A stretch of DNA of 64,000 nucleotides, from assembly GCA_003557765.1 (NCBI GenBank), contig PWNO01000069.1, positions 1 through 64,000 on the forward strand, in the 5' to 3' direction. Positions 1-64,000 of this stretch are shown in pieces (the stretch's first letter is position 1; each line of letters opens with the position of its first letter). The translations under genes were made by a program, and so were the position numbers. The notes beneath the pieces are model-generated. The model was not told the DNA's origin, did no database searches, and saw only the letters and a program-made list of their open reading frames with translations. The DNA is from Bacteroidales bacterium. Lineage in GTDB: Bacteria; Bacteroidota; Bacteroidia; Bacteroidales; UBA7960.

Positions 1-3000
1 AGGAACATTTGACGAAGATGAGTACACGGCATCAGATACCGAAACCATCACCCTAGAGCAGCTGCCTGAAATCGCCCTGGAAAAATCGGCCGATCCGCAA
101 ACATACGCCAGCGAAGGCGATCAGATCACCTACACCTTTACCGTCACAAACACAGGACATGTTGCCCTTGCAGATGTAACCATCACCGACCCGCTGTTTA
201 ACCTGGAGTTTGGCCCCATCGAAGAGCTTGCCGCTGGTGATGAGGAAACCTTCACCCACATCTATACCATCACCCAGGAGGACATCAATGCAGGAAGCCT
301 GGTAAACACAGCTACCGCCACAGCAACCTTCGAAGGCGAAACATTTACCGCGCAGGACACCGAAACCATAACCACCGACCACCAGCCCGGAATCGTCCTG
401 GAAAAAACGGCCGAACCGCAAACATACGCCAGTGTCGGCGACCAGATCACTTACGCCTTCACCGTCACCAACACCGGAAACGTGCCTTTGGAAGAGGTGA
501 TCATTTCAGATCCGCTCTTTGCGCTGACTTTTGACAACATCGGGACACTCGAACCCGGAGAAAAGCACACCGAAACCTATGACTACACCATCACCCAGGA
601 GGACATCAATGCAGGAAGCCTGGTAAACACAGCTACCGCAGCAGCAACCTTCGAAGACGAAACATTTACCGCGCAGGATACCGAAACCATAACCACCGAC
701 CACCAGCCCGGAATCGCCCTGGATAAAACGGCCGAACCGCAAACCTATTCCGAGGAAGGTGAAGAAATCATTTATACCATCGTAGTAGAAAACACCGGCA
801 ACGTCACCATCACTGATATCGATGTTACAGATGACCTCACCGGCGATACTTGGTTTATTGAAAGACTTGAACCCAATGAAACCGAATCATTCACAACCAT
901 TCACTCCATCACACAGGAGGACATTGATAACGGCAGCGTGGTAAATACTGTAACTGCCGAAGGGGAAAGTCCTGGCGGGGAACCTGTTACTGAAACAGCA
1001 GAGGCGATTATCATCAGCGAACAAGTGCCCGAAATCACCTTGTCAAAAACGGCTGAACAGACAACCTATTCTGGTATCGGTGAAGAGATCACCTATCGCA
1101 TTGTGGTGAAGAACACCGGCAACGTCACCATCACTGATATCGATGTTACAGATGACCTCACCGGCGACACGTGGTTTATCGAAAGTCTGGCACCCAATGC
1201 AAGCGAATCTTTCACCACCACACACATCATAACACAGGATGACCTCAGCCATGGAAGTGTGGTCAACATAGTGATTGCAGAAGGTAAAGACCCGGCAAGC
1301 AATGATGTGTCAGGCAGCGATACGGAGGAAATCTTCGCAGAGTTTAATGTGTTAATCGCAAACGATGTTGACGTTACTGACAATCCGGTCAACGGCTATG
1401 AAGGTGGAGTGGTAGTGGAGAATGTACTATATAATGACCTGCTGAATGATTTACCTGTAGACATCTCCGACGTAACCATTGCGCTTGTTCAGCCGGCTGC
1501 TTCTGACAATATTTTCCTGGATACAACAACAGGAGAAGTCATTGTGCTTCCAATGACTCCGGGCGGATATTATGATCTGATTTACAAAATTTGTGAGCGA
1601 CTGAACCCTGAAAACTGTGATGAAGCAACTGTAAATATAGCTATTGAGCACACCGCTGACCTTTCAGCAGAAAAAGTTGCAAACCTTGACACGGCCATTG
1701 CAGGGGACTATCTGGAATATACCATCACCGTAACAAATCACGGTCCAAATAACGCTCAGGGCGTAATCATGACAGATAAATTGCCTGAAGAGCTTATCCT
1801 GATTCAAGCAGATTATTCACATGGCAGCTGGGATGCACCTATCTGGAACATTGGTGATCTTGCGCAAAATGAAGAAGCTGTCATCACATTCACAACACAA
1901 GTAACACATGATCAGGCAAATGAAAGTATTGTGGTTAACACAGCTCATGTTGAGGGCGATGTCTTAGACCCAAAACCGGAAAATAACATCAGTACAACGG
2001 AAACGCTCATCACTACCCAGGCAGATCTTGCAGTAGTCAAAACAGCTGACCAGGATATTGCCATCGCGGGTGAAGAACTGCAATATACCATTACCGTCAC
2101 AAATTACGGGCCAAGTGATGCGCAACAGGTGATTGTCACAGACACCTTACCTGATGAGCTTGTGATTCTGGATGTCGTTTCCAGCGCCGGCAGCTTTGAA
2201 GAGCCACACTGGAATATTGGTACATTGCAGCCTGGTCAAGAAGAAACCATCGTGTTCAATACACAAATCAGCTCTGATGCCCCCCATGGAAGTGAGATTC
2301 TGAATACTGCATTTATTGATAGCCAAACCGAAGATCCTGACATGGCTAACAATATTAGCAGCACAGAAACCATCGTAAATAGCTTGGCTGATTTAGAAAT
2401 AATAAAAACAGCCGATCCTGAGGTCGCCATTGCCGGTGAAGAAATAGAGTACATCATCACCGTTACAAACCACGGACCGAGTGATGCACAGCAGATAGTT
2501 GTCACAGACACGATCCCGGATGAACTGATTCTGCTTGATGCCCAATACGATGAAGGAAGCTGGGAAGAGCCTAAATGGACTATTGACGTCCTTGAACCAG
2601 GACAATCAGAGGCACTAACCTTGCATGCAAAAGTGAGGTCGGATACCCCGGATGAGCACATGATTTACAACACCGTATGGGCAGAAAGCGAAACAGAGGA
2701 TCCAGACTTAGATAATAATATCAGCACCTTGGCTACATTGGTACGCACCATTGCTGATCTCACAGTGGACCTTGTACATTATAAAGACACAATAATTGCA
2801 GGAGAATACATGCATTATTACCTGCATGTTTATAATCATGGTCCGAGCAGTGCGGTGAACTCCGAGTTAAATATTCAATTCAGTGACTATATAGAATACA
2901 CGGAATATTCGGATGAATCGACCACCAAATCATTTGCCAACCCTATAGAGATTGAACATCTTGCACATGGTGACAGCCTCAAATTGAATTTGCATTCTCT

Positions 3001-4132
3001 GGTATGCAGCTCTGCACTTGACAGTATTAAACAAACGGCCACACTTACCAGCGAGACTCATGATCCAGACTTATCCAATAATGTGGCAGAAAAGATGATC
3101 TACGTTAAAACAATCGCCAATCTTTCGCTGGAAAGCACAGCAAGTGATACCTTGCCGGTAGCAGGCATGCAATTCCATTATGATATTTCTGTCTTCAACA
3201 AGGGGCCAAGCGATGCTCTCGATGTAGACGTCAATAGTATATTCCCGGATATGCTGGAATATTTGGGATCAAATATGGAAGCCTTTAAAGATGACAATGA
3301 AGTAAAATGGAAGGTATACTCACTTAGGGCACAAGAGCAGCTCAATGTCCAGGTCAATGCAGCGGTGCCAAGTCATACTGAAGAAAACTCCATCATCACC
3401 ATGCCTTCATGGGTGTCTACAATTACAAATGATCCGGAACACGATAACACCTTTGACACTGTAACTGTTAAAATTAAGACATTGGCCGACCTGGGCATCC
3501 TAAAGCATTCTCTTCAGCCCTCAGCGCAAGGAGCAGACATTGTCGATTACACGATTACTTTTACAAATATTGGCCCAAGTTATGCCCGTGATGTCACTAT
3601 TGTAGATGAACTTCCTGAGGGATTGACGTTTGTTAGCGCAAGCAATAACGGTCATTATATCGATTATGACCATAGTATTATCTGGTCTATATCAGACCTG
3701 CGTGATGGAGAGACCAGAGAACTCAACACAGCGCTTAGGGTAAGCCGAAAAGTCTTAGGGGGCACAACACTGACCAATCGTGCGATTGTCAATAGTTTCA
3801 CCTACGACCCAAATGACCATAACAGGAGGGCAAGTGCTGACCTTTATATTGAAGAGGCACATGAATTGTTTATTCCTGAAGCTTTCTCCCCCAACAACAG
3901 TGGGTTCAATGACTACTTTGTAATTGGTGGCTTGTTAGATAAATACCCCAACAGTTCCATTAAAATCTTTGACCGCTGGGGTTCATTAGTGTTTAAACAA
4001 GATCCTTATGACAACAGGTGGGACGGCAAGGATATGAACAACAGGGATTTGCCGGCTGGTACCTACTATTATATACTCAGGCTTGAAAGAGGTGAAGAGC
4101 CTATCAGAAGTTTCATTTACCTCAACAGATAA
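1..4132 (+). CDS. T9SS-exported repeat adhesin, 5'-partial
   Basis: The reading frame is open from base 2 to the TAA at 4130-4132 (about 1376 residues visible), so the gene starts upstream of the window. It begins with four roughly 107-residue repeats of the DUF7507 type, starting near 77, 398, 719 and 1040 (exact 321-bp spacing). A cadherin/Ig-like segment follows (about 1340-1650). Then come six DUF11-like repeats opening with ADL or ANL near 1655, 2021, 2387, 2753, 3116 and 3485. The last 85 or so residues (from LFIPEAFSPN, about 3868) match the gliding-motility-associated C-terminal domain, a T9SS type B sorting signal (FDRWGSLVF, WDGKD, AGTYYYIL). The protein is probably a surface-anchored or secreted filamentous adhesin. 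The PorP/SprF gene 23 bp downstream is the usual partner of such proteins. The ligand is unknown. Confidence 0.9.
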   Translation, partial: GTFDEDEYTASDTETITLEQLPEIALEKSADPQTYASEGDQITYTFTVTNTGHVALADVTITDPLFNLEFGPIEELAAGDEETFTHIYTITQEDINAGSLVNTATATATFEGETFTAQDTETITTDHQPGIVLEKTAEPQTYASVGDQITYAFTVTNTGNVPLEEVIISDPLFALTFDNIGTLEPGEKHTETYDYTITQEDINAGSLVNTATAAATFEDETFTAQDTETITTDHQPGIALDKTAEPQTYSEEGEEIIYTIVVENTGNVTITDIDVTDDLTGDTWFIERLEPNETESFTTIHSITQEDIDNGSVVNTVTAEGESPGGEPVTETAEAIIISEQVPEITLSKTAEQTTYSGIGEEITYRIVVKNTGNVTITDIDVTDDLTGDTWFIESLAPNASESFTTTHIITQDDLSHGSVVNIVIAEGKDPASNDVSGSDTEEIFAEFNVLIANDVDVTDNPVNGYEGGVVVENVLYNDLLNDLPVDISDVTIALVQPAASDNIFLDTTTGEVIVLPMTPGGYYDLIYKICERLNPENCDEATVNIAIEHTADLSAEKVANLDTAIAGDYLEYTITVTNHGPNNAQGVIMTDKLPEELILIQADYSHGSWDAPIWNIGDLAQNEEAVITFTTQVTHDQANESIVVNTAHVEGDVLDPKPENNISTTETLITTQADLAVVKTADQDIAIAGEELQYTITVTNYGPSDAQQVIVTDTLPDELVILDVVSSAGSFEEPHWNIGTLQPGQEETIVFNTQISSDAPHGSEILNTAFIDSQTEDPDMANNISSTETIVNSLADLEIIKTADPEVAIAGEEIEYIITVTNHGPSDAQQIVVTDTIPDELILLDAQYDEGSWEEPKWTIDVLEPGQSEALTLHAKVRSDTPDEHMIYNTVWAESETEDPDLDNNISTLATLVRTIADLTVDLVHYKDTIIAGEYMHYYLHVYNHGPSSAVNSELNIQFSDYIEYTEYSDESTTKSFANPIEIEHLAHGDSLKLNLHSLVCSSALDSIKQTATLTSETHDPDLSNNVAEKMIYVKTIANLSLESTASDTLPVAGMQFHYDISVFNKGPSDALDVDVNSIFPDMLEYLGSNMEAFKDDNEVKWKVYSLRAQEQLNVQVNAAVPSHTEENSIITMPSWVSTITNDPEHDNTFDTVTVKIKTLADLGILKHSLQPSAQGADIVDYTITFTNIGPSYARDVTIVDELPEGLTFVSASNNGHYIDYDHSIIWSISDLRDGETRELNTALRVSRKVLGGTTLTNRAIVNSFTYDPNDHNRRASADLYIEEAHELFIPEAFSPNNSGFNDYFVIGGLLDKYPNSSIKIFDRWGSLVFKQDPYDNRWDGKDMNNRDLPAGTYYYILRLERGEEPIRSFIYLNR
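77..1360 (+). repeat. 321-bp tandem repeat array inside adhesin gene
   Basis: Four in-frame units of 321 bp (107 codons) start near 77, 398, 719 and 1040. The first two junctions are almost identical at the DNA level (for example the block at about 268-420 recurs at 588-740), while later copies diverge. Near-identity in DNA indicates recent unequal recombination and makes the true copy number hard to assemble with short reads. Confidence 0.85.
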
Positions 4133-4155
4133 CTGCAAACCAAATAACAGGAAAT

Positions 4156-5094
4156 ATGAAAAGGCATCTTTTTCTTCTTTTAGTTATCCTTCTCGGAAAT
4201 ATGCACGATACCATTGCTCAACGGGAAGTAATGTATGCCCAATATCTTTATAATACTTTGGAGATAAACCCTGCATATGCAGGAAGCAGGCATTCACTGT
4301 CTCTGACATCAATGAATCGGTCACATTGGACAATGGTCTTTGACAGGGCACCTATGACAAATAGCCTGAATGTGCATACACCAACAAGAAGTGATCATAT
4401 AGGTGTAGGATTGTCTTTCAGGAGTGAGACACTTGGACCGGAAAGAACAACTTCAGTTTACGGGGATTACTCCTACCGTATCGATCTAACACCGGAGAGC
4501 ACACTCACTTTTGGATTGAAAGCGGGAATCAGCCTGTTTGATGTACCACTTACTGAACTGATCATTGATGATCCGACAGACCCGGATTTTGCCTCAGACA
4601 TTATGAGCCACTGGCTGCCTAATTTTGGTGTTGGGATGATATACAGAATGGAAAATCTGTTTATTGGAGCATCCATTCCAAAGCTTCTTGAGGTGAACTA
4701 TTTTGACAACACCATGATTGGCGGTGCAAGGACTGTATTAAATGAAAGAAACTATTATCTGAGTGCAGGAGCAGTGTTTTATTTAAACCCGGAAACTTAT
4801 ATCATGCCAAGTACCTATGTGAGATATCAGATGGGACATACCCCGGAGGTGGATTTAAGCGCAAGGCTCGTGCTGTTTGACAGGTTTTCCGTGGGTGCGA
4901 TGATTCGTTTGCAAGATGCCATGGGATTGAACATTGGTATTGATGTCACTAACAACCTGGTCTTTGGTTATTCATTTGATTGGTCCATTTTGAGCAGGGT
5001 GCCAAGTTTTAATTTTGGCAGCCATGAAGTGGTCTTGCGTTATGAGTTACAGTTTCTTAACTCTCATAAGGAAAGATGGCCACGGTACTTTTGA
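4156..5094 (+). CDS. PorP/SprF family T9SS membrane protein
   Basis: This 312-residue protein has a signal peptide of about 22 residues ending in TIAQ, followed at once by the family hallmark YAQYLYNTLEINPAYAGS (residues 27-44). The remainder alternates short amphipathic strands and ends like an outer-membrane beta-barrel (final strand VVLRYELQF, then a short tail). PorP/SprF-like proteins are outer-membrane partners of type B T9SS cargo and are commonly encoded right after proteins with a CHU_C-type C-terminal domain, as here (23 bp gap). It is therefore likely cotranscribed with the upstream adhesin and needed for its surface attachment. The pairing with this cargo is inferred from adjacency. 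Confidence 0.9.
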   Translation: MKRHLFLLLVILLGNMHDTIAQREVMYAQYLYNTLEINPAYAGSRHSLSLTSMNRSHWTMVFDRAPMTNSLNVHTPTRSDHIGVGLSFRSETLGPERTTSVYGDYSYRIDLTPESTLTFGLKAGISLFDVPLTELIIDDPTDPDFASDIMSHWLPNFGVGMIYRMENLFIGASIPKLLEVNYFDNTMIGGARTVLNERNYYLSAGAVFYLNPETYIMPSTYVRYQMGHTPEVDLSARLVLFDRFSVGAMIRLQDAMGLNIGIDVTNNLVFGYSFDWSILSRVPSFNFGSHEVVLRYELQFLNSHKERWPRYF

Positions 5095-5146
5095 TTCACT
5101 GGAATATGTTAATCCCAACTGTAATCGGCCATCATTAAAAAATTTT

Positions 5147-5154
5147 TACCTTTG
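5147..5154 (+). promoter_or_regulatory. Bacteroidota -7 box (TACCTTTG)
   Basis: An exact TAnnTTTG match lies 54 bp upstream of the symporter start codon. No clear TTTG -33 element sits 18-20 bp further upstream, so this is only a half-site match. Confidence 0.45.
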
Positions 5155-5207
5155 CCCGCATCACATCCTTTTTAACGGTCTTTTACTCACATTTAAATAC
5201 ACTGGTT

Positions 5208-6719
5208 ATGATATTTCTTTGGGTTGTAGTAGGCTACCTTCTCCTTCTGATGGGGATTTCCGTTTACAAAAGCTTCATGGTGAAAAGTCAGGAGGATTTC
5301 ATGGTGGCAGGACGTTCGGTGTCGACGGCACGCCTGGTGGGCACCCTGCTGTGTACCTGGATGGGTTCAGGCAGCTTGCTTGCCGGAGCGGGACTGGCTG
5401 CAAATGTCGGTTTTTCCGAGCTCTGGATGGCTGCCGGTGCCTGGGTGGGCATCATCATCGTATTCTTCCTCGCAGCGCGCGTGCGGCGCATTGCCGAATA
5501 CACGGTACCCGACATCCTTGAATTGCGTTACAACAAGTGGGCACGCATCCTGGGTACCATCGTGATCGTCATCGCCTATACAACCATTGTAGGATATCAG
5601 TTCAGGGCAGGTGGCTTTGTGCTCGACCTCGTCGCAGGCATTCCTGAGTGGCAAGGCGTGCTCCTCACCGCTGGCTTTATTGTCACCTTCACCGCTTTCG
5701 CAGGAATGATGTCCATCGTAAGCGTAGACATCATCAACGGGGCTGTGATCACTGTAGCTATGCTCATCGCAGCACCCCTGGTCTTCTTTAACATCGGTGG
5801 TGCTGAACATCTTACCGCCACGCTTGACCCTTCTCACTTTAAAATATTCGGCGACAACAATTTCTTTTGGGCCATGGGAATTTTCCTGCCTACCTTTTTC
5901 CTCTTGCTGGGAGAATCCAACATGTATCAGAAGTTTTTCTCCGCAAGGAATGAAAAGTCGGCAAAGTCGGCCGTACTCTGGTGGGTAACCGGTACCATCG
6001 TAGTGGAAACCGCGCTGGCATCCCTGGCCATCTTTGCATTCAGCCACTTCAACGTCCTTGACCACGCGTCCGAAATGTTCCTCTCCAACGAAAATGCCGA
6101 ACGCATCATCCTGCATACGGCCCGGTACAGCACCGAAGTAGGATTGCCAATCTGGGGTGGCCTGCTGCTGCTGGCAGCCTCCGTGGCCATCATCACCTCT
6201 ACCGGAAACAGCTTCCTGCTCACCCCGTCCACCAACCTGACCCGCGACGTGTATCAGCGATTCATCAACAAGACCGCTGACCCAAAGAAGATCGTCATCT
6301 TCCAGCGTATGATGGTCGTGGCCTTAGGAGTAATGGCATATTTCATCCTCACACAGTTTGAGACCATTTTGGCAATGGCGCTCACGGCATATACGATGGT
6401 AGGTGCGGGTCTTACCCCTGCCCTGCTGGCCGCCTTCCTATGGAAACGTGTGACGGTGGAGGGAGGAGTGGCCTCCATCGCCACGGGCATGGGCGTAACA
6501 CTGCTGATTACGGTGGCCAACTCCATCCTGTCGCACTTTTACGAAACCCAGCTGCTCAACGAACAATATATTGTGCTGCCGGCAGCATCAGCATCCATCC
6601 TGGTGCTTATCATCGTATCGCTGGCAACCAAGCCAGACCCGGAAAGCAAATGGGGACGTTTTTACACCAAGGAAACTTCACTTGCTGAAGCCATGGATAA
6701 AGTAAAACAGGAAGACTAA
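5208..6719 (+). CDS. Sodium:solute symporter family protein
   Basis: This 503-residue membrane protein has about 13 hydrophobic segments in the pattern of the SSS family (LeuT fold). The N-terminus has VVGYLLLLMGISVY, then the conserved FMVAGRSVSTARLVGTLL region and CTWMGSGSLLAGAGLA in the first core helices, which in characterised members line the Na+ and substrate site. EYTVPDILELRYNKWAR is the typical loop after helix 3. The protein would import a small organic solute with Na+, but the substrate cannot be read from the sequence. It sits alone: the preceding PorP gene ends 113 bp upstream, and the following gene is convergent beyond a repeat-filled gap. Confidence 0.88.
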   Translation: MIFLWVVVGYLLLLMGISVYKSFMVKSQEDFMVAGRSVSTARLVGTLLCTWMGSGSLLAGAGLAANVGFSELWMAAGAWVGIIIVFFLAARVRRIAEYTVPDILELRYNKWARILGTIVIVIAYTTIVGYQFRAGGFVLDLVAGIPEWQGVLLTAGFIVTFTAFAGMMSIVSVDIINGAVITVAMLIAAPLVFFNIGGAEHLTATLDPSHFKIFGDNNFFWAMGIFLPTFFLLLGESNMYQKFFSARNEKSAKSAVLWWVTGTIVVETALASLAIFAFSHFNVLDHASEMFLSNENAERIILHTARYSTEVGLPIWGGLLLLAASVAIITSTGNSFLLTPSTNLTRDVYQRFINKTADPKKIVIFQRMMVVALGVMAYFILTQFETILAMALTAYTMVGAGLTPALLAAFLWKRVTVEGGVASIATGMGVTLLITVANSILSHFYETQLLNEQYIVLPAASASILVLIIVSLATKPDPESKWGRFYTKETSLAEAMDKVKQED

Positions 6720-6720
6720 T

Positions 6721-6935
6721 GTGGTAATGTGCTAATGTGATAATGTGGTAATTAATTTGCTAATGTGCCAATGTGCTGATGTGCTAATTAAGAATTCTGG
6801 GAGGTGTAGGAAGATTAATTTGCTAATGTGCCAATGTGCTGATGTGCAAATTAAGAATTCTGGGAGGTGTAGGAAGATTAATTTGATAATGTGCCAATGT
6901 GCTGATGTGCTAATTAAGAATTCTGGGGGGTGTTT
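6721..6935. repeat. 63-bp minisatellite built of TAATGTG words
   Basis: Three tandem units of 63 bp start at 6751, 6814 and 6877, after a short lead-in of TAATGTG words at 6721-6750. Each unit contains two to four 9-bp steps of TAATGTGnn or a variant, followed by a constant 27-bp block ending in GGAGGTGTAGG. Because 63 is a multiple of three, both strands stay open, which creates spurious reading frames. The whole gap 6720-7090 between the converging symporter and peptidase genes holds this array, a unique core (6936-7040) and a reverse-oriented CACATTA array. I see no gene in it. Confidence 0.9.
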
Positions 6936-7045
6936 TGATCGTTTTTGGCATTTAACAGAGCCTGGCCGAAGGCCATCCGCTATTGCTGCGTCCCAACCAT
7001 GGATATATCCTACAGCATCCCTATCCAACAAACAAAAGTAATGCA

Positions 7046-7087
7046 TTCTTCATTAGCACATCAGCACATTACCACATTACAACATTA
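7046..7087. repeat. CACATTA word array, inverse of 6721 array
   Basis: Short words of the form CATTAGCACAT, CAGCACATT and ACCACATTA run up to the stop codon of the minus-strand gene. They are the reverse complement of the words after the plus-strand stop at 6719. The two ends of this convergent gap could therefore pair in RNA from either strand. Confidence 0.7.
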
Positions 7088-7090
7088 AAA

Positions 7091-10000
7091 TCACCATCCC
7101 GGGAGGAAGTTCAGACCCCACACGCCTTCCTGGATTCCCCTGGTATGGAAAGGAAATGCCAGGTATGGCTCGAGGATAAGGGCACCAAAGAGGTTGATAC
7201 GTAATGAAGGCCCTGTACTGAACAGTGGAAAGCGCTTGGCCGGATCCAGGGCTTCAGACCTGCTGAGCGTTACGCTGGTGTTCTCTGTCCATGCGACCCC
7301 AGCGTCCAGAAACCAAGCCAGCTCAGTAAACAGGAAGTTGCTGCTGATCAGGGCAAGCTGCTCAGGACCCGTAAAAGGTACGCGCACCTCCAATCCCCCG
7401 AGAAGCATCCGGCTGCCCTGAAGCTCTTCGAACCTGAATGCATCATCAAAGGTTGACTGAATCTGCCTGAGCGTAGAAAAATCGTATCCACGCACATATC
7501 CCGGGAATCCCAGGTAAAGAGGATAGAAGAGGTCATTCTCCGCCTCAGGTCCATAGCGCCCGCGGTGAATACCACGCATCGCCACGGTTATAGGATTAAA
7601 CCGGAAGTAGTGCCGGTAATCTGCGGTCACCGTATACATGTTGACCCGTCCAAACATCCTTTCGCCTCCGATCCGATATCTGTAACCGGCCATTGGCGAT
7701 GCCATCCCAAAATAGGAATTGTCACCCACATAGGCCATGTTGACTCTTTGCTGGGAGAATCCGTCCGGTGCATCCAATCGCTCCCTGTCAGGCGCTCCTA
7801 CTGGAAATCCTTGAAAATAATAGTTATTGATCGCATCTATGCGGAAATAATACCAGGCGAGGTTTGCACCGGCCTCTATGCGTCGTGTGGTAGAGATCGG
7901 ATAGGAGGCAAAGGCGCCTATCTGGTCCTCAAAGGTTCGCTGTGTCAAAAGCTGCAGATTATCAACCTGTACCGGGCCATCAGGTGTCATAAGTGTATCC
8001 TGTACGAAACGAAGGGTCGAAAAAGGAAAAGGAATATGGGAGATGGTGCCACCCCAGTTGATCCTGCTCTTTTGGTTCAGATAGCCAACCATACCGCCAA
8101 AGTCATATATCTCACCATTCACTGCCAGACTGGCAAACAACTGGTTGTCTCCGGTGATGTCACTAAACATCATGCTTACGCCACCCGACATGCCGGTTCC
8201 GAAACGGCTCGTCGCCAGGCCCACTCCGGAGCTTCCCACGAAGGTGAGACCAAACCGCCCGTCATAGGGTTTTTCCTCCAGTTTTTCTCTCGGAAGGATG
8301 GGTTCCATGGGTTCTACGTCCAAAGATGCATCCACGATGGAGGGTACCACTGCTTCGAAAGGCGGCAATATGGAAGCTGTCATGTCAATTTCCATTGGGT
8401 CCACCTCTACCCTTTCAAAGTCATCGGGGGAAGCACTGTATATCGAATAATTACCAGCCTGAAAGTGGCTGTAAAAAACCCGGCCGGTTTCCAGGGAAAC
8501 ACTCATGGCAGGTGTCATGTGGGTAATGCCACTGATCCCGGTATAATAGTCCGTCAGTCGAAATACCTGCCCGGTCTCCAATTCAATCTCATACAGGTTG
8601 CGATACCCATCTGCATTACTCAAAAAGTAGATGCTTTGCTGATCGGGAGCAAAAATCGGGTTGATGTTTTCTGCTCCGGGGAAAGCATCAAGCACGGTGA
8701 TTGGCCTTTCCGGATGTTTCAGGTCCATAATGGCCAGGTTCATGCGCATGTTCAGTTTGTCATCAGCCTGAGCCGACTGTGGCCTGTCGGTGGCAAAAGC
8801 AAGGTGGCGTCCGTCTGGCGAGAAAGCAGCATGGATGTAAGAGTATCTGTCATTCGTCAACGGGGTGACCTCCTTGCTTGACAAGTTAAAGCGAAACAAG
8901 TTGGGCCGCCCATCCACCAGTCCGTTAAAGACGATATACTCTCCGTCGGGCGACCAGGTGGGGTTGTTGAAAGCAGGCACCCCAGGAATTTTGATTTCCT
9001 GTGTCCTTCTTGGTCTGTTCACATCTACAATCACCAGCTGGTTACGCCCCCTTTTAACAGCCACGTGGGCAAACCGGTCTCCGTCGGGAGACCATGTCCC
9101 CCTGGACTCAAAGAAATTGTAACCATCAATATCTCCCATGCGGGTGGCGCTCGATAATTTACTTACCACTTCACCGGTTTCTGCATCGGCCAGGAACAGG
9201 TCAATGGAGAGGAGGTCGCGTTCGGAGAAGAAACCGATTTTTGAACCGTCCGGACTGACTGCCGGGGCAATGTTGATGGAGCCGGAGTTTTCAGGTGTCA
9301 CCAGAGGTTTCCCGACGGGCACGTGTCTTGCACTATCCTCCATCAAAGGGCCATAATGGGTTTCCATGGAAGATTTCCACATGTTTGACACGCTACGGTG
9401 ACTCAGGCCAACAACCCTTTCAAACGCCCGTTCATAACCAAATTTGGCCGTTTCCGAAAACATTGGCGTGATCAGTGAATCTCCCCAGGCACGTCCGAAA
9501 AAGGATAAGAAGGCATGTCCAAACCGATAGGGATTATAGGAATAGTCACGGGTCATTTCTTGCAAGGTGGGGAAGTCATCCTGATGTATGGCGTCCCGCA
9601 TGACCATAGCCGTATGCGTATCCACGCTGCCGAGCGACATATACTCGGCCATGCCTTCCACCCACCAGAGGGGCAGGTTTCGGATGGAGTTCAGACCAAG
9701 TGAATCCTTTAAAAACATTTGCCGGAACTGAAAGACGTGGACCAATTCGTGACCGATCACGTGGTCGGTTTGTGCATTGGTTTCCAGGATGGGCATCACC
9801 ACACGATTTTTTAGTGCTTCTGTTACACCGAGTGTGCCCACGCCAATCATGCCGCTGATGGCCGTGGTCTGCTGAAAGTCCGGGTGGTTAGCATAGATCA
9901 GGATGGGATTGCGGGTCTCAAAAGTATCCTTGAATATCTTCTGATGCCGTTCATACCACTTTTCGTGGGCATTGGCCACGAAGGTCGGTATGGAATCGTC

Positions 10001-10180
10001 TTCAAAATAATGATAAATGTCGAAATGCGGGCTTTGAAACATCTCAAAATCAAAGCGCTGATAGCTGGGCCTGTTTCGTCCGAAATATTGCCCAGAGACC
10101 ATGGAGGGCACAACCAGCAACACAAGCATCAAAACAAGCGCCCCATGCCTGGCAAAATCCTTTGTTCCAAAATACTTCAT
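7091..10180 (-). CDS. Metallopeptidase-propeller-barrel outer membrane protein
   Basis: This 1029-residue exported protein has a signal peptide of about 30 residues (hydrophobic ALVLMLVLLVVPSMVSG). Residues near 35-290 form a gluzincin-like peptidase domain with the motif HELVHVFQ (HExxH) and a downstream WVEGMAEYMS (glutamate ligand candidate). Next come five or six TolB/PD40-type propeller repeats (SPDGSKIGFFSERD, SPDGDRFAHVAV, SPDGEYIVFNGL, SPDGRHLAFATD, APDQQSIYFLS). The last 400 or so residues are rich in amphipathic strands and resemble an Omp85/surface-antigen-like barrel. All three parts are consistent with a surface or periplasmic-facing outer-membrane protein. The substrate is unknown. 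It could be a protease tethered to the outer membrane or a now non-catalytic scaffold, although the HExxH and glutamate are intact. Confidence 0.75.
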   Translation of the reverse strand: MKYFGTKDFARHGALVLMLVLLVVPSMVSGQYFGRNRPSYQRFDFEMFQSPHFDIYHYFEDDSIPTFVANAHEKWYERHQKIFKDTFETRNPILIYANHPDFQQTTAISGMIGVGTLGVTEALKNRVVMPILETNAQTDHVIGHELVHVFQFRQMFLKDSLGLNSIRNLPLWWVEGMAEYMSLGSVDTHTAMVMRDAIHQDDFPTLQEMTRDYSYNPYRFGHAFLSFFGRAWGDSLITPMFSETAKFGYERAFERVVGLSHRSVSNMWKSSMETHYGPLMEDSARHVPVGKPLVTPENSGSINIAPAVSPDGSKIGFFSERDLLSIDLFLADAETGEVVSKLSSATRMGDIDGYNFFESRGTWSPDGDRFAHVAVKRGRNQLVIVDVNRPRRTQEIKIPGVPAFNNPTWSPDGEYIVFNGLVDGRPNLFRFNLSSKEVTPLTNDRYSYIHAAFSPDGRHLAFATDRPQSAQADDKLNMRMNLAIMDLKHPERPITVLDAFPGAENINPIFAPDQQSIYFLSNADGYRNLYEIELETGQVFRLTDYYTGISGITHMTPAMSVSLETGRVFYSHFQAGNYSIYSASPDDFERVEVDPMEIDMTASILPPFEAVVPSIVDASLDVEPMEPILPREKLEEKPYDGRFGLTFVGSSGVGLATSRFGTGMSGGVSMMFSDITGDNQLFASLAVNGEIYDFGGMVGYLNQKSRINWGGTISHIPFPFSTLRFVQDTLMTPDGPVQVDNLQLLTQRTFEDQIGAFASYPISTTRRIEAGANLAWYYFRIDAINNYYFQGFPVGAPDRERLDAPDGFSQQRVNMAYVGDNSYFGMASPMAGYRYRIGGERMFGRVNMYTVTADYRHYFRFNPITVAMRGIHRGRYGPEAENDLFYPLYLGFPGYVRGYDFSTLRQIQSTFDDAFRFEELQGSRMLLGGLEVRVPFTGPEQLALISSNFLFTELAWFLDAGVAWTENTSVTLSRSEALDPAKRFPLFSTGPSLRINLFGALILEPYLAFPFHTRGIQEGVWGLNFLPGW

Positions 10181-10545
10181 ATGCGTTATTTTACATTATA
10201 CGATGACCGTATTTAGCTATCCCTACAAAACAAAAACCGTTCCAAACTAACGATTTACCTAAATCCAACAGCCCGCAATACTATATTGTTCGTAACCCAA
10301 TGATCAAAAGTACAAAATCCATATACAGCCTCCACATTTCCTTCATATCACCTGCTTCTAATCCATGTGTTCAAAACACATTGCTCTCATTGCGCACGAA
10401 GAGCGTTTTTGCAAATATCATTTTATATACATTTTTGTATGCGTTGATTTTGTGGGACTTAAAAAAAACCGATAAAAAAAATCAACTTTTTGTTTTTTTA
10501 TAAGGAAAATACTGCTTAATATTGCATCCGGAGAACAAAACAATC
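10181..10545. other. Divergent intergenic region upstream of trp leader
   Basis: This AT-rich spacer separates the minus-strand peptidase gene from the trp leader. It contains the candidate trp promoter at 10406-10437 and several poly-A/poly-T runs (10461-10499). A 67-codon open frame at 10300-10503 has low-complexity, non-protein-like composition, and I do not accept it as a gene. Confidence 0.6.
10406..10437 (+). promoter_or_regulatory. Candidate trp operon promoter
   Basis: TTTTTG at 10406-10411 is followed after 18 bp by CATTTTTG at 10430-10437, a one-base mismatch to the Bacteroidota -33 TTTG / -7 TAnnTTTG promoter. Transcription would begin near 10444, about 100 nt before the leader peptide. 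A weaker alternative is TTTTTG at 10487 with TAATATTG at 10517 (24-bp spacing). Confidence 0.4.
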
Positions 10546-10629
10546 ATGAAAAAATCGAATCACATATCTTTTTGCTGGTGGTGGCCCGTCCTAACCGTTT
10601 CGTGTGTTGAGCACCACGGCCCTATCTGA
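10546..10629 (+). CDS. trpL: trp operon leader peptide (three Trp codons)
   Basis: ATG at 10546 to TGA at 10627-10629 encodes 27 residues beginning MKKSNHISFC and then Trp-Trp-Trp (codons 11-13, TGG TGG TGG at 10576-10584), followed by PVLTV. Tryptophan is the rarest residue, and three in a row just before an intrinsic terminator and trpE is the signature of ribosome-mediated attenuation. The peptide product itself is probably not functional; its translation senses charged tRNA-Trp. The stop codon lies just past the antiterminator's 5' arm (10604-10621), so a terminating ribosome would mask that arm. The peptide has no known homologue that I can name, as expected for leader peptides. Confidence 0.88.
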   Translation: MKKSNHISFCWWWPVLTVSCVEHHGPI

Positions 10630-10680
10630 TGTGTGTACAATAAAATCTGATTTAATTACGCCCACAGGCCTGCTTGACAC
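10578..10680 (+). promoter_or_regulatory. trp antiterminator and alternative 1:2 hairpin
   Basis: Bases 10604-10613 (GTGTTGAGCA) can pair continuously with 10671-10680 (TGCTTGACAC) over 10 bp including two G-U pairs. GGCC at 10618-10621 can also pair with GGCC at 10667-10670. This helix uses the 5' half of the downstream terminator, so the two are mutually exclusive. A competing hairpin pairs GTGGTG of the Trp codons (10578-10583) with CACCAC at 10612-10617. A ribosome stalled on the Trp codons would disrupt that hairpin and leave 10604 onward free, favouring antitermination. The pairings were read by hand, not folded computationally. Confidence 0.78.
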
Positions 10681-10699
10681 CCAAGCAGGCTTTTTTTTT
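10668..10699 (+). terminator. trp attenuator (intrinsic terminator)
   Basis: A perfect 9-bp stem, GCCTGCTTG (10668-10676) with CAAGCAGGC (10682-10690), has a 5-nt loop and nine T residues (10691-10699). It sits 17 bp before the trpE start codon, between the leader peptide and the operon, so it must act as a conditional terminator. Confidence 0.93.
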
Positions 10700-10716
10700 A
10701 AACAAACAGGAAAAAA

Positions 10717-12117
10717 ATGTTTCAGATTAAAACAACCCATATCCCCGGCGACACCCATACTCCTGTGGGTGTCTATCTTAGGTTACGCGATGTTTTTCCT
10801 CAATGTCTGCTGCTTGAATGCTCCGATTACAGCTCGCGACAGAATGCCTTCTCTTACATTTGCATTAAACCCATTGCAGGCATCACGACCACACAAAAGC
10901 AATATGAGGTCAGAAGACCTGATGGGAGTTCTGAAGCACATCCATGCCATGACCTTTTGAAGCTTCCGGACATCGTGGATGACTTTATGGATACTTTGCC
11001 AAAGCCCCCGGTGGAAGATAACAGAATCATGCCGGGTGTTTTCGGTTATACCTCTTATGATGCGGTAAATGGATTTGATAATGTAGACATTAAGCGTCCA
11101 CTGTTGGAGGACAACAATTCCATTCCATTGTTAAGGTATGATCTTTACCAGATAGTAATCGCATTCAATCATTTTGACAGCCTGATCAGCATTACAGAGA
11201 TAATGCCGGAGGGAGAAGATTCTATCAGCGATGATGTAATTTCTATCATATCCAATCGAAACAATACTTTTTTCCCTTTCAGGATTGCGGGTGATGAAAG
11301 GGTACGGACTTCCGATGCGGACTTCAGACAGCAGGTAAAAAAGGGCATACAGTCTTGTGCAAGGGGTGATGTCATTCAAATCGTCTTATCCAGGCAATAT
11401 GAACAGGACTTTGCGGGTGATGAATTTAATGTCTATCGGGCTTTGCGTTCGATTAATCCATCACCGTATTTGTTTTATTTCGACTATCTGGATTTCAAGC
11501 TTTTTGGCTCGTCCCCCGAGGCGCAGCTACAGGTGGGCAATGGCAAGGCCACCATTAATCCTATCGCTGGTACGGTAATTAGAACAGGTGATCCTGGAAA
11601 CGACCAACGGTTGATTGAAAAACTTTTAGGAGACCCCAAGGAAAATTCGGAGCATGCCATGCTGGTGGACCTGGCCCGGAATGATCTCAGCCGGCATGCC
11701 CATAATGTGAAGGTTGACAGTTACCGTGAAGTGCACACCTATTCTCATCTGATACATTTGGTGTCAACCGTGACCGGAACACTGAATGCAAAGTCACGAC
11801 TCTATCGCCTTTTTGCCGACAGTTTCCCTGCAGGGACTCTTTCTGGAGCACCGAAGCACAAGGCCATTCAACTGATAGACAAATATGAGAGAAAGAGCCG
11901 GGGGTTTTATGGCGGAGCCATTGGAATCATGGGGTTTGATCACTCCTTGAATCATGCGATTATGATACGCTCGCTTATGAGCAAAAATGGAACACTTTAT
12001 TATCAGGCAGGTGCCGGAGTAGTGATAGATTCCAGCCCGGAAGGAGAACTCAATGAAGTAAATGGAAAAGTTTCAGCACTTCGCAAAGCCATCATGCGGG
12101 CAGGTGCCAATACCTGA
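10717..12117 (+). CDS. trpE: Anthranilate synthase component I
   Basis: TrpE is the aminating subunit that converts chorismate to anthranilate with ammonia from TrpG, the first committed step of tryptophan synthesis. At 466 residues it is normal for the family. The catalytic chorismate-binding block is complete: PIAGTVIRTG, NSEHAMLVDLARNDL, TLSGAPKHKA, GFYGGAIGIMGFD and YQAGAGVVIDSSPEGE. The N-terminal feedback region reads LLEC (residues 32-35), where the enteric enzyme has LLES; this serine is part of the tryptophan-binding site there. The gene directly follows the attenuator and heads the trpEGDCFBA operon. The 118-bp gap to trpG holds no recognisable element. Confidence 0.96.
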   Translation: MFQIKTTHIPGDTHTPVGVYLRLRDVFPQCLLLECSDYSSRQNAFSYICIKPIAGITTTQKQYEVRRPDGSSEAHPCHDLLKLPDIVDDFMDTLPKPPVEDNRIMPGVFGYTSYDAVNGFDNVDIKRPLLEDNNSIPLLRYDLYQIVIAFNHFDSLISITEIMPEGEDSISDDVISIISNRNNTFFPFRIAGDERVRTSDADFRQQVKKGIQSCARGDVIQIVLSRQYEQDFAGDEFNVYRALRSINPSPYLFYFDYLDFKLFGSSPEAQLQVGNGKATINPIAGTVIRTGDPGNDQRLIEKLLGDPKENSEHAMLVDLARNDLSRHAHNVKVDSYREVHTYSHLIHLVSTVTGTLNAKSRLYRLFADSFPAGTLSGAPKHKAIQLIDKYERKSRGFYGGAIGIMGFDHSLNHAIMIRSLMSKNGTLYYQAGAGVVIDSSPEGELNEVNGKVSALRKAIMRAGANT

Positions 12118-12235
12118 TATTTTTCAAGATTGGCCTGCCATGCCCGGATGATTACTGTTGAGCATGACCGGCGTCACGGCAAAAGAAGGCCTGAAAACGA
12201 AAGCAATCAACACACAACAAAACGTTTTTTACCAT

Positions 12236-12811
12236 ATGGCGAAAATATTGATTTTAGACAATTACGACTCTTTTACCTATAACCTGGTGCATTACGTGCA
12301 GGAGTTTGGCAGCCATGACATCGAAGTGTATCGAAACGACCAGATAGGCCTGGATGTCATAGATAAATATCATGGGATCATTCTTTCTCCCGGACCAGGA
12401 GTGCCTTCAGAGGCGGGATTGCTGCCGGACATAATTAAAAAGTATTACAAAAGCAAACGAATTCTGGGTGTTTGCCTTGGACAGCAAGCTATAGGAGAGG
12501 TTTTTTCAGGCAAGCTGACCAACCTCACCAGGGTTTTTCATGGTGTCGCGACGCCAATCGATATTTTTCAACCTGCCCATTATCTTTTTGATGGGATACC
12601 AGAAAAGCCACAGGTTGGAAGATACCACTCATGGGTTGTTGACCCGGACAGCATTCCGGATTGTCTGAAAGCAGAGGCTGTAGATGAAAACGGGCAAATC
12701 ATGGCTTTGGCACACCGCGATTATGATGTCTGCGGTGTGCAATTCCATCCTGAATCCATTCTCACACCTAATGGCAAGGATATGGTTTTTAACTGGTTAA
12801 AAAGGTTTTAG
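12236..12811 (+). CDS. trpG: Anthranilate synthase component II (glutamine amidotransferase)
   Basis: TrpG is a class I glutamine amidotransferase that hydrolyses glutamine and channels ammonia to TrpE. I place the start at ATG 12236, giving MAKILILDNYDSFTYN, the normal family N-terminus and 191 residues. An open frame reaches back to 12158, but those 26 residues have no family character. The catalytic triad is visible: Cys80 in GVCLGQQ, and His171 and Glu173 in QFHPES. SPGPGVPSEAG forms the oxyanion region. Second gene of the trp operon. Confidence 0.95.
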   Translation: MAKILILDNYDSFTYNLVHYVQEFGSHDIEVYRNDQIGLDVIDKYHGIILSPGPGVPSEAGLLPDIIKKYYKSKRILGVCLGQQAIGEVFSGKLTNLTRVFHGVATPIDIFQPAHYLFDGIPEKPQVGRYHSWVVDPDSIPDCLKAEAVDENGQIMALAHRDYDVCGVQFHPESILTPNGKDMVFNWLKRF

Positions 12812-12935
12812 TTTTAACATTTTAACCTATGTGTATCACCTGGCATTGGCTGTATGCTTGAATGATTGCCATTTTGTATCGGTCAGATCATGAAACGAAG
12901 GCCACGCAGACGATGTCCAAAGTAAAACCTGAAAA

Positions 12936-13928
12936 ATGAAATTCATTCTTAATAAACTTCTGGAGTCCCTTACACTCGAGCGCCGGGAAGCATATGAGCT
13001 GATGCATGGCATAGCTGCCGGACAACTGAACGAAGCCAGGATGGCAGCTGTATTAACTGCCTTAATCATGCGCAGCATTAGCCTGGATGAACTGCTGGGC
13101 TTTCGCGAAGCGCTATTGGAGCTTGCCATAAAACCACAGCTAAACAATGGCGATGCCATAGACTTATGTGGCACAGGAGGGGATGGCAAAAACACCTTTA
13201 ATATCTCTACCTTGTCTTCCTTTGTGGTTGCTGGTGCTGGAATACCAGTAGCCAAGCATGGCAATTATGGCGTGTCTTCCACTTCCGGGTCCTCCAATGT
13301 AATGGAGCATCTGGGCTACAGATTCTCCAATGATGCCGACAAGCTTAAAAGGGAATTAGAAAAAACCGGCATATGCTTTATGCATGCGCCCCTATTTCAT
13401 CCGGCCCTGAAAGCCGTCGGGGGTGTCAGGCGGCAATTGGGAATGAAAAGCTTTTTTAACATCCTGGGGCCATTGGTCAATCCGGCCATGCCAAATTATC
13501 AGTCCAGCGGGGTTTTTAACCTGGAAACAGGACGCATCTATAGTTACCTGTTACAGCGTGAAGAAAAGGAATTCAGGGTGGTGCACAGCCTCGATGGTTA
13601 TGACGAGGTCAGTCTGACTGCCCATACGAGAATATTTTCACCAAAGGGAGAGTACCTGTTAAAAGCTGCGGATTTCAGCATGCAAGCACTGATGCCACAT
13701 GAACTTTATGGAGGCGAAAGCGTGGAGGATGCCGCAGCTATATTTCTGAAAGTATTGCAAGGTGAAGCCACAAAAGCTCAAAAAAATGCTGTGGTGGCCA
13801 ACGCCGCCCTGGCCATCCATTGTTACAGAAAAAGCATCGATCTGCAAGATGCCGTGGAAGAGGCCACCGAGTCCCTGGCTTCAAAAAAAGCCTTACAAAA
13901 ACTACATGAACTGATCAAATTGCAATAA
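12936..13928 (+). CDS. trpD: Anthranilate phosphoribosyltransferase
   Basis: TrpD transfers the phosphoribosyl group of PRPP to anthranilate. The 330-residue length is typical. GTGGDGKNTFNIST (residues 79-92) is the PRPP/Mg-binding glycine-rich loop, and KHGNYGVSSTSGS (107-119) is the second conserved substrate-binding segment. It is a stand-alone TrpD, not fused to TrpG. A 124-bp spacer precedes it, larger than the tight spacing later in the operon, and it is followed after 4 bp by trpC. Confidence 0.96.
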   Translation: MKFILNKLLESLTLERREAYELMHGIAAGQLNEARMAAVLTALIMRSISLDELLGFREALLELAIKPQLNNGDAIDLCGTGGDGKNTFNISTLSSFVVAGAGIPVAKHGNYGVSSTSGSSNVMEHLGYRFSNDADKLKRELEKTGICFMHAPLFHPALKAVGGVRRQLGMKSFFNILGPLVNPAMPNYQSSGVFNLETGRIYSYLLQREEKEFRVVHSLDGYDEVSLTAHTRIFSPKGEYLLKAADFSMQALMPHELYGGESVEDAAAIFLKVLQGEATKAQKNAVVANAALAIHCYRKSIDLQDAVEEATESLASKKALQKLHELIKLQ

Positions 13929-13932
13929 AAAA

Positions 13933-14718
13933 ATGAACATACTGGAAGAGATCCTTGCCTGGAAAAGAAAAGAGGTCAGCGAAAACAAAGCGCTTTATCC
14001 AATAAAGCTTCTGGAGAGAAGCCCCTATTTTACAGCAAAACCCGTGTCGCTCAGGCACTATCTTTCCCGGGAAGACCTGTCGGGCATCATCGCTGAATTC
14101 AAAAGGCAATCACCATCTAAAGGGATGATCAACGAATACGCAACCCCGGCTGAGGTTTGCCTGGAATATGTGCAGGCCGGGGCTTCAGCACTGTCAGTAA
14201 TTACCGACAACAAATACTTTGGGGGCAGCAACCAGGATTTAGTAACTGCGCGCAAAAACAACTATTGCCCAATCCTGAGGAAAGACTTTATGCTGGATGA
14301 ATACCAGCTCATAGAAGCAAGAAGCATAGGTGCTGATGTGGTATTGCTCATCGCCGAAATCCTTACAGCCAAAGAGCTAAAAAGGCTTTCTGCATTAGCA
14401 AAGGAGCTGCAAATGGAGGTGTTGTTTGAAGTACACGAACGAGCAAGCCTTGACAAACTGCCGCCTGAGGCTGACCTGGTGGGCGTCAACAACCGCAACC
14501 TTAAAAGTTTTGAAGTGGATGTGGCAAACAGTTTTAAACTTGCGGAATGCCTGCCCAATGATGCTACCCGCGTGACGGAAAGCGGGATTGCAACCCCCCG
14601 CATCGCACAACAACTAAAAAAGGCAGGATTCTCGGGCTTGCTCATGGGCGAGCGCTTTATGCGTGAAGCCAACCCGGGAAAAGCCTGCAGGCTTTTTATC
14701 AGCAGGCTTAAAAATTAA
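13933..14718 (+). CDS. trpC: Indole-3-glycerol phosphate synthase
   Basis: TrpC closes the indole ring: carboxyphenylamino-deoxyribulose phosphate goes to indole-3-glycerol phosphate with loss of CO2 and water. At 261 residues it is a single-function (beta/alpha)8 barrel, not fused to TrpF. Visible active-site elements are IIAEFKRQSPSKG (Glu55 and Lys57), ILRKDFMLDEYQ, LFEVHERASLD and GVNNRNLKSFEVD, and a phosphate-binding TESGI near the end. It starts 4 bp after trpD, so translation is probably coupled. Confidence 0.96.
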   Translation: MNILEEILAWKRKEVSENKALYPIKLLERSPYFTAKPVSLRHYLSREDLSGIIAEFKRQSPSKGMINEYATPAEVCLEYVQAGASALSVITDNKYFGGSNQDLVTARKNNYCPILRKDFMLDEYQLIEARSIGADVVLLIAEILTAKELKRLSALAKELQMEVLFEVHERASLDKLPPEADLVGVNNRNLKSFEVDVANSFKLAECLPNDATRVTESGIATPRIAQQLKKAGFSGLLMGERFMREANPGKACRLFISRLKN

Positions 14719-14828
14719 GCATTTGTTGACTGCGAAGCACATGAATAAGACAGCTCATGGTGTTGATGCAAAACTGACCAGAAGTGATACGTTGGCAAAT
14801 GATGAGTATGAACAGAAAAGGATACGGC

Positions 14829-15491
14829 ATGCAAAGGAAAAATAAAACATACAGACTTAAAGTATGTGGGATGCGTGAAGCAGATAACATCCTGGAGGTT
14901 GCCAATATGCGGCCTGATTTTATGGGATTTATATTTCACGAAACCTCACCAAGAGACGTAAGCCATTTAGCAGACATGCTGCCATTGAAACAAATCCCTG
15001 AAAGCATCAAAAAAGTCCTGGTGGTTGTAAATAAGCCTTTGGCGCATGTGTTGCAACTGCTTGAAAATTATGACTTTGACCTTGTGCAGTTGCATGGTGC
15101 GGAAAGCCCGGAATACTGCATGTTGATGCGTGAAAAAGTCCCCGTCATAAAAGTTTTTCCCGTTTGGGATGCCTTACCAGCCGATTTATCACTTTATGAT
15201 GGTGTTTGTGATTACTTTCTCTTTGACAGCAAAGGAGATAAGGCCGGCGGCAATGGGATTGCCTTTCCCCATGAAATCCTGAAAACCTATGCCTCAGAAA
15301 AACCTTTTTTTCTAAGTGGCGGGCTTACATCTGCACATGCATCGCTGATCCCGCATTTGCAGCTGCCCCGGCTATACGGCATGGATATCAACAGCAGGTT
15401 TGAGACCCGGCCCGGATTGAAAGACCCCAAGCTGGTAAAACATTTTAAAGACAAACTCGACAAGCCTTATGTACAATATAGCGAACAATAA
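14829..15491 (+). CDS. trpF: Phosphoribosylanthranilate isomerase
   Basis: TrpF performs the Amadori rearrangement between the TrpD and TrpC steps. LKVCGM (catalytic Cys13 from this start), LVQLHGAESPEYC, FDSKGDKAGGNG and FFLSGGL with GMDINSRFETRPGLKD (general acid Asp and phosphate loop) are all present. I chose ATG 14829, which places KVCGM ten residues in, as in the family. In-frame alternatives are GTG 14784 and ATG 14799, 14802 and 14808. The 3' end overlaps trpB by 23 bp. Confidence 0.93.
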   Translation: MQRKNKTYRLKVCGMREADNILEVANMRPDFMGFIFHETSPRDVSHLADMLPLKQIPESIKKVLVVVNKPLAHVLQLLENYDFDLVQLHGAESPEYCMLMREKVPVIKVFPVWDALPADLSLYDGVCDYFLFDSKGDKAGGNGIAFPHEILKTYASEKPFFLSGGLTSAHASLIPHLQLPRLYGMDINSRFETRPGLKDPKLVKHFKDKLDKPYVQYSEQ

Positions 15492-16680
15492 TGGGTATTA
15501 TGGCGCTTTTGGCGGAGCATACATTCCTGAAATGCTTTATCCCAATATAGAAGAGCTTCGCAGTCAATATTTGAAAATCCTGGAAAGCCCGGGTTTTCAA
15601 AGAGATTTTTATGCATTGCTTAAAGATTATGTAGGACGCCCCACTCCTTTATTTTATTCAGAAAATCTCTCTTCAGCACTTAAGGCCCGGGTCTATATCA
15701 AGCGGGAAGACCTATGCCATACCGGTGCCCACAAGCTTAACAATGTAGTAGGGCAGGCCCTGATGGCTAAACACATGAAAAAGCAGCAGGTTATAGCAGA
15801 AACGGGGGCAGGACAGCATGGGGTGGCGGCTGCAACCGTCTGTGCATTGCTTAAAATTCCCTGTACTGTTTTTATGGGAAGTAAAGACATGACCCGCCAG
15901 CAGCCAAATGTGCTGCGAATGAAAATGCTTGGCGCCCGGGTTATCCCTGTTGAATCGGGCAGCAAAAGCCTCAAGGATGCCACCAATGAAGCCATTCGTC
16001 ACTGGATTAATCACCCTGAGGATACGTACTACCTCATTGGATCCACCATAGGGCCTCATCCTTATCCTGACCTGGTGGCACGCTTGCAATCAGTCATCAG
16101 TGAGGAGATTGCTTCTCAGCTCATGAAAAAAGAAAACAAGGAAGCGCCCGATTATGTGTTTGCCTGCACCGGTGGCGGCAGCAATGCAGCAGGAGCCTTC
16201 TTTCACTTCATTGGCAATGAAACGACACGTCTGATTGGCGCAGAAGCAGCAGGAGAAGGAATCGGTTCAACACACACAGCCGCCACCATTCTTACAGGCA
16301 GACCGGGCATTATTCATGGATGCAAAACCCTGTTAATGCAAACCCCGGACGGACAAGTAGAAGAGGCACATTCTGTTTCAGCCGGTCTTGATTATCCGGG
16401 CATCGGGCCCATGCATGCAAATCTGCATATCACAGGAATGGCCAAATATCTTGCTGTCACTGACAGCGAAGCACTGGATGCTGCCCTGAGATTCAGCCAG
16501 TGTGATGGAATTATCCCGGCCCTGGAGTCAGCTCATGCCATAGCTGCCATGTACAAAACCCCCTTTCAGGATACCGATGTGGTGGTACTTTGCCTCAGTG
16601 GAAGAGGAGATAAAGACCTGGAAACGTATCAAAAACATTTTTTAACACATGAACGCACTGCAAAAACTTCTGAAGTATAA
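15469..16680 (+). CDS. trpB: Tryptophan synthase beta chain
   Basis: TrpB is the PLP enzyme that joins indole and serine to make tryptophan. This is the standard TrpB1 type (403 residues), with FGGAYIPEML at the N-terminus and HTGAHKLNN carrying the PLP lysine (Lys89). The AETGAGQHG loop (catalytic Glu111) contacts the carboxylate of serine, and CTGGGSNAAG is the PLP phosphate loop. Its start codon lies inside trpF and its last 32 bp overlap trpA, so the TrpA2B2 complex subunits are translationally coupled. Confidence 0.97.
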   Translation: MYNIANNNGYYGAFGGAYIPEMLYPNIEELRSQYLKILESPGFQRDFYALLKDYVGRPTPLFYSENLSSALKARVYIKREDLCHTGAHKLNNVVGQALMAKHMKKQQVIAETGAGQHGVAAATVCALLKIPCTVFMGSKDMTRQQPNVLRMKMLGARVIPVESGSKSLKDATNEAIRHWINHPEDTYYLIGSTIGPHPYPDLVARLQSVISEEIASQLMKKENKEAPDYVFACTGGGSNAAGAFFHFIGNETTRLIGAEAAGEGIGSTHTAATILTGRPGIIHGCKTLLMQTPDGQVEEAHSVSAGLDYPGIGPMHANLHITGMAKYLAVTDSEALDAALRFSQCDGIIPALESAHAIAAMYKTPFQDTDVVVLCLSGRGDKDLETYQKHFLTHERTAKTSEV

Positions 16681-17428
16681 AAGGCAGAACCTCTTGTCTT
16701 TGTTTTTTACGGCCGGTTTTCCAAAACTGGATGACACAGTGTCCATAATCAAAGCAGCCGAAAGCAAAGGAATAGACTTCCTGGAAGTGGGGATGCCTTA
16801 CTCTGATCCGCTGGCCGATGGACCTGTTATACAGCAAAGCAGCATGGCTGCCATCAAAAATGGCATGACCATCCCGCTCCTGATGAAGCAGCTTAAGAAA
16901 ATACAGGTTGATGCCAACATCCCGCTTTTGCTTATGGGCTATCTTAATCCAGTGATTCAGTATGGCGTGGAGCGTTTCCTGGATGATGCGGCCGAAAGAG
17001 GCATCTCCGGCCTAATTTTACCCGATCTGCCACTAACCGAATACCAAAGAGCATATCAACCCTTGTTTGAAGAAAGACAAATCAGCCCGGTATTTTTGAT
17101 TACCCCGCAAACATCCGACGAAAGGGCAAGGCTTATGGATAGCCATTCCAATGCATTTATCTATGTAGTAAGCACTGCTGCCACCACTGGAAAGCAAAAG
17201 ATTTTTGGGCCTGAACAGGAAGCTTACTTTGACAGAATCTGCTCCCTGAACTTAAAAAACCCCCTGATAGCAGGCTTTGGAATCTCCAACGCAGAAAACC
17301 TGCAAAAAGCCTGGAAACATTTTAGCGGCGGGATCTGTGGTTCAGCTTTTCTTAAAAAACTAGCCTTGCATGACACGGTGGAAAGTGCTTTGGACGCCTT
17401 GCTGGCAGAACTGTTAATGGTCGATTAA
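16649..17428 (+). CDS. trpA: Tryptophan synthase alpha chain
   Basis: TrpA cleaves indole-3-glycerol phosphate and passes indole through a tunnel to TrpB. LEVGMPYSDPLADGP contains both catalytic acids (Glu46 and Asp57, equivalent to Glu49 and Asp60 of the enteric enzyme). LPDLPLTEY and the late GFGISN phosphate loop are also present. At 259 residues it is full length. It starts 32 bp inside trpB and is the last gene of the operon. No strong intrinsic terminator follows; the nearest palindrome, at 17483-17507, lacks a T-run. Confidence 0.97.
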   Translation: MNALQKLLKYKRQNLLSLFFTAGFPKLDDTVSIIKAAESKGIDFLEVGMPYSDPLADGPVIQQSSMAAIKNGMTIPLLMKQLKKIQVDANIPLLLMGYLNPVIQYGVERFLDDAAERGISGLILPDLPLTEYQRAYQPLFEERQISPVFLITPQTSDERARLMDSHSNAFIYVVSTAATTGKQKIFGPEQEAYFDRICSLNLKNPLIAGFGISNAENLQKAWKHFSGGICGSAFLKKLALHDTVESALDALLAELLMVD

Positions 17429-17482
17429 TTGCTGTTAATATAGCAAGCCCCACTTTACAATGACAATTCACTGGGCCGGCTT

Positions 17483-17507
17483 AATTGGCGCCGACATGAC
17501 GCCAATT
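17483..17507. repeat. 8-bp inverted repeat after trp operon
   Basis: AATTGGCG (17483-17490) and CGCCAATT (17500-17507) are perfect arms around a 9-nt loop, between trpA and the next gene. There is no T-tract on either side, so it may be an operator or a weak or Rho-assisted terminator. Confidence 0.4.
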
Positions 17508-17619
17508 GAAATCAGTTTATGTTGCAACATGGCCAGGCAAAATTACCCTTTTGAAGGCTTCATCGGGTCAAAAGAGGAAGCATCTATAGTTCAGGGAAAC
17601 CCGATCAAGGTAAAACTTG

Positions 17620-17627
17620 TACATTTG
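17620..17627 (+). promoter_or_regulatory. -7 box (TACATTTG)
   Basis: An exact TAnnTTTG match ends 17 bp before the aminotransferase ATG, implying a very short 5' leader. No clear TTTG -33 element is seen. Confidence 0.45.
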
Positions 17628-17644
17628 CATAAAAATTGGTTTAT

Positions 17645-19150
17645 ATGGATAGTTTAGAGAAATATTTTGCACCCTTTCGGAAACAAATCATCGGCATCGA
17701 CCAGAAATATACAAGCCCTTACGGTAAACAACGTATATTATATGCCGACTGGATCGCGAGTGGACGAATGTATGGTCCGATCGAAGAGATTATTTCCTCC
17801 CGCTTTGGTCCGTTTGTGGCCAACACGCACACAGAGGCAAGTGAAACCGGTACGCTGATGACCAATGCCTACCATTACGCGCATCAGCTGATCAAGGAGC
17901 ACGTGAATGCTGGTCCGGATGATGTCATCATCACGGCAGGCAGCGGCATGACTACGGTGATCAACAAGTTTCAGCGCATGCTGGGTTTGCGGGTTCCCGG
18001 GAAAAGGCCCGGGAAGGAACGCCGGGATGATCCTGAACGCCCTGTGGTTTTTATCACGCATATGGAACACCACAGCAATCACACCTCCTGGTTCGAAACC
18101 GAGGCCGACATCGTGCAGCTGAAGCCTGGGCCCGGATTGCTTGTCGACCCCGAAGAGCTTCGAATAGAATTGGAGAAATACAAGGACCGCAAGCTGAAGA
18201 TCGGCTCTTTCACTGCGTGCAGCAACGTGACCGGCATTGAAACGCCCATCCACGAACTGGCTGCCATCATGCACGAACATCACGGGGTTTGCGTTGCAGA
18301 TTACGCTGCTTCAGCACCCTACGTCGACATCAACATGCACCCTGAAGACCCGATGCAAAAGCTGGATGCCATCATGTTCTCGCCCCATAAGTTTCTTGGT
18401 GGCCCAGGTAGCTCCGGGGTGCTGATCTTCGATTCGGCGTTTTACAATAGCGAGGTTCCTGATAACCCGGGTGGGGGAACCGTCGACTGGACAAATGCCT
18501 GGGGCGAGTACAAGTACATCGACGACATTGAAGTCCGTGAAGATGGTGGCACACCCGGATTCCTGCAAGCCATTCGTACGGCACTCTGCATCAGGCTAAA
18601 AAACCAGATGGGCACCGAAAACATGCGCAAAAGGGAAGATGAAATGCTGGATATCCTTTTCGACGGTATCAGAAGCATTCCCAATACGAAGATCATGGCA
18701 GACAACGTAGAGGAAAGACTGGGGGTGGTTTCATTTTACTTTGACCATATCCACTATAACCTGGTTGTGAAGTTGCTTAGCGATAAGTTTGGCATCCAGG
18801 TGCGCGGTGGTTGCGCCTGTGCAGGAACTTACGGCCACTTTTTGCTGAACGTGGATTATGAGCTATCAAAGCAGATCACAGAGAAAATCAACACCGGCGA
18901 TTTATCTGATAAGCCAGGATGGATAAGGATATCCCTCCATCCCACCATGACCAACAAAGAAGTGAAAGACATCATCAAAGCCCTGAAAAAGGTCAACAAG
19001 TATCATAAAAAGTGGGCCAGGGACTACAATTACTTTCCAAAAAAGAATGAATACGTACATAAGAAAGCACCCACAGACAACATCGACAAGGTAAGGGAAT
19101 GGTTTATGCTGCCGGAGCCGGGAAGAAAAACAAAGATCCTCAGGCACTGA
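17645..19150 (+). CDS. Class V aminotransferase (cysteine-desulfurase-like PLP enzyme)
   Basis: This 501-residue fold-type I PLP enzyme starts from ATG 17645; a TTG three codons earlier is less likely. IMFSPHKFLGGPGSSGVL carries the Schiff-base lysine (Lys249). HMEHHSNHTSW, SFTACSNVTGIETP and VCVADYAASAPYVD match the SufS/NifS-like subgroup. GGCACAGTYGHF (Cys390 and Cys392) occupies the position of the sulfur-carrying loop. It is about 100 residues longer than SufS, with a lysine-rich C-terminal extension. It is a lone gene after the trp operon and is not next to suf genes, so the substrate (cysteine or another amino acid) is uncertain. It overlaps the convergent START-like gene by 11 bp. Confidence 0.82.
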   Translation: MDSLEKYFAPFRKQIIGIDQKYTSPYGKQRILYADWIASGRMYGPIEEIISSRFGPFVANTHTEASETGTLMTNAYHYAHQLIKEHVNAGPDDVIITAGSGMTTVINKFQRMLGLRVPGKRPGKERRDDPERPVVFITHMEHHSNHTSWFETEADIVQLKPGPGLLVDPEELRIELEKYKDRKLKIGSFTACSNVTGIETPIHELAAIMHEHHGVCVADYAASAPYVDINMHPEDPMQKLDAIMFSPHKFLGGPGSSGVLIFDSAFYNSEVPDNPGGGTVDWTNAWGEYKYIDDIEVREDGGTPGFLQAIRTALCIRLKNQMGTENMRKREDEMLDILFDGIRSIPNTKIMADNVEERLGVVSFYFDHIHYNLVVKLLSDKFGIQVRGGCACAGTYGHFLLNVDYELSKQITEKINTGDLSDKPGWIRISLHPTMTNKEVKDIIKALKKVNKYHKKWARDYNYFPKKNEYVHKKAPTDNIDKVREWFMLPEPGRKTKILRH

Positions 19151-19523
19151 ACAAGCGCTGCAGTTTTTTTACCTGCGCATCCCAAAGCCGCTGATTGAAG
19201 TCCAGGTCAACATCTTCCGCATAATCGGTTATGGTAAGGGCCAATTCTGAAGACACCGGCTCATTATAAATGCGCATCTCCATGAGGTGGTCATCATGTC
19301 CCGAATCGAGCCACATGAACTGTACATACTCGTTTTCCTTACATTTTATCAGACGTGCCCGTTGCTCAGAGCCTTCCCATTTGAATAAAAAAACGTCTTC
19401 TATGGTGTCCACCGTGTCAGCGAACCAGCGCGACAGGCCCTCCGGCGTGGAAATGGCCGTATACAATAACCTGGGGGTGGTTTTGAACCCATATTCCATG
19501 GTAAACTTTTTAAGAACGCTCAT
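19140..19523 (-). CDS. START-like domain protein
   Basis: This 127-residue soluble protein resembles the SRPBCC/START-like (AHSA1-type) fold family common in Bacteroidota: an N-terminal MEYGFKTTPRLLYTAIST, then PEGLSRWFAD, alternating strands (FLFKWEGSEQRARLI, YVQFMWLD) and a long C-terminal helix (QRLWDAQVKKLQRLF). Such folds bind hydrophobic ligands, but none is known here. It converges on the aminotransferase gene with an 11-bp overlap and has no room for a separate terminator. Confidence 0.72.
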   Translation of the reverse strand: MSVLKKFTMEYGFKTTPRLLYTAISTPEGLSRWFADTVDTIEDVFLFKWEGSEQRARLIKCKENEYVQFMWLDSGHDDHLMEMRIYNEPVSSELALTITDYAEDVDLDFNQRLWDAQVKKLQRLFSA

Positions 19524-19575
19524 GCCGGTGTCATTTTTTTCTTCCTATGCAATATACAAAAATATTCAACAGGTC

Positions 19576-19612
19576 CTCAATCTTAATCTTAATCTTAATC
19601 TTAACCTCAACA
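19576..19612. repeat. CTTAAT hexamer array
   Basis: Four near-perfect steps of CTTAAT run between TCCTCAAT and AACCTCAAC in the divergent gap between the START-like gene and the EamA permease. The array ends 11 bp before the permease's -7 box. Confidence 0.75.
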
Positions 19613-19622
19613 AAACTTTGTA

Positions 19623-19630
19623 TACTTTTG
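19623..19630 (+). promoter_or_regulatory. -7 box (TACTTTTG)
   Basis: An exact TAnnTTTG match lies 20 bp before the permease start. The -33 zone falls inside the CTTAAT array and lacks TTTG, so the array may influence promoter spacing. Confidence 0.45.
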
Positions 19631-19649
19631 CGGCTTATTCCTTAAACGC

Positions 19650-20582
19650 ATGCTACGTTTCCGGCAACATAAGCTATACATCTACACCCTGGTCAGCCTG
19701 GCCGTAATATTCTGGGGGATGTCCTACATCTGGACCAAGATCGCCTTTGAATATTACCAGCCGATCACAGTAATGCTCATCCGGCTCACCATTTCCACCA
19801 CGCTGATGGCGATCATTTTCAGGGCCCGCAAGCTTACGGAACGAATTGATCGAAAGGATTACAAGGCTTTTGTCCTGTTATCGCTGTTTTCTCCTTTCTT
19901 TTATTTTATTGGAGAAAATTTTGGTGTGTACCACGTATCTCCTACGGTTGCTGCTGTCATCGTAGCTACGATCCCGGTGTTTTCACCCATCCTGGGTTAC
20001 GTGGCCTTCCGCGAAAAGGTCAGTGCCATCAATGTGATCGGATTCCTGGTCTCCTTTTTTGGGGTACTCGTGATGGTGATGGATGGTGACATGCGATTTA
20101 CTGCAGCGCCCATCGGCATCTTTTTTCTGTTTTTTGCTGTTTTCTCTGCCCTCGTCAACATCATCTTTCTGAAGAAGCTGGCAGTGAAATACAGCTCCTT
20201 TACCATCATCCTGGTGCAGAACTTCCTGGGCGCCCTGTTTTTCATTCCCGTCTTCATGGTTATGGATGCGCAGGATTTCCTGCAAATACGGCCCTCGTGG
20301 GATGCCATTGCCTCATTGGCTGCACTGGCAGTTTTTGGCTCCACACTGGCCTTTATGTTTTATACTTCGGGCGTCCGTGCCATCGGCATCGCCCGCACAG
20401 CAATCTTTGCCAACCTGATCCCGGTGGTCACGGCCATCACCTCCTTCATTTTCCTGGGTGAGTTGATCGACCTGAGCCGCATCATCGGGATGTTCATCGT
20501 GATCTCGGGCCTCCTGATGACGCAGGCTTCCGGTTTGCGCCGCCGCAGAAGGCAGCTTGAAAGGCAAGAATCAAAAAACTAA
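19650..20582 (+). CDS. EamA/DMT family permease
   Basis: This 310-residue protein has ten predicted membrane helices in two EamA halves. The first opens with YIYTLVSLAVIFWGMSYIWTKIAF and the second begins around FFLFFAVFSALVNIIFLKKL. The helix-4 signature VSPTVAAVIVATIPVFSPILGY and its second-half counterpart IGIARTAIFANLIPVVTAI are clear. The very basic tail (RRRRRQLER) would be cytoplasmic by the positive-inside rule. Family members export or import amino acids, nucleosides or other metabolites; the substrate is unknown. It stands alone. Confidence 0.88.
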   Translation: MLRFRQHKLYIYTLVSLAVIFWGMSYIWTKIAFEYYQPITVMLIRLTISTTLMAIIFRARKLTERIDRKDYKAFVLLSLFSPFFYFIGENFGVYHVSPTVAAVIVATIPVFSPILGYVAFREKVSAINVIGFLVSFFGVLVMVMDGDMRFTAAPIGIFFLFFAVFSALVNIIFLKKLAVKYSSFTIILVQNFLGALFFIPVFMVMDAQDFLQIRPSWDAIASLAALAVFGSTLAFMFYTSGVRAIGIARTAIFANLIPVVTAITSFIFLGELIDLSRIIGMFIVISGLLMTQASGLRRRRRQLERQESKN

Positions 20583-20734
20583 CCTATAGGCGCAAAACCC
20601 CACGCCAACGATTTGATGCACAGGAGTATGGCAGTTACCACCGTTTCTTAACTCTGCGAAATCCTATGCGACCTTCTCCGAGAAGCAATCCCCCTGATTA
20701 TCCATGCAAAGACTAAAAAAACGGTGAAGAAGGT

Positions 20735-20763
20735 GTTTGTTTTGAAATAGTTTTATAATTTTG
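20735..20763 (+). promoter_or_regulatory. Candidate tRNA-Met promoter
   Basis: GTTTG (20735-20739) precedes an exact -7 box TAATTTTG (20756-20763) by 16 bp. Transcription would start near 20770, about 77 nt before the tRNA. The 264-bp stretch from the permease stop to the tRNA holds nothing else that I recognise. Confidence 0.5.
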
Positions 20764-20846
20764 CACCACCTTTTTAGAAGCGCAGCCTTACCCCAGAGAT
20801 CAACACTGACATTTTTTGGATGCTGCGCATCAACAATTGAAAACCC

Positions 20847-20920
20847 GGCGGGGTAGCTCAGGTGGTTAGAGCGTCGGATTCATAACCCGAAGGTCACGGG
20901 TTCAACTCCCGTCCCCGCTA
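20847..20920 (+). tRNA. tRNA-Met (CAT), elongator type
   Basis: A full cloverleaf can be drawn by hand. The acceptor is GGCGGGG/CCCCGCT with a G-U first pair, the D-arm is GCTC/GAGC, the T-arm is ACGGG/CCCGT and the discriminator is A. The anticodon arm is TCGGA/CCCGA around loop TTCATAA, with CAT as the anticodon and one A-C mismatch at the base of the loop. The paired 1-72 position excludes the initiator, which has an unpaired first base. A lysidine-modified tRNA-Ile(CAT) cannot be excluded by eye. CCA is not encoded. Confidence 0.93.
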
Positions 20921-20927
20921 CAAAAAA

Positions 20928-20960
20928 GCCTGTAATCGCTATGATTTACGGGCTTTTTTT
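20928..20960 (+). terminator. Intrinsic terminator of tRNA-Met
   Basis: GCCTGTAA (20928-20935) pairs with TTACGGGC (20946-20953) through one G-U pair and is followed by seven T residues. It starts 8 bp after the tRNA. The rest of the gap to 21223 is AT-rich and shows no gene. Confidence 0.85.
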
Positions 20961-21223
20961 AGTGCCATATAGGGCTTGAATTAATAATTTATTTATGTAT
21001 TGGCTTCATTCCATGCCGGACATGGATTTTAGCGTATTATTCAAAGCTTTACACGAAAACTGGTTGAACAAAATGTTTTTTTAAAAAATGCAAGAAATAC
21101 ATAGAAACCGCTTGGAAAGTTTATATTTTATTCGTATTTTTAACCACGAAAAGAACAGATATCATGATGTGGCTTTAATTTATTAACAAACAGCATCTTT
21201 ACTCACTTTAAACCAACAACAAC

Positions 21224-21604
21224 ATGAAAAAGTATGTGTTTTTATTTGCTATGATGGCCATTACACTCTCCTTTATGGCATGTAGCGATGATAATGATGT
21301 TGAACCTGACGAACCTGTACCGCCGGCCATCCATGAATTGGTTGGCACGTGGAGGTTTACTCACCCAACACAAGGATGGTGGGACCAATTTACTTTCGAA
21401 GTTAATTTAAGAGGTGTTTACAGGGATACTTCTGCTGGCGGTGTAGTACAATCTTGGCCTTTTGCGTATACCGTATCTGGCCAGGTTCTTCAAATTGTCT
21501 TTGATGATGGCGACACCATGACAATAACTTATGAGATTATCAGTGCCACCGAATTATTGCTAAACTTCGGAGGGGGGGTGGCCTTGCTTTACATAAGGCA
21601 TTAG
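21224..21604 (+). CDS. Small lipoprotein, lipocalin-like
   Basis: This 126-residue protein has a lipoprotein signal (MKKYVFLFAMMAITLSFMAC, Cys20 followed by SDDND, which as an acidic +2 region fits surface or outer-membrane lipoproteins). After an acidic linker, LVGTWRFTHP resembles the N-terminal GxW of lipocalin-like lipoproteins of Bacteroidota, followed by about six strands. No substrate can be inferred. It is monocistronic, bounded by the tRNA terminator upstream and its own strong terminator. Confidence 0.72.
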   Translation: MKKYVFLFAMMAITLSFMACSDDNDVEPDEPVPPAIHELVGTWRFTHPTQGWWDQFTFEVNLRGVYRDTSAGGVVQSWPFAYTVSGQVLQIVFDDGDTMTITYEIISATELLLNFGGGVALLYIRH

Positions 21605-21669
21605 TGACCTTTGCAAAGGCAATGCCCGACAAAGGTTAACACATTGCAGCCAGTCCTGCAATGTGCAGA

Positions 21670-21704
21670 AGCCTGTTTGTCCTATGACAGACAGGCTTTT
21701 TTTT
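21670..21704 (+). terminator. Intrinsic terminator of lipoprotein gene
   Basis: A 12-bp stem AGCCTGTTTGTC/GACAGACAGGCT (one G-U) with a CTAT loop is followed by a run of T residues. It ends transcription 66 bp after the lipoprotein stop. The remaining gap to 21933 contains a -7 box at 21795 and no gene. Confidence 0.9.
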
Positions 21705-21794
21705 AGCTTGCCTGTATCACTTATCATCCGGTTCTCTTCTTTATCAGGCTAAAATCCCCAGCACATTTTTCCTGAGCAAAAAGGGCAAAGTGTG

Positions 21795-21802
21795 TATTTT
21801 TG
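21795..21802 (+). promoter_or_regulatory. -7 box (TATTTTTG)
   Basis: An exact TAnnTTTG match lies 132 bp upstream of mutS2. No TTTG -33 element is evident, so the assignment to mutS2 is tentative. Confidence 0.35.
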
Positions 21803-21933
21803 CCAGTGTTATGTGTGAGAAACCATTGAATGCTTTAACAAAAGGGAATGTTAACCCGGACAGCAATTGAACTCTACGCGAACAGCTATAATCGGCTTTT
21901 CGACAATTCGACATTTTAACTATATTTAGCTAC

Positions 21934-24378
21934 ATGACACCGACCTATCCGGCAAATTTCGAGGAAAAGACAGGCTTTGACCGTATTCGCGGGATGCTGC
22001 TTGAGCACTGCTTCAGCTCGCTGGGCAGAAAGGTCGTTGACAACATTGCCTTTGACACTGACAAGGACAGCATCGAGATGCGGCTGCATCAGGCGGAGGA
22101 GTTCAGGCAGATCCTGCTGACAGGCGAACACTTTCCCGGATCCAACTATTACGATCCGGAAACGCTTTTTGAGCTGCTCCGACCGGAAGGCACCTATGCC
22201 CAAGGAGAGGCTTTGCTTGACCTGAAGCTCTCTCTGCAAACCATTCTGGATGTGTTGGATTTCCTTAGCCGCACTGGTGAAGACGAACAACTCAAGCATC
22301 CCTCGCTTGCCAGGCTCACCAGTGGCGTCAGTGTAGACAGGGATCTTCCGGCAAGCATCCACCAACTGATAGACGAGCACGGCGAGGTACGTAGCAGTGC
22401 ATCACCAACGCTTCAGGAGATCCGGCAGAAAAAACAGGAGTTGGAGAAGGCAGCGCTCCGGCGCATCAACAACATCCTGAATGAAGGCAAGGCAGCGGGC
22501 TGGGTAGACCATGACGTGGAGCTGGCCTTACGTAACGGCCGCCAGGTGATTCCGGTGCCTGTGGCATACAAGCGAAAGGTACGAGGATTTATCCACGACC
22601 ACTCGGCATCAGGCCAGACGGCCTTCCTGGAGCCCGAAGAGGTTTTTGACCTGAATAACCGCGTGCGTGACCTGGAAGGCGAAGAACGGCAGGAGGTGAT
22701 CCGGCTGTTAAAGGCTTTCGCCGACACGCTGAGGCCAATGATCCCCGAACTCAAGAAAGCATACCAGATGCTGGGGCAGATTGACGCCATAAGGGCAAAG
22801 GCCATGCTGGCTCTGGAGATGGATGCCCTGATGCCGCAACTCAAAGACACACCTCAACTCAAATGGGTGAACGCCAGACACCCACTCCTCTACCTTTCCT
22901 ATAAAAAGCAAAAAAAGCATGTAGAGCCGCTGACCATCGAACTCAACCAAAACGACCGCATCCTGGTGATCTCCGGACCCAACGCCGGGGGCAAGTCGGT
23001 GTGTTTAAAAACATGCGGACTGATTCAGTACATGCTGCAATGCGGCTTGCTGGCACCAATGGAGAGCTACTCAGAAGCCGGCATTTTTCACCGCCTGTTT
23101 ATCGACATCGGCGATGAGCAGTCGCTGGAGAATGACCTGAGCACCTACAGTTCTCATCTGCACAACATGAAACACCTTATTGACCATGTAGGTGATCGAT
23201 CGCTTTTCATGATCGATGAATTCGGTGCAGGCACAGAGCCCCGCATCGGTGGTGCCATTGCAGAATCTATCCTTGAGCAACTCAATGCCAGTAAAGCCAT
23301 GGGTGTGATCACCACACACTATACCAACCTTAAGCTGATGGCCGGCAAGCACGAAGGCCTGCTAAACGGATCAATGCTTTTCGACAGCAAGGAGATGCGT
23401 CCGCTCTACAGACTGAAAACAGGCAACCCAGGCAGCAGCTTTGCCTTTGAGATTGCCCGTTCCATAGGGCTTCCAGGGGACATCCTTAAGCGAGCCGGAG
23501 ACCTTGCGGGTGACAAGGACCTGGATTTTGACGTGCAGCTGCAGGATCTTGATGTAAAAAAGACGGAGCTGGAGGCCAGGGAGAAACAACTACGGCACGC
23601 TGACGACTTCCTGGCAGAGATGATTGATAAATACGAAGGCCTGCGCGACGAGCTGCAAGGCAGGAAAAATGAAGTCCTTGCAGAGGCCCGCCGCGAAGCA
23701 CAACAGATCCTGGCAGGTGCCAACAGGATGATTGAGAATACCATCAGGCAGATCAAGGAAGCCGATGCAGAGAAAGGAAAAACCCGAGAAGCCCGTCAGG
23801 CCCTCGAAGATTATATCCGGGAGGAGACCGAAAAACTGCAGAAGATGCCGGACGTGCTTTCCAGGAAACCAAAAAAGAAGAAGAAAAAGGTCGAAAAACA
23901 GCAGGAAACAGCTCCCGGACCTATTCGCAAGGGAGATGCCGTAAAGGTACAAGGACAGGAGACACCGGGTGAAGTGGAGGAGATTTCCGGGAAAAAGGCT
24001 TTGGTCGTTTTTGGCAACATCCAGATGCGCGTGGCGCTGGACGACCTGGTGAAGCTTAAAAAGTCAGCGTTGCAGACCAAAAAGTCCGGAAGCAAAAGCA
24101 GCACCTTTGATCTGAACGCGCGCGCTGCAGCCTTCAGCCCCGACCTCGACATTCGCAGCTGTCGCGTGGATGAAGCCCTGCACAAGGTGCAGACCCATAT
24201 TGATGATGCTTACCTGCTCGGAGTCCCGCAGATCAGGATCCTGCATGGCAAAGGCGACGGCGTATTACGTCCGGCGATTCGCAACATGTTAAAAGAAACA
24301 CCCCAGGTGCACCGCTTTCGCGATGAACACCCTGATCGCGGCGGAGCAGGAATTACTGTGGTGGACTTTGGGAAGTAA
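21934..24378 (+). CDS. mutS2: MutS2 family ATPase/Smr endonuclease
   Basis: At 814 residues this is full length. The middle has the MutS-type ATPase: Walker A GPNAGGKSV (about 348), DIGDEQSLENDLSTYSSHL, Walker B SLFMIDEFGAGTEP (about 424) and TTHYTNLK. It lacks the mismatch-recognition domain I of MutS, as MutS2 does. A long charged coiled coil and a basic KKKKKKVEKQQ linker precede a KOW-like segment. The C-terminal Smr nuclease domain has LDIRSCRVDEAL and LHGKGDGVLR (about 770). MutS2 proteins act on branched DNA and, in some bacteria, on collided ribosomes. The first Smr motif has LDIRS where LDLRG is usual. Confidence 0.95.
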   Translation: MTPTYPANFEEKTGFDRIRGMLLEHCFSSLGRKVVDNIAFDTDKDSIEMRLHQAEEFRQILLTGEHFPGSNYYDPETLFELLRPEGTYAQGEALLDLKLSLQTILDVLDFLSRTGEDEQLKHPSLARLTSGVSVDRDLPASIHQLIDEHGEVRSSASPTLQEIRQKKQELEKAALRRINNILNEGKAAGWVDHDVELALRNGRQVIPVPVAYKRKVRGFIHDHSASGQTAFLEPEEVFDLNNRVRDLEGEERQEVIRLLKAFADTLRPMIPELKKAYQMLGQIDAIRAKAMLALEMDALMPQLKDTPQLKWVNARHPLLYLSYKKQKKHVEPLTIELNQNDRILVISGPNAGGKSVCLKTCGLIQYMLQCGLLAPMESYSEAGIFHRLFIDIGDEQSLENDLSTYSSHLHNMKHLIDHVGDRSLFMIDEFGAGTEPRIGGAIAESILEQLNASKAMGVITTHYTNLKLMAGKHEGLLNGSMLFDSKEMRPLYRLKTGNPGSSFAFEIARSIGLPGDILKRAGDLAGDKDLDFDVQLQDLDVKKTELEAREKQLRHADDFLAEMIDKYEGLRDELQGRKNEVLAEARREAQQILAGANRMIENTIRQIKEADAEKGKTREARQALEDYIREETEKLQKMPDVLSRKPKKKKKKVEKQQETAPGPIRKGDAVKVQGQETPGEVEEISGKKALVVFGNIQMRVALDDLVKLKKSALQTKKSGSKSSTFDLNARAAAFSPDLDIRSCRVDEALHKVQTHIDDAYLLGVPQIRILHGKGDGVLRPAIRNMLKETPQVHRFRDEHPDRGGAGITVVDFGK

Positions 24379-24562
24379 ATTAATGTGATAATGATAGCCG
24401 CAAACAAAGGAAAACCTCACCTTATATCCTAAACCCTTCATTAGCACATTATCACATTAGCACATTAACACATTAAAAACCATATAGCTGCAAACAAAGG
24501 AAAATCTCACCTTATATCCTAAACCCTTCATCAGCACATTATCACATTATCACATTAACACA
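24379..24562. repeat. 90-bp tandem duplication with CACATTA words
   Basis: Two copies of a 90-bp unit (GCnGCAAACAAAGGAAAA, then a common block, then CATTA/CACATTA words) start near 24397 and 24487. The gap opens with TAATGTGATAATG just after the mutS2 stop and closes with CACATTAACACATTAAC at the stop of the opposing gene. This is the same inverted layout as 6721-7087. It contains no gene. Confidence 0.88.
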
Positions 24563-24820
24563 TTAACCTGTTTCTGAATCGAAGAGCTTCAGCTGGTTTT
24601 CGGTGACATAGGAAGGAGGTGGCGGGTCATTACGATAGCGCTCCACGTGGGTATTCACCAAAGACTTCATGAACCTTACAGGGGTTACGTTATGGGTCTT
24701 GCAATAGCTCTCCAGGGCCTTTTTCTGGCCTACGGTAAGCTTGAAGCTGACCGGCTTGTATTTAATACCATGTCTTTGTTTTCGCCGGGAAGGGCTTTTG
24801 CCTGACTTTTTTTCTGCCAT
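24563..24820 (-). CDS. Small basic protein, ribbon-helix-helix-like
   Basis: This 85-residue protein starts from ATG 24820; a TTG two codons earlier is less likely. The N-terminus is very basic (KKSGKSPSRRKQR). It is followed by VSFKLTVGQKKALESYCK and TPVRFMKSLVNTHVERY, a strand-helix-helix pattern like small DNA-binding RHH proteins, though I cannot confirm this. The start codon lies 2 bp after the stop of the upstream nuclease-like gene, so the two are cotranscribed. Confidence 0.6.
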   Translation of the reverse strand: MAEKKSGKSPSRRKQRHGIKYKPVSFKLTVGQKKALESYCKTHNVTPVRFMKSLVNTHVERYRNDPPPPSYVTENQLKLFDSETG

Positions 24821-24822
24821 GA

Positions 24823-25908
24823 TCAATTATTTTGGTGCTCCCGGATGATATATACACATACCGGGAAGTGGTCACTGTAACCGCCTAGATATACACCCCC
24901 GCCAAATGTGCGGAAAGGATAACCTTTAAAACGGCCCGATGGTTGTCGCAGGAAGGGCCGGTTAAACACTTCAGCACGGAGGTAGGTAAAGTCGCTGTAA
25001 TCACCATTGAGCAACGAGGGAGTCAAAAGAATCTGATCAAAAAGGCTCCAGGCATCGCGCCAGGCGTTGGTACCAATACCCTGCTTGTAAAATGACTCAT
25101 AAGGATTGTAAAGTTCATCCTCCTGCAGGTCTTCCTTGGATCCCCTGGAACGAAGATGTCTGCGAATGCTGATGTCGGTGGGGTTGTCATTGAAGTCGCC
25201 CATCATAAATACCTTGGCGCCGGGTTCTGCTTCCTGGATAGAGTCAATGATGTGGCGGGCTATGTCAGCCTTACCGGTACGCAAAGGCCGGCTCCTGGCC
25301 TCTCCCCCTACCCTGCTGGGCCAGTGCGCAACGATGAAGTGCATGCGCTCCCCCAGCAAATAACCGCTGAGCAACAACTGATCACGAGTTGTAAAATCAG
25401 GCCGGTCTTCGATCACCGTGGGATAGGCCTTGTGGCTGTAGTATTCAAAATAGGTGGGATTGTAGAAAAAGGCCACGTCCATGCCCCTGCCATCCGGGCT
25501 GGTCTCATGCACCACTTGATAATTGCGGTCCCGGATCCTTTCCTGTGCGGCGAGATCCTCCAGAACCGTTTCGTTTTCAACCTCTGCCAAACCAAGTACT
25601 GCAGTACCATGGGGGTTTTTCTCCTGCCCAAGCTTATCAATCACCTTAGCCAGGTTCTCCAGCTTTTCAAAATAACGTGTCGTATTCCAACGATTGGCAC
25701 CATCCGGCGTCCAGTCATCATCCCGGATGTCAGGATCATTAATCGTATCAAACAGGTTTTCTACATTATAAAAACCAATGGGCACAGCAATAAATTCACG
25801 CCGATCACCTTCAGCACGGACCTCCTGTGAAGTGATGCCGGCAACAAGAAACACCACTGTTAGCAAACCCACAACCCATAAATGTGTATTGCGCATAATT
25901 CGTTCCAT
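24823..25908 (-). CDS. Secreted endonuclease/exonuclease/phosphatase family protein
   Basis: This 361-residue exported enzyme has a signal peptide of about 32 residues (WVVGLLTVVFLVAG, then EVRA). The EEP fold motifs are in order: FYNVENLFD, the metal-binding GLAEVEN, GRGMDVAFFY, IVAHWPSRVGG with the catalytic histidine, MGDFNDNP and GYSDHFPV. Family members cleave phosphodiesters in DNA, RNA or lipids; the short GGEARSRPLR loop is typical of the bacterial nuclease-like branch. It lies divergent to a TonB-dependent receptor gene (131-bp gap), so it may supply hydrolysis products for import. Confidence 0.85.
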   Translation of the reverse strand: MERIMRNTHLWVVGLLTVVFLVAGITSQEVRAEGDRREFIAVPIGFYNVENLFDTINDPDIRDDDWTPDGANRWNTTRYFEKLENLAKVIDKLGQEKNPHGTAVLGLAEVENETVLEDLAAQERIRDRNYQVVHETSPDGRGMDVAFFYNPTYFEYYSHKAYPTVIEDRPDFTTRDQLLLSGYLLGERMHFIVAHWPSRVGGEARSRPLRTGKADIARHIIDSIQEAEPGAKVFMMGDFNDNPTDISIRRHLRSRGSKEDLQEDELYNPYESFYKQGIGTNAWRDAWSLFDQILLTPSLLNGDYSDFTYLRAEVFNRPFLRQPSGRFKGYPFRTFGGGVYLGGYSDHFPVCVYIIREHQNN

Positions 25909-26039
25909 AATAAATGATTAATTTTGATATTCAAAAATAATCATTTTGCGGGAATATCCCTTTCTTATTTTTTAAACCGGTAACATCCACAAAAAACATA
26001 TTTGGGTTAAAAACCCCTGATAATAAAAACGCTACCAAT

Positions 26040-28607
26040 ATGAACAAACATCTTTTACTGACCCTGTCATTTTTATTAGCCATTTTTTTGGCCGGACATG
26101 CACAGTATTTGCCGGATGAAGAAGCCGACACCCTTAACGTAGATGATCGCGAAGACCGCGACATCCCGATTCTGGCCCTTTCGATCGATGATATTGAAGG
26201 CGAAGAGGAGTCGCACGACATCTCAAGTCTTCTGCAGGGATCACGTGACATTTATGTGAACACGGCCGGGTTCAATTTTGGATCGGCCCGATACCGTATC
26301 CGGGGCTATGATTCCGAAAACACCACCGTGATGATCAACAGCATCCCGGTCAATGACCCGGAAACCGGACGCGCCTTTTTTTCCGTCTGGGGAGGTTTAA
26401 ATGACGTGACCCGTCAGACTGAGCTTATCAACGGCCTTGGGCCGCACCGGAACACCTTTGGCGGTGTGGGCGGAGCCACTAATATCGTCACGCGGGCATC
26501 CCGTTTTGGTCCCAATACGCGCACCACCTATTCAAACGCCAACCGCACCTATAACCACCGGATGATGTTCACGCACAGCACGGGAATGCAGGATAACGGC
26601 TGGGCCTTCACCTTAAGCGGATCGCGCCGGTCAGCCGGAGAAGGTTATGCTCCCGGCACCTTTTATGATGCCTGGGGCTATTTCCTGTCAACCGAACGTC
26701 TGATCAATGACCAGCACAGTATTGGCCTGATCGCATTTGGCGCTCCCTCGCGCACAGGAAGGCCCGGGGTCGCTGTTCAAGAAGCCTATGACCTCACCGG
26801 CACCAATTACTACAATCCCAACTGGGGATACCAGAATGGCGAAAGACGCAATGCCAGGGTAAACAACTTTCACAACCCCTGGATATTCCTTTCCCACTAT
26901 TATACCCCCTCCAACGATACAGAAATAGCCACAACAGTAGCCTACAGCTTCGGACGCGGCGGTTCCACGGCCCTGAACTGGTACGACAGCCACCGCTCGT
27001 ATGACCACCCTGATTACAACCTGGCCGGAGACCCCAGGCCGGACTACTACCGCTGGCTGCCCAGCTGGCATCAGAACGCCCCTGAAATGTACGACCTACT
27101 CACAGATCTTTGGCAAAACGGCGAGATCAGCCAGATCGACTGGGACTGGTTCTACAGTGCCAACAGCAGAAACCTGTTTACTGTAAGGAATGTAGATGGC
27201 ATCGAGGGCAATGACGTGACCGGGTACCGGTCGAAATACATCGTGGAGGAAAGAAGAAACGACAGAACACAGCTTACCTTCAACAGCACCATAGAGCACA
27301 GGGTTGATCCAAGACATACCTTGTCAGGCGGTGTCAACGTCGCCCTGTCGCAAACCCATCAGTTCAAGACCGTGGACGACCTGCTCGGAGGTGACTTCTT
27401 TTATGACATCGACCAGTTTGCCGAAAGGGATTTTGACGATCCGGAGATGGCACAACCCGACCTGAATAACCCCAACCGCATTGTAGAAGAAGGCGATGTG
27501 TTCGGATACGATTTTACCGGCAACATCAACAACTACTCAATGTTTGCACAGAGCGAGTGGATTCTGCCTTCGTGGGACTTTTACGTTAGCGGTGAGCTCT
27601 CCCATACCACCTTCTGGCGTACGGGGCATATGAAAAATGCACGCTTCCCGGATAACTCTTATGGTGACAGTGAAAAACAAAACTTCACCAACTTCGGTCT
27701 AAAGGGCGGTGCCACCTGGAAGATTACCGGCCGCCACTATGTGGATGCCAATGCAGCCTTTATGACCAGGGCGCCATACTTCCGCAATGCTTACATTTCG
27801 TCACGTGTGCGCGACCACGTCATCGAAGGCCTCGACAGCGAGACAATCCTGAGCGGTGACCTGAGCTATATCGTCCGTACCCCCACCATCAAATCCAGGC
27901 TGACCCTGTTTTACACCGAGTTCCAGGATCAAACCTGGTCGAGGAGCTTTTACCATGATGAGATGCGTACCTTTGTGAACTACATCATGACCCACGTAGA
28001 CAAGCAGCACATGGGTGCCGAGCTGGGCATCGACCTGTCGCTTACCGCTACCCTGTCGGGTTATATCGTGGCCGGCACCGGCAACTACAACTACAACTCC
28101 AACCCCGAGGTAACCATTGCGAGGGACAACGACTTTGAGGTGATTGCGGATGGACGCAAGGTATATCTGGAAAATTACAAGGTGGGCGGCATGACCCATA
28201 CTGCCGGCTCCGTCGGATTGCGCTATGACAGCCCGAACTATTGGTTTGTGGGTGTCAATGCCAACTTCTTTGACGACATCTACATCGACATCAACCCCGA
28301 CAGGCGCACGGCTGAGGCTGTGGAAGGCCTCGTGCATACCGACCCGCAATGGAGCCAGCTCCTCGACCAGGAAAAAATGGACCACAACTTCACCTTCGAC
28401 GCCTTCTTTGGCCGATCGTGGAGAATACAGCGCCAATATTTCATCAACTTCAACGTAAGCGTATCCAATATCTTTGACGTACAGGACTTCCGCATCGGTG
28501 GATTTGAGCAGCTGCGCTATGACGCACAACGTCCTGAACAGTTTGCATCCAAATACTTCTACCTCTATGGCAGAAATTATTTCGCAAACCTGGTATTCCG
28601 CTTTTAA
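26040..28607 (+). CDS. TonB-dependent outer membrane receptor
   Basis: This 855-residue protein has a 21-residue signal peptide (ending AGHAQ). It lacks the usual N-terminal carboxypeptidase-regulatory domain and goes straight to a plug (IRGYDSENTTVMINSIPVNDPE, GGVGGATNIVTR). The barrel fills the rest and ends with the aromatic strand NYFANLVFRF. Ligand specificity cannot be read. It is followed after 42 bp by a DUF5689 lipoprotein, which would be the surface ligand-binding partner, as SusD is for SusC. With the divergent EEP enzyme it may form an uptake unit. Confidence 0.87.
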   Translation: MNKHLLLTLSFLLAIFLAGHAQYLPDEEADTLNVDDREDRDIPILALSIDDIEGEEESHDISSLLQGSRDIYVNTAGFNFGSARYRIRGYDSENTTVMINSIPVNDPETGRAFFSVWGGLNDVTRQTELINGLGPHRNTFGGVGGATNIVTRASRFGPNTRTTYSNANRTYNHRMMFTHSTGMQDNGWAFTLSGSRRSAGEGYAPGTFYDAWGYFLSTERLINDQHSIGLIAFGAPSRTGRPGVAVQEAYDLTGTNYYNPNWGYQNGERRNARVNNFHNPWIFLSHYYTPSNDTEIATTVAYSFGRGGSTALNWYDSHRSYDHPDYNLAGDPRPDYYRWLPSWHQNAPEMYDLLTDLWQNGEISQIDWDWFYSANSRNLFTVRNVDGIEGNDVTGYRSKYIVEERRNDRTQLTFNSTIEHRVDPRHTLSGGVNVALSQTHQFKTVDDLLGGDFFYDIDQFAERDFDDPEMAQPDLNNPNRIVEEGDVFGYDFTGNINNYSMFAQSEWILPSWDFYVSGELSHTTFWRTGHMKNARFPDNSYGDSEKQNFTNFGLKGGATWKITGRHYVDANAAFMTRAPYFRNAYISSRVRDHVIEGLDSETILSGDLSYIVRTPTIKSRLTLFYTEFQDQTWSRSFYHDEMRTFVNYIMTHVDKQHMGAELGIDLSLTATLSGYIVAGTGNYNYNSNPEVTIARDNDFEVIADGRKVYLENYKVGGMTHTAGSVGLRYDSPNYWFVGVNANFFDDIYIDINPDRRTAEAVEGLVHTDPQWSQLLDQEKMDHNFTFDAFFGRSWRIQRQYFINFNVSVSNIFDVQDFRIGGFEQLRYDAQRPEQFASKYFYLYGRNYFANLVFRF

Positions 28608-28649
28608 TTTTCATTCGCACAAAAAGTATCATCATAAAAAGTCAATAAA

Positions 28650-29936
28650 ATGATCAAGCTAATAAAAAGAATACTTTTCCTGGCACCGCTTTTCGCAGGG
28701 ATGATCTGCATGCAGGGATGCATACACGATGATTTTGACGAGCCGGAACTGGCAGAGATTCCGGTGGGCGAAGTGCTGACCCTGTCTGAACTCCGGGCGA
28801 TGGACACCCCGCATACCTTTGAAGGCGATTATTCCGTGTACGGCACGGTGACGATGGACGACAAGTCGGGTAACATTTACCGCAGCGCCTTTGTCCAGGA
28901 CCATGAAGCCGCCATCAACCTGCGCTTGCAGGCACCGGGTGGCATATATGAGGGAGATTCCGTCAGGATCTATCTGAAGAACACGAAGTTGAGCACCTAT
29001 CAGGGCATGCTGCAACTCGACAATGTGAATGTGGATCAACATATCATCAAAAAGGGAACGGGAGTAGTCCTGGAGCCTACTCCTGTCAGTATAGGCGATC
29101 TAGGCAGCGACATGCAGGCACACCTTGTTAAACTGCAGAATGTCCAGTTTATTGAGGAGCACCTGGGGCTGCCTTTTGCTGATGAAGATGAGCTCCAGGC
29201 CCTTAACCGCACCCTGGAAGACTGCCACGGCAACACCATCCTGGTGCGCACCAGTGGTTATGCCAACTTTGCCAGCGAACCCATCCCCGAAGGGAATGGC
29301 ACGCTGACCGGTGTAGTAACCGAACATCGTGGCGACATGCAAGTATTCATCCGGCACTTTCACGAGGTTAACCTTGACGATGAACGCTGTGACCCGGATG
29401 ATGACCCCAATGACGAAGACCCGGATGCTGTCACCTCCATAGATGAGGACTTTCAGTCGTTTGACAACTACGATGTAATCGAAGGCAATGGATGGAAATC
29501 CATTGCAGAGACAGGCGAAAGAACATGGATCTGCAGGACTTTCGACGGTGATCATTTTGCACAGGCTACGTCCTTTAACGCAGATGATGATTACAATATC
29601 ATGTGGATGATCACACCCCCCGTCAATCTGGATGCCAGCACACAACCTGTCCTTGAGTTCCTTTCTGCCCAGGCCCATTACAGCCATGACGGTTTCAGCG
29701 TGCATATTTCCACTGACTTTAACGGACAAGACTTACTGGAAGCCAACTGGGAAGAGCTGCCTGCCACACTGGCCGGCAGTGGAGATGGTCAATATGACTG
29801 GGTTGACTCCGGCCTGATTGACTTGAGCGCTTATTCCGGCATAGTACATATTGCATGGCGCTACGAGGGAAGTGACCCTGAAGGCAACACCGGAACATTC
29901 CGGGTGAACAATGTAAAGCTTTATGACAACGAGTAA
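28650..29936 (+). CDS. DUF5689 lipoprotein with jelly-roll C-terminus
   Basis: This 428-residue protein has a lipobox (ICMQGC, Cys24, then IHDDFDE with acidic residues typical of surface export). Residues about 35-240 match DUF5689, with an OB-fold-like pattern: SVYGTVTMDDKSGNIYRSAF, VQD, GDSVRIYLKNTKLSTYQGM. After an acidic linker (DPDDDPNDEDPD), the C-terminus (about 262-428) is a choice-of-anchor/cleaved-adhesin-like jelly roll (DEDFQSFDNYDVIEGNGW through HIAWRYEGSD). It is downstream of and likely cotranscribed with the TonB receptor. The OB-like character suggests nucleic-acid or sugar binding, which is inference. Confidence 0.8.
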   Translation: MIKLIKRILFLAPLFAGMICMQGCIHDDFDEPELAEIPVGEVLTLSELRAMDTPHTFEGDYSVYGTVTMDDKSGNIYRSAFVQDHEAAINLRLQAPGGIYEGDSVRIYLKNTKLSTYQGMLQLDNVNVDQHIIKKGTGVVLEPTPVSIGDLGSDMQAHLVKLQNVQFIEEHLGLPFADEDELQALNRTLEDCHGNTILVRTSGYANFASEPIPEGNGTLTGVVTEHRGDMQVFIRHFHEVNLDDERCDPDDDPNDEDPDAVTSIDEDFQSFDNYDVIEGNGWKSIAETGERTWICRTFDGDHFAQATSFNADDDYNIMWMITPPVNLDASTQPVLEFLSAQAHYSHDGFSVHISTDFNGQDLLEANWEELPATLAGSGDGQYDWVDSGLIDLSAYSGIVHIAWRYEGSDPEGNTGTFRVNNVKLYDNE

Positions 29937-30085
29937 ACGAATTTCCATGAAAAGCCCGGGAGAAGACCTGGACACGCAGAAGGATGATTAGTAACCATGA
30001 TTTTTTTTCGTGAGCCTCTGCGGGCCTCTGCATGAAACCCAAAAACAAAAATTTGACTGACAGCACATTGCAAAATTATAGACAC

Positions 30086-31981
30086 ATGAAAATAGATCAA
30101 TTCAAAAAATACCTTACCGTCATCTTTGCAGCGTTTTTCCTGGGTGGATGTGAAGATGAACCGGCGCACCCGCCCATCAATGAAATTAATGAAGACGCAG
30201 TGATGACCATCTCGGAGATCAGGGACCACTACAACGGTGAACCCGTGGAGTTTACCGGGGATGCCATGCTTTTTGCCACCGTGGTGATGGACGAGCATAC
30301 CGGAAACATTTACCGCAGCCTGATCGTGCAGGATGAAACCGGGGGCATCGATCTCCGGCTCACCACGCCTTCGCAATTCAGCATTGGGGATTCCCTGCGC
30401 ATCAGGCTGGATGGGGCTGTGCTGGACGCATTTGAGCAAATGCTGCAGCTTGATCAAATTGACCCCAATGAAGCTATTGTCAGGCAAGCCACTCAAAAAT
30501 ACATCGAACCACAAACAGTAGTGATTCCCGATATCGGTTCCGATATGCAAGCACATCTCATCAAGTTGGAGGATGTGCAGTTTGCCATGCAGGATGTGGG
30601 TGAGACCTATGCTTACCCTGATGAGCAAAGGGCTGCAAGCCGTGTGCTAATGGACCAGAACGGCAATTCAATAGAAGTACGAACAAGTGGCTATGCAAAT
30701 TTTGCCGGCGAAAAAACGCCCGAAGGCAGCGGATCAGTTATCGCGATTGTTTCCCAATACCGCGACTTCATGCAGCTCTACATCAGGAGCACCGATGAGG
30801 TAAAGCTGGATAACGAACGCTTCCCGCCCCCGGGAGAGGATGCCGACCTGCTGACCATCTCAGAGATCCGTCAAATGTTTGACGAGGGGCAAACCACCAT
30901 ACCCGGCAATTCCCGCCTGGAAGGCGTTATCATCTCCGACAGGGAATATGAAAACCATCCCGGGCAGAATGCCTACCTGATGGATGAAAATGGTGACGGG
31001 ATTGCGCTAAGATTCCAGAACTGGCACAGCCTCAATTATGGCCACAAAGTGCGCGTGATCGTTTCCAATATGACGATTGCACTATTCCAGGGCCTGATGC
31101 AGATCGAAAATATTCCCACAGGCAATGCACATAGCCTGGGTGAGGGAGAAGTGCCGGAGCCAACGACCGTAACTATCAACGAGCTTAATGATAACTTTGA
31201 CCAATATGAATCTACGCTGATCCATATTGAAAATGTATCCGTACCTTCAGCCAATTCATACGCTGGCAACCTGCAGGTTAGCGATGGCACCGGCAACATC
31301 AATATTTACACATATAATTGGGCTGATTTTGCCGACGACCCCGTGGAAGGTGGCATCTATCACATCACCGCCATCGCTTCCTTCCATTTTAACCCGCAGC
31401 TCCTGCTCAGGAGCCTGGATGACATGGAGTATGTCGGAGAAGATGAGGAGAACGATGAGGAGGTGGATCCTGTAACCACCATTGATGAGGACTTTCAGGA
31501 CTATCCGGATCACGATGTGATTGAAGGCAACGGATGGACGGCCATTGCCGAGGTTGGTGAAAGAAAGTGGATCTGCCGGACACATCAGGGCAACCACTAC
31601 GCACAAGCAACGGCATTTGGATCTGGTGATAACCAAAACATCATGTGGATGATCACCCCTCCGGTGGACCTGGATGCCAGCGCTCAGCCCGTGCTTGAGT
31701 TCCTGACTGCACAGGCCTTCTATACCCATGATGGATTCAGCGTTTATATTGCCACAGACTTTGATGGGAGCAATGTGCAAAACGCAAGCTGGGAGAGTCT
31801 CCCCGCAACGCTTGCCAGCGCTAATGATCCCGCACATGAATGGATCGAATCAGGTATTATAGACCTCAGCGATTATTCAGGTATCGTGCATATTGCCTGG
31901 CGTTATGAAGGCAGTGCCCCTAATGATGAAACCGGCTCATTCCGGGTAGATGAAGTTCAGCTGTATGATGCAGCCAAATAA
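30086..31981 (+). CDS. DUF5689 lipoprotein, longer paralogue
   Basis: This 631-residue protein starts from ATG 30086, which gives a lipoprotein signal MKIDQFKKYLTVIFAAFFLGGC; the frame extends to 30032 but those residues are not signal-like. It repeats the architecture of the preceding gene, but with an extra OB-like domain: the first DUF5689 unit (about 35-250), a second unit from LLTISEIRQMFDEG (about 255-460) and the same jelly roll at the end. The jelly rolls of the two proteins are clearly similar (NIMWMITPPV, HIAWRYEGS in both). It probably arose by tandem duplication and domain gain. It is cotranscribed or close downstream. Confidence 0.8.
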   Translation: MKIDQFKKYLTVIFAAFFLGGCEDEPAHPPINEINEDAVMTISEIRDHYNGEPVEFTGDAMLFATVVMDEHTGNIYRSLIVQDETGGIDLRLTTPSQFSIGDSLRIRLDGAVLDAFEQMLQLDQIDPNEAIVRQATQKYIEPQTVVIPDIGSDMQAHLIKLEDVQFAMQDVGETYAYPDEQRAASRVLMDQNGNSIEVRTSGYANFAGEKTPEGSGSVIAIVSQYRDFMQLYIRSTDEVKLDNERFPPPGEDADLLTISEIRQMFDEGQTTIPGNSRLEGVIISDREYENHPGQNAYLMDENGDGIALRFQNWHSLNYGHKVRVIVSNMTIALFQGLMQIENIPTGNAHSLGEGEVPEPTTVTINELNDNFDQYESTLIHIENVSVPSANSYAGNLQVSDGTGNINIYTYNWADFADDPVEGGIYHITAIASFHFNPQLLLRSLDDMEYVGEDEENDEEVDPVTTIDEDFQDYPDHDVIEGNGWTAIAEVGERKWICRTHQGNHYAQATAFGSGDNQNIMWMITPPVDLDASAQPVLEFLTAQAFYTHDGFSVYIATDFDGSNVQNASWESLPATLASANDPAHEWIESGIIDLSDYSGIVHIAWRYEGSAPNDETGSFRVDEVQLYDAAK

Positions 31982-31993
31982 CTGACCCAACAA

Positions 31994-32145
31994 ATTGCGG
32001 CCTTTGCGTCCAATGATTTTGCGGCCTTTGTGAGGGAAAAGCATTCCACGCAAAGGCCGCAAAATCATATTTCGCAAAATACGCTAAGAAGAAAACCATC
32101 TGCGAGAAACCTCTGCGAGAAACCTCTGCGAAGCAAGAAATAAGA
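31994..32145. repeat. TTTGCGGCC / CTCTGCGA word arrays with long palindrome
   Basis: The gap between the converging DUF5689 and cysteine desulfurase genes has three TTGCGGCCTTTG words, two of which form an inverted repeat. It also has three CTCTGCGA-type words (CATCTGCGAGAAA, CCTCTGCGAGAAA, CCTCTGCGAAGC) at about 32098-32136. A related CCTCTGCGGGCCTCTGC lies at about 30014, between the two DUF5689 genes. Confidence 0.8.
32013..32068. terminator. 18-bp perfect hairpin between convergent genes
   Basis: The arms at 32013-32030 and 32051-32068 are perfectly complementary over 18 bp (ATGATTTTGCGGCCTTTG on the left) with a 20-nt loop. There is no T-tract directly after either arm. Position between convergent stops (31981 and 32175) fits a bidirectional transcription barrier, but a mobile repeat of the REP type is equally possible. 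Confidence 0.55.
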
Positions 32146-32174
32146 GATCATCTGCAAAACGCACCACTACAATT

Positions 32175-33308
32175 CTAGCCCGACACTTTCACCAGGACAT
32201 CCACCAGCTGTTGCACCTCTTCGGGGGTGTTGTACCGGCTGAACGATATCCGTAGCGACGGTCGCTGCATATCCACACCGAGCGCTTCCAGCACATGGGA
32301 ACCTTTTGTTGTCCCGGAAGCACAAGCACTGCCCGAGGAGACGCAAATGCCTTCCATGTCCAGGCGCGGAAGCAACATGTCGGGGTCAATCACAGCCGGC
32401 AGGGTCAGGTTCAAAATGGTATGCAGGGAGCTTCCTTCAGCATCTCCATTAAAAGCAACACCAGGCAGCTTTTCCTTCAGCATCGTCATGCAGGTTTTTT
32501 TCAAAGCCAGGATGTGTCGCTGATCTTTTTCCATGCCTTCGTGCGCAAGATTCAACGCCTCAGCCATACCCACGATGCCGTATAGGTTCTCCGTACCTGC
32601 TCGCATGTTACGTTCCTGCCCGCCACCCAAGACAAAGGGCTTGAAAAAATTTCCTGCACGGATCACCATGAATCCTACTCCTTTAGGACCATGAAACTTA
32701 TGCGCACTGGCTACGGCAAAATCAATATTCGGATCACGAAGATTCACCCCGAACTTCCCTATGGTCTGTACCGTATCGGAGTGAAATAATGCGCCATGGT
32801 CGTGGCAGAGCTTGGATACGGCCTTCACAGGTAACAACGTTCCCGTTTCATTGTTGGCATGCATCAGGCTCACCACCGCATCAGGATGTTGTTGAAGCAA
32901 GCCGGCAAGGTGGTCCAGATCAACATGCCCTGATGCATCTACCTTTACCAGATGGATTCTTATGTTGTGTTGCTCACGGATGGTTTCCAGGGGATTCAGC
33001 ACCGCCGGATGTTCCAGCGGGCTGGTAATGAAATGCCTGTACCCGAGATCCCTGGCACACCCCCACAAGATGGCGTTGTTCGCCTCTGTACCGCCTGAGG
33101 TAAAAAAAACCTCAGCAGGTGTAACCTGCAGATTACGGGCGATGCTCCTGCGTGCATTTTCGATGACCACACGGGCACGTCTTCCGGCTTCATGCACCGA
33201 AGAAGGGTTTCCAAAGACATCCTTTGCAACATCCTGCATGACATCAAGCACCTGCAGATCTATTGGTGTGCTGGCCGCATGGTCAAAGTATATCAGTTTC
33301 TGATCCAT
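32175..33308 (-). CDS. NifS/IscS-type cysteine desulfurase
   Basis: This 377-residue class V PLP enzyme starts from ATG 33308 (MDQKLIYFDHAAST). VASAHKFHGPKG holds the PLP lysine (Lys204), and SPLEHPAV and HSDTVQ are cofactor contacts. CVSSGSACASG carries the persulfide cysteine (Cys329) in the extended loop of the IscS class. It takes sulfur from cysteine for Fe-S clusters or tRNA thiolation. No iscU, mnmA or suf gene is adjacent, so its acceptor is unknown. The gene is convergent with the DUF5689 pair. Confidence 0.92.
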   Translation of the reverse strand: MDQKLIYFDHAASTPIDLQVLDVMQDVAKDVFGNPSSVHEAGRRARVVIENARRSIARNLQVTPAEVFFTSGGTEANNAILWGCARDLGYRHFITSPLEHPAVLNPLETIREQHNIRIHLVKVDASGHVDLDHLAGLLQQHPDAVVSLMHANNETGTLLPVKAVSKLCHDHGALFHSDTVQTIGKFGVNLRDPNIDFAVASAHKFHGPKGVGFMVIRAGNFFKPFVLGGGQERNMRAGTENLYGIVGMAEALNLAHEGMEKDQRHILALKKTCMTMLKEKLPGVAFNGDAEGSSLHTILNLTLPAVIDPDMLLPRLDMEGICVSSGSACASGTTKGSHVLEALGVDMQRPSLRISFSRYNTPEEVQQLVDVLVKVSG

Positions 33309-33388
33309 ACAGGCAAAAATAAGCAAAACTCCATTTGTATAGCTTTATGTTGCTTGGCAACGCTTAAATACAGACGATAAAGTCTGAA

Positions 33389-33419
33389 AAATTGTAAACA
33401 GTGTGATTTTTTACAATTT
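33389..33419. repeat. 10-bp inverted repeat in divergent gap
   Basis: AAATTGTAAA (33389-33398) and its exact complement (33410-33419) flank an 11-nt loop, just upstream of a -7 box. It is a plausible operator for the divergent desulfurase and glycosyltransferase genes, but no regulator is known. Confidence 0.4.
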
Positions 33420-33435
33420 ATTTCTGCAAAAAATG

Positions 33436-33443
33436 TATTTTTG
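33436..33443 (+). promoter_or_regulatory. -7 box (TATTTTTG)
   Basis: An exact TAnnTTTG match lies 78 bp before the GTG start of the glycosyltransferase, next to the inverted repeat at 33389-33419. Confidence 0.4.
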
Positions 33444-33520
33444 ACAAAAAGGATGCCCAAAAGGGTTACCGTATAGATCCGGGTTCCTGCATGCCAAACC
33501 TAAAAATATGAATATTCGTC

Positions 33521-34267
33521 GTGGTTGATGCGTTAGTCATTATTCCTACCTATAATGAGCGGGAGAATATTGAAAAGGTCGTCAGACAGATCTTTTCTCT
33601 GCCGGCTCATTTCCACGTGCTGGTGATCGATGACAACTCACCCGACGGCACTGCAGAAGCTGTGCGTGAATTGATGAAGCTCTTCCCGGAAAAGCTTCAC
33701 CTGGAGAAACGTGAAGGCAAGATGGGATTGGGCACGGCCTACATCCACGGATTTAAGTGGGCGCTGGCTAGCGAATACCAATATGTGTTTGAGATGGATG
33801 CGGACCTCTCACATAATCCCTCGGACCTGATGCACCTGTATAATGCCTGCAAGAAACATGGATATGATCTGGCCATTGGCTCCCGGTACATCGATGGCGT
33901 TAACGTAGTCAACTGGCCACTGAGCAGGGTACTGATGTCTTACCTCGCGTCTATCTATGTGCGGATCATCACCGGAATGCCGGTCCGCGACACAACCGCA
34001 GGGTTCAAATGTTACTCGCGCCACGTCCTGGAGTCCATCGACCTCGACCAGATACGCTTTACGGGATACGCCTTCCAGATTGAAATGAAGTTCGCTGCAT
34101 GGAAACTGGGGTATAAAATCAAGGAAGTCTCCATCGTATTTACCGACCGCACCGAAGGCGAGTCCAAAATGAGCACCGGGATATTCCGTGAAGCTGTTTG
34201 GGGCGTGATCAAGCTGAAATGGAAAAGCATGATGAACCCCGCGAAATATAAAAAAGAAAGCAGCTGA
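33521..34267 (+). CDS. Polyprenol-phosphate mannosyltransferase-like GT2
   Basis: This 248-residue GT-A fold enzyme belongs to the dolichol/polyprenol monophosphomannose synthase family. It has IIPTYNERENIEKVV, IDDNSPDGT (nucleotide-sugar site, 36-44), the metal-binding DADLSHNP (93-100), GSRYIDG, TAGFKCYSR and FTDRTEGESKM. No C-terminal membrane domain is present, so it is the short soluble or peripheral form. The GTG start at 33521 is forced by an in-frame TGA at 33509. It would make lipid-linked mannose (or another hexose) for cell-envelope glycosylation. It lies 49 bp upstream of pyrC. Confidence 0.88.
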   Translation: MVDALVIIPTYNERENIEKVVRQIFSLPAHFHVLVIDDNSPDGTAEAVRELMKLFPEKLHLEKREGKMGLGTAYIHGFKWALASEYQYVFEMDADLSHNPSDLMHLYNACKKHGYDLAIGSRYIDGVNVVNWPLSRVLMSYLASIYVRIITGMPVRDTTAGFKCYSRHVLESIDLDQIRFTGYAFQIEMKFAAWKLGYKIKEVSIVFTDRTEGESKMSTGIFREAVWGVIKLKWKSMMNPAKYKKESS

Positions 34268-34316
34268 GCCACGCTCAGCCAGCCAATTGACCTGCCATTA
34301 AACCACTCCGCCCGGC

Positions 34317-35678
34317 ATGCCGAACACACACGCTTTTTTGCTCAAAAATGCAACCATCATCAATGAAGGCACATCCCGAAAGGGAAACTTGCTGATCAGG
34401 GACAGTAAGATCGCTGCCATACACCACAAAGGGTTGCCCGAAGGCATGGACACAGCAACAGTGGAGGTGATCGACCTTGAAGGCATGCTGCTGTTGCCGG
34501 GTGTAATTGACGACCAGGTGCACTTTCGTGAACCGGGCCTGACCCACAAGGCAGATATCCATACGGAGTCCCGGGCGGCTGTTGCCGGTGGCATCACCAG
34601 CTTCATGGAGATGCCAAACACCATCCCGCAAACTACCAGTCAACAGCAATTGGAAAAAAAATATCGCCTGGCACAAGAAAACAGCCTGGCCAATTTTGCT
34701 TTTTATCTTGGCGCCACAAACGACAACCTGGACGAACTGAAAGCCTGCGACCCTTCATCGGTTTGTGGCATCAAGGTGTTTATGGGCTCCTCCACTGGTA
34801 ACATGCTTGTGGACAGCAAAGATGCCCTGGAAGACATTTTCAGGGAAGTAAAGCTCCCCATCGCCGTGCACTGTGAAGACGAAGCAACAGTACAAGCAAA
34901 CCTGGCTGCTGCAAAGGAAGTATATGGGGATGACATTCCGATGTTCATGCACGCACTGATCCGAAGTCATGAAGCTTGTGAAACATCCTCCCGCCTTGCC
35001 ATTGAACTGGCACTAAAACACGATGCCAGGTTGCACCTGTTGCACCTGAGCACCCGGAACGAAATCCGCCTGCTGAACAACAACCAGCGGATTGCAGACA
35101 AACGTATCACCGCCGAGGCCTGTGTACACCACCTCTGGTTCCATATTGACGACTATGCAGAAAAAGGGGCTTTCATCAAATGGAATCCAGCCATCAAATA
35201 CGCAACTGACAGAAAGGCCTTGATCGAAGCTGTCAGGGAAGGTTATATCGATGTGCTGGCCACAGACCACGCCCCGCATACCCTGGAAGAAAAAAAGAAG
35301 CCTTATACAAACTGTCCTTCAGGTGCTCCAATGGTACAGCACGCCCTTCCGGCAATGCTTACCCTGGCCGACAAATACAACATAGGTGCGGAAAAGATCG
35401 TTGAGCTGATGTGCCACAATCCGGCTATTTGCTTTGGTATCAAAAACAGGGGGTTCATTCGTGAGGGCTACGCAGCAGACCTTGTCGTGGTTGACCCCAA
35501 AGGGAAAACAAAGCCGGATAAGGATAACATCCTGTATAAATGCGGTTGGTCACCAATGGAGGGTTATACCCTGAAAACAAAGGTGAAATATACTTTTGTG
35601 AACGGTAATCTCGTTTACCATAACGGGACGTTTACAGCGCACAACAAAGGGGAGGCATTGAAGTTTGGAATACATTAA
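34317..35678 (+). CDS. pyrC: Dihydroorotase
   Basis: This 453-residue class I dihydroorotase of the amidohydrolase superfamily closes carbamoyl-aspartate to dihydroorotate in pyrimidine synthesis. GVIDDQVHFREPGLTHK holds His69 and Arg71. The position of the first histidine of the usual HxH metal pair is Gln67. GIKVFMGSSTGN has the lysine that is carboxylated in relatives, and VHCED, LHLLHLST and ATDHAPH supply the remaining metal ligands and the catalytic aspartate. The stop overlaps the next ATG by one base (TAATG). Confidence 0.9.
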   Translation: MPNTHAFLLKNATIINEGTSRKGNLLIRDSKIAAIHHKGLPEGMDTATVEVIDLEGMLLLPGVIDDQVHFREPGLTHKADIHTESRAAVAGGITSFMEMPNTIPQTTSQQQLEKKYRLAQENSLANFAFYLGATNDNLDELKACDPSSVCGIKVFMGSSTGNMLVDSKDALEDIFREVKLPIAVHCEDEATVQANLAAAKEVYGDDIPMFMHALIRSHEACETSSRLAIELALKHDARLHLLHLSTRNEIRLLNNNQRIADKRITAEACVHHLWFHIDDYAEKGAFIKWNPAIKYATDRKALIEAVREGYIDVLATDHAPHTLEEKKKPYTNCPSGAPMVQHALPAMLTLADKYNIGAEKIVELMCHNPAICFGIKNRGFIREGYAADLVVVDPKGKTKPDKDNILYKCGWSPMEGYTLKTKVKYTFVNGNLVYHNGTFTAHNKGEALKFGIH

Positions 35679-36163
35679 TGACAGGGACTGACCAGTCCGA
35701 AGTTTCAATTTTGAATATGTACATCTTTTTGAAAACATCCGGCAAATTAAGCAACTTGGCTTTAGGGATGATGCTGTTGGCCCTGGTATCCTGCACTTTT
35801 TTCCGGGCACCGGGCCGGGACGACTGCGACAAAATATTGACCAGGGAACAGATGACCGAGATTCTCACCGACATCTACCTGTATGAAAGCTTCGCCCGGG
35901 AATTGCAAAGCCTTAAGCCTGAATTCAGGGATTCGGCCAAATACTATTACGCCGGTATTTATCATTACCATGATATAGATCCTGCCGTTTTTCAGGAGGC
36001 ATTGGACTGTTATCTTCTGGATAATCGGGAGATGGATGCCATCCATGAGGAAATATTGAATCGCCTTAGCATCATGGGAAGTGAAATAGAGCAAGTACGG
36101 GATGATGCACTTGATGGCTATATACCCGAGAGGCCGCTTACCTCCCCACCCGATACACTCTAA
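35678..36163 (+). CDS. DUF4296 domain lipoprotein
   Basis: This 161-residue protein has a lipobox LLALVSC and a DUF4296-like segment: ILTREQMTEILTDIYLYES, FRDSAKYYYAGIYHYHDIDPAVFQEALDCYL. The start at 35678 overlaps the pyrC stop (TAATG), suggesting coupling; ATG 35717 would give a more usual signal length. DUF4296 proteins are small Bacteroidota envelope proteins of unknown function, and pyrC adjacency is, as far as I recall, common for them. Confidence 0.78.
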   Translation: MTGTDQSEVSILNMYIFLKTSGKLSNLALGMMLLALVSCTFFRAPGRDDCDKILTREQMTEILTDIYLYESFARELQSLKPEFRDSAKYYYAGIYHYHDIDPAVFQEALDCYLLDNREMDAIHEEILNRLSIMGSEIEQVRDDALDGYIPERPLTSPPDTL

Positions 36164-36174
36164 TCGGATCTTGG

Positions 36175-36195
36175 ATTATTGCACCACACAATAAT
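36175..36195 (+). terminator. Weak hairpin between convergent genes
   Basis: ATTATTG (36175-36181) and CAATAAT (36189-36195) form a 7-bp stem with a 7-nt loop, followed by ACATTATTTTT. It fills the 35-bp gap between the DUF4296 gene and urocanase and is AU-rich, so termination would be weak. Confidence 0.5.
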
Positions 36196-36198
36196 ACA

Positions 36199-38217
36199 TT
36201 ATTTTTCGCCCAGGAATAGTCTATCCAGCAGGCCGTCGTCAGCCATATTTGGCAGTGTGATCTTAAGTCGGGGTTCAACTTCCATTGCGCGCCTGATGGC
36301 AAATACCGCTTCCTTGTTTCTTGCCCAGCTTCTTCGTGCAATGCCGTTATTCACATCCCAGAAAAGCATACTTTCCAACCTGCGTTCAGCATTGTCAGAA
36401 CCATCGAGCACCATGCCAAAGCCTCCGTTGATCACTTCACCCCAGCCTACGCCACCACCATTGTGTATCGACACCCAGGTAGCTCCCCTGAAGCTGTCAC
36501 CAATCACGTTATGTATGGCCATGTCGGCAGTAAACTGTGAGCCATCGTAGATGTTGGACGTTTCACGATAAGGGCTGTCGGTGCCACTCACATCATGATG
36601 ATCCCGGCCAAGAATAACAGGTCCCTTAAGCCGTTTGTCGCGGATGGCATCATTGAAGGCCCGCGCAATACGAATGCGGCCTTCACTGTCGGCATACAGG
36701 ATGCGTGCCTGTGAACCTACTACCATCTTGTTTTCCTCTGCCTGTTCAATCCAGCGCAGGTTATCGTCGAGCTGTTGCCTGATCTCATCAGGTGCCTTAT
36801 TCCTCATGTCGCTGAGCACTTCTGCAGCAATCTGGTCGGTCAGGCGAAGGTCTTCGGGGTCAGAAGAGCCGCAAACCCAGCGGAAGGGACCAAATCCGTA
36901 ATCGAAACACATAGGCCCCATGATGTCTTGCACATAGCTGGGATAGCGGTAGGATTTATCCTTCTTGAAGACATCGGCACCGGCACGGCCTGCCTCCAAC
37001 AGGAAAGCATTGCCATAATCCCAGAAATACATGCCCTGCTCAACCAATTTGTTAATTGCATCCACGTGACGTACAAGCGATGACTGTACCTTTTTACGGA
37101 AAGCATCCGGATCGGCTGCCATCATCTCGTTGGCCTCTTCAAAACTTATGCCTGCAGGATAATAGCCACCTGCATAAGGGTTATGCAACGATGTCTGATC
37201 CGAGCCTAATTCGACGTGTATCCCCACGTCCACAAATTTTTCCCAGAGATCCACTATGTTACCCTGGTACGCCAGCGACACCGCCTCCTTGCCTTCTTTT
37301 GCCTTTCTAATCCGTCTTATCAACTCGTCCAGGTCCTCATACACTTCATCTACCCAGCCCTGTTCATAACGTGTGCGGGTGGCCCTGGGGTTGACCTCGG
37401 CGATGACGCCAATGGCTCCGGCAATCACTGCAGCCTTGGGCTGTGCACCTGACATGCCTCCAAGGCCGCTTGATACAAACAGTTTCCCAGCCAGGCTTCC
37501 ATCGCCGCCTTTAAGCATCCTGCCGGCATTAAGCACGGTAATGGTGGTGCCATGCACGATGCCTTGCGGGCCAATGTACATAAATGAACCAGCCGTCATC
37601 TGCCCGTACTGGGTTACACCAAGGGCGTTAAACCGCTCCCAGTCATCAGGTTTCGAATAGTTGGGAATCATCATCCCGTTCGTGACCACCGCACGCGGGG
37701 CGTCCGGATGCGACGGAAAAAGACCCATGGGATGCCCGCTGTACAATACCAGAGTCTGTTCATCGGTCATCGTGGCAAGGTACTGCATGCACAGCCGGTA
37801 TTGGGCCCAGTTCTGAAATACAGCACCATTTCCGCCATAGGTGATCAGCTCGTGAGGGTGCTGAGCTACAGCATAGTCCAGGTTATTGCTCAACATCAGC
37901 ATGATGGCAGCAGCCTGGTGGGAACGGTGCGGGAAATCATTCACGCTTCGGGCATGAATGGGGTAAGCAGGACGAAAACGATACATATAGATGCGCCCGT
38001 AAGTCTTTAACTCTTCCATAAATTCCGGAGCGAGTGTGTGATGAAACTTCTCCGGAAAATAGCGCAATGCATTCTTTACTGCCAGGCGTTTTTCCTCTGG
38101 TGTTAAAATATCTTTGCGCCTGGGTGCGTGATTGACTCCTGGATCATAAGGCTTTGGCTCAGGCAACTGATCCGGAATCCCCTCCAGGATGGCTTTCTTA
38201 AAAGCTTGATCAGACAT
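36199..38217 (-). CDS. hutU: Urocanate hydratase
   Basis: This 672-residue enzyme starts from ATG 38217 (MSDQAFKKAILEG); an upstream in-frame ATG at 38238 would add seven residues. It hydrates urocanate to imidazolonepropionate, the second step of histidine degradation, with tightly bound NAD+. TYGGNGAVFQNWAQYRL, LYSGHPMGLFPSH, NAGRMLKGGDGSLAGKLFVSSGLGGMSGAQ (read in parts) and SDQTSLHNPYAGGYYPAG are family signatures. It is about 115 residues longer than the well-known 555-residue form, as I expect for the long subgroup in Bacteroidota. No other hut gene is nearby. Confidence 0.93.
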   Translation of the reverse strand: MSDQAFKKAILEGIPDQLPEPKPYDPGVNHAPRRKDILTPEEKRLAVKNALRYFPEKFHHTLAPEFMEELKTYGRIYMYRFRPAYPIHARSVNDFPHRSHQAAAIMLMLSNNLDYAVAQHPHELITYGGNGAVFQNWAQYRLCMQYLATMTDEQTLVLYSGHPMGLFPSHPDAPRAVVTNGMMIPNYSKPDDWERFNALGVTQYGQMTAGSFMYIGPQGIVHGTTITVLNAGRMLKGGDGSLAGKLFVSSGLGGMSGAQPKAAVIAGAIGVIAEVNPRATRTRYEQGWVDEVYEDLDELIRRIRKAKEGKEAVSLAYQGNIVDLWEKFVDVGIHVELGSDQTSLHNPYAGGYYPAGISFEEANEMMAADPDAFRKKVQSSLVRHVDAINKLVEQGMYFWDYGNAFLLEAGRAGADVFKKDKSYRYPSYVQDIMGPMCFDYGFGPFRWVCGSSDPEDLRLTDQIAAEVLSDMRNKAPDEIRQQLDDNLRWIEQAEENKMVVGSQARILYADSEGRIRIARAFNDAIRDKRLKGPVILGRDHHDVSGTDSPYRETSNIYDGSQFTADMAIHNVIGDSFRGATWVSIHNGGGVGWGEVINGGFGMVLDGSDNAERRLESMLFWDVNNGIARRSWARNKEAVFAIRRAMEVEPRLKITLPNMADDGLLDRLFLGEK

Positions 38218-38225
38218 GGTTGATT

Positions 38226-38277
38226 TTTTAAAGGACAAAAAGACAAAAGGACAAAAGGTCGGAAAGTCAAAAAGTCC
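38226..38277. repeat. GGACAAAA word array
   Basis: Five to six 7-9 bp steps of GGACAAAAA, GACAAAAG or GTCGGAAA lie just upstream of the urocanase start. The same words occur at 55217-55260 after the DUF2027 gene. The rest of the gap to 38346 is a CCTCAATCTT / CTTCCTACT-rich low-complexity stretch. Confidence 0.75.
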
Positions 38278-38346
38278 GGGTTTGTGTTGACCTCAAACTG
38301 CCTTATTCTCAACCTCAATCTTCACCTTCTTACTGATTACTTCCTA

Positions 38347-38751
38347 CTACCTACTTTTTACTTCAACGAAGGGCATATCCCAGGAGAACCATTCCTCTTC
38401 AACCGTGTCCATAAAAATGTCATCAGCCCGGAAACGCAGTTCATCACGGCGCCCCCTGATACTTTCACCAGGCTCGAGAAATACTTCCTGCTCCTCGCTT
38501 TCAAAAAACAATTGGTGGTCGCGGTAAAAGCCCACGGTAAAACGAAATACCAGATGTTCATCGGTGAGGTTGGTGATACGCAGGTTGAGCAAGGCGTTCG
38601 GATTGCGGGCAAAAAAACGCTCCTTCTGCCAGCGATATTCGATAAGGACTTCGTCCGTACGCTCGTGCTCGTGATACTGTACCTGCCCGAAGGCAAACTG
38701 GGCCCCCACGAGGAGCACCAGGAATAATGCCAATGTTTTCATTGTTTTCAT
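38347..38751 (-). CDS. Hypothetical exported protein
   Basis: This 134-residue protein has a signal peptide (MKTMKTLALFLVLLVGAQFAFGQ) and a mature part that reads like a beta-sandwich: VLIEYRWQKERF, LLNLRITNLTDEHLVFRFTVGFY, EVFLEPGESIRG. I do not recognise the family. It lies between the sigma factor and urocanase genes on the same strand and may be cotranscribed with the sigma factor (36-bp gap). Confidence 0.7.
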   Translation of the reverse strand: MKTMKTLALFLVLLVGAQFAFGQVQYHEHERTDEVLIEYRWQKERFFARNPNALLNLRITNLTDEHLVFRFTVGFYRDHQLFFESEEQEVFLEPGESIRGRRDELRFRADDIFMDTVEEEWFSWDMPFVEVKSR

Positions 38752-38787
38752 TTTTCACCCTTTATTTTTCATTTTTCATTTTCCTCC

Positions 38788-39393
38788 CTACATCCGTTCC
38801 CGGATATTGACCAGCGAACGATATAAAAACTCGCGGGCGCGGAAAAGCTGTGCTTTCACTGTGCCTAGAGGGATGTCGAGTTCCGTGGCAATCTCCTCAT
38901 AAGACTGCTCCTCAAAATAACGCATGTTAATCAGGCTGCGATACCTTGGCTTGAGTGTTTCAACCACTTGTCGCACCAATTCAAGCTTTTGGCTTTTGAT
39001 GAACTTCTCCTCGGGATTGACCATGTCTGCCATGAATTGGAACTTGTCTTCCGGCTTATCGATATTTTCATTGGCCTCCTGGCTCAGCACATTTTTTTTC
39101 TTTTTTCTGATAAAGTCAATGCCGTGGTTAGAAGCGATCTTGAAAAGCCAGGTGCTAAAAGCATATTTTTCATTGTACTGATGGATGTGGGTAAAAGCCT
39201 TACCAAATGTCTCAATACAGAGGTCTTCAGCATCATCAGGGTTACCGGTGATCTTAAGCAACATGAAGAATATCGTATCCCTGTATATCTTCATCAACTT
39301 AGCCCAGGCCTGTTGATTACCCTCTCCCACAGCCTCTTTCAGCAAGGCCAGATCCCGTTTCGCTTTTTCTGTCTGATTGGCTTTTTCTTTCAT
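38788..39393 (-). CDS. ECF-type RNA polymerase sigma factor
   Basis: This 201-residue protein starts from ATG 39393. Region 2 is RDTIFFMLLKITGNPDDAEDL, KYAFSTWLFKIASNHGIDFIRKKKK (core binding and -10 recognition). Region 4 is LKPRYRSLINMRYFEEQSYEEIATELDIPLGTVKAQLFRAREFL (read in parts), a helix-turn-helix for -35 recognition. There is no region 1 or 3, so it is an ECF-class factor. No anti-sigma gene is adjacent, so control is unknown. An open frame reaches back to 39597 but overlaps the tgt promoter and lacks family similarity. Confidence 0.9.
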   Translation of the reverse strand: MKEKANQTEKAKRDLALLKEAVGEGNQQAWAKLMKIYRDTIFFMLLKITGNPDDAEDLCIETFGKAFTHIHQYNEKYAFSTWLFKIASNHGIDFIRKKKKNVLSQEANENIDKPEDKFQFMADMVNPEEKFIKSQKLELVRQVVETLKPRYRSLINMRYFEEQSYEEIATELDIPLGTVKAQLFRAREFLYRSLVNIRERM

Positions 39394-39605
39394 CCTGATA
39401 TGATGGAGAAGAAGTTTTCCCGTTAAAAACGGGTGATTGGTCACATGTAGTCTCCCCGAAACGAAATTACATATTTTTTCACTATCATAAGGGCTTAGTT
39501 TGAAGATGACTTTATGGGCTGTATTATGCACGTATTTATAATTTTCAGCATGCTGCTTATTCATGCGTTGTGGTTTAATTCTTAAAGAAACCTTCATATG
39601 GTATA

Positions 39606-39636
39606 TTTTGTTCCATATGAATACTTTCTATCTTTG
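39606..39636 (+). promoter_or_regulatory. tgt promoter, near-consensus Bacteroidota type
   Basis: TTTTG (39606-39610), 18 bp, then TATCTTTG (39629-39636) is a full match to the -33 TTTG / -7 TAnnTTTG pattern. Transcription would start near 39643, about 13 nt before the tgt ATG at 39656. It is the best promoter match in the window. Confidence 0.72.
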
Positions 39637-39655
39637 GAAAAAATTAGTTGATCAG

Positions 39656-40786
39656 ATGAGGTTTGAAAAAGAAGTGCGTGATGGGAAAAGCCATGCCAGG
39701 GCAGGTGCGCTGCACACGGAGCATGGTGTAATCAAAACACCTGTTTTTATGCCTGTCGGTACAGCCGCCACCGTAAAGGCCATCCATCACAAAGACCTTG
39801 AGGAAGAGGTTAGGGCCGGAATCATCCTGGGCAACACTTATCACCTCTATCTGCGGCCAGGGATGGACATTCTCCGCAAAGCCGGCGGCATACACCAGTT
39901 CATGTCGTGGGAGAGACCCGTGCTGACTGACAGTGGAGGATACCAGGTGTATTCCCTTGCTGAAAGACGGAAGCTGACTGAAGAAGGCGTGACATTCCGT
40001 TCGCATATAGACGGTTCTTCCCACCTCTTCACCCCTGAAAAGGTGATGGATATCCAGCGAACCATAGGAGCTGACATCATCATGGCATTCGACGAATGCA
40101 CGCCTTTTCCATGTGACCGGACATATGCCAGGCAATCCATGGAGCTTACACATCGCTGGCTGCAACGTTGCTGCGATCATTTTGACAATGGAAGCGACCT
40201 CTACGGTTACAACCAAACCATGTTCCCCATTGTACAGGGCAGCACGTACCGTGACCTGCGCGAAGCATCCGCAGCGCACATCAGCAGTTTTGAACGTGCA
40301 GGAAATGCCATTGGCGGCTTGTCGGTAGGTGAACCCACCGATGTCATGTATGAGATGACGGAACTGGTGTGCGGCATCCTGCCTGAAGACAAGCCCAGGT
40401 ACCTCATGGGCGTTGGTACACCGGCAAACATCCTGGAGTGCATTGCCTTGGGCGTGGACATGTTCGACTGCGTGATGCCTACGCGAAACGCCCGCAATGG
40501 TATGCTGTTCACCAGTGAAGGCGTCATCAACATCAGAAACAAGAAATGGGAAGCGGACTTTTCCCTTATCGACCCAAATGGTGAGACCTTCGCCGATAAA
40601 AGATACACCCGTGCCTACCTGCGCCACCTCTTTACAGCCGGTGAGATGCTCGGACCGATGATTGCCACCCTGCATAACCTGCGGTTCTATCTTTGGCTCG
40701 TTGAAGAGGCCCGGAAACAGATCCTGCAGGATAACTTCGCTCATTGGAAAAACCTGATGATCCCCAAATTATCCTCTCGCCTGTAA
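39656..40786 (+). CDS. tgt: Queuine tRNA-ribosyltransferase without Cys zinc motif
   Basis: TGT exchanges guanine 34 of GUN-anticodon tRNAs for preQ1. The start at ATG 39656 (MRFEKEVRDGKSHARAG) gives 376 residues; the frame runs back to 39563 without similarity. LTDSGGYQVYSLAERR holds the catalytic aspartate region, FPIVQGSTYRDLR and GGLSVGEP bind base, and MFDCVMPTRNARNG contains the nucleophile aspartate. Where the family has C-x-C-x-x-C for zinc, this protein reads PNGETFADKRYTRAYL, with no cysteine. The gene precedes an LptF/G-type permease. Confidence 0.93.
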   Translation: MRFEKEVRDGKSHARAGALHTEHGVIKTPVFMPVGTAATVKAIHHKDLEEEVRAGIILGNTYHLYLRPGMDILRKAGGIHQFMSWERPVLTDSGGYQVYSLAERRKLTEEGVTFRSHIDGSSHLFTPEKVMDIQRTIGADIIMAFDECTPFPCDRTYARQSMELTHRWLQRCCDHFDNGSDLYGYNQTMFPIVQGSTYRDLREASAAHISSFERAGNAIGGLSVGEPTDVMYEMTELVCGILPEDKPRYLMGVGTPANILECIALGVDMFDCVMPTRNARNGMLFTSEGVINIRNKKWEADFSLIDPNGETFADKRYTRAYLRHLFTAGEMLGPMIATLHNLRFYLWLVEEARKQILQDNFAHWKNLMIPKLSSRL

Positions 40787-40849
40787 TTTTTTAAACTGTG
40801 AATATTTTTTCAACTGTCTATATATCTTGGGTTTGCGTTTTCAAGAGGA

Positions 40850-40919
40850 CTGCTATTGGCTATTAGCTATTGGCTTTCTTCATTCTTCATTCTTCATTCT
40901 TCATTCTTCATTTTTAATT
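40850..40919. repeat. TTGGCTA and TTCTTCA word arrays
   Basis: Two arrays abut: TATTGGCTATTAGCTATTGG (7-bp steps) and then five TTCTTCA/CATTCTT steps ending in CATTTTTAATTTCC. They occupy the gap between tgt and the LptF/G-type gene. A TTGGCTA-family array in the reverse orientation lies at 63728-63774. Confidence 0.85.
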
Positions 40920-40944
40920 TCCTACCCCCCTCCAAAATATCCTG

Positions 40945-40952
40945 TATCTTTG
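40945..40952 (+). promoter_or_regulatory. -7 box (TATCTTTG)
   Basis: An exact TAnnTTTG match lies 114 bp upstream of the permease start at 41067, right after the short-word arrays. No TTTG -33 element is seen. Confidence 0.4.
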
Positions 40953-41066
40953 CCCCGTTTAATCCTTTGATATCAATGGGATAAAAACACAGGCCACCCC
41001 GGGCTGGCGAAGGCAATGTTGCACACCAGGGTGGCAACCAACATATGCGGGACACGCACTTCACCC

Positions 41067-42146
41067 ATGCTGAAAAAACTGGACATATACATCATCAAAA
41101 AGTTCCTGGGGACATTCGTATATGCCATATCACTGATCATCCTCATCGTGGTGATCTTTGACCTCTCTGAGAAAATCGACAACTTCATTGAGCACCAGGC
41201 ATCATTCCGGGATGTGGTGCTGGTGTATTATGTCAACTTCATCCCATACTTCATCAACCTGTTCAGCCCACTGTTCACGTTTATCACTGTGGTTTTTTTT
41301 ACTTCTCGCATGGCCTTCAACACCGAGATCATTGCCATCCTGAGTGCCGGAGTTAGTTTTCGCAGGTTGCTCAGACCATACCTCATCTCGGCCATTCTTC
41401 TTTCATTGGTCGCCATATACCTCTCGAACGTAATCATCCCCAATGCCAACGAAAAGAGACTGGAATTTGAGCGATCCTTTGTGCGAAAACCGGAGAGCTT
41501 TCGTGGCCGCAACATCCACATGCAGGTCCGGCCAGGTATTTTTGTGTACCTCGAATCGTTTAACGAAAGAAGCCAGACAGGCTATCGTTTTGCCCTGGAA
41601 CGTATTGAAGATGGCAGTCTGAAAAGCAAGATGCTTGCTGATCAAGCCCGCTTCAACCCGGAAGATACCACCTGGACCATCCGCAACTACAATGTGAGAG
41701 AAATCGACGGCTTGGAGGAAAATTTGCGTTTTGGCATTGAGAAGGATACCCTGTTGCCTTTTACGCCTTTTGATTTTATTCAGAACCTAAAAGACATGGA
41801 GACGATGAACTTTCGGGAACTGAATGAGTTTATTGCCAACGAACGGCTCAAAGGCTCTGAATTCGTTGTGTTTTATGAGGTGGAAAGGCACCGGCGTCTT
41901 GCTTTCCCTTTTGCCACGCTGGTGCTGACCTTCATTGGCGTGGCCCTCTCCAGCCAAAAGGTGCGTGGTGGTATCGGACTGCATCTGGGGGCTGGCATTA
42001 CCATAAGCTTTGCTTTCATCCTCTTTATGCAGGTCACCACCACATTCGCCACCAAGGGAAACCTCCATCCCATCTTGGCGGTATGGATACCCAACATGAT
42101 CTTCGGAATCCTGGGCGCATACCTGCTCAAGGTTGCACCAAAATAA
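41067..42146 (+). CDS. LptF/LptG (YjgP/YjgQ) family permease
   Basis: This 359-residue inner-membrane protein starts from ATG 41067 (MLKKLDIYIIKKFLGTF); the frame extends to 41016. It has the family layout: three N-terminal helices (AISLIILIVVIFDLSEK, FIPYFINLFSPLFTFITVV, ISAILLSLVAIYLSNVIIP), a periplasmic jelly-roll domain, and three C-terminal helices ending GILGAYLL. Members move lipopolysaccharide from the inner membrane into the Lpt bridge. Adjacency to tgt is, as far as I recall, frequent in Bacteroidota. Confidence 0.87.
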   Translation: MLKKLDIYIIKKFLGTFVYAISLIILIVVIFDLSEKIDNFIEHQASFRDVVLVYYVNFIPYFINLFSPLFTFITVVFFTSRMAFNTEIIAILSAGVSFRRLLRPYLISAILLSLVAIYLSNVIIPNANEKRLEFERSFVRKPESFRGRNIHMQVRPGIFVYLESFNERSQTGYRFALERIEDGSLKSKMLADQARFNPEDTTWTIRNYNVREIDGLEENLRFGIEKDTLLPFTPFDFIQNLKDMETMNFRELNEFIANERLKGSEFVVFYEVERHRRLAFPFATLVLTFIGVALSSQKVRGGIGLHLGAGITISFAFILFMQVTTTFATKGNLHPILAVWIPNMIFGILGAYLLKVAPK

Positions 42147-42149
42147 AAC

Positions 42150-42177
42150 GCCCCGGGCCCTTAAAGGGACCCGAGGC
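42150..42177 (-). terminator. Terminator hairpin between convergent genes
   Basis: CGGGCCCT and AGGGACCCG form a bulged stem with a three-base loop, extended by outer GCC/GGC. On the minus strand it is followed by GTTTTATTTT, so it mainly ends the DUF6132 transcript; it may also stop the opposing permease transcript. Confidence 0.65.
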
Positions 42178-42199
42178 CTCTTTCAGTTAAGCCTGCAGA

Positions 42200-42502
42200 C
42201 TATGCTGTCTCGTCATCACTGGAATCCATATCTTTGCCTTTCTTAACAAAAAAATCTGGAAGCAAATACCCAAGGATACCACCCCAGGCCATGCTCATGT
42301 ATGGATTTGATGTGATGGCACAACTGCCGGTTCTGCACCCGATGAAATAGAAATACGCATAACCGGCCAAAACACCCACAAGTGTGAATGCGCCCACCAC
42401 ATATAAATAACGCCGGCGGGTCACGGAAAACGGAAAATTGCGACGCTTCTCCTTTCGATCCTTTGTGCCTTTAAACATATTGTACGCTTTGTCCTCTTGC
42501 AT
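42200..42502 (-). CDS. DUF6132 family membrane protein
   Basis: This 100-residue protein has a basic N-terminus (KDRKEKRRNF) and two hydrophobic segments: YLYVVGAFTLVGVLAGYAYFY and the C-terminal MAWGGILGYLLPDFF. Between them is the family signature GCRTGSCAITSNPYMS with two cysteines. The cysteine pair and thioredoxin neighbours suggest a redox or sulfur role, which is inference. It is downstream of trxA on the same strand. Confidence 0.75.
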   Translation of the reverse strand: MQEDKAYNMFKGTKDRKEKRRNFPFSVTRRRYLYVVGAFTLVGVLAGYAYFYFIGCRTGSCAITSNPYMSMAWGGILGYLLPDFFVKKGKDMDSSDDETA

Positions 42503-42555
42503 AACACAGGAATGTTTAATTCAAAGTCCTTGTCAAATTATCAGGTGCCAGCGGA

Positions 42556-42909
42556 CTATTCTACACCGAGCACATCATTAATGCCTTTCTTCAGGGCATC
42601 CTTGGGCAACGCGCCGGTAGCCATCTGTGGCTGGCCTTCCTGTGGAACGAACAAGATGGAAGGAATGCTGCGAATGCCAAACATGGCAGCCAGCTCTTGC
42701 TCCTTCTCTGTGTCGATCTTATAAATGTCAACCTTGCCTTTATATTCTTCAGACAGCTCTTCCATGATGGGAGTCAACGTACGACAAGGCGCGCACCAAT
42801 CGGCATAAAAATCAATTACACAAGGCCTGTCACCCGCGAATTTCCACTCCTTGTGGTTCTCAAAATCAAAAACTTTCTCCTTGAATACTTCTTTTGTTAG
42901 GTTTTCCAT
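42556..42909 (-). CDS. trxA: Thioredoxin
   Basis: This 117-residue soluble thioredoxin has the active site WCAPC (DFYADWCAPCRTLTP), the conserved cis-proline RSIPSILF and GALPKDAL. It lacks a signal peptide, so it acts in the cytoplasm. The N-terminus (KEVFKEKVFDFENHKEW) resembles a thioredoxin subgroup found in Bacteroidota. It is followed by the DUF6132 gene (53-bp gap) and preceded by a second, membrane-anchored thioredoxin gene (27-bp gap), so the three probably form an operon. Confidence 0.9.
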   Translation of the reverse strand: MENLTKEVFKEKVFDFENHKEWKFAGDRPCVIDFYADWCAPCRTLTPIMEELSEEYKGKVDIYKIDTEKEQELAAMFGIRSIPSILFVPQEGQPQMATGALPKDALKKGINDVLGVE

Positions 42910-42936
42910 AATTGTTGTGGTGATAAGATTTATAGT

Positions 42937-43386
42937 TTATAAATGGTCTTCAATTGCAGCAAGCAGGGTCTCCTTTTGTTGCACTCCGGTAAAACGTTCT
43001 ACCTCTTGACCATCGCGGAAGATGATTATCGTAGGAATGCTGCGCACACTATAACGCGCCGCCAGATTGCCATAGTCGTCGACGTCCACCTTGGTGATGT
43101 CGGCTACCTGATGAACCTCCGCAGCCAACTCTTCAAGGATCGGGCCCTGTACCCTGCAGGGTGCACACCAGGTTGCCCAAAAATCAACTAAAACCACGCC
43201 ACCGGCAATGGCTTCATCAAAGCGTACATCATCCAGGTGGATAATGTAATCAGATGATGCCCCATGATCCTTAGCGGCAGGTGATACAAATGCACTCACG
43301 CCTGCATGAATCACAAATGCCAGCACCAATACACCCAGAGCAACATAAATAGGTCTTACTTTCGTTTTTTTCCCAGTTTTTGTCAT
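42937..43386 (-). CDS. Membrane-anchored periplasmic thioredoxin-like protein
   Basis: This 149-residue protein starts from ATG 43386; a TTG seven codons earlier is unlikely. The basic MTKTGKKTKVR is followed by the membrane anchor PIYVALGVLVLAFVIHAGV and a periplasmic thioredoxin domain with WCAPC (VDFWATWCAPCRVQGP) and SIPTIIIF. It probably handles disulfide or sulfur-transfer reactions at the outer face of the inner membrane, receiving electrons from the cytoplasmic thioredoxin gene next to it. First gene of the three-gene thioredoxin/DUF6132 group. Confidence 0.87.
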   Translation of the reverse strand: MTKTGKKTKVRPIYVALGVLVLAFVIHAGVSAFVSPAAKDHGASSDYIIHLDDVRFDEAIAGGVVLVDFWATWCAPCRVQGPILEELAAEVHQVADITKVDVDDYGNLAARYSVRSIPTIIIFRDGQEVERFTGVQQKETLLAAIEDHL

Positions 43387-43540
43387 CTTGAAACGTTTAT
43401 TAAACAAATCAATGAAAAATTAATTAATTAACTCATTTATAATCAAACAAAAAGAATAATAAAATGTTTGATTATTTCGTCGCATAAAGATATGTAGATG
43501 TTTTGTTGCGGCAAAATATCGCGGTGTTAAAAATCCGTAA

Positions 43541-43569
43541 AGAAAAAGCCATGCCGCTGTGGGCATGGC
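43541..43569 (-). terminator. Intrinsic terminator of DHOD-like gene
   Basis: GCCATGCC (43548-43555) pairs perfectly with GGCATGGC (43562-43569). On the minus strand the stem is followed by TTTTTCT, 48 bp after the stop of the minus-strand enzyme gene. Confidence 0.85.
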
Positions 43570-43616
43570 CAATCATTCACTTCCGGCAAATTGATTGTTT
43601 AATGGATGGTGAATTG

Positions 43617-44603
43617 TTATTCGATGCCGGCGAAGTGTTTCATGAATTGAACCCGCATAAAAGCAGCAGGGTTTTTGGTCATCTTCTGGCTCATTTTGCC
43701 GCGGAAGTCATCAATTTTCTGATAGTTGTGGGTTTCCATCCAGGTTTTAAGCTCCTGGTGGATGGGATCGAGTTGAGTCAAGCCATTTTTATACAGTGTA
43801 GAGCACACCTGGACGGCTTTCGCTCCGGCAAGCAGCTGCTTGACCACTCCTTTGCCATCATGTACACCCGTTGAGGCGCAAAGATCCGTCTGCAGTTGTC
43901 CGGAAAGGATGGCGATCCATCGGAGGCTGAAACTGATCTCTTCCGGGTCACTGTAAAGGTGCGAAGCCTTGATGCGCATCTCATCCACATCGATATCAGG
44001 ATTAAAAAACCTGTTGAACAAGACAATCCCCTTGACGCCGGTCCAACTTAGTTTTTTTACCATGTTGGCTAGACCGCTAAAGTAGGAAGACAGTTTCAGA
44101 GATACAGGAATATTGACCTCCTTTTTCACTTTTTCTACTATATCAAAATAGATTTTCTCATAGTTCTTGGCTTCGATATCAACGGATGATGGCAACACGA
44201 ACACATTTAGCTCCAGGGCATCTGCCCCTGCTTTTTCAATGTTTTTTGCAAATGCTGGCCATTCCCGGGCAGAGGTGCAATTAATACTCGCGATTACCGG
44301 GATCGACAGTTTGCTTTTGGCCTCCTGGATCAGGTTGAGGTATTCATCCAGTGTTTGTTCACGCGCATAATTCCGGATATAATCTTCAGCTTCCGTGTAA
44401 GCACTTTGGGTATCTTCATAAGAGAACACCTTGCGCACTTCCACCTTGATTTGCTCTTCAAAAAGAGACTTAAGCACAACGGCGCCTGCACCTCTGGCGT
44501 CGATTTCTTCCAGGTTGTTCAGACTCTTTGTAAGGCCGCTACTGCCTACGATGACAGGGCTGCGCAGGGGCAAGCCCATATAGGTGGTAGATAGATCAAT
44601 CAT
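43617..44603 (-). CDS. Dihydroorotate dehydrogenase-like flavoprotein
   Basis: This 328-residue (beta/alpha)8 protein of the PyrD-like family has LSTTYMGLPLRSPVIVGSSG at the N-terminus, IPVIASINCTSAREW, PVSLKLSSYFSGLANM, GIVLFNRFF and CSTLYKNGL (FMN phosphate region). Such proteins are annotated as dihydroorotate dehydrogenase-like in anaerobes and Bacteroidota, but the genuine PyrD normally has other active-site residues, so the substrate may differ. It is monocistronic with its own terminator. Confidence 0.8.
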   Translation of the reverse strand: MIDLSTTYMGLPLRSPVIVGSSGLTKSLNNLEEIDARGAGAVVLKSLFEEQIKVEVRKVFSYEDTQSAYTEAEDYIRNYAREQTLDEYLNLIQEAKSKLSIPVIASINCTSAREWPAFAKNIEKAGADALELNVFVLPSSVDIEAKNYEKIYFDIVEKVKKEVNIPVSLKLSSYFSGLANMVKKLSWTGVKGIVLFNRFFNPDIDVDEMRIKASHLYSDPEEISFSLRWIAILSGQLQTDLCASTGVHDGKGVVKQLLAGAKAVQVCSTLYKNGLTQLDPIHQELKTWMETHNYQKIDDFRGKMSQKMTKNPAAFMRVQFMKHFAGIE

Positions 44604-44647
44604 GGATTATGTATTTTTGTGATGGTAAAACGGTGTTTTTACAGAGG

Positions 44648-44679
44648 CAAACCTACATACATTTTGGCAATTTCACAAT
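44648..44679 (-). promoter_or_regulatory. Candidate promoter for DHOD-like gene
   Basis: On the minus strand, ATTG (44676-44679) precedes an exact -7 box TAGGTTTG (44648-44655) by 20 bp, about 45 nt before the ATG at 44603. Confidence 0.45.
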
Positions 44680-44781
44680 AAAAAAATATGGAATCAGCGA
44701 TGGAGTTCCCCTTGTAGTGCTTAAACAAGGTGTTGTGTGGGCAAATTATCAGGAAAACCAAGTTAAAAAACAGGGATTTCG

Positions 44782-44789
44782 TACCTTTG
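44782..44789 (+). promoter_or_regulatory. -7 box (TACCTTTG)
   Basis: An exact TAnnTTTG match lies 80 bp before the kinase start at 44869. Confidence 0.45.
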
Positions 44790-44868
44790 TGCGCCCAAAA
44801 TCATTTCAAATAAAAAAAGTAATCTGCATGATTCTTTTCATGCAGTTAAAGGTTATATTTTCCCGCGT

Positions 44869-46404
44869 ATGGCGCAAGATCCTTCCATCTCTATCGTACA
44901 CACCCACGAGCAACCTGCTGCCTTGCATTACAGCTTCCGCAACCTGATGGAGCCCTTGCTGGTTATATTTAACAAAGCAGCAAGCATGGTATTGCGCAAC
45001 AGGGACTTCTATATCGCTTATAGCATTCCCGGCGGCGTTTACGGATATTTTAAGGATTATCATGTCAGTGCACATGACCTGAAGCAGATTGCCGGGCGCA
45101 TCCACCAGATCATTGAACGCGGTGATCATTTCCGGCATCAGGTACTTCCATCTGAAAAAATCAGGCGGTATTTTGAACATACCAACCGCAGCGACATCAT
45201 CCAGCTTCTGGAATCCAATCCCGACAATGAACACATCACCGGCTTAAGGCTGGCACAGGTTGATGGTTTTGGCGAGCTGCTGGTAAACCACGTGCAGGAA
45301 AACCATGACAAGCTGAAGTATTTTAAGTTGCTTCCGTTTCGCGAGGGCTTTTTCCTGGTCGCCGACCATGACTTTTTTTTACGCGCCATGCCCTCGGGGG
45401 GAGAGCAAAGCAAGTATTTCGCCTATTTCGAAGAGGCTGAAGACACCATGAAACATCTCGGGATCGCCAACTTTGCCGAGCTGAATGACGTAATCCGCCA
45501 ACAGCGCCTTCCCGAATTCATCAAACTGGCTGAGGCATGGCAGACCAGACGAATCACACAGATTGCCGACGACATTGCTGGCCACCATAAGCAGCCACGT
45601 TTAATTTTCATAGCTGGCCCTACCAGTTCAGGTAAAACCACCACAGCTAACAGGCTGAAGATTGAATTACAAGTAATGAAAAAAGAGGTGTTGATCCTCT
45701 CGCTCGACAACTATTATTTGCCCCATAGCGTCATACCGGATGATCCCAATACCGGGCTGAAAAACTTTGAGCTGATCACCGCTCTTGACCTCGAACTTTT
45801 TAGGAATAACATTAATGACCTGATGGCAGGCAAGGCGGTCAACCTGCCCAAATACCATTTCGATGGCAAAGGGGCGATCCCCGAAGAAAAAAATACCAGT
45901 ATCACTGATGACACCTATGTCATTGTGGAAGGAATACACGGGCTGAATCCGGATCTATGGAAAGACATGGTGGATGTGGAATCCTACCGCCTCTACGTAT
46001 CAGCCCTAAGCACCCTGAACATCCATGATCACCTTCCACTTTCCACATCGGATCATCGCCTGATCCGCAGGCTGGTGAGAGACCACCTTTTCCGGGGCTA
46101 CAGCTTTAACGAAACGATTAAACGTTGGCCGGACGTGATGCGCAATGAGTATCAGAGCATCTTTCCATTCCAGGAAAGTGCCCATGCCATCTTAAACTCG
46201 GCACTGATATACGAACCTGCCGTGTTCTCTCATTATGCACCGGCAGTAGCCTTGCCGGAAAAGGCAGAAAATGAGCAGATCCGCGAAGAGGTTAACAGAC
46301 TGAACCGCATCCTCTCGTTACTTATTCCCATCGATCCCAAAGACATCCCACCCACATCGGTCCTGCGCGAATTTATTGGTGGCAGCAGTTTTCAGTATTC
46401 TTAG
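44869..46404 (+). CDS. Uridine-kinase-like nucleoside kinase, short N-terminus
   Basis: This 511-residue protein of the Bacteroidota nucleoside kinase family phosphorylates uridine or related nucleosides. The P-loop is IFIAGPTSSGKTTTAN (about 246-261), followed by LILSLDNYYLP and LNIHDHLPLSTSDHRLIRR, as in uridine kinases. The preceding 240 residues resemble a threonyl-tRNA synthetase-like second domain (YHVSAHDLKQIAGRIHQII). Relatives, as I recall them, carry an additional N-terminal TGS domain that is missing here. The frame is open some way upstream without ATG, so the true start could be earlier. Confidence 0.85.
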   Translation: MAQDPSISIVHTHEQPAALHYSFRNLMEPLLVIFNKAASMVLRNRDFYIAYSIPGGVYGYFKDYHVSAHDLKQIAGRIHQIIERGDHFRHQVLPSEKIRRYFEHTNRSDIIQLLESNPDNEHITGLRLAQVDGFGELLVNHVQENHDKLKYFKLLPFREGFFLVADHDFFLRAMPSGGEQSKYFAYFEEAEDTMKHLGIANFAELNDVIRQQRLPEFIKLAEAWQTRRITQIADDIAGHHKQPRLIFIAGPTSSGKTTTANRLKIELQVMKKEVLILSLDNYYLPHSVIPDDPNTGLKNFELITALDLELFRNNINDLMAGKAVNLPKYHFDGKGAIPEEKNTSITDDTYVIVEGIHGLNPDLWKDMVDVESYRLYVSALSTLNIHDHLPLSTSDHRLIRRLVRDHLFRGYSFNETIKRWPDVMRNEYQSIFPFQESAHAILNSALIYEPAVFSHYAPAVALPEKAENEQIREEVNRLNRILSLLIPIDPKDIPPTSVLREFIGGSSFQYS

Positions 46405-46597
46405 CCACAAAACGCAAGCTGAACGGATTTGTCCTTCGAGGACAGTAATAATCACAAGGCAGAGCAACACTTCAGCTTTGCAAAAAACCAAAAAAAGTGT
46501 CAGGCCATTAAACAAATGTTTACGGTGCTGGTTTTTTTTATATCTTGCGCCCCAATTTAAAACAGAATTGCGCACCCCTAACCAAAAAGATCCTATT

Positions 46598-47830
46598 ATG
46601 CGAAAAATGTTTTTGATGGTCGCATGGCTTGTGGCGACCTCCACTTTGCTGCAGGCAGGTGGTTATGAAGTAAGCCTTCACGGCCAGCGACAAGTTGGCA
46701 TGGGGCTGATTGGCACTTCACTCAGCCTGGATGCCAGTGCAGCCTTTAACAATCCTGGTGCCTTGGCTATGATGCCAGGACAACTCAGTGTGGTTGGCGG
46801 AATAAACGGTGTTTTTGCCAGCACCGCCTTCCAAATGGAAAAACCATCGGTTTATCAGGCAAAGACCGATAATCCGCTAAGTACACCCTTTCATTTTTAC
46901 GCTGCCGGGATGCTGACCGACAGGCTTGCGGCCGGCATTGCAGTCAACACCCCTTATGGCAACAGCCTGGAGTGGGAAGATGCCTGGGCAGGTCGTTTCC
47001 TGATACAGAATATTTCGTTGATGGCGATCACGGTACAACCCACGCTGTCCTTCCGGATCACGGATATGCTTTCTGTTGGTGCCGGCTTTGTATATGCATA
47101 CGGAGCCGTTGACCTTGAGCGGGCACTCCCGATCGAGGGGCCTGACGGCGAAGCGAGGCTCCACATTGAAGGAAGCACGGGCAATTACGGATTTAATGCA
47201 GGCATCCAGTTTGCGCACCCGGCCGGCTTTCAGGCGGGCCTGAGTTATCGCTCGCAGATAGACATGGAGGTAGAAGGCGGCGACGCCTTGTTCTCCAACA
47301 TCCCTTCGTCCCTGTCAACAGCATTTCCGGCAAACAACAAGGTAGACGTCAGCCTTCCCCTGCCGGCAAACCTTGACTTTGGCCTCTCCTACCGAGCCAC
47401 TCCGGACCTGCTCGTTGGCATGGCATTACACTATGTCTTTTGGGGAGCATACGATGAGCTGGTATTTGACTTCGAAGAAAACACAGCGAGCCTGCCAGAC
47501 AGTTACAATCAACGCGATTACAGCAACACGCTGATCATCAGGGCAGGAGGTGAATACCGGGTCACCCCCGAAATCTACCTGAGAGCTGGTGGCTATTTCG
47601 ACCCCACACCGGTAAACAGCGATTTCTTTTCACCCGAAACACCAAGCCTCGATAACCTGGCCTTCACGGGAGGGGTTTCCTTTTTACCGATACCTGAATT
47701 AAGCATCGACGCCAGCCTGCTTTATATCATTGGCCTGGAGGAAGACATGCGGTACACGCCTGAAAATTTCGGCGGAACCTATTCAACCAGAATTATCATC
47801 CCTGGTATTGGCATCTCCTATCAACTGTAA
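46598..47830 (+). CDS. OmpP1/FadL family outer membrane transporter
   Basis: This 410-residue protein starts from ATG 46598, giving a clean signal peptide MRKMFLMVAWLVATSTLLQAG. The frame runs back to 46376 without a signal. GMGLIGTSLSLDASAAFNNPGALAMM holds the NPG hatch motif, and the rest alternates barrel strands (PFHFYAAGMLTDRLAAGI, LDFGLSYRATPDLLVGM, IIIPGIGISYQL). Family members carry hydrophobic compounds such as long-chain fatty acids across the outer membrane. It is 22 bp upstream of a GDSL lipoprotein, suggesting lipid uptake. Confidence 0.88.
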   Translation: MRKMFLMVAWLVATSTLLQAGGYEVSLHGQRQVGMGLIGTSLSLDASAAFNNPGALAMMPGQLSVVGGINGVFASTAFQMEKPSVYQAKTDNPLSTPFHFYAAGMLTDRLAAGIAVNTPYGNSLEWEDAWAGRFLIQNISLMAITVQPTLSFRITDMLSVGAGFVYAYGAVDLERALPIEGPDGEARLHIEGSTGNYGFNAGIQFAHPAGFQAGLSYRSQIDMEVEGGDALFSNIPSSLSTAFPANNKVDVSLPLPANLDFGLSYRATPDLLVGMALHYVFWGAYDELVFDFEENTASLPDSYNQRDYSNTLIIRAGGEYRVTPEIYLRAGGYFDPTPVNSDFFSPETPSLDNLAFTGGVSFLPIPELSIDASLLYIIGLEEDMRYTPENFGGTYSTRIIIPGIGISYQL

Positions 47831-47852
47831 AATCTTAAAAATTACCATAACC

Positions 47853-49136
47853 ATGAGAAAAACACAAATGATACCACTGATCTTGCTTTTCCTTGGCGGA
47901 CTCCTTATCAGCTGTGATGCCGATATCGACGCATTCAGTCCTGACCCTGGCGAAGCAGATTTCACCACCTTTGTTTCACTGGGCAACTCACTCACGGCTG
48001 GATTCATGGATGGAGAACTTTACCGTGAAGGGCAACACAACTCACTGGCCAATGTCATGGCCGGGCAATTCATGCACACCGGGCTGGAAGGTTTTAATCA
48101 ACCACTGATGCATGATGACATCGGTTTTGGCAATCGGCTGATCCTGGTAGAAGCAGACGGGCAGCCACTGCCGGTGCCCCAGGGAGGTACACCAAACCCC
48201 GAAAATTATCAAAACATATACAACGCAGCGGGTCCATTCCATAACCTGGGCGTGCCCGGTGCCAGAGTACAGCATCTGCTTTTTGAAGGTTATGCAACAC
48301 TCAATCCTTATTATCAAAGGTTCGCCGCCAACATTGCCACCAGCAGCATCATTGGTGATGCCCTTGCACTGAATCCCAGCTTCTTTTCCTTGTGGATTGG
48401 AAACAATGACATTCTGGCCTATGCGCTGGACGGCGGAGAAGGTGAGAACATTTTGCCACCAGATAATTTTGGTGTTGCCTACCAGGCCCTTTTGCAGCAA
48501 CTTACCCAGGGCGGTGCCCTGGGAGTCACGGCCAACATCCCAAACATCACAGAGATCCCGTTTTTTGCCACCGTGCCGTACAATGCCTTGCTATTGACTG
48601 ACCCAAATGTGGTGGCCCTGCTCAATAGCGCGTATGCAGAAGCACCCCACATCAACTTTGAGATTGGCCCCAACCCCCTGGTGGTTTCCGATCCTGATCA
48701 CCTGGCCGGCATTCGCCAGCTGGAAGAGGATGAACTTGTACTGCTCTCCGCACTGAACGGAATCAGCAATGAAGGATGGGGGAGCCAGGTGCCCCTCGGC
48801 GGCGAGTATTATTTGAGCACCAAACAGATCGAACATGTCACCAGCCACGTGGAAGCCTATAACATGATCATCAGCGAAACGGCGAGCAATTTCAACATTG
48901 CCGTGACCGACGTGAATCAGCTGCTGAAAGATGCCGAACCAGGCATCTATTTTGACGCCATCGCCTTTAATACAGATTTCATAAGTGGAGGCGTCTTTTC
49001 CCTGGATGGTATTCACCTGTCGGCCAGAGGATATGCCATCGTAGCCAACGCCTTCATCGAGGCCATCAATAGCCAGTACCAGGCAAGCGTACCGAAGGTG
49101 GCCATTGGCAACTACCCGGGGATCCAGTTCCCATAA
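47853..49136 (+). CDS. SGNH/GDSL hydrolase lipoprotein
   Basis: This 427-residue lipoprotein starts from ATG 47853. The lipobox LLISC has Cys21, followed by DADID. Block I is VSLGNSLTAGFMDG with the nucleophile serine; FSLWIGNNDIL is block III; and SLDGIHLSARGYAIVANAF gives the catalytic Asp and His. It probably cleaves ester bonds of lipids or acylated polymers at the cell surface. Cotranscription with the FadL-like gene (22-bp gap) suggests that it releases fatty acids for that porin. Confidence 0.87.
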   Translation: MRKTQMIPLILLFLGGLLISCDADIDAFSPDPGEADFTTFVSLGNSLTAGFMDGELYREGQHNSLANVMAGQFMHTGLEGFNQPLMHDDIGFGNRLILVEADGQPLPVPQGGTPNPENYQNIYNAAGPFHNLGVPGARVQHLLFEGYATLNPYYQRFAANIATSSIIGDALALNPSFFSLWIGNNDILAYALDGGEGENILPPDNFGVAYQALLQQLTQGGALGVTANIPNITEIPFFATVPYNALLLTDPNVVALLNSAYAEAPHINFEIGPNPLVVSDPDHLAGIRQLEEDELVLLSALNGISNEGWGSQVPLGGEYYLSTKQIEHVTSHVEAYNMIISETASNFNIAVTDVNQLLKDAEPGIYFDAIAFNTDFISGGVFSLDGIHLSARGYAIVANAFIEAINSQYQASVPKVAIGNYPGIQFP

Positions 49137-49210
49137 CTTTTTCCGCCGGAAAGACCAGGTGCTGTCCCTGCTGACATCAAACCCCGTTTACACTCAAAGT
49201 TCGGCGCACA

Positions 49211-49260
49211 AAAAACCCCGGATGCGGCTTTTGCACTTAAAAGCTGTATCCGGGGTTATT
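49211..49260. terminator. Bidirectional terminator, long hairpin
   Basis: ACCCCGGAT (49216-49224) and ATCCGGGGT (49249-49257) form the base. Inner GCTTTT/AAAAGC extends it to about 17 bp with G-U pairs. The A-run at 49211-49216 becomes a U-run on the minus strand, and TTATTT follows on the plus strand. It ends both the GDSL and the nitroreductase transcripts. Confidence 0.85.
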
Positions 49261-49273
49261 TATGGCCAAGGGG

Positions 49274-50032
49274 TTATTCCTCGTTATTCATAAACCCTTG
49301 GTCTTCGATGGCATCAAGGAACACCTTGCTGAAATGGACGTTGTCCTTTTTGGTGTACCGTTTAAAGGTGAATATCTGGGCCAGGTTTTCCAGCTGGTTT
49401 TCTTCAATCAGTTTGCCCGTAAGCGGCAGACTTTCCTTGTACTTGTATATGCGGTCAATGTCCTCAGATGAATAATCCTTGTAAATTTCCTGATGCACCA
49501 CGCCTTCGGCAGGAAGCCTGTCGACCTGCTCCGGATCTTCATTGGGGTAACCCACCACGACAGTGGTTACAGGTACCACCCCTTCAGGGAGATCAAAAAA
49601 GTCAATGAGCTTATCAGCCTGGTAGATAGTCGGCCCGAGGTAACATATGCCCAGACCGTGCGCCTCTGCAGCCACACATACGTTTTGTGCCACAAGCAAG
49701 GCATCAATGGCGGCAGTGAAGAATGACAAGAAGTTGTCATAGCCCGGGTCGGCATCGCGCTGCCTGCACCACTTGTTGAAACGATTAAAGTCTGCGCAAA
49801 AGGTAAGAGTCACAGGCGCCTGTTCAACCATCTGCTGGCCAAAATGCAACTTGCACAACTCCTTTCGTCGTTGCGCATCTTTGGTCACAATGACAGAATA
49901 GACCTGCATGTTGCCGGTGGTAGAGGCACGAAAGCCTGCTTCCAGGATCTCATCCAGGATATGATCATCGATGGGGTCGGTCTTGTAATTGCGGATGGTC
50001 TTATGGTTTAGCAATGTCTTGATGGTTTCCAT
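49274..50032 (-). CDS. Nitroreductase family flavoprotein
   Basis: This 252-residue FMN enzyme of the NfsA/FRP-like group has the N-terminal HKTIRNYKTDPIDDHILDEIL and FRASTTGNMQVYS (FMN contacts), then AAIDALLVAQNVCVAAEAHGLGICYLGP and VVPVTTVVVGYPNEDP. It would reduce nitro compounds, quinones or flavin with NADPH. The natural substrate is unknown. It lies on the same strand as, but 149 bp after, the polysaccharide genes, so it may have its own promoter. Confidence 0.88.
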   Translation of the reverse strand: METIKTLLNHKTIRNYKTDPIDDHILDEILEAGFRASTTGNMQVYSVIVTKDAQRRKELCKLHFGQQMVEQAPVTLTFCADFNRFNKWCRQRDADPGYDNFLSFFTAAIDALLVAQNVCVAAEAHGLGICYLGPTIYQADKLIDFFDLPEGVVPVTTVVVGYPNEDPEQVDRLPAEGVVHQEIYKDYSSEDIDRIYKYKESLPLTGKLIEENQLENLAQIFTFKRYTKKDNVHFSKVFLDAIEDQGFMNNEE

Positions 50033-50180
50033 AAAGTAGCGTTTTCAGTTTTCGATCGGTGTTGTTTGGCAGCAAAAGTAAGGGTTTATTGCTGTCTTTA
50101 CAAATACCGCATCAGGATTGTGGGAGGAATACTTCACACAGCTGTCCGGATCATCAGGGGGAGGTCGTTCTGCGGTTGTT

Positions 50181-51626
50181 TCAAGCGCTTGCAGCAGGTT
50201 TTGTCCCTTCAATACGTTTGTCGAAAAAGACATCCATGGCCACGAGTATGGCCATCATGCCCCAGAAGGGCACGGATGCCTTGTCGGTATCGAGAAAGTT
50301 ATTCAAAAAACCATGTGTAAAATAGGTGATGAAGCCCAGGGTAAGGCTCAACGCAATGAGTCGCAACTCTCGTGTGGGTGCCTTTTTGTACAATTTGACG
50401 CCGGTAGCCAGTACGGCCAGGGCAAGCGCCACAAAGGAAACCATGCCGGGCATACCGCTCTCAGACAGCGGGCCAAAATATTCGCTGTGTGCATTACCCA
50501 GATCGCCAAAATGGGTGGTGATAATGGTGTAGTCTTCCGATCGCTGGAAGGGCGCATAGACAAACTGGTAAGTTCCCGGACCCCAACCCAGCACGGGGCG
50601 CTCTTCAAACATCCGGTAGGCTGATCGCCAGCGGTTGATGCGTTCCAGATTAGAGGCATCGGTGGTGATGTTGGAGGCTGAGCGGATATGTTCGGCAAAG
50701 TCGGCCGACGACTCCTGTTGGTTACGCTCAAGATACATCACGATCTCAGCCTGGAAAAGATAGCCCACGCTGACAAGCAGCACCACAAGGGCCATCAGGA
50801 ACCTAAACCTGAGACGAAATGCAAGGATAATTAGTCCGACAGCAGCCACCATCAAGCTCAGCCAGCTGGCCCTGCTGTAACTAAATAAGATACCCATGCA
50901 CAGCACCAAAAACACAAGCAAAGCCATTCTTCTACTGAATACGCTGTTGGACCTGTTGAAGGTCATCACAGCAAAATAGGGGGCCACTAATGCCAGCACA
51001 GCCGAATATTGCGTGTGGTCATTAAAAAATGGATGGACAGCCCATACGTTCATCTGGCGCTCAAAGCCAACAGTGGCGTGTTTAGCAGTGGCAATGATGA
51101 CCACGATCACCAGAGCAGCTCCGAATAGCCACATGAACTGCTGCATCCGCCTGGGGTTTCTAAACATATAGATTCCCACAAAGAAAAAAGTGATCACAAA
51201 CCACATGCGGGCGACGAAAAATTTGGCTGAGACGACGAAGAGTTCACTCGAAATGGTGGTTATCAGCATCCATGATAAATTAATGATCAGAAAAATGGTC
51301 ACCGGATGCCGTAATATTTTCCTGTCGTAGTGTCCCTCATACAAGATACGCACTATGAAAAGCAGGAGGATGGCTACCATGATAGGTTCCGTAGGCATAT
51401 TTACCGTGAAACCAAACTGATCAAAGCGCAGGTTGATGGATAGGGGCGTAAGGAAGGCCAGGATGAGGATTAGCTTATCAAGCGAAAAGAAAAACAGCAG
51501 CATGATGCCCAGGGCGAAAGGCAGGGCATTGAGCAGGTACACCTCATGCAGGATCAAGTATATATTGACCGTCGCAAACAGCAGGCTGCCTGCATAGAAC
51601 CATATCAGCTTGTTTCCCGGTACCAC
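50181..51626 (-). CDS. O-antigen ligase/polymerase family membrane protein
   Basis: This 481-residue protein has 11-12 hydrophobic segments and the Wzy/WaaL-type periplasmic loop (ERINRWRSAYRMFEERPVLGWGPGTYQ, read in parts, then HSEYFGPLSESGMPG). It would polymerise lipid-linked repeat units or ligate O-polysaccharide. GTG 51626 is the start, 5 bp after the stop of the chain-length gene upstream, so the two are translated together. A ligase versus polymerase role cannot be told from sequence. Confidence 0.82.
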   Translation of the reverse strand: MVPGNKLIWFYAGSLLFATVNIYLILHEVYLLNALPFALGIMLLFFFSLDKLILILAFLTPLSINLRFDQFGFTVNMPTEPIMVAILLLFIVRILYEGHYDRKILRHPVTIFLIINLSWMLITTISSELFVVSAKFFVARMWFVITFFFVGIYMFRNPRRMQQFMWLFGAALVIVVIIATAKHATVGFERQMNVWAVHPFFNDHTQYSAVLALVAPYFAVMTFNRSNSVFSRRMALLVFLVLCMGILFSYSRASWLSLMVAAVGLIILAFRLRFRFLMALVVLLVSVGYLFQAEIVMYLERNQQESSADFAEHIRSASNITTDASNLERINRWRSAYRMFEERPVLGWGPGTYQFVYAPFQRSEDYTIITTHFGDLGNAHSEYFGPLSESGMPGMVSFVALALAVLATGVKLYKKAPTRELRLIALSLTLGFITYFTHGFLNNFLDTDKASVPFWGMMAILVAMDVFFDKRIEGTKPAASA

Positions 51627-51631
51627 GCGAA

Positions 51632-52672
51632 TCAGGACTTAGTGGGGTTCGCCGTCTTTGATTGGATAATGCCTTTACGGACGAGATTTTCATATACCGC
51701 AATAATCATCACGCCCATAAATCCGGCTGCAAAGGTAGCGATGAAGACAATGAGCCAGCGGATGGGAAAAACCTTTCGCTCGGCTTCGAAAGCTTCATCC
51801 AGGACGAACTTAAAGGGAACAAAACTATCGAGGTCGGATTTGGCTTCCTGGTATCGCCGCTGAATCATGATCAGGTGCTCACTCACGTTTTCCAGGTACG
51901 CGGTATTAAACACATAAGCACCCCCGTGGTCACCAAGCAGGGCAAGTCGCTTGTCCAGCTGTTCCACTCCTTCCTGGTGACCGGCAGAGATGTCTTTGGC
52001 CAGCTGGCGGGTGAGCATCGAAGATTGTCCTTCCAAATCAAATACGCCCAGGTGCATGACCTGGCGCAAGGTATCCTCGGCTTCCTGTACCTGTTCGTGC
52101 AGGCGGTTCAGCTGGCGGCTGGCCACATCGTAGGCCAATTGGGCGCGGTCATAACGAAGCTCGTTCTGCACGGTGTCCACAAGGGCCGCCAGCTCATTGG
52201 CAATGTCGGCCGCCATAACCGGATCCTTGTCGCGCACACGGATCTCCACTGCACCATATTGTGTGCGCCGGAAATTGATGTTGCTGCGGTATTCTTCCAT
52301 CAGCCGGGTATATTTGAAGCGCGCATCCTCGGGAATCTCATAATGATGAAGCAGATTGAAACGCGCTATGATACGGTCCCGGATATTGCCCGATTCCAGC
52401 ACCTGGAGCAACCGTTCGGCATCCTCCACCTCTCCGTAATCAAGAAAATCCTGGCGGGCAGCAGCACCGGCAAGGACTGACTGCGACACGCTGCCCCCCG
52501 TGGCCGGGAACATGGTTACTGTAGATTGAAATTTGGGCGTGATAAACCGCGGGCCACTGAAAATGGCTGAGCTGATGGCCGCAACGGCACAGATGATGAA
52601 CAAATGTTTCCACCAGCGAATGATAAACACAAACACATTGGTTGAATCAAATGCATTGTTGTCTCGATCCAT
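51632..52672 (-). CDS. Wzz-type chain-length determinant protein
   Basis: This 346-residue inner-membrane protein has an N-terminal helix (HLFIICAVAAISSAIFS), a large periplasmic segment with coiled-coil regions (LNRLHEQVQEAEDTLRQV), and a C-terminal helix (WLIVFIATFAAGFMGVMIIAVYE). This is the two-helix layout of polysaccharide co-polymerases, which set chain length. It lacks the Walker motifs of tyrosine-kinase versions. Middle gene of the export trio. Confidence 0.85.
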   Translation of the reverse strand: MDRDNNAFDSTNVFVFIIRWWKHLFIICAVAAISSAIFSGPRFITPKFQSTVTMFPATGGSVSQSVLAGAAARQDFLDYGEVEDAERLLQVLESGNIRDRIIARFNLLHHYEIPEDARFKYTRLMEEYRSNINFRRTQYGAVEIRVRDKDPVMAADIANELAALVDTVQNELRYDRAQLAYDVASRQLNRLHEQVQEAEDTLRQVMHLGVFDLEGQSSMLTRQLAKDISAGHQEGVEQLDKRLALLGDHGGAYVFNTAYLENVSEHLIMIQRRYQEAKSDLDSFVPFKFVLDEAFEAERKVFPIRWLIVFIATFAAGFMGVMIIAVYENLVRKGIIQSKTANPTKS

Positions 52673-52802
52673 GATATAGCTTATTAGTTGAATAATCTGT
52701 TAAATAACGGAAAAGAAAGCCCTCTTATTGACAAAATGGCGCCAAAGTTACGGAAAAATTTCTGCAACAGCCAAAGCACAATCCTGTCACCAGAGAAAAC
52801 CA

Positions 52803-54287
52803 TCAGTCGCCACTATAGCGGATCAGCGCATAGACCTGCCTGAGGCTGATCAATGGAATCAGTAATGCCAGCAAAATACCTGATACGCCAAATGCAACCA
52901 GACTATGCAGCCAGGGCAATGGCAGCTGCCGTGATAAATAGCCCAACAGAAAAAGTCCGGCAACGAATGCAAGCAATCGACCCAATAGCAGATAGTTTAC
53001 CCTGAAACAAAACATCCTCGTCACAATAAGAACTTGTGTAATCGCCACCAGGATTTGTGTGAACAGGCTCGCCATTGCAGAACCAGTGGAAAACAACACG
53101 GGGATCAGTAATAAGTTAATCAGGATATTGAGCAGCATGCCTGCAAAGGCGACAATGTTGAGTTTCAATAAACTGCCGTTGGCGGTTAACAGGGTGCCAA
53201 AAACATAGGTGGTGGATATGGCCATAAAACAGGCCATCAGCAATGCAAAGACGCGCGCAGATTCTTCGATCCGATATGCAAACATTGCAGCGGTCTCCCC
53301 GGCATGCATGGGATAAAGCATGCGCATCAGTTCCGTGTTGTAATAAAAAGCGGCCACCGCTACCATGATGGCCGGCGTGATGATCAGGGTAAATGAAAGT
53401 TTTACCAGTTCCTCCAGAGGCTGTTTTTGCTTGATCATCCGGGCAAAGATGGGCAGTAAAAGTACGGCAAAAAGATAAGCAATCATATTGGCCGCATCCA
53501 GCAAGCGATAAGCCGATGCATATATGCCGCTGAACCGCGCACCTTCATCACCGAGCAGCCTTTCCAGCATCACGCTGTCTATGCGGTTATAGAATGTCAT
53601 CAACAAAACCAGCACCGCAAAAGGGAAGCTTTTCCTGATAATAGCCAGAAAGAAGGGAATGTTCCAGTTTAACCGCAACCATTTTTTTCTGGTGTGCTGC
53701 ATAACGAGCAGGAAAGTGATGATCACGGAAATCGCATAACCTGCCGTTTGGGCATACACAAAATACTGTATCCGGAATTCGTCAACCACATTACCCCATA
53801 ACAGCAAGCTGCATAAGAGGATCATCAGCACGCGGTCGAGCACCGAGATCATGGCATCCGTACGAAACAGGTGCAAACCGCCTAAATTTGAACGCAAATA
53901 AAGAATAAAGCTGAGCAGAAACTGGTTGACTGCCAGAAAGACAAGCAACCTGATCTGCTCCTTGGAATAATCGATAATAAAAGCAAACGAAAAAGTGAAC
54001 AGGACATAGAGGACAAAAAGCAATAATTTGAGCACCAATATATTCGAAAGGAATTTGGTCAGCAGCTGCCGGTTTTGCGCAATGCTTTTGTTGTTAAAGT
54101 TGGTAATGCCCGCGTCAAGCAAGATATTGAACAGAAAAGAAAAGTTGAATACGGCAAAATAGAAGCCATACTCTTCGGCACCCACTGTGTTCTGTACGGT
54201 TCTGTCAATACCCAGGATCCAGAAAGGCTTGATCAGCAAATTCAGGATCATCAGCAGGACCAGGTTTTTTATGAATTTCCCCTGCAT
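52803..54287 (-). CDS. Wzx-type polysaccharide flippase
   Basis: This 494-residue MATE/MVF-type transporter has about 14 helices, starting MQGKFIKNLVLLMILNLLIKP from ATG 54287; the frame to 54350 is not helix-like. GAEEYGFYFAVFNFSFLFNILLDAGITNF is the typical helix 1-2 region, and NRIDSVMLERLLGDEGA is a Wzx-type central loop. It would flip undecaprenyl-linked repeat units across the inner membrane. It is the first gene of the wzx-wzz-wzy set. No glycosyltransferase is in the window beside it. Confidence 0.85.
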   Translation of the reverse strand: MQGKFIKNLVLLMILNLLIKPFWILGIDRTVQNTVGAEEYGFYFAVFNFSFLFNILLDAGITNFNNKSIAQNRQLLTKFLSNILVLKLLLFVLYVLFTFSFAFIIDYSKEQIRLLVFLAVNQFLLSFILYLRSNLGGLHLFRTDAMISVLDRVLMILLCSLLLWGNVVDEFRIQYFVYAQTAGYAISVIITFLLVMQHTRKKWLRLNWNIPFFLAIIRKSFPFAVLVLLMTFYNRIDSVMLERLLGDEGARFSGIYASAYRLLDAANMIAYLFAVLLLPIFARMIKQKQPLEELVKLSFTLIITPAIMVAVAAFYYNTELMRMLYPMHAGETAAMFAYRIEESARVFALLMACFMAISTTYVFGTLLTANGSLLKLNIVAFAGMLLNILINLLLIPVLFSTGSAMASLFTQILVAITQVLIVTRMFCFRVNYLLLGRLLAFVAGLFLLGYLSRQLPLPWLHSLVAFGVSGILLALLIPLISLRQVYALIRYSGD

Positions 54288-54511
54288 GCCATTGACGCGT
54301 TGATGGTTAGAAGAAAAAGTGAGCAGATAGGCTACCCGTACAGTCCTCAAATTTAGTAACTTTTATTCACAGTCAACAATCCATGCCATTATGAAACGTG
54401 CACAAAAGGATTTTTGTAACCTGGAATAATGAGTGTCATTTATAGGGTTTTTTGGGCCTTCGGCATCTGCGATAAATAAAAACGGATAAAACCCATATGC
54501 CTGATTTGTTT

Positions 54512-54519
54512 TATTTTTG
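54512..54519 (+). promoter_or_regulatory. -7 box (TATTTTTG)
   Basis: An exact TAnnTTTG match lies 71 bp before the DUF2027 gene start. Confidence 0.45.
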
Positions 54520-54589
54520 CACAATAATTGATAGGATATAAATAATGCGGGGCTTTTGGCGTTATCCTAAGGGAAAAAAGTAAAGACAG

Positions 54590-55216
54590 ATGAAGTTTAA
54601 GGAAGGCGACAAGGTATTGTTTTTGAATGAGAAAGGCGGTGGCATTGTCACCCGGGTGGTGGATGAGGAGATTGTTCATGTATCCATTGAAGATGGGTTC
54701 GAGATCCCCTATGCTGTGGGTGACCTGATCAAAACGGGATATGAAGAGGCGCAAACAGTTTCACGGAAATATGAGCAAGCTGCTGACACCAGCAAGCAAA
54801 GCCGGTTGAAAATGCTTACCCACCAGGCGGTCAATATCCCCGAAGCTATATTTCTGGCTATGGTGCCTCGCAACCAGGATCAGGTGCTGACTGGTACGAT
54901 GGATTTTTATGTGGTGAACCACACCGCTTACACCATGTATTTCAGCCTGATGGTTAGCAAGTCCGGCCAATTCAAAGGCATTGCTTCCGGCAGCATTGCA
55001 CCCAGTTCGAGACATCATCTGGGCAAAGTGGAACGCGCAGAGATCGAAGACTGGAATCATTCGCTGCTGCAAGCCGTTTTTTACCAGGAGGGCAAGACTG
55101 AGCCACGGGAGCCCATAAACCGCCACATCATGTTTAAACCGGTAAAGATTTATAAGGAAGAGAGTTTTGCATTCAATCCGCTATTACACCAAAAAGCATA
55201 TATGGTGGAAGTGTAA
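54590..55216 (+). CDS. DUF2027 protein without Smr domain
   Basis: This 208-residue soluble protein matches the N-terminal DUF2027 part of a Bacteroidota family: KFKEGDKVLFLNEKGGGIVT, EDGFEIPYAVGDLI, and a beta-rich second part (YVVNHTAYTMYFSLMVSK, KPVKIYKEESFAFNP). Family members that I recall continue for another 130-150 residues into a C-terminal Smr domain; here a TAA after AYMVEV ends the protein. The stop is followed directly by a GGACAAAA word array and rnpB, so the domain may have been lost. Function is unknown. Confidence 0.72.
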   Translation: MKFKEGDKVLFLNEKGGGIVTRVVDEEIVHVSIEDGFEIPYAVGDLIKTGYEEAQTVSRKYEQAADTSKQSRLKMLTHQAVNIPEAIFLAMVPRNQDQVLTGTMDFYVVNHTAYTMYFSLMVSKSGQFKGIASGSIAPSSRHHLGKVERAEIEDWNHSLLQAVFYQEGKTEPREPINRHIMFKPVKIYKEESFAFNPLLHQKAYMVEV

Positions 55217-55305
55217 TAGGACAAAAAGACAAAAAGACGAAAGGATAAAAGGACAAAAGTTCCAGAGGTTATAGGGTACATTTTTTGTCATTTTGTCATT
55301 TGAGA
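55217..55305. repeat. GGACAAAA array with inverse TTTTGTCA words
   Basis: Five GACAAAAA-type steps (55218-55258) start right after the DUF2027 stop. About 25 bp later come TTTTTTGTCATTTTGTCATTTG words, their approximate reverse complement. The layout could fold as a loose stem and precedes rnpB by a few bases. Confidence 0.75.
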
Positions 55306-55310
55306 CGTTC

Positions 55311-55707
55311 ATACAAGAGGCAGGTTGTCCTGTCGCGTTCTGCTCCGGGCAGAATGAGGAAAGTCCGGGCAACACAGAGCAGCATACTTCCTAACGGGAA
55401 GCCGGCCTGCATGACAGGCTGCGAGAAAGTGCCGCAGAAAATTACCGCCTAAGCCCGGTTTTTCCGGGCCGGTAAGGGTGAAAACGTGAGGTAAGAGCTC
55501 ACGCCTTGTTTGGGTGACCAGACAAGGGGGTAAACCTTATGCGTTGAAAGGCCAAATATACCGGGGCCCGAGGGTGGCTCGCCCGATCCCGGAGGGTAGG
55601 CCGATAGAGGCAGCATGTGAATACTGCCCCAGATAAATGACAGGAAACACGCAATAGGCGTGCGACAGAACCCGGCTTACAGGCCTGCCTCTTGTTCTTT
55701 TTTTTTA
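55311..55707 (+). ncRNA. rnpB: RNase P RNA, class A
   Basis: The catalytic RNA of RNase P matures tRNA 5' ends. ACAAGAGGCAGG at 55313 pairs with CCTGCCTCTTGT ending at 55695 to form helix P1. GAGGAAAGTCCGGGC is the universal 5' core (CR I), GGTGAAA with the GTGAG/CTCAC helix is in the middle, and ACAGAACCCGGCTTACAGGCC is the 3' core (CR V). The T-run at 55698-55706 ends it. About 385 nt fits the bacterial A type. Confidence 0.96.
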
Positions 55708-55810
55708 CCCGCATGACTGACATATGCGGAAGTCGCCCTGGTCAGGACATCTTGATAACATGACATATGGAAAGTAATACACAGGTAACTAAGATATATT
55801 TAAATCCATC

Positions 55811-58800
55811 ATGATCCGTCACATTATTATTGCATTGCTTGCCATCCTGCTTGGCCTGCCTTTTGCGGCGCAATCCCAGCAAACAAAAGCATATGAAGAT
55901 CCCGGCGCAACCTATCGTGCCGCCCTGGACCTCTTTAACAAAGGGAAATATGGTGCTGCCAGACAATTATTTCTGGAAGTAGCTGAACAGGTTGAAGATC
56001 CATATGATGAAGTCAGGGCCAGCGCCCGCCTGTATGCCGCTGTCAGCGCATCAGAACTGTTTAACCCGGATGCAGCCACACAGCTGAAGGCTTTTCTTGA
56101 CGACCATCCCACACATGCCGGAAGAGATATCGCCTGGTTCCATCTTGGAAACCTGAATTACCGGGATCGGAATTATGCAGAAGCCATCAACTGGTACACC
56201 AGGCTGTATGGCACAAGAATGGATCGTAAAAAACTTGATGCGTTCTATTTCAGATTAGGGTACAGCCACCTCATGGAAGAAAATTTCCGGGAAGCTGGCC
56301 CCTTATTCGGGCAGATTCAGGATCCGGAATCGATGTATTATGCCCCGGCAAGTTATTATTATGGGCATATTGCTTACCTTAACGGTAATTTCGACAATGC
56401 CATTGCAGCATTTGAACGCATCATAAATGATCGCAACTTTGGCCAGCTGATCCCGTACTACATCATCCACATCTATTTTCTGAAAGAAGATTATGATGCC
56501 TTGCTTACCCATGCACCGGCACTATACGAAGAGGCGATCCCTCGTCGCACACCGGAAATTGCCCGTCTGATCGGAGAGGCACATGTGGAAAAGGGCGCAT
56601 ATGCAGAAGCCATTCCCTACCTGCAGGAATACCTCGACCATGCAGGCAGAAGGGCCGACAGGAAGGATCATTATCAGATGGGCTATGTACTTTACGCCTT
56701 AGGACAATACGAGCAAGCCATCTCCCATCTGGAAAATGCCACGGCAGAAGAAGACAGCCTGTCGCAAAACGCCTACTTCCATCTCGCATCAGCTTACCTA
56801 AAAACAAATCAGAAACGTTTTGCCCGAAATGCCTTCATGCAAGCCCACCAAATGGACTTCGACAAAGACATCCAGCGGGAATCCCTTTTCAGTTACGCCT
56901 TGCTCTCGCTGGAACTGTCCATGGACCCGCATAATGAAGCCATCCTTTCATTCCAGAAATATATTGATCATTATCCGGACTCTCCCCGCATCCATGAAGC
57001 CTATGAATACCTCATCGACCTGTACCTGACCACCAGAAATTACCGCGATGCCCTGGCCTCACTTGAGTCCATTAACCATGACACCAGGCGATTGCGTGAG
57101 GCATACCAGCGGGTCAGCTACCTGAGAGGCGTTGAGCTGTTTAATAACCGCGACTTTTCTGGCGCCATCAGCCATTTTGAAAAAGTGCGACGCTATAGTG
57201 ACAATAGCCACTTTGTGGCCTCCAGCCTTTACTGGGAAGGAGAAGCACATTACAGACTTGGGGATTTCAGCCGGGCAATTTCCACCCACCAGGAATTCCT
57301 GAGAAGTCCGGGCGCCTTCTCCCTCGACTTGTATCACCAGGCACATTATACCATCGGATATGCCTGGTTCAAGAAAGAATCGTGGTCACCGGCCATTACT
57401 GCATTTCGCAATTTTATCGCTGCTGACAATCAGGACCCCAGGCTAATGAATGACGCCCTGCTTCGCACGGCTGACGCATATTTTGTCAGCCAGCAATATC
57501 AGCAGGCGATGAATTTTTACGACAGGGCGATCCGCATGGACGTGCTTGATACCGACTATGCAGTGTATCAAAAAGGCCTGGTCTATGGCATCATGGGAAA
57601 TATTGAAGAAAAGATCAGGACACTGCAAGGATTCCTTGCTAACTTTCCGGCCTCAGGTTTCCGTGACGATGCCCACTACGAAATAGGAAACAGCTGGCTC
57701 CTGCTGAATGAAAACGCCAGGGCCCGGCAATATTTTTATGACATCCTGGAGCATCATCCCGGAAGTGCCTATGCACAAAGTGCCAGGCTGAAGATCGGAC
57801 TGATTTATTACAATGAAAATGAAGATGACAAGGCACTGGAAACCTTCAAAAAGGTGGTAGAAGATTATCCGGGAACCTCACAGGCTGAAGAAGCATTGGC
57901 TGCCATGCGCATCATTTATGTCGAGCTGGATCGCGTACCTGAATTTGTGCGCTTTACAGAAGAGGTTGGCATCGCCGACCTCACAGAGGCCGAAGAAGAC
58001 TCACTGATTTACCAGGCAGCCGAAAACCGCTATATGCAAGGCGACTGCGCCAGTGCCATTCAAAGCTTTAACAATTATCTAACCCAGTTTCCCAATGGCA
58101 TCTTTGCCGCCAATGCCCATTATTACCGCTCAGAATGCCTCTACAGGGGTAATGAAACGGCCCAGGCCCTTGAAGGCTATGAATACATTATTGATGGCTC
58201 ACATCGCATGTTTTTGGAAAACTCCCTGATGCGGGCAGCAGGAATAAGATTCGACAAAGGCGATTATGAGATCGCCCGCAGACACTTTGCGCAATTGGAG
58301 GATGTATCAGAAGACCGGAATAACATCCTCAGCTCCCGCAAAGGACAAATGCGCAGCCATTATCATCTGGGCAACAGCGAAGAGGCCATCACCAAGGCCG
58401 GGGAAGTACTGGAATACGACAGGTTGTCTCAGGACGACAGACAGGAAGCCTGGTTTATTAAAGCATCTTCTGCAAAAATAATCGGAGATACCGGTACGGC
58501 CCGGGAAGCTTTTGAAAAAGTGGCAGGCATCACCGAAAACAGGATGGCGGCTGAAGCACGATACAACCTGGCACGCATCACTTTCCGGCAAGGCCAATAC
58601 GAGGAAGCCGAAGAGGAGATCTTCTCCTATACCGGAAAATTATCTGCTTACGATTATTGGCTGGCCAGGATCCTGCTGCTACTTGCTGATGTCTATATCG
58701 AAACAGACAATGCCTTCCAGGCTACACATACCCTTAACAGCATCATCGATAATTATGATGGTGAAGACCTTAGGCAAGAGGCCCGGGAAAAGCTGACCTT

Positions 58801-58873
58801 CATAGAAGAACATCTGGAGGCACCTGATGAAACGGAGGAAGAGGATGTGATCGAGATTGACCTGGAGCAATAA
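55811..58873 (+). CDS. Large exported tetratricopeptide repeat protein
   Basis: This 1020-residue protein has a signal peptide (MIRHIIIALLAILLGLPFAAQS) and no lipobox. Nearly all of the remainder is TPR or Sel1-like helical repeats (for example FHLGNLNYRDRNYAEAINWY, YALGQYEQAISHLENA, ARLKIGLIYYNENEDDKALETF). The acidic tail ends EEEDVIEIDLEQ. It would act in the periplasm as a scaffold or peptidoglycan-associated adaptor. It precedes an outer-membrane barrel gene (107-bp gap), suggesting that the two work together. It differs from the T9SS lipoprotein SprE/PorW, which has a lipobox. Confidence 0.82.
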   Translation: MIRHIIIALLAILLGLPFAAQSQQTKAYEDPGATYRAALDLFNKGKYGAARQLFLEVAEQVEDPYDEVRASARLYAAVSASELFNPDAATQLKAFLDDHPTHAGRDIAWFHLGNLNYRDRNYAEAINWYTRLYGTRMDRKKLDAFYFRLGYSHLMEENFREAGPLFGQIQDPESMYYAPASYYYGHIAYLNGNFDNAIAAFERIINDRNFGQLIPYYIIHIYFLKEDYDALLTHAPALYEEAIPRRTPEIARLIGEAHVEKGAYAEAIPYLQEYLDHAGRRADRKDHYQMGYVLYALGQYEQAISHLENATAEEDSLSQNAYFHLASAYLKTNQKRFARNAFMQAHQMDFDKDIQRESLFSYALLSLELSMDPHNEAILSFQKYIDHYPDSPRIHEAYEYLIDLYLTTRNYRDALASLESINHDTRRLREAYQRVSYLRGVELFNNRDFSGAISHFEKVRRYSDNSHFVASSLYWEGEAHYRLGDFSRAISTHQEFLRSPGAFSLDLYHQAHYTIGYAWFKKESWSPAITAFRNFIAADNQDPRLMNDALLRTADAYFVSQQYQQAMNFYDRAIRMDVLDTDYAVYQKGLVYGIMGNIEEKIRTLQGFLANFPASGFRDDAHYEIGNSWLLLNENARARQYFYDILEHHPGSAYAQSARLKIGLIYYNENEDDKALETFKKVVEDYPGTSQAEEALAAMRIIYVELDRVPEFVRFTEEVGIADLTEAEEDSLIYQAAENRYMQGDCASAIQSFNNYLTQFPNGIFAANAHYYRSECLYRGNETAQALEGYEYIIDGSHRMFLENSLMRAAGIRFDKGDYEIARRHFAQLEDVSEDRNNILSSRKGQMRSHYHLGNSEEAITKAGEVLEYDRLSQDDRQEAWFIKASSAKIIGDTGTAREAFEKVAGITENRMAAEARYNLARITFRQGQYEEAEEEIFSYTGKLSAYDYWLARILLLLADVYIETDNAFQATHTLNSIIDNYDGEDLRQEAREKLTFIEEHLEAPDETEEEDVIEIDLEQ

Positions 58874-58929
58874 TAGGCTTGCAGTTTTGGGATTGGGCTT
58901 CGAGATAGCCAAAAGCCATAAGCAGACAT

Positions 58930-58972
58930 TTCGACTTTTTGACATTTTGCCATTTTGCCATTTTGACATTAT
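58930..58972. repeat. TTTTGCCAT word array
   Basis: Four 9-bp steps of TTTTGACAT or TTTTGCCAT lie between the TPR and barrel genes. Confidence 0.75.
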
Positions 58973-58980
58973 AATAAGAC

Positions 58981-60756
58981 ATGAACCGAGAGTTATTCCA
59001 AACAATTACTGCCCTGCTGTTTATTGCGGGGATCATGCAAAGCGGGCAGATTATGGGTCAGCAACGTGAACTCGATATCGATGAGATTCATGTAATCGCT
59101 CCCTACGAGCCTTCCATCTCCGAGGCGTTTAAAATCAATCTGGACCCGGCGATCGTAGATACGGTTACGATAGACATGGAATTTGACTACCGCATCGAAC
59201 CCCGCAGGGTTTTTGTGCGCTTTGAACCGGAACCCATCACACCTGCCCGCATGCGGGGCGAACCGCTCGAAAAACTCTATCGTGGCCTGGTTAAAGGGGG
59301 TTACGGCTCTTATCAGACACCCTACTTTGAAGGCTTTTACAATACCCTGAGATCCGGTGAATACGCCCTGGGTGTGCACCTGAAACACCGCTCATCAGGC
59401 GAAAACATCGACAACTTTCCCAACAGTACCTTCAGCAGAAACAAGGTAAAACTGTATGGGACCCGGTTTTATGACCAGCATACGCTCAGTGCAAATGTGG
59501 ACTATAACCGACACGTATTTCACTATTACGGAACCCCTCTTTCCCTGCAATTGCCAGGAAAAAAAGAGGGAAATGATTGGGCATGGGATCCTTTTGGCGG
59601 GGGTACGCGTCAACGCTATGAACTCCTCTCTTCTGAGCTCAGCTTCGGCAACAATACCAGTAAAAACGAACGGTTTCAATACAACACAGGACTTCAGCAC
59701 CACTGGCTCAGCGACCGGTATGATGGCAGCGAGCACCTTTTCCGCCTGCACGGCGAAATCGGCAGCCAGGTAGCGGCAGACCCTTTTGGGATGATGGACG
59801 AACAGCGTTTTAGCCTGGAAGCAGATGCACGGTATTATTATCATCATAACCTGGCAGATACCCTGCACGCAGGCATTTATAGCCTGAAGCCAAAGCTTTA
59901 CAGCACAATCGACCGGATCAACTTTCACCTGGGGGCAAAGGTATCCGCGGAGGACGACCAGGGCAACATTACGCTAAAGGCCCATCCGCTCGCTGGCTTC
60001 CAAATGGACATCATTCCGGAAAACCTGATCGCAAGGGCGGCGTTCAGCGGTGGCCTCAAAAGACAGTCCTGGCAAGAGCTGTCTGCAAGCAACCCCTTTG
60101 TGACACCGCTGACCGGCACCGGGTTCAGCAACATACGCGCCCGGGTTAATGTCGGCATCCACGGTGCCATCGGGAATCACCTTTCCTATAACCTGCACAT
60201 GCAAAACAGCCATATTGACAACTATCCTTTCTTTGCCAGGGCAAGGTACGCTCCTGAACCAGACCAACTGCCAGAAGCCATTCAGGATGCCGGTTTTGCA
60301 CCCCAGCAACCCTTCGTTGTCGTGTATGACGATATCAGACAACTCAAGCTTACGGCGGAGTTGTTCTACCGCTTCGGCGAAAGACTCTCCATGCGACTGC
60401 GTGGAGACTATTACGACTACGCACTTGACGAACTACCCAAGGCATGGCATAAGCCCCAATTCGAAATCAATTTCCATACCCGGTACAATATCCAGGATAA
60501 GATCATCCTCACGGCAGACCTTTTCGGGCGCGACAAAACCTGGGGTGCAATTTATGCGGAAGATGTTGAACAACCCATCGAATTCGAGCTGCATGACTTC
60601 TATGCCGATCTCAACCTGGGCATCGAATACCGCTACAACAAACGCCTTTCTGTCTTCCTTGACTTCTCCAACATCATTAATGAGGAGTACGAAAGATGGC
60701 TCGGATATCCGACCCAGGGATTCAACTTTATGGGTGGCATAAGCTTTGCTTTTTAA
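58981..60756 (+). CDS. Outer membrane beta-barrel protein
   Basis: This 591-residue exported protein has a signal peptide (hydrophobic TITALLFIAGIMQSG) and then a short N-terminal segment (ELDIDEIHVIAPYEPSISEAFKI). Next are many barrel strands with TonB-receptor-like endings (LNLGIEYRYNKRLSVFLDFSNIINEEYERWLGYP, read in parts, then FMGGISFAF). There is no plug or TonB box, so it is probably a porin or a divergent receptor barrel partnered with the TPR protein upstream. The ligand is unknown. Confidence 0.78.
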   Translation: MNRELFQTITALLFIAGIMQSGQIMGQQRELDIDEIHVIAPYEPSISEAFKINLDPAIVDTVTIDMEFDYRIEPRRVFVRFEPEPITPARMRGEPLEKLYRGLVKGGYGSYQTPYFEGFYNTLRSGEYALGVHLKHRSSGENIDNFPNSTFSRNKVKLYGTRFYDQHTLSANVDYNRHVFHYYGTPLSLQLPGKKEGNDWAWDPFGGGTRQRYELLSSELSFGNNTSKNERFQYNTGLQHHWLSDRYDGSEHLFRLHGEIGSQVAADPFGMMDEQRFSLEADARYYYHHNLADTLHAGIYSLKPKLYSTIDRINFHLGAKVSAEDDQGNITLKAHPLAGFQMDIIPENLIARAAFSGGLKRQSWQELSASNPFVTPLTGTGFSNIRARVNVGIHGAIGNHLSYNLHMQNSHIDNYPFFARARYAPEPDQLPEAIQDAGFAPQQPFVVVYDDIRQLKLTAELFYRFGERLSMRLRGDYYDYALDELPKAWHKPQFEINFHTRYNIQDKIILTADLFGRDKTWGAIYAEDVEQPIEFELHDFYADLNLGIEYRYNKRLSVFLDFSNIINEEYERWLGYPTQGFNFMGGISFAF

Positions 60757-60806
60757 TTCGCTCTTTTTCAGGGCCTTAGACTCGTTTTTTTATTGCTTTT
60801 TTTTAG

Positions 60807-62825
<2,019 letters not shown>

Positions 62826-63032
62826 TCTCCAGGGAGAAAAGGTTTGAATCTGGCAGGGAGAGCACTTGGGCTGTCTAAATGCTGAAGCTATACCAGGTTT
62901 TGCAATGAACAAAGGAAGCAGACCCCTGTTACTGGCTTATTGGAAGATGGCAATACAGTGTAACCGCAACACTTGAACTGCGGAGATGAAGCAGCCCCCC
63001 CCCGTGACGATTGATAAATGGTATTGGGACGA
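62826..63032. other. Gap between convergent gyrB and peroxidase
   Basis: This 207-bp stretch has no gene. It contains a run of nine C residues (62995-63003) and only weak palindromes, and no clear terminator. Confidence 0.6.
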
Positions 63033-63596
63033 TCAGTTCGCGGTGATCCAACTTACGACCTCATCAGATAATGGGCTTTCGCGGGGCAACAGCACATCAA
63101 CCAATTGGCCCTTCTCATCCACAAGAAACTTCTGGAAGTTCCACTGAATCTCAGCATCCATCACCCCATTCATTTCCTGTTTGGTCAGCCATTCGTAAAC
63201 AGGGGCAATATCAGAGCCCTTGACAGATATCCTGGACATCATTGGAAAGCTCACTCCATAATTTTCCTGGCAGAAAGCAATGATCTCCTCATTGGTGCCT
63301 GGCTCCTGGTTCATGAAGTTGTTTGCAGGAAATCCAATCACCACAAACCCATGGTCCCGGTATTCACGATACAAAGCCTCGAGTTTTTCATATTGAGGGG
63401 TCAAACCACATTTCGAGGCCGTGTTGACCACCATCACCTTCTTGCCCTCCAATTGGGCCAGGTCAAAAGATTCTCCATAAATGTCTTCTACCACAAAATC
63501 GTGCAGGGAACGGGTTGTTTCCGGGTTTGCTGCAACAGCTACAGCGATGGCAATGAGAAAAATGCCGAGTATGATGACACCAGTTTGTGTTTTCAT
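63033..63596 (-). CDS. Exported glutathione peroxidase family protein
   Basis: This 187-residue protein starts from ATG 63596. It has a signal peptide (IILGIFLIAIAVAVA) and then the GPx fold: VNTASKCGLTPQYEKLEALY with the peroxidatic cysteine, GFPANNFMNQEPGTNEEI, and WNFQKFLVDEKG with the conserved Trp and Asn. It uses cysteine, not selenocysteine, and the family's common FPCNQF cysteine is Ala here. It probably reduces peroxides in the periplasm with thioredoxin-like donors. Confidence 0.87.
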   Translation of the reverse strand: MKTQTGVIILGIFLIAIAVAVAANPETTRSLHDFVVEDIYGESFDLAQLEGKKVMVVNTASKCGLTPQYEKLEALYREYRDHGFVVIGFPANNFMNQEPGTNEEIIAFCQENYGVSFPMMSRISVKGSDIAPVYEWLTKQEMNGVMDAEIQWNFQKFLVDEKGQLVDVLLPRESPLSDEVVSWITAN

Positions 63597-63727
63597 AAGC
63601 AATACAGTTTTAGTGAAGTATGCAGATATACACTAGTGTATATACAACAACACATCATGGTCAATTGTTTTCCTGTGCGTCATCTGCTTGAATTATGTCA
63701 AACAGTCGAAGGGTTGGCGGTTGTTCT

Positions 63728-63774
63728 CAGCCAATAGCCAATAGCTAAAAGCCAACAGCCAAAAGCCAATAGCC
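63728..63774. repeat. GCCAATA word array
   Basis: Six 7-bp steps (GCCAATA, GCTAAAA, GCCAACA, GCCAAAA) precede the stop of the minus-strand permease. It is the reverse complement family of the array at 40850. Confidence 0.85.
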
Positions 63775-63782
63775 CTTTATCC

Positions 63783-64000
63783 TCAAACTTTTGCAATTTT
63801 GAATTTTCTTTTCAGGAAGGGATAGCTGAAGACCGAGACCAGGATGATGAGGGTGCCGAGATAAAACCCGGCTGACATCCTCTCTGCTTCAGGGAAGAAG
63901 AAGTGGGCCATGATGATGCCATAGACCGGCTCCAGGTTTACAGCCAACACCACGGTGTAGACCGACAAAACTTTCATCACAGCCACAATGGCGGTGAAGG
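63783..64000 (-). CDS. EamA family permease, partial
   Basis: Only the C-terminal 72 residues are in the window; the frame is open to base 64000. AVNLEPVYGIIMAHFFFPEAE is the late EamA signature (E/P followed by a helix), and MSAGFYLGTLIILVSVFSYPFL is the last helix. The basic KRKFKIAKV end would be cytoplasmic. It is the second EamA permease in this window. The substrate is unknown. Confidence 0.85.
   Translation of the reverse strand, partial: FTAIVAVMKVLSVYTVVLAVNLEPVYGIIMAHFFFPEAERMSAGFYLGTLIILVSVFSYPFLKRKFKIAKV

Follow-up and report, generated by a model that had tools for sequence, protein, structure and literature searches.

The trp leader and its operon

The window, by which we mean the whole 64,000-nucleotide stretch of Bacteroidales DNA analysed here, holds a tryptophan biosynthetic operon that runs from trpE to trpA, preceded by a compact set of leader features (Table 1). 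The leader ORF starts with the ATG at 10546, ends with the TGA at 10627-10629 and encodes the 27-residue peptide MKKSNHISFCWWWPVLTVSCVEHHGPI; its three TGG codons could be read directly where the original prediction had placed them, and it was the only WWW-bearing frame in the window in a scan of M-started ORFs of up to 46 residues. A short leader ORF with tandem Trp codons before a Trp biosynthetic operon is a hallmark of attenuation, as is the intrinsic terminator that lies between the leader and the first gene. Because the upstream neighbor, a gene at 7091-10180, is on the minus strand, the leader occupies a divergent intergenic region. From the leader stop to trpE the distance is 87 nt, with the strong terminator in between, and the gap that separates the end of the T9 tract from the trpE ATG (10700-10716) measures 17 nt. 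Farther down the operon, the frames of trpF and trpB overlap by 23 bases (15469-15491) and those of trpB and trpA by 32 bases (16649-16680), which suggests translational coupling.

Table 1. Features of the trp leader region and operon, in order of position in the window
Feature	Position	Strand	Basis or value
Candidate -7 promoter element TAATATTG	10517..10524	+	5/6 fixed positions of TAnnTTTG
Leader peptide ORF, MKKSNHISFCWWWPVLTVSCVEHHGPI and stop	10546..10629	+	27 codons, read from sequence
Segment 1, 5' strand of the competing (1:2) hairpin, core GUGGUG at 10578-10583	10574..10583	+	folds
Trp control codons, TGG x3	10576..10584	+	sequence, relatives' leaders, alignment
Segment 2, antiterminator arm GTGTTGAGCA	10604..10613	+	duplex with 10671-10680, -11.8 kcal/mol
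CACCACGGC, 3' strand of the competing hairpin	10612..10620	+	folds
GGCC, possible antiterminator extension	10618..10621	+	partner GGCC at 10667-10670
Intrinsic terminator, stem 10667-10676/10682-10691 and T9 10691-10699	10666..10699	+	-17.5 kcal/mol
Segment 3, terminator 5' arm and loop, antiterminator partner	10667..10680	+	folds, alignment
trpE, first gene of the operon	10717..12117	+	TIGR00564 E=5e-113, below the curated cut-off of TIGR00564
trpG, trpD, trpC, trpF, trpB, trpA, in that order	12236..17428	+	all on the same strand

The -7 promoter element of Bacteroidota has the consensus TAnnTTTG. The candidate promoter of the original prediction keeps that status: TAATATTG departs from the consensus at a single fixed position and sits at -29 from the leader ATG, within the region in which TAnnTTTG elements are concentrated in relatives. 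The promoter counts cover 78 of 80 related leaders. In 28 of the 78, TAnnTTTG occurs within 80 nt of the ATG, against 4.3 in mononucleotide shuffles, and 22 of these 28 elements lie at -22 to -39; the fuller arrangement TTG-18/24-TAnnTTTG occurs in 18 of the 78, against 0.3 in shuffles. A scan of 10000-11200 for promoters of the E. coli type returned nothing on the plus strand. Shine-Dalgarno-like tetramers are present in just 4 of the 78 leaders, and the sequence immediately upstream is A-rich (0.50). Judging by these elements, the transcript would start near 10530.

The terminator stem comprises 10 pairs, or 11 in the scan, where the outer A-T pair is counted (hairpin 10666-10692); the original prediction was right about the T9 tract and the 17-nt gap and gave the stem a length of 9 bp, which does not stand. 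The continuous antiterminator pairing that it proposed can be read directly from the letters, 10604-10613 (GTGTTGAGCA) forming with 10671-10680 (TGCTTGACAC) an unbroken 10-bp helix that includes two G-U pairs. The GGCC extension likewise can pair as proposed, the duplex of both antiterminator regions then reaching -20.0 kcal/mol, and shows no conservation in the alignment of relatives. Antiterminator and terminator are mutually exclusive, to judge by complementarity and folds, covariation alone being not significant. A further hairpin, absent from the original account, joins the Trp codons to CACCACGGC (10574-10583 with 10612-10620, -13.1 kcal/mol); folded without a ribosome and before segment 3 is transcribed, it has a probability of 0.61, and it probably helps to weaken the antiterminator.

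Conservation of the leader and its two designs

A search of 118 relatives for TrpE gave matches in 48 at E<=1e-60, and one across 393 genomes of the order gave 154 at E<=1e-100. The 127 trpE upstreams compared here come from 44 of the 48 genomes and, for 83 of them, from the order-wide set (23 + 60 loci); left out were L009, L010, L020, and L023, which came without upstream sequence, the paralogues L005 and L006, and the duplicates L001 and L002, and in part of the loci, including the 60 order-wide ones, the start of trpE was approximated by the start of the TrpE match. Frames with Trp runs, which the original prediction proposed to look for in relatives, are common: a leader ORF no longer than 70 codons contains WW in 91 of the 127 upstreams and WWW in 75, compared with averages of 3.0 and 0 in dinucleotide shuffles and with 1 and 0 on the reverse strand, a few of the 91 resembling chance ORFs within an upstream gene (L032, for example, by eye). 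The other 36 have no WW leader, and in some of these (L029, L034) trpB, identified by eye, extends up to trpE. In the MAG 'Bacteroidales bacterium isolate B1Sed10_143R1' (L001), TrpE is 98% identical to that of the window, and the stretch from leader start to trpE shows two differences, a substitution past the leader stop and an additional T in the tail. In a second MAG (L002), with TrpE at 68% identity, the leader peptide, MTLRFRMYNFWWWRSGVIRCVKHFLPPTKMR, is unlike that of the window, and the antiterminator, GTGTTAAGC with GCTTAACAC, is made of Watson-Crick pairs throughout.

The antiterminator comes in two designs. In class A, to which the window belongs, GUGUURAGC pairs with GCUURACAC, which the terminator carries in its inner 5' arm and loop, a core present in 22 of 23 loci that were hand-picked as candidates. 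In class B, found in more distant relatives, arms such as CCGUGAG pair with the loop and the inner 3' arm (CUCACGG). The class B arm includes the UGA stop of the leader in several loci (L025, L038, L062, L064, and L090).

Both an ORF and a terminator were accepted by rule in 80 of the 96 loci with a TGG run, some of the remaining 16 being lost for a hairpin without an adjacent T run (L019, L022) or to a contig end (L015), and the best arm begins 15-22 nt past the last Trp codon in 62 of the 80. Against shuffles, the match between arm and terminator reaches p<0.05 in 31 of these loci, 15 of them with p<0.01; for L003, from the window's species, 3 of 300 shuffles equal it (p=0.013), and Fisher's combined p over the 80 loci, 1e-23, is not to be taken as a probability because the loci are related. 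Arms fit their own terminators better than those of other loci, with a mean of 17.46 for cognate as against 14.04 for non-cognate combinations (0 of 20000 permutations, all 80 loci), and the outcome is unchanged when class A is set aside (63 loci, 0 of 20000). For the 17 class A loci, in which arms and loops hardly vary, cognate pairing is no better than non-cognate (1851 of 20000 permutations).

The same constancy bears on covariation. In the nine-pair antiterminator core of class A, 95.9% of 171 cells in 19 sequences are standard pairs, a paired-cell count equalled in 167 of 500 shuffles, and the two two-sided pairs are reached by 58 of 500, which is not significant; the core is so constant within the sub-type that covariation lends the antiterminator no support. 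In the terminator, 100% of the 167 cells of the 19-row alignment are paired and 17 are two-sided, a number reached by 0 of 500 shuffles. Of the two helices in which the original prediction would have counted compensatory changes as support, the terminator shows them beyond shuffles. The arm core is read in three frames among the relatives, C-V-K/E, V-L-S (L011, L024), and L-C-stop (L056-L058), which argues that the RNA, not the peptide, is under selection.

A covariance model, R1, was built from 18 relatives, without the window's species, its rows being picked for a window-like core. In the window, R1 matches 10567-10702 with 66.8 bits (E=6.5e-15), the next best match having E=1. Among the 118 relatives, it matches 35 genomes at E<=0.01 and, at E<1e-12, 18 genomes in 19 places, most of them donors of model rows; G001, not a row donor, is matched at E=2.9e-13. 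Of the 19 places, 16 are upstream of a trpE match on the same contig and 3 are near the end of another contig. RF01692, the Rfam model of a Bacteroidetes Trp leader, has no match in the window at its gathering cut-off (49 bits) and none in 10400-10800 at E<=5; in relatives it stays below the cut-off, with 41.7 bits at L037 and 40.2 bits at L030, and it matches 2 of 20 trpE leader loci and none of 12 in a second set. Rfam misses the sub-type of the window, with its own core GUGUURAGC / GCUURACAC, for which R1 provides a covariance model. At curated RNA-model cut-offs, the window contains only RNase P RNA class A (55317-55695) and a tRNA (20847-20920). The one riboswitch candidate in 10400-10800 at E<=5, Sodium on the minus strand, scores 14 bits against a cut-off of 40.5 and was rejected.

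Ribosome position and the choice between helices

Folding the leader with a masked ribosome (footprint -12/+15) yields distinct outcomes for stalled and terminating ribosomes. With a ribosome on W1, W2 or W3 and the RNA extended to 10684-10686, the antiterminator has a probability of 1.00 and the terminator of 0.00, the arm being left free as the original prediction had it; with the RNA extended to 10688, the values for the same stall positions are 0.80-0.83 and 0.17-0.20. Without a ribosome, the terminator already has a probability of 0.95 at 10686 and 1.00 at 10688, and with a terminating ribosome 0.99 and 1.00. In silico, therefore, a ribosome on the control codons alters the choice of helix, and the comparison of masked and unmasked folds that had been suggested comes out as expected, in that a stalled ribosome delays the terminator and a terminating or absent one hardly does. 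The antiterminator also forms transiently without a ribosome (0.72-0.89 with the RNA extended to 10680-10684, compared with 0.21-0.44 for a terminating ribosome), and once the RNA reaches 10691, the terminator prevails at equilibrium in every case, the stalled ribosome included. Since the terminator wins when complete and the antiterminator is transient in the absence of a ribosome, the switch, as modelled, must be kinetic: it would hang on a few nucleotides and be decided as the polymerase crosses the hairpin and the T tract.

For the window's species the stall effect amounts to 0.88; shuffled leaders average 0.10, and 0 of 25 reach so high a value. It exceeds 0.5 in 33 of the 80 loci (9 of 14 and 24 of 66), with 19 of 660 shuffles doing so among the controls for the 66-locus set, and in 12 of the 17 class A loci; in 47 of the 80 it is absent or small. 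In the close relatives L013 and L014 it is about zero, so that the simple fold is an incomplete account.

The analysis shows the sequence, its conservation, the complementarity of its segments, and the model folds; where transcription starts, that the leader is translated, and that the switch answers to Trp are inferred. With a probability of about 0.93, the element is what the original prediction took it to be, an attenuator of trpEGDCFBA transcription that is mediated by the ribosome. Anatomy, conservation, and masked folds accord with this reading, under which regulation might proceed as follows. Transcription would begin a little ahead of the leader ORF, with a ribosome translating the leader in the wake of RNA polymerase. 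A shortage of Trp-tRNA would hold this ribosome at the Trp codons (10576-10584), covering segment 1 and leaving the arm at 10604-10613 free to pair with 10671-10680 before the 3' arm of the terminator is complete, which would permit readthrough into trpE. With ample Trp-tRNA, the ribosome would reach the stop and mask 10612-10639 or, alternatively, leave after the stop, upon which the Trp codons would pair with 10612-10620; in either event, the weakened antiterminator could not hold segment 3, the terminator would form, and transcription would stop at T9. The stop at 10627 does lie just past the arm, as originally described, and the masking of the whole arm has to be corrected because the -12/+15 footprint covers only the last two arm bases and the GGCC extension. 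A tryptophan shortage that stalls ribosomes is probably the one condition under which the trp genes are switched on.

The equilibrium folds, in which a completed terminator always prevails, and the 36 of 127 upstreams without a WW leader are what one would expect if the hairpin were a constitutive terminator that shields trpE from upstream transcription, the Trp-rich ORF being fortuitous. We regard this as very improbable given the WWW leaders in 75 of 127 upstreams, as opposed to 0 in shuffles, the regular spacing to arm and terminator, and the R1 match at E=6.5e-15; moreover, there is little to shield trpE from, the gene at 7091-10180 being on the opposite strand. A leader that acts on trpE translation or mRNA stability, by re-initiation or as a uORF, instead of on termination, would have a precedent in the Bacteroidetes leader ORFs near structural genes that PMC4833913 links to re-initiation, with a peak at 11-14 bp; here the stop is 87 nt away from trpE, and the strong terminator in between covaries (17 two-sided cells, 0 of 500 shuffles), which leaves this mode of action scarcely credible. 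Hardly any probability remains, either, for attenuation through another sensor (a TRAP-like protein, a T-box or a riboswitch) in which the ORF plays a secondary part, a type of system compatible with a bare terminator and alternative helix, given that conservation is centred on the in-frame TGG codons, that TRAP (PF02081; B. subtilis control positive) and TrpR each had no match in six related genomes, MAGs that may be incomplete and of which G001, the genome of L001, was the nearest stand-in for the window's genome in the TRAP search, and that no T-box appeared in 10400-10800 at E<=5.

Known leaders, His leaders and tandem units

The enteric trp attenuator combines tandem Trp codons, competing helices, and a terminator before trpE. 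The window's element shares this logic and matches the corresponding model weakly (RF00513, 21.8 bits, E=0.04); it differs in scoring well below the curated cut-off of 41, and the lack of a TrpR match in the six related genomes is a further difference. Leaders of this kind are known in the phylum, a point on which the original prediction was unsure, because RF01692 is a Bacteroidetes Trp leader: in Table 1 of Weinberg 2010 (PMC2864571) it is listed as 'Bacteroid-trp' from Bacteroidetes, and Rfam names it 'Bacteroidete tryptophan peptide leader RNA'. Like the window's leader, the RF01692 model has UGG codons in a hairpin followed by the apparent start of a terminator; unlike it, the sub-type of the window has a core of its own and an antiterminator that uses the 5' arm and loop of the terminator. 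The element described here is thus sound and belongs to a known kind, outside RF01692 as curated, and is not a first.

In an article from 2010 (PMC2965389), leader peptide systems are said not to be known beyond Proteobacteria and Actinobacteria, with the exception of ermC, and a B. thetaiotaomicron transcriptome study (PMC7366714) mentions short ORFs reminiscent of attenuation leaders. Among the matches listed from the open-access literature, no experimental work on a Bacteroidota trp attenuator was found. Such elements may already be described by Lopatovskaya in 2010 and Vitreschak in 2004.

Histidine synthesis presents a parallel. In G001, the genome from the window's species, hisG has two His-rich leaders ahead of it on the reverse strand (L137), MNNTVHHLHHHVIQPPGC and MITMHHTHHAHHPFHRRRTRWDMFNNR; behind each there is, by eye, a hairpin and T run of its own. 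Such tandem His leaders recur before hisG in G002 (L136) and, judged by eye, in G004 (L140, reverse strand). HisG is present in 71 of the 118 relatives; 34 hisG upstream loci were inspected, and after 13 had been dropped because no gene start or upstream could be identified, 21 were usable, 19 of them with a His-rich leader and 3 with two, compared with 0.3 and 0.0 in shuffles. Among the 127 trpE upstreams, 7 have two WW ORFs, and 5 of those 7 (L025, L026, L060, L065, and L106) have two tandem Trp-leader/terminator units, a count that excludes L079 and L126, with two WW ORFs each. The tandem attenuators of Salmonella mgtCBR, which answer different signals, ATP and proline, according to PMC3641672, are similar in that two tandem leader ORFs precede one operon, as at hisG and some trpE loci here, and differ in that the paired leaders described here both carry codons for one and the same amino acid. 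Among the 12 articles listed in a search on tandem leaders, none showed a same-amino-acid pair by title or start of abstract, which is not proof of absence.

It is conceivable, at somewhat less than even odds, that Trp and His synthesis in Bacteroidales is widely under ribosome-mediated attenuators of a non-Rfam design, in which the arm seizes the terminator by its loop, together with the 5' arm in class A and, in class B, where the leader arm lies at or across the leader's stop codon, with the 3' arm, and that some operons stack two of them for one amino acid, which would steepen the response. Ribosome-mediated attenuation requires a ribosome that keeps up with RNA polymerase where the operon begins. 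Should the many Trp and His leaders of Bacteroidales attenuate in this manner, transcription-translation coupling becomes testable in this phylum, where few leaders carry a Shine-Dalgarno-like site (4 of 78).

The search for similar leaders of other operons yielded none that was convincing, either for Phe before PF00800 genes, which four of six genomes have, or for Thr before PF00742 genes, which five of six have. The G001 MAG has no match to prephenate dehydratase (PF00800) or homoserine dehydrogenase (PF00742), through either incompleteness or auxotrophy. At L145, two short Phe-rich ORFs, possible Phe leaders, lie before a prephenate dehydratase gene.
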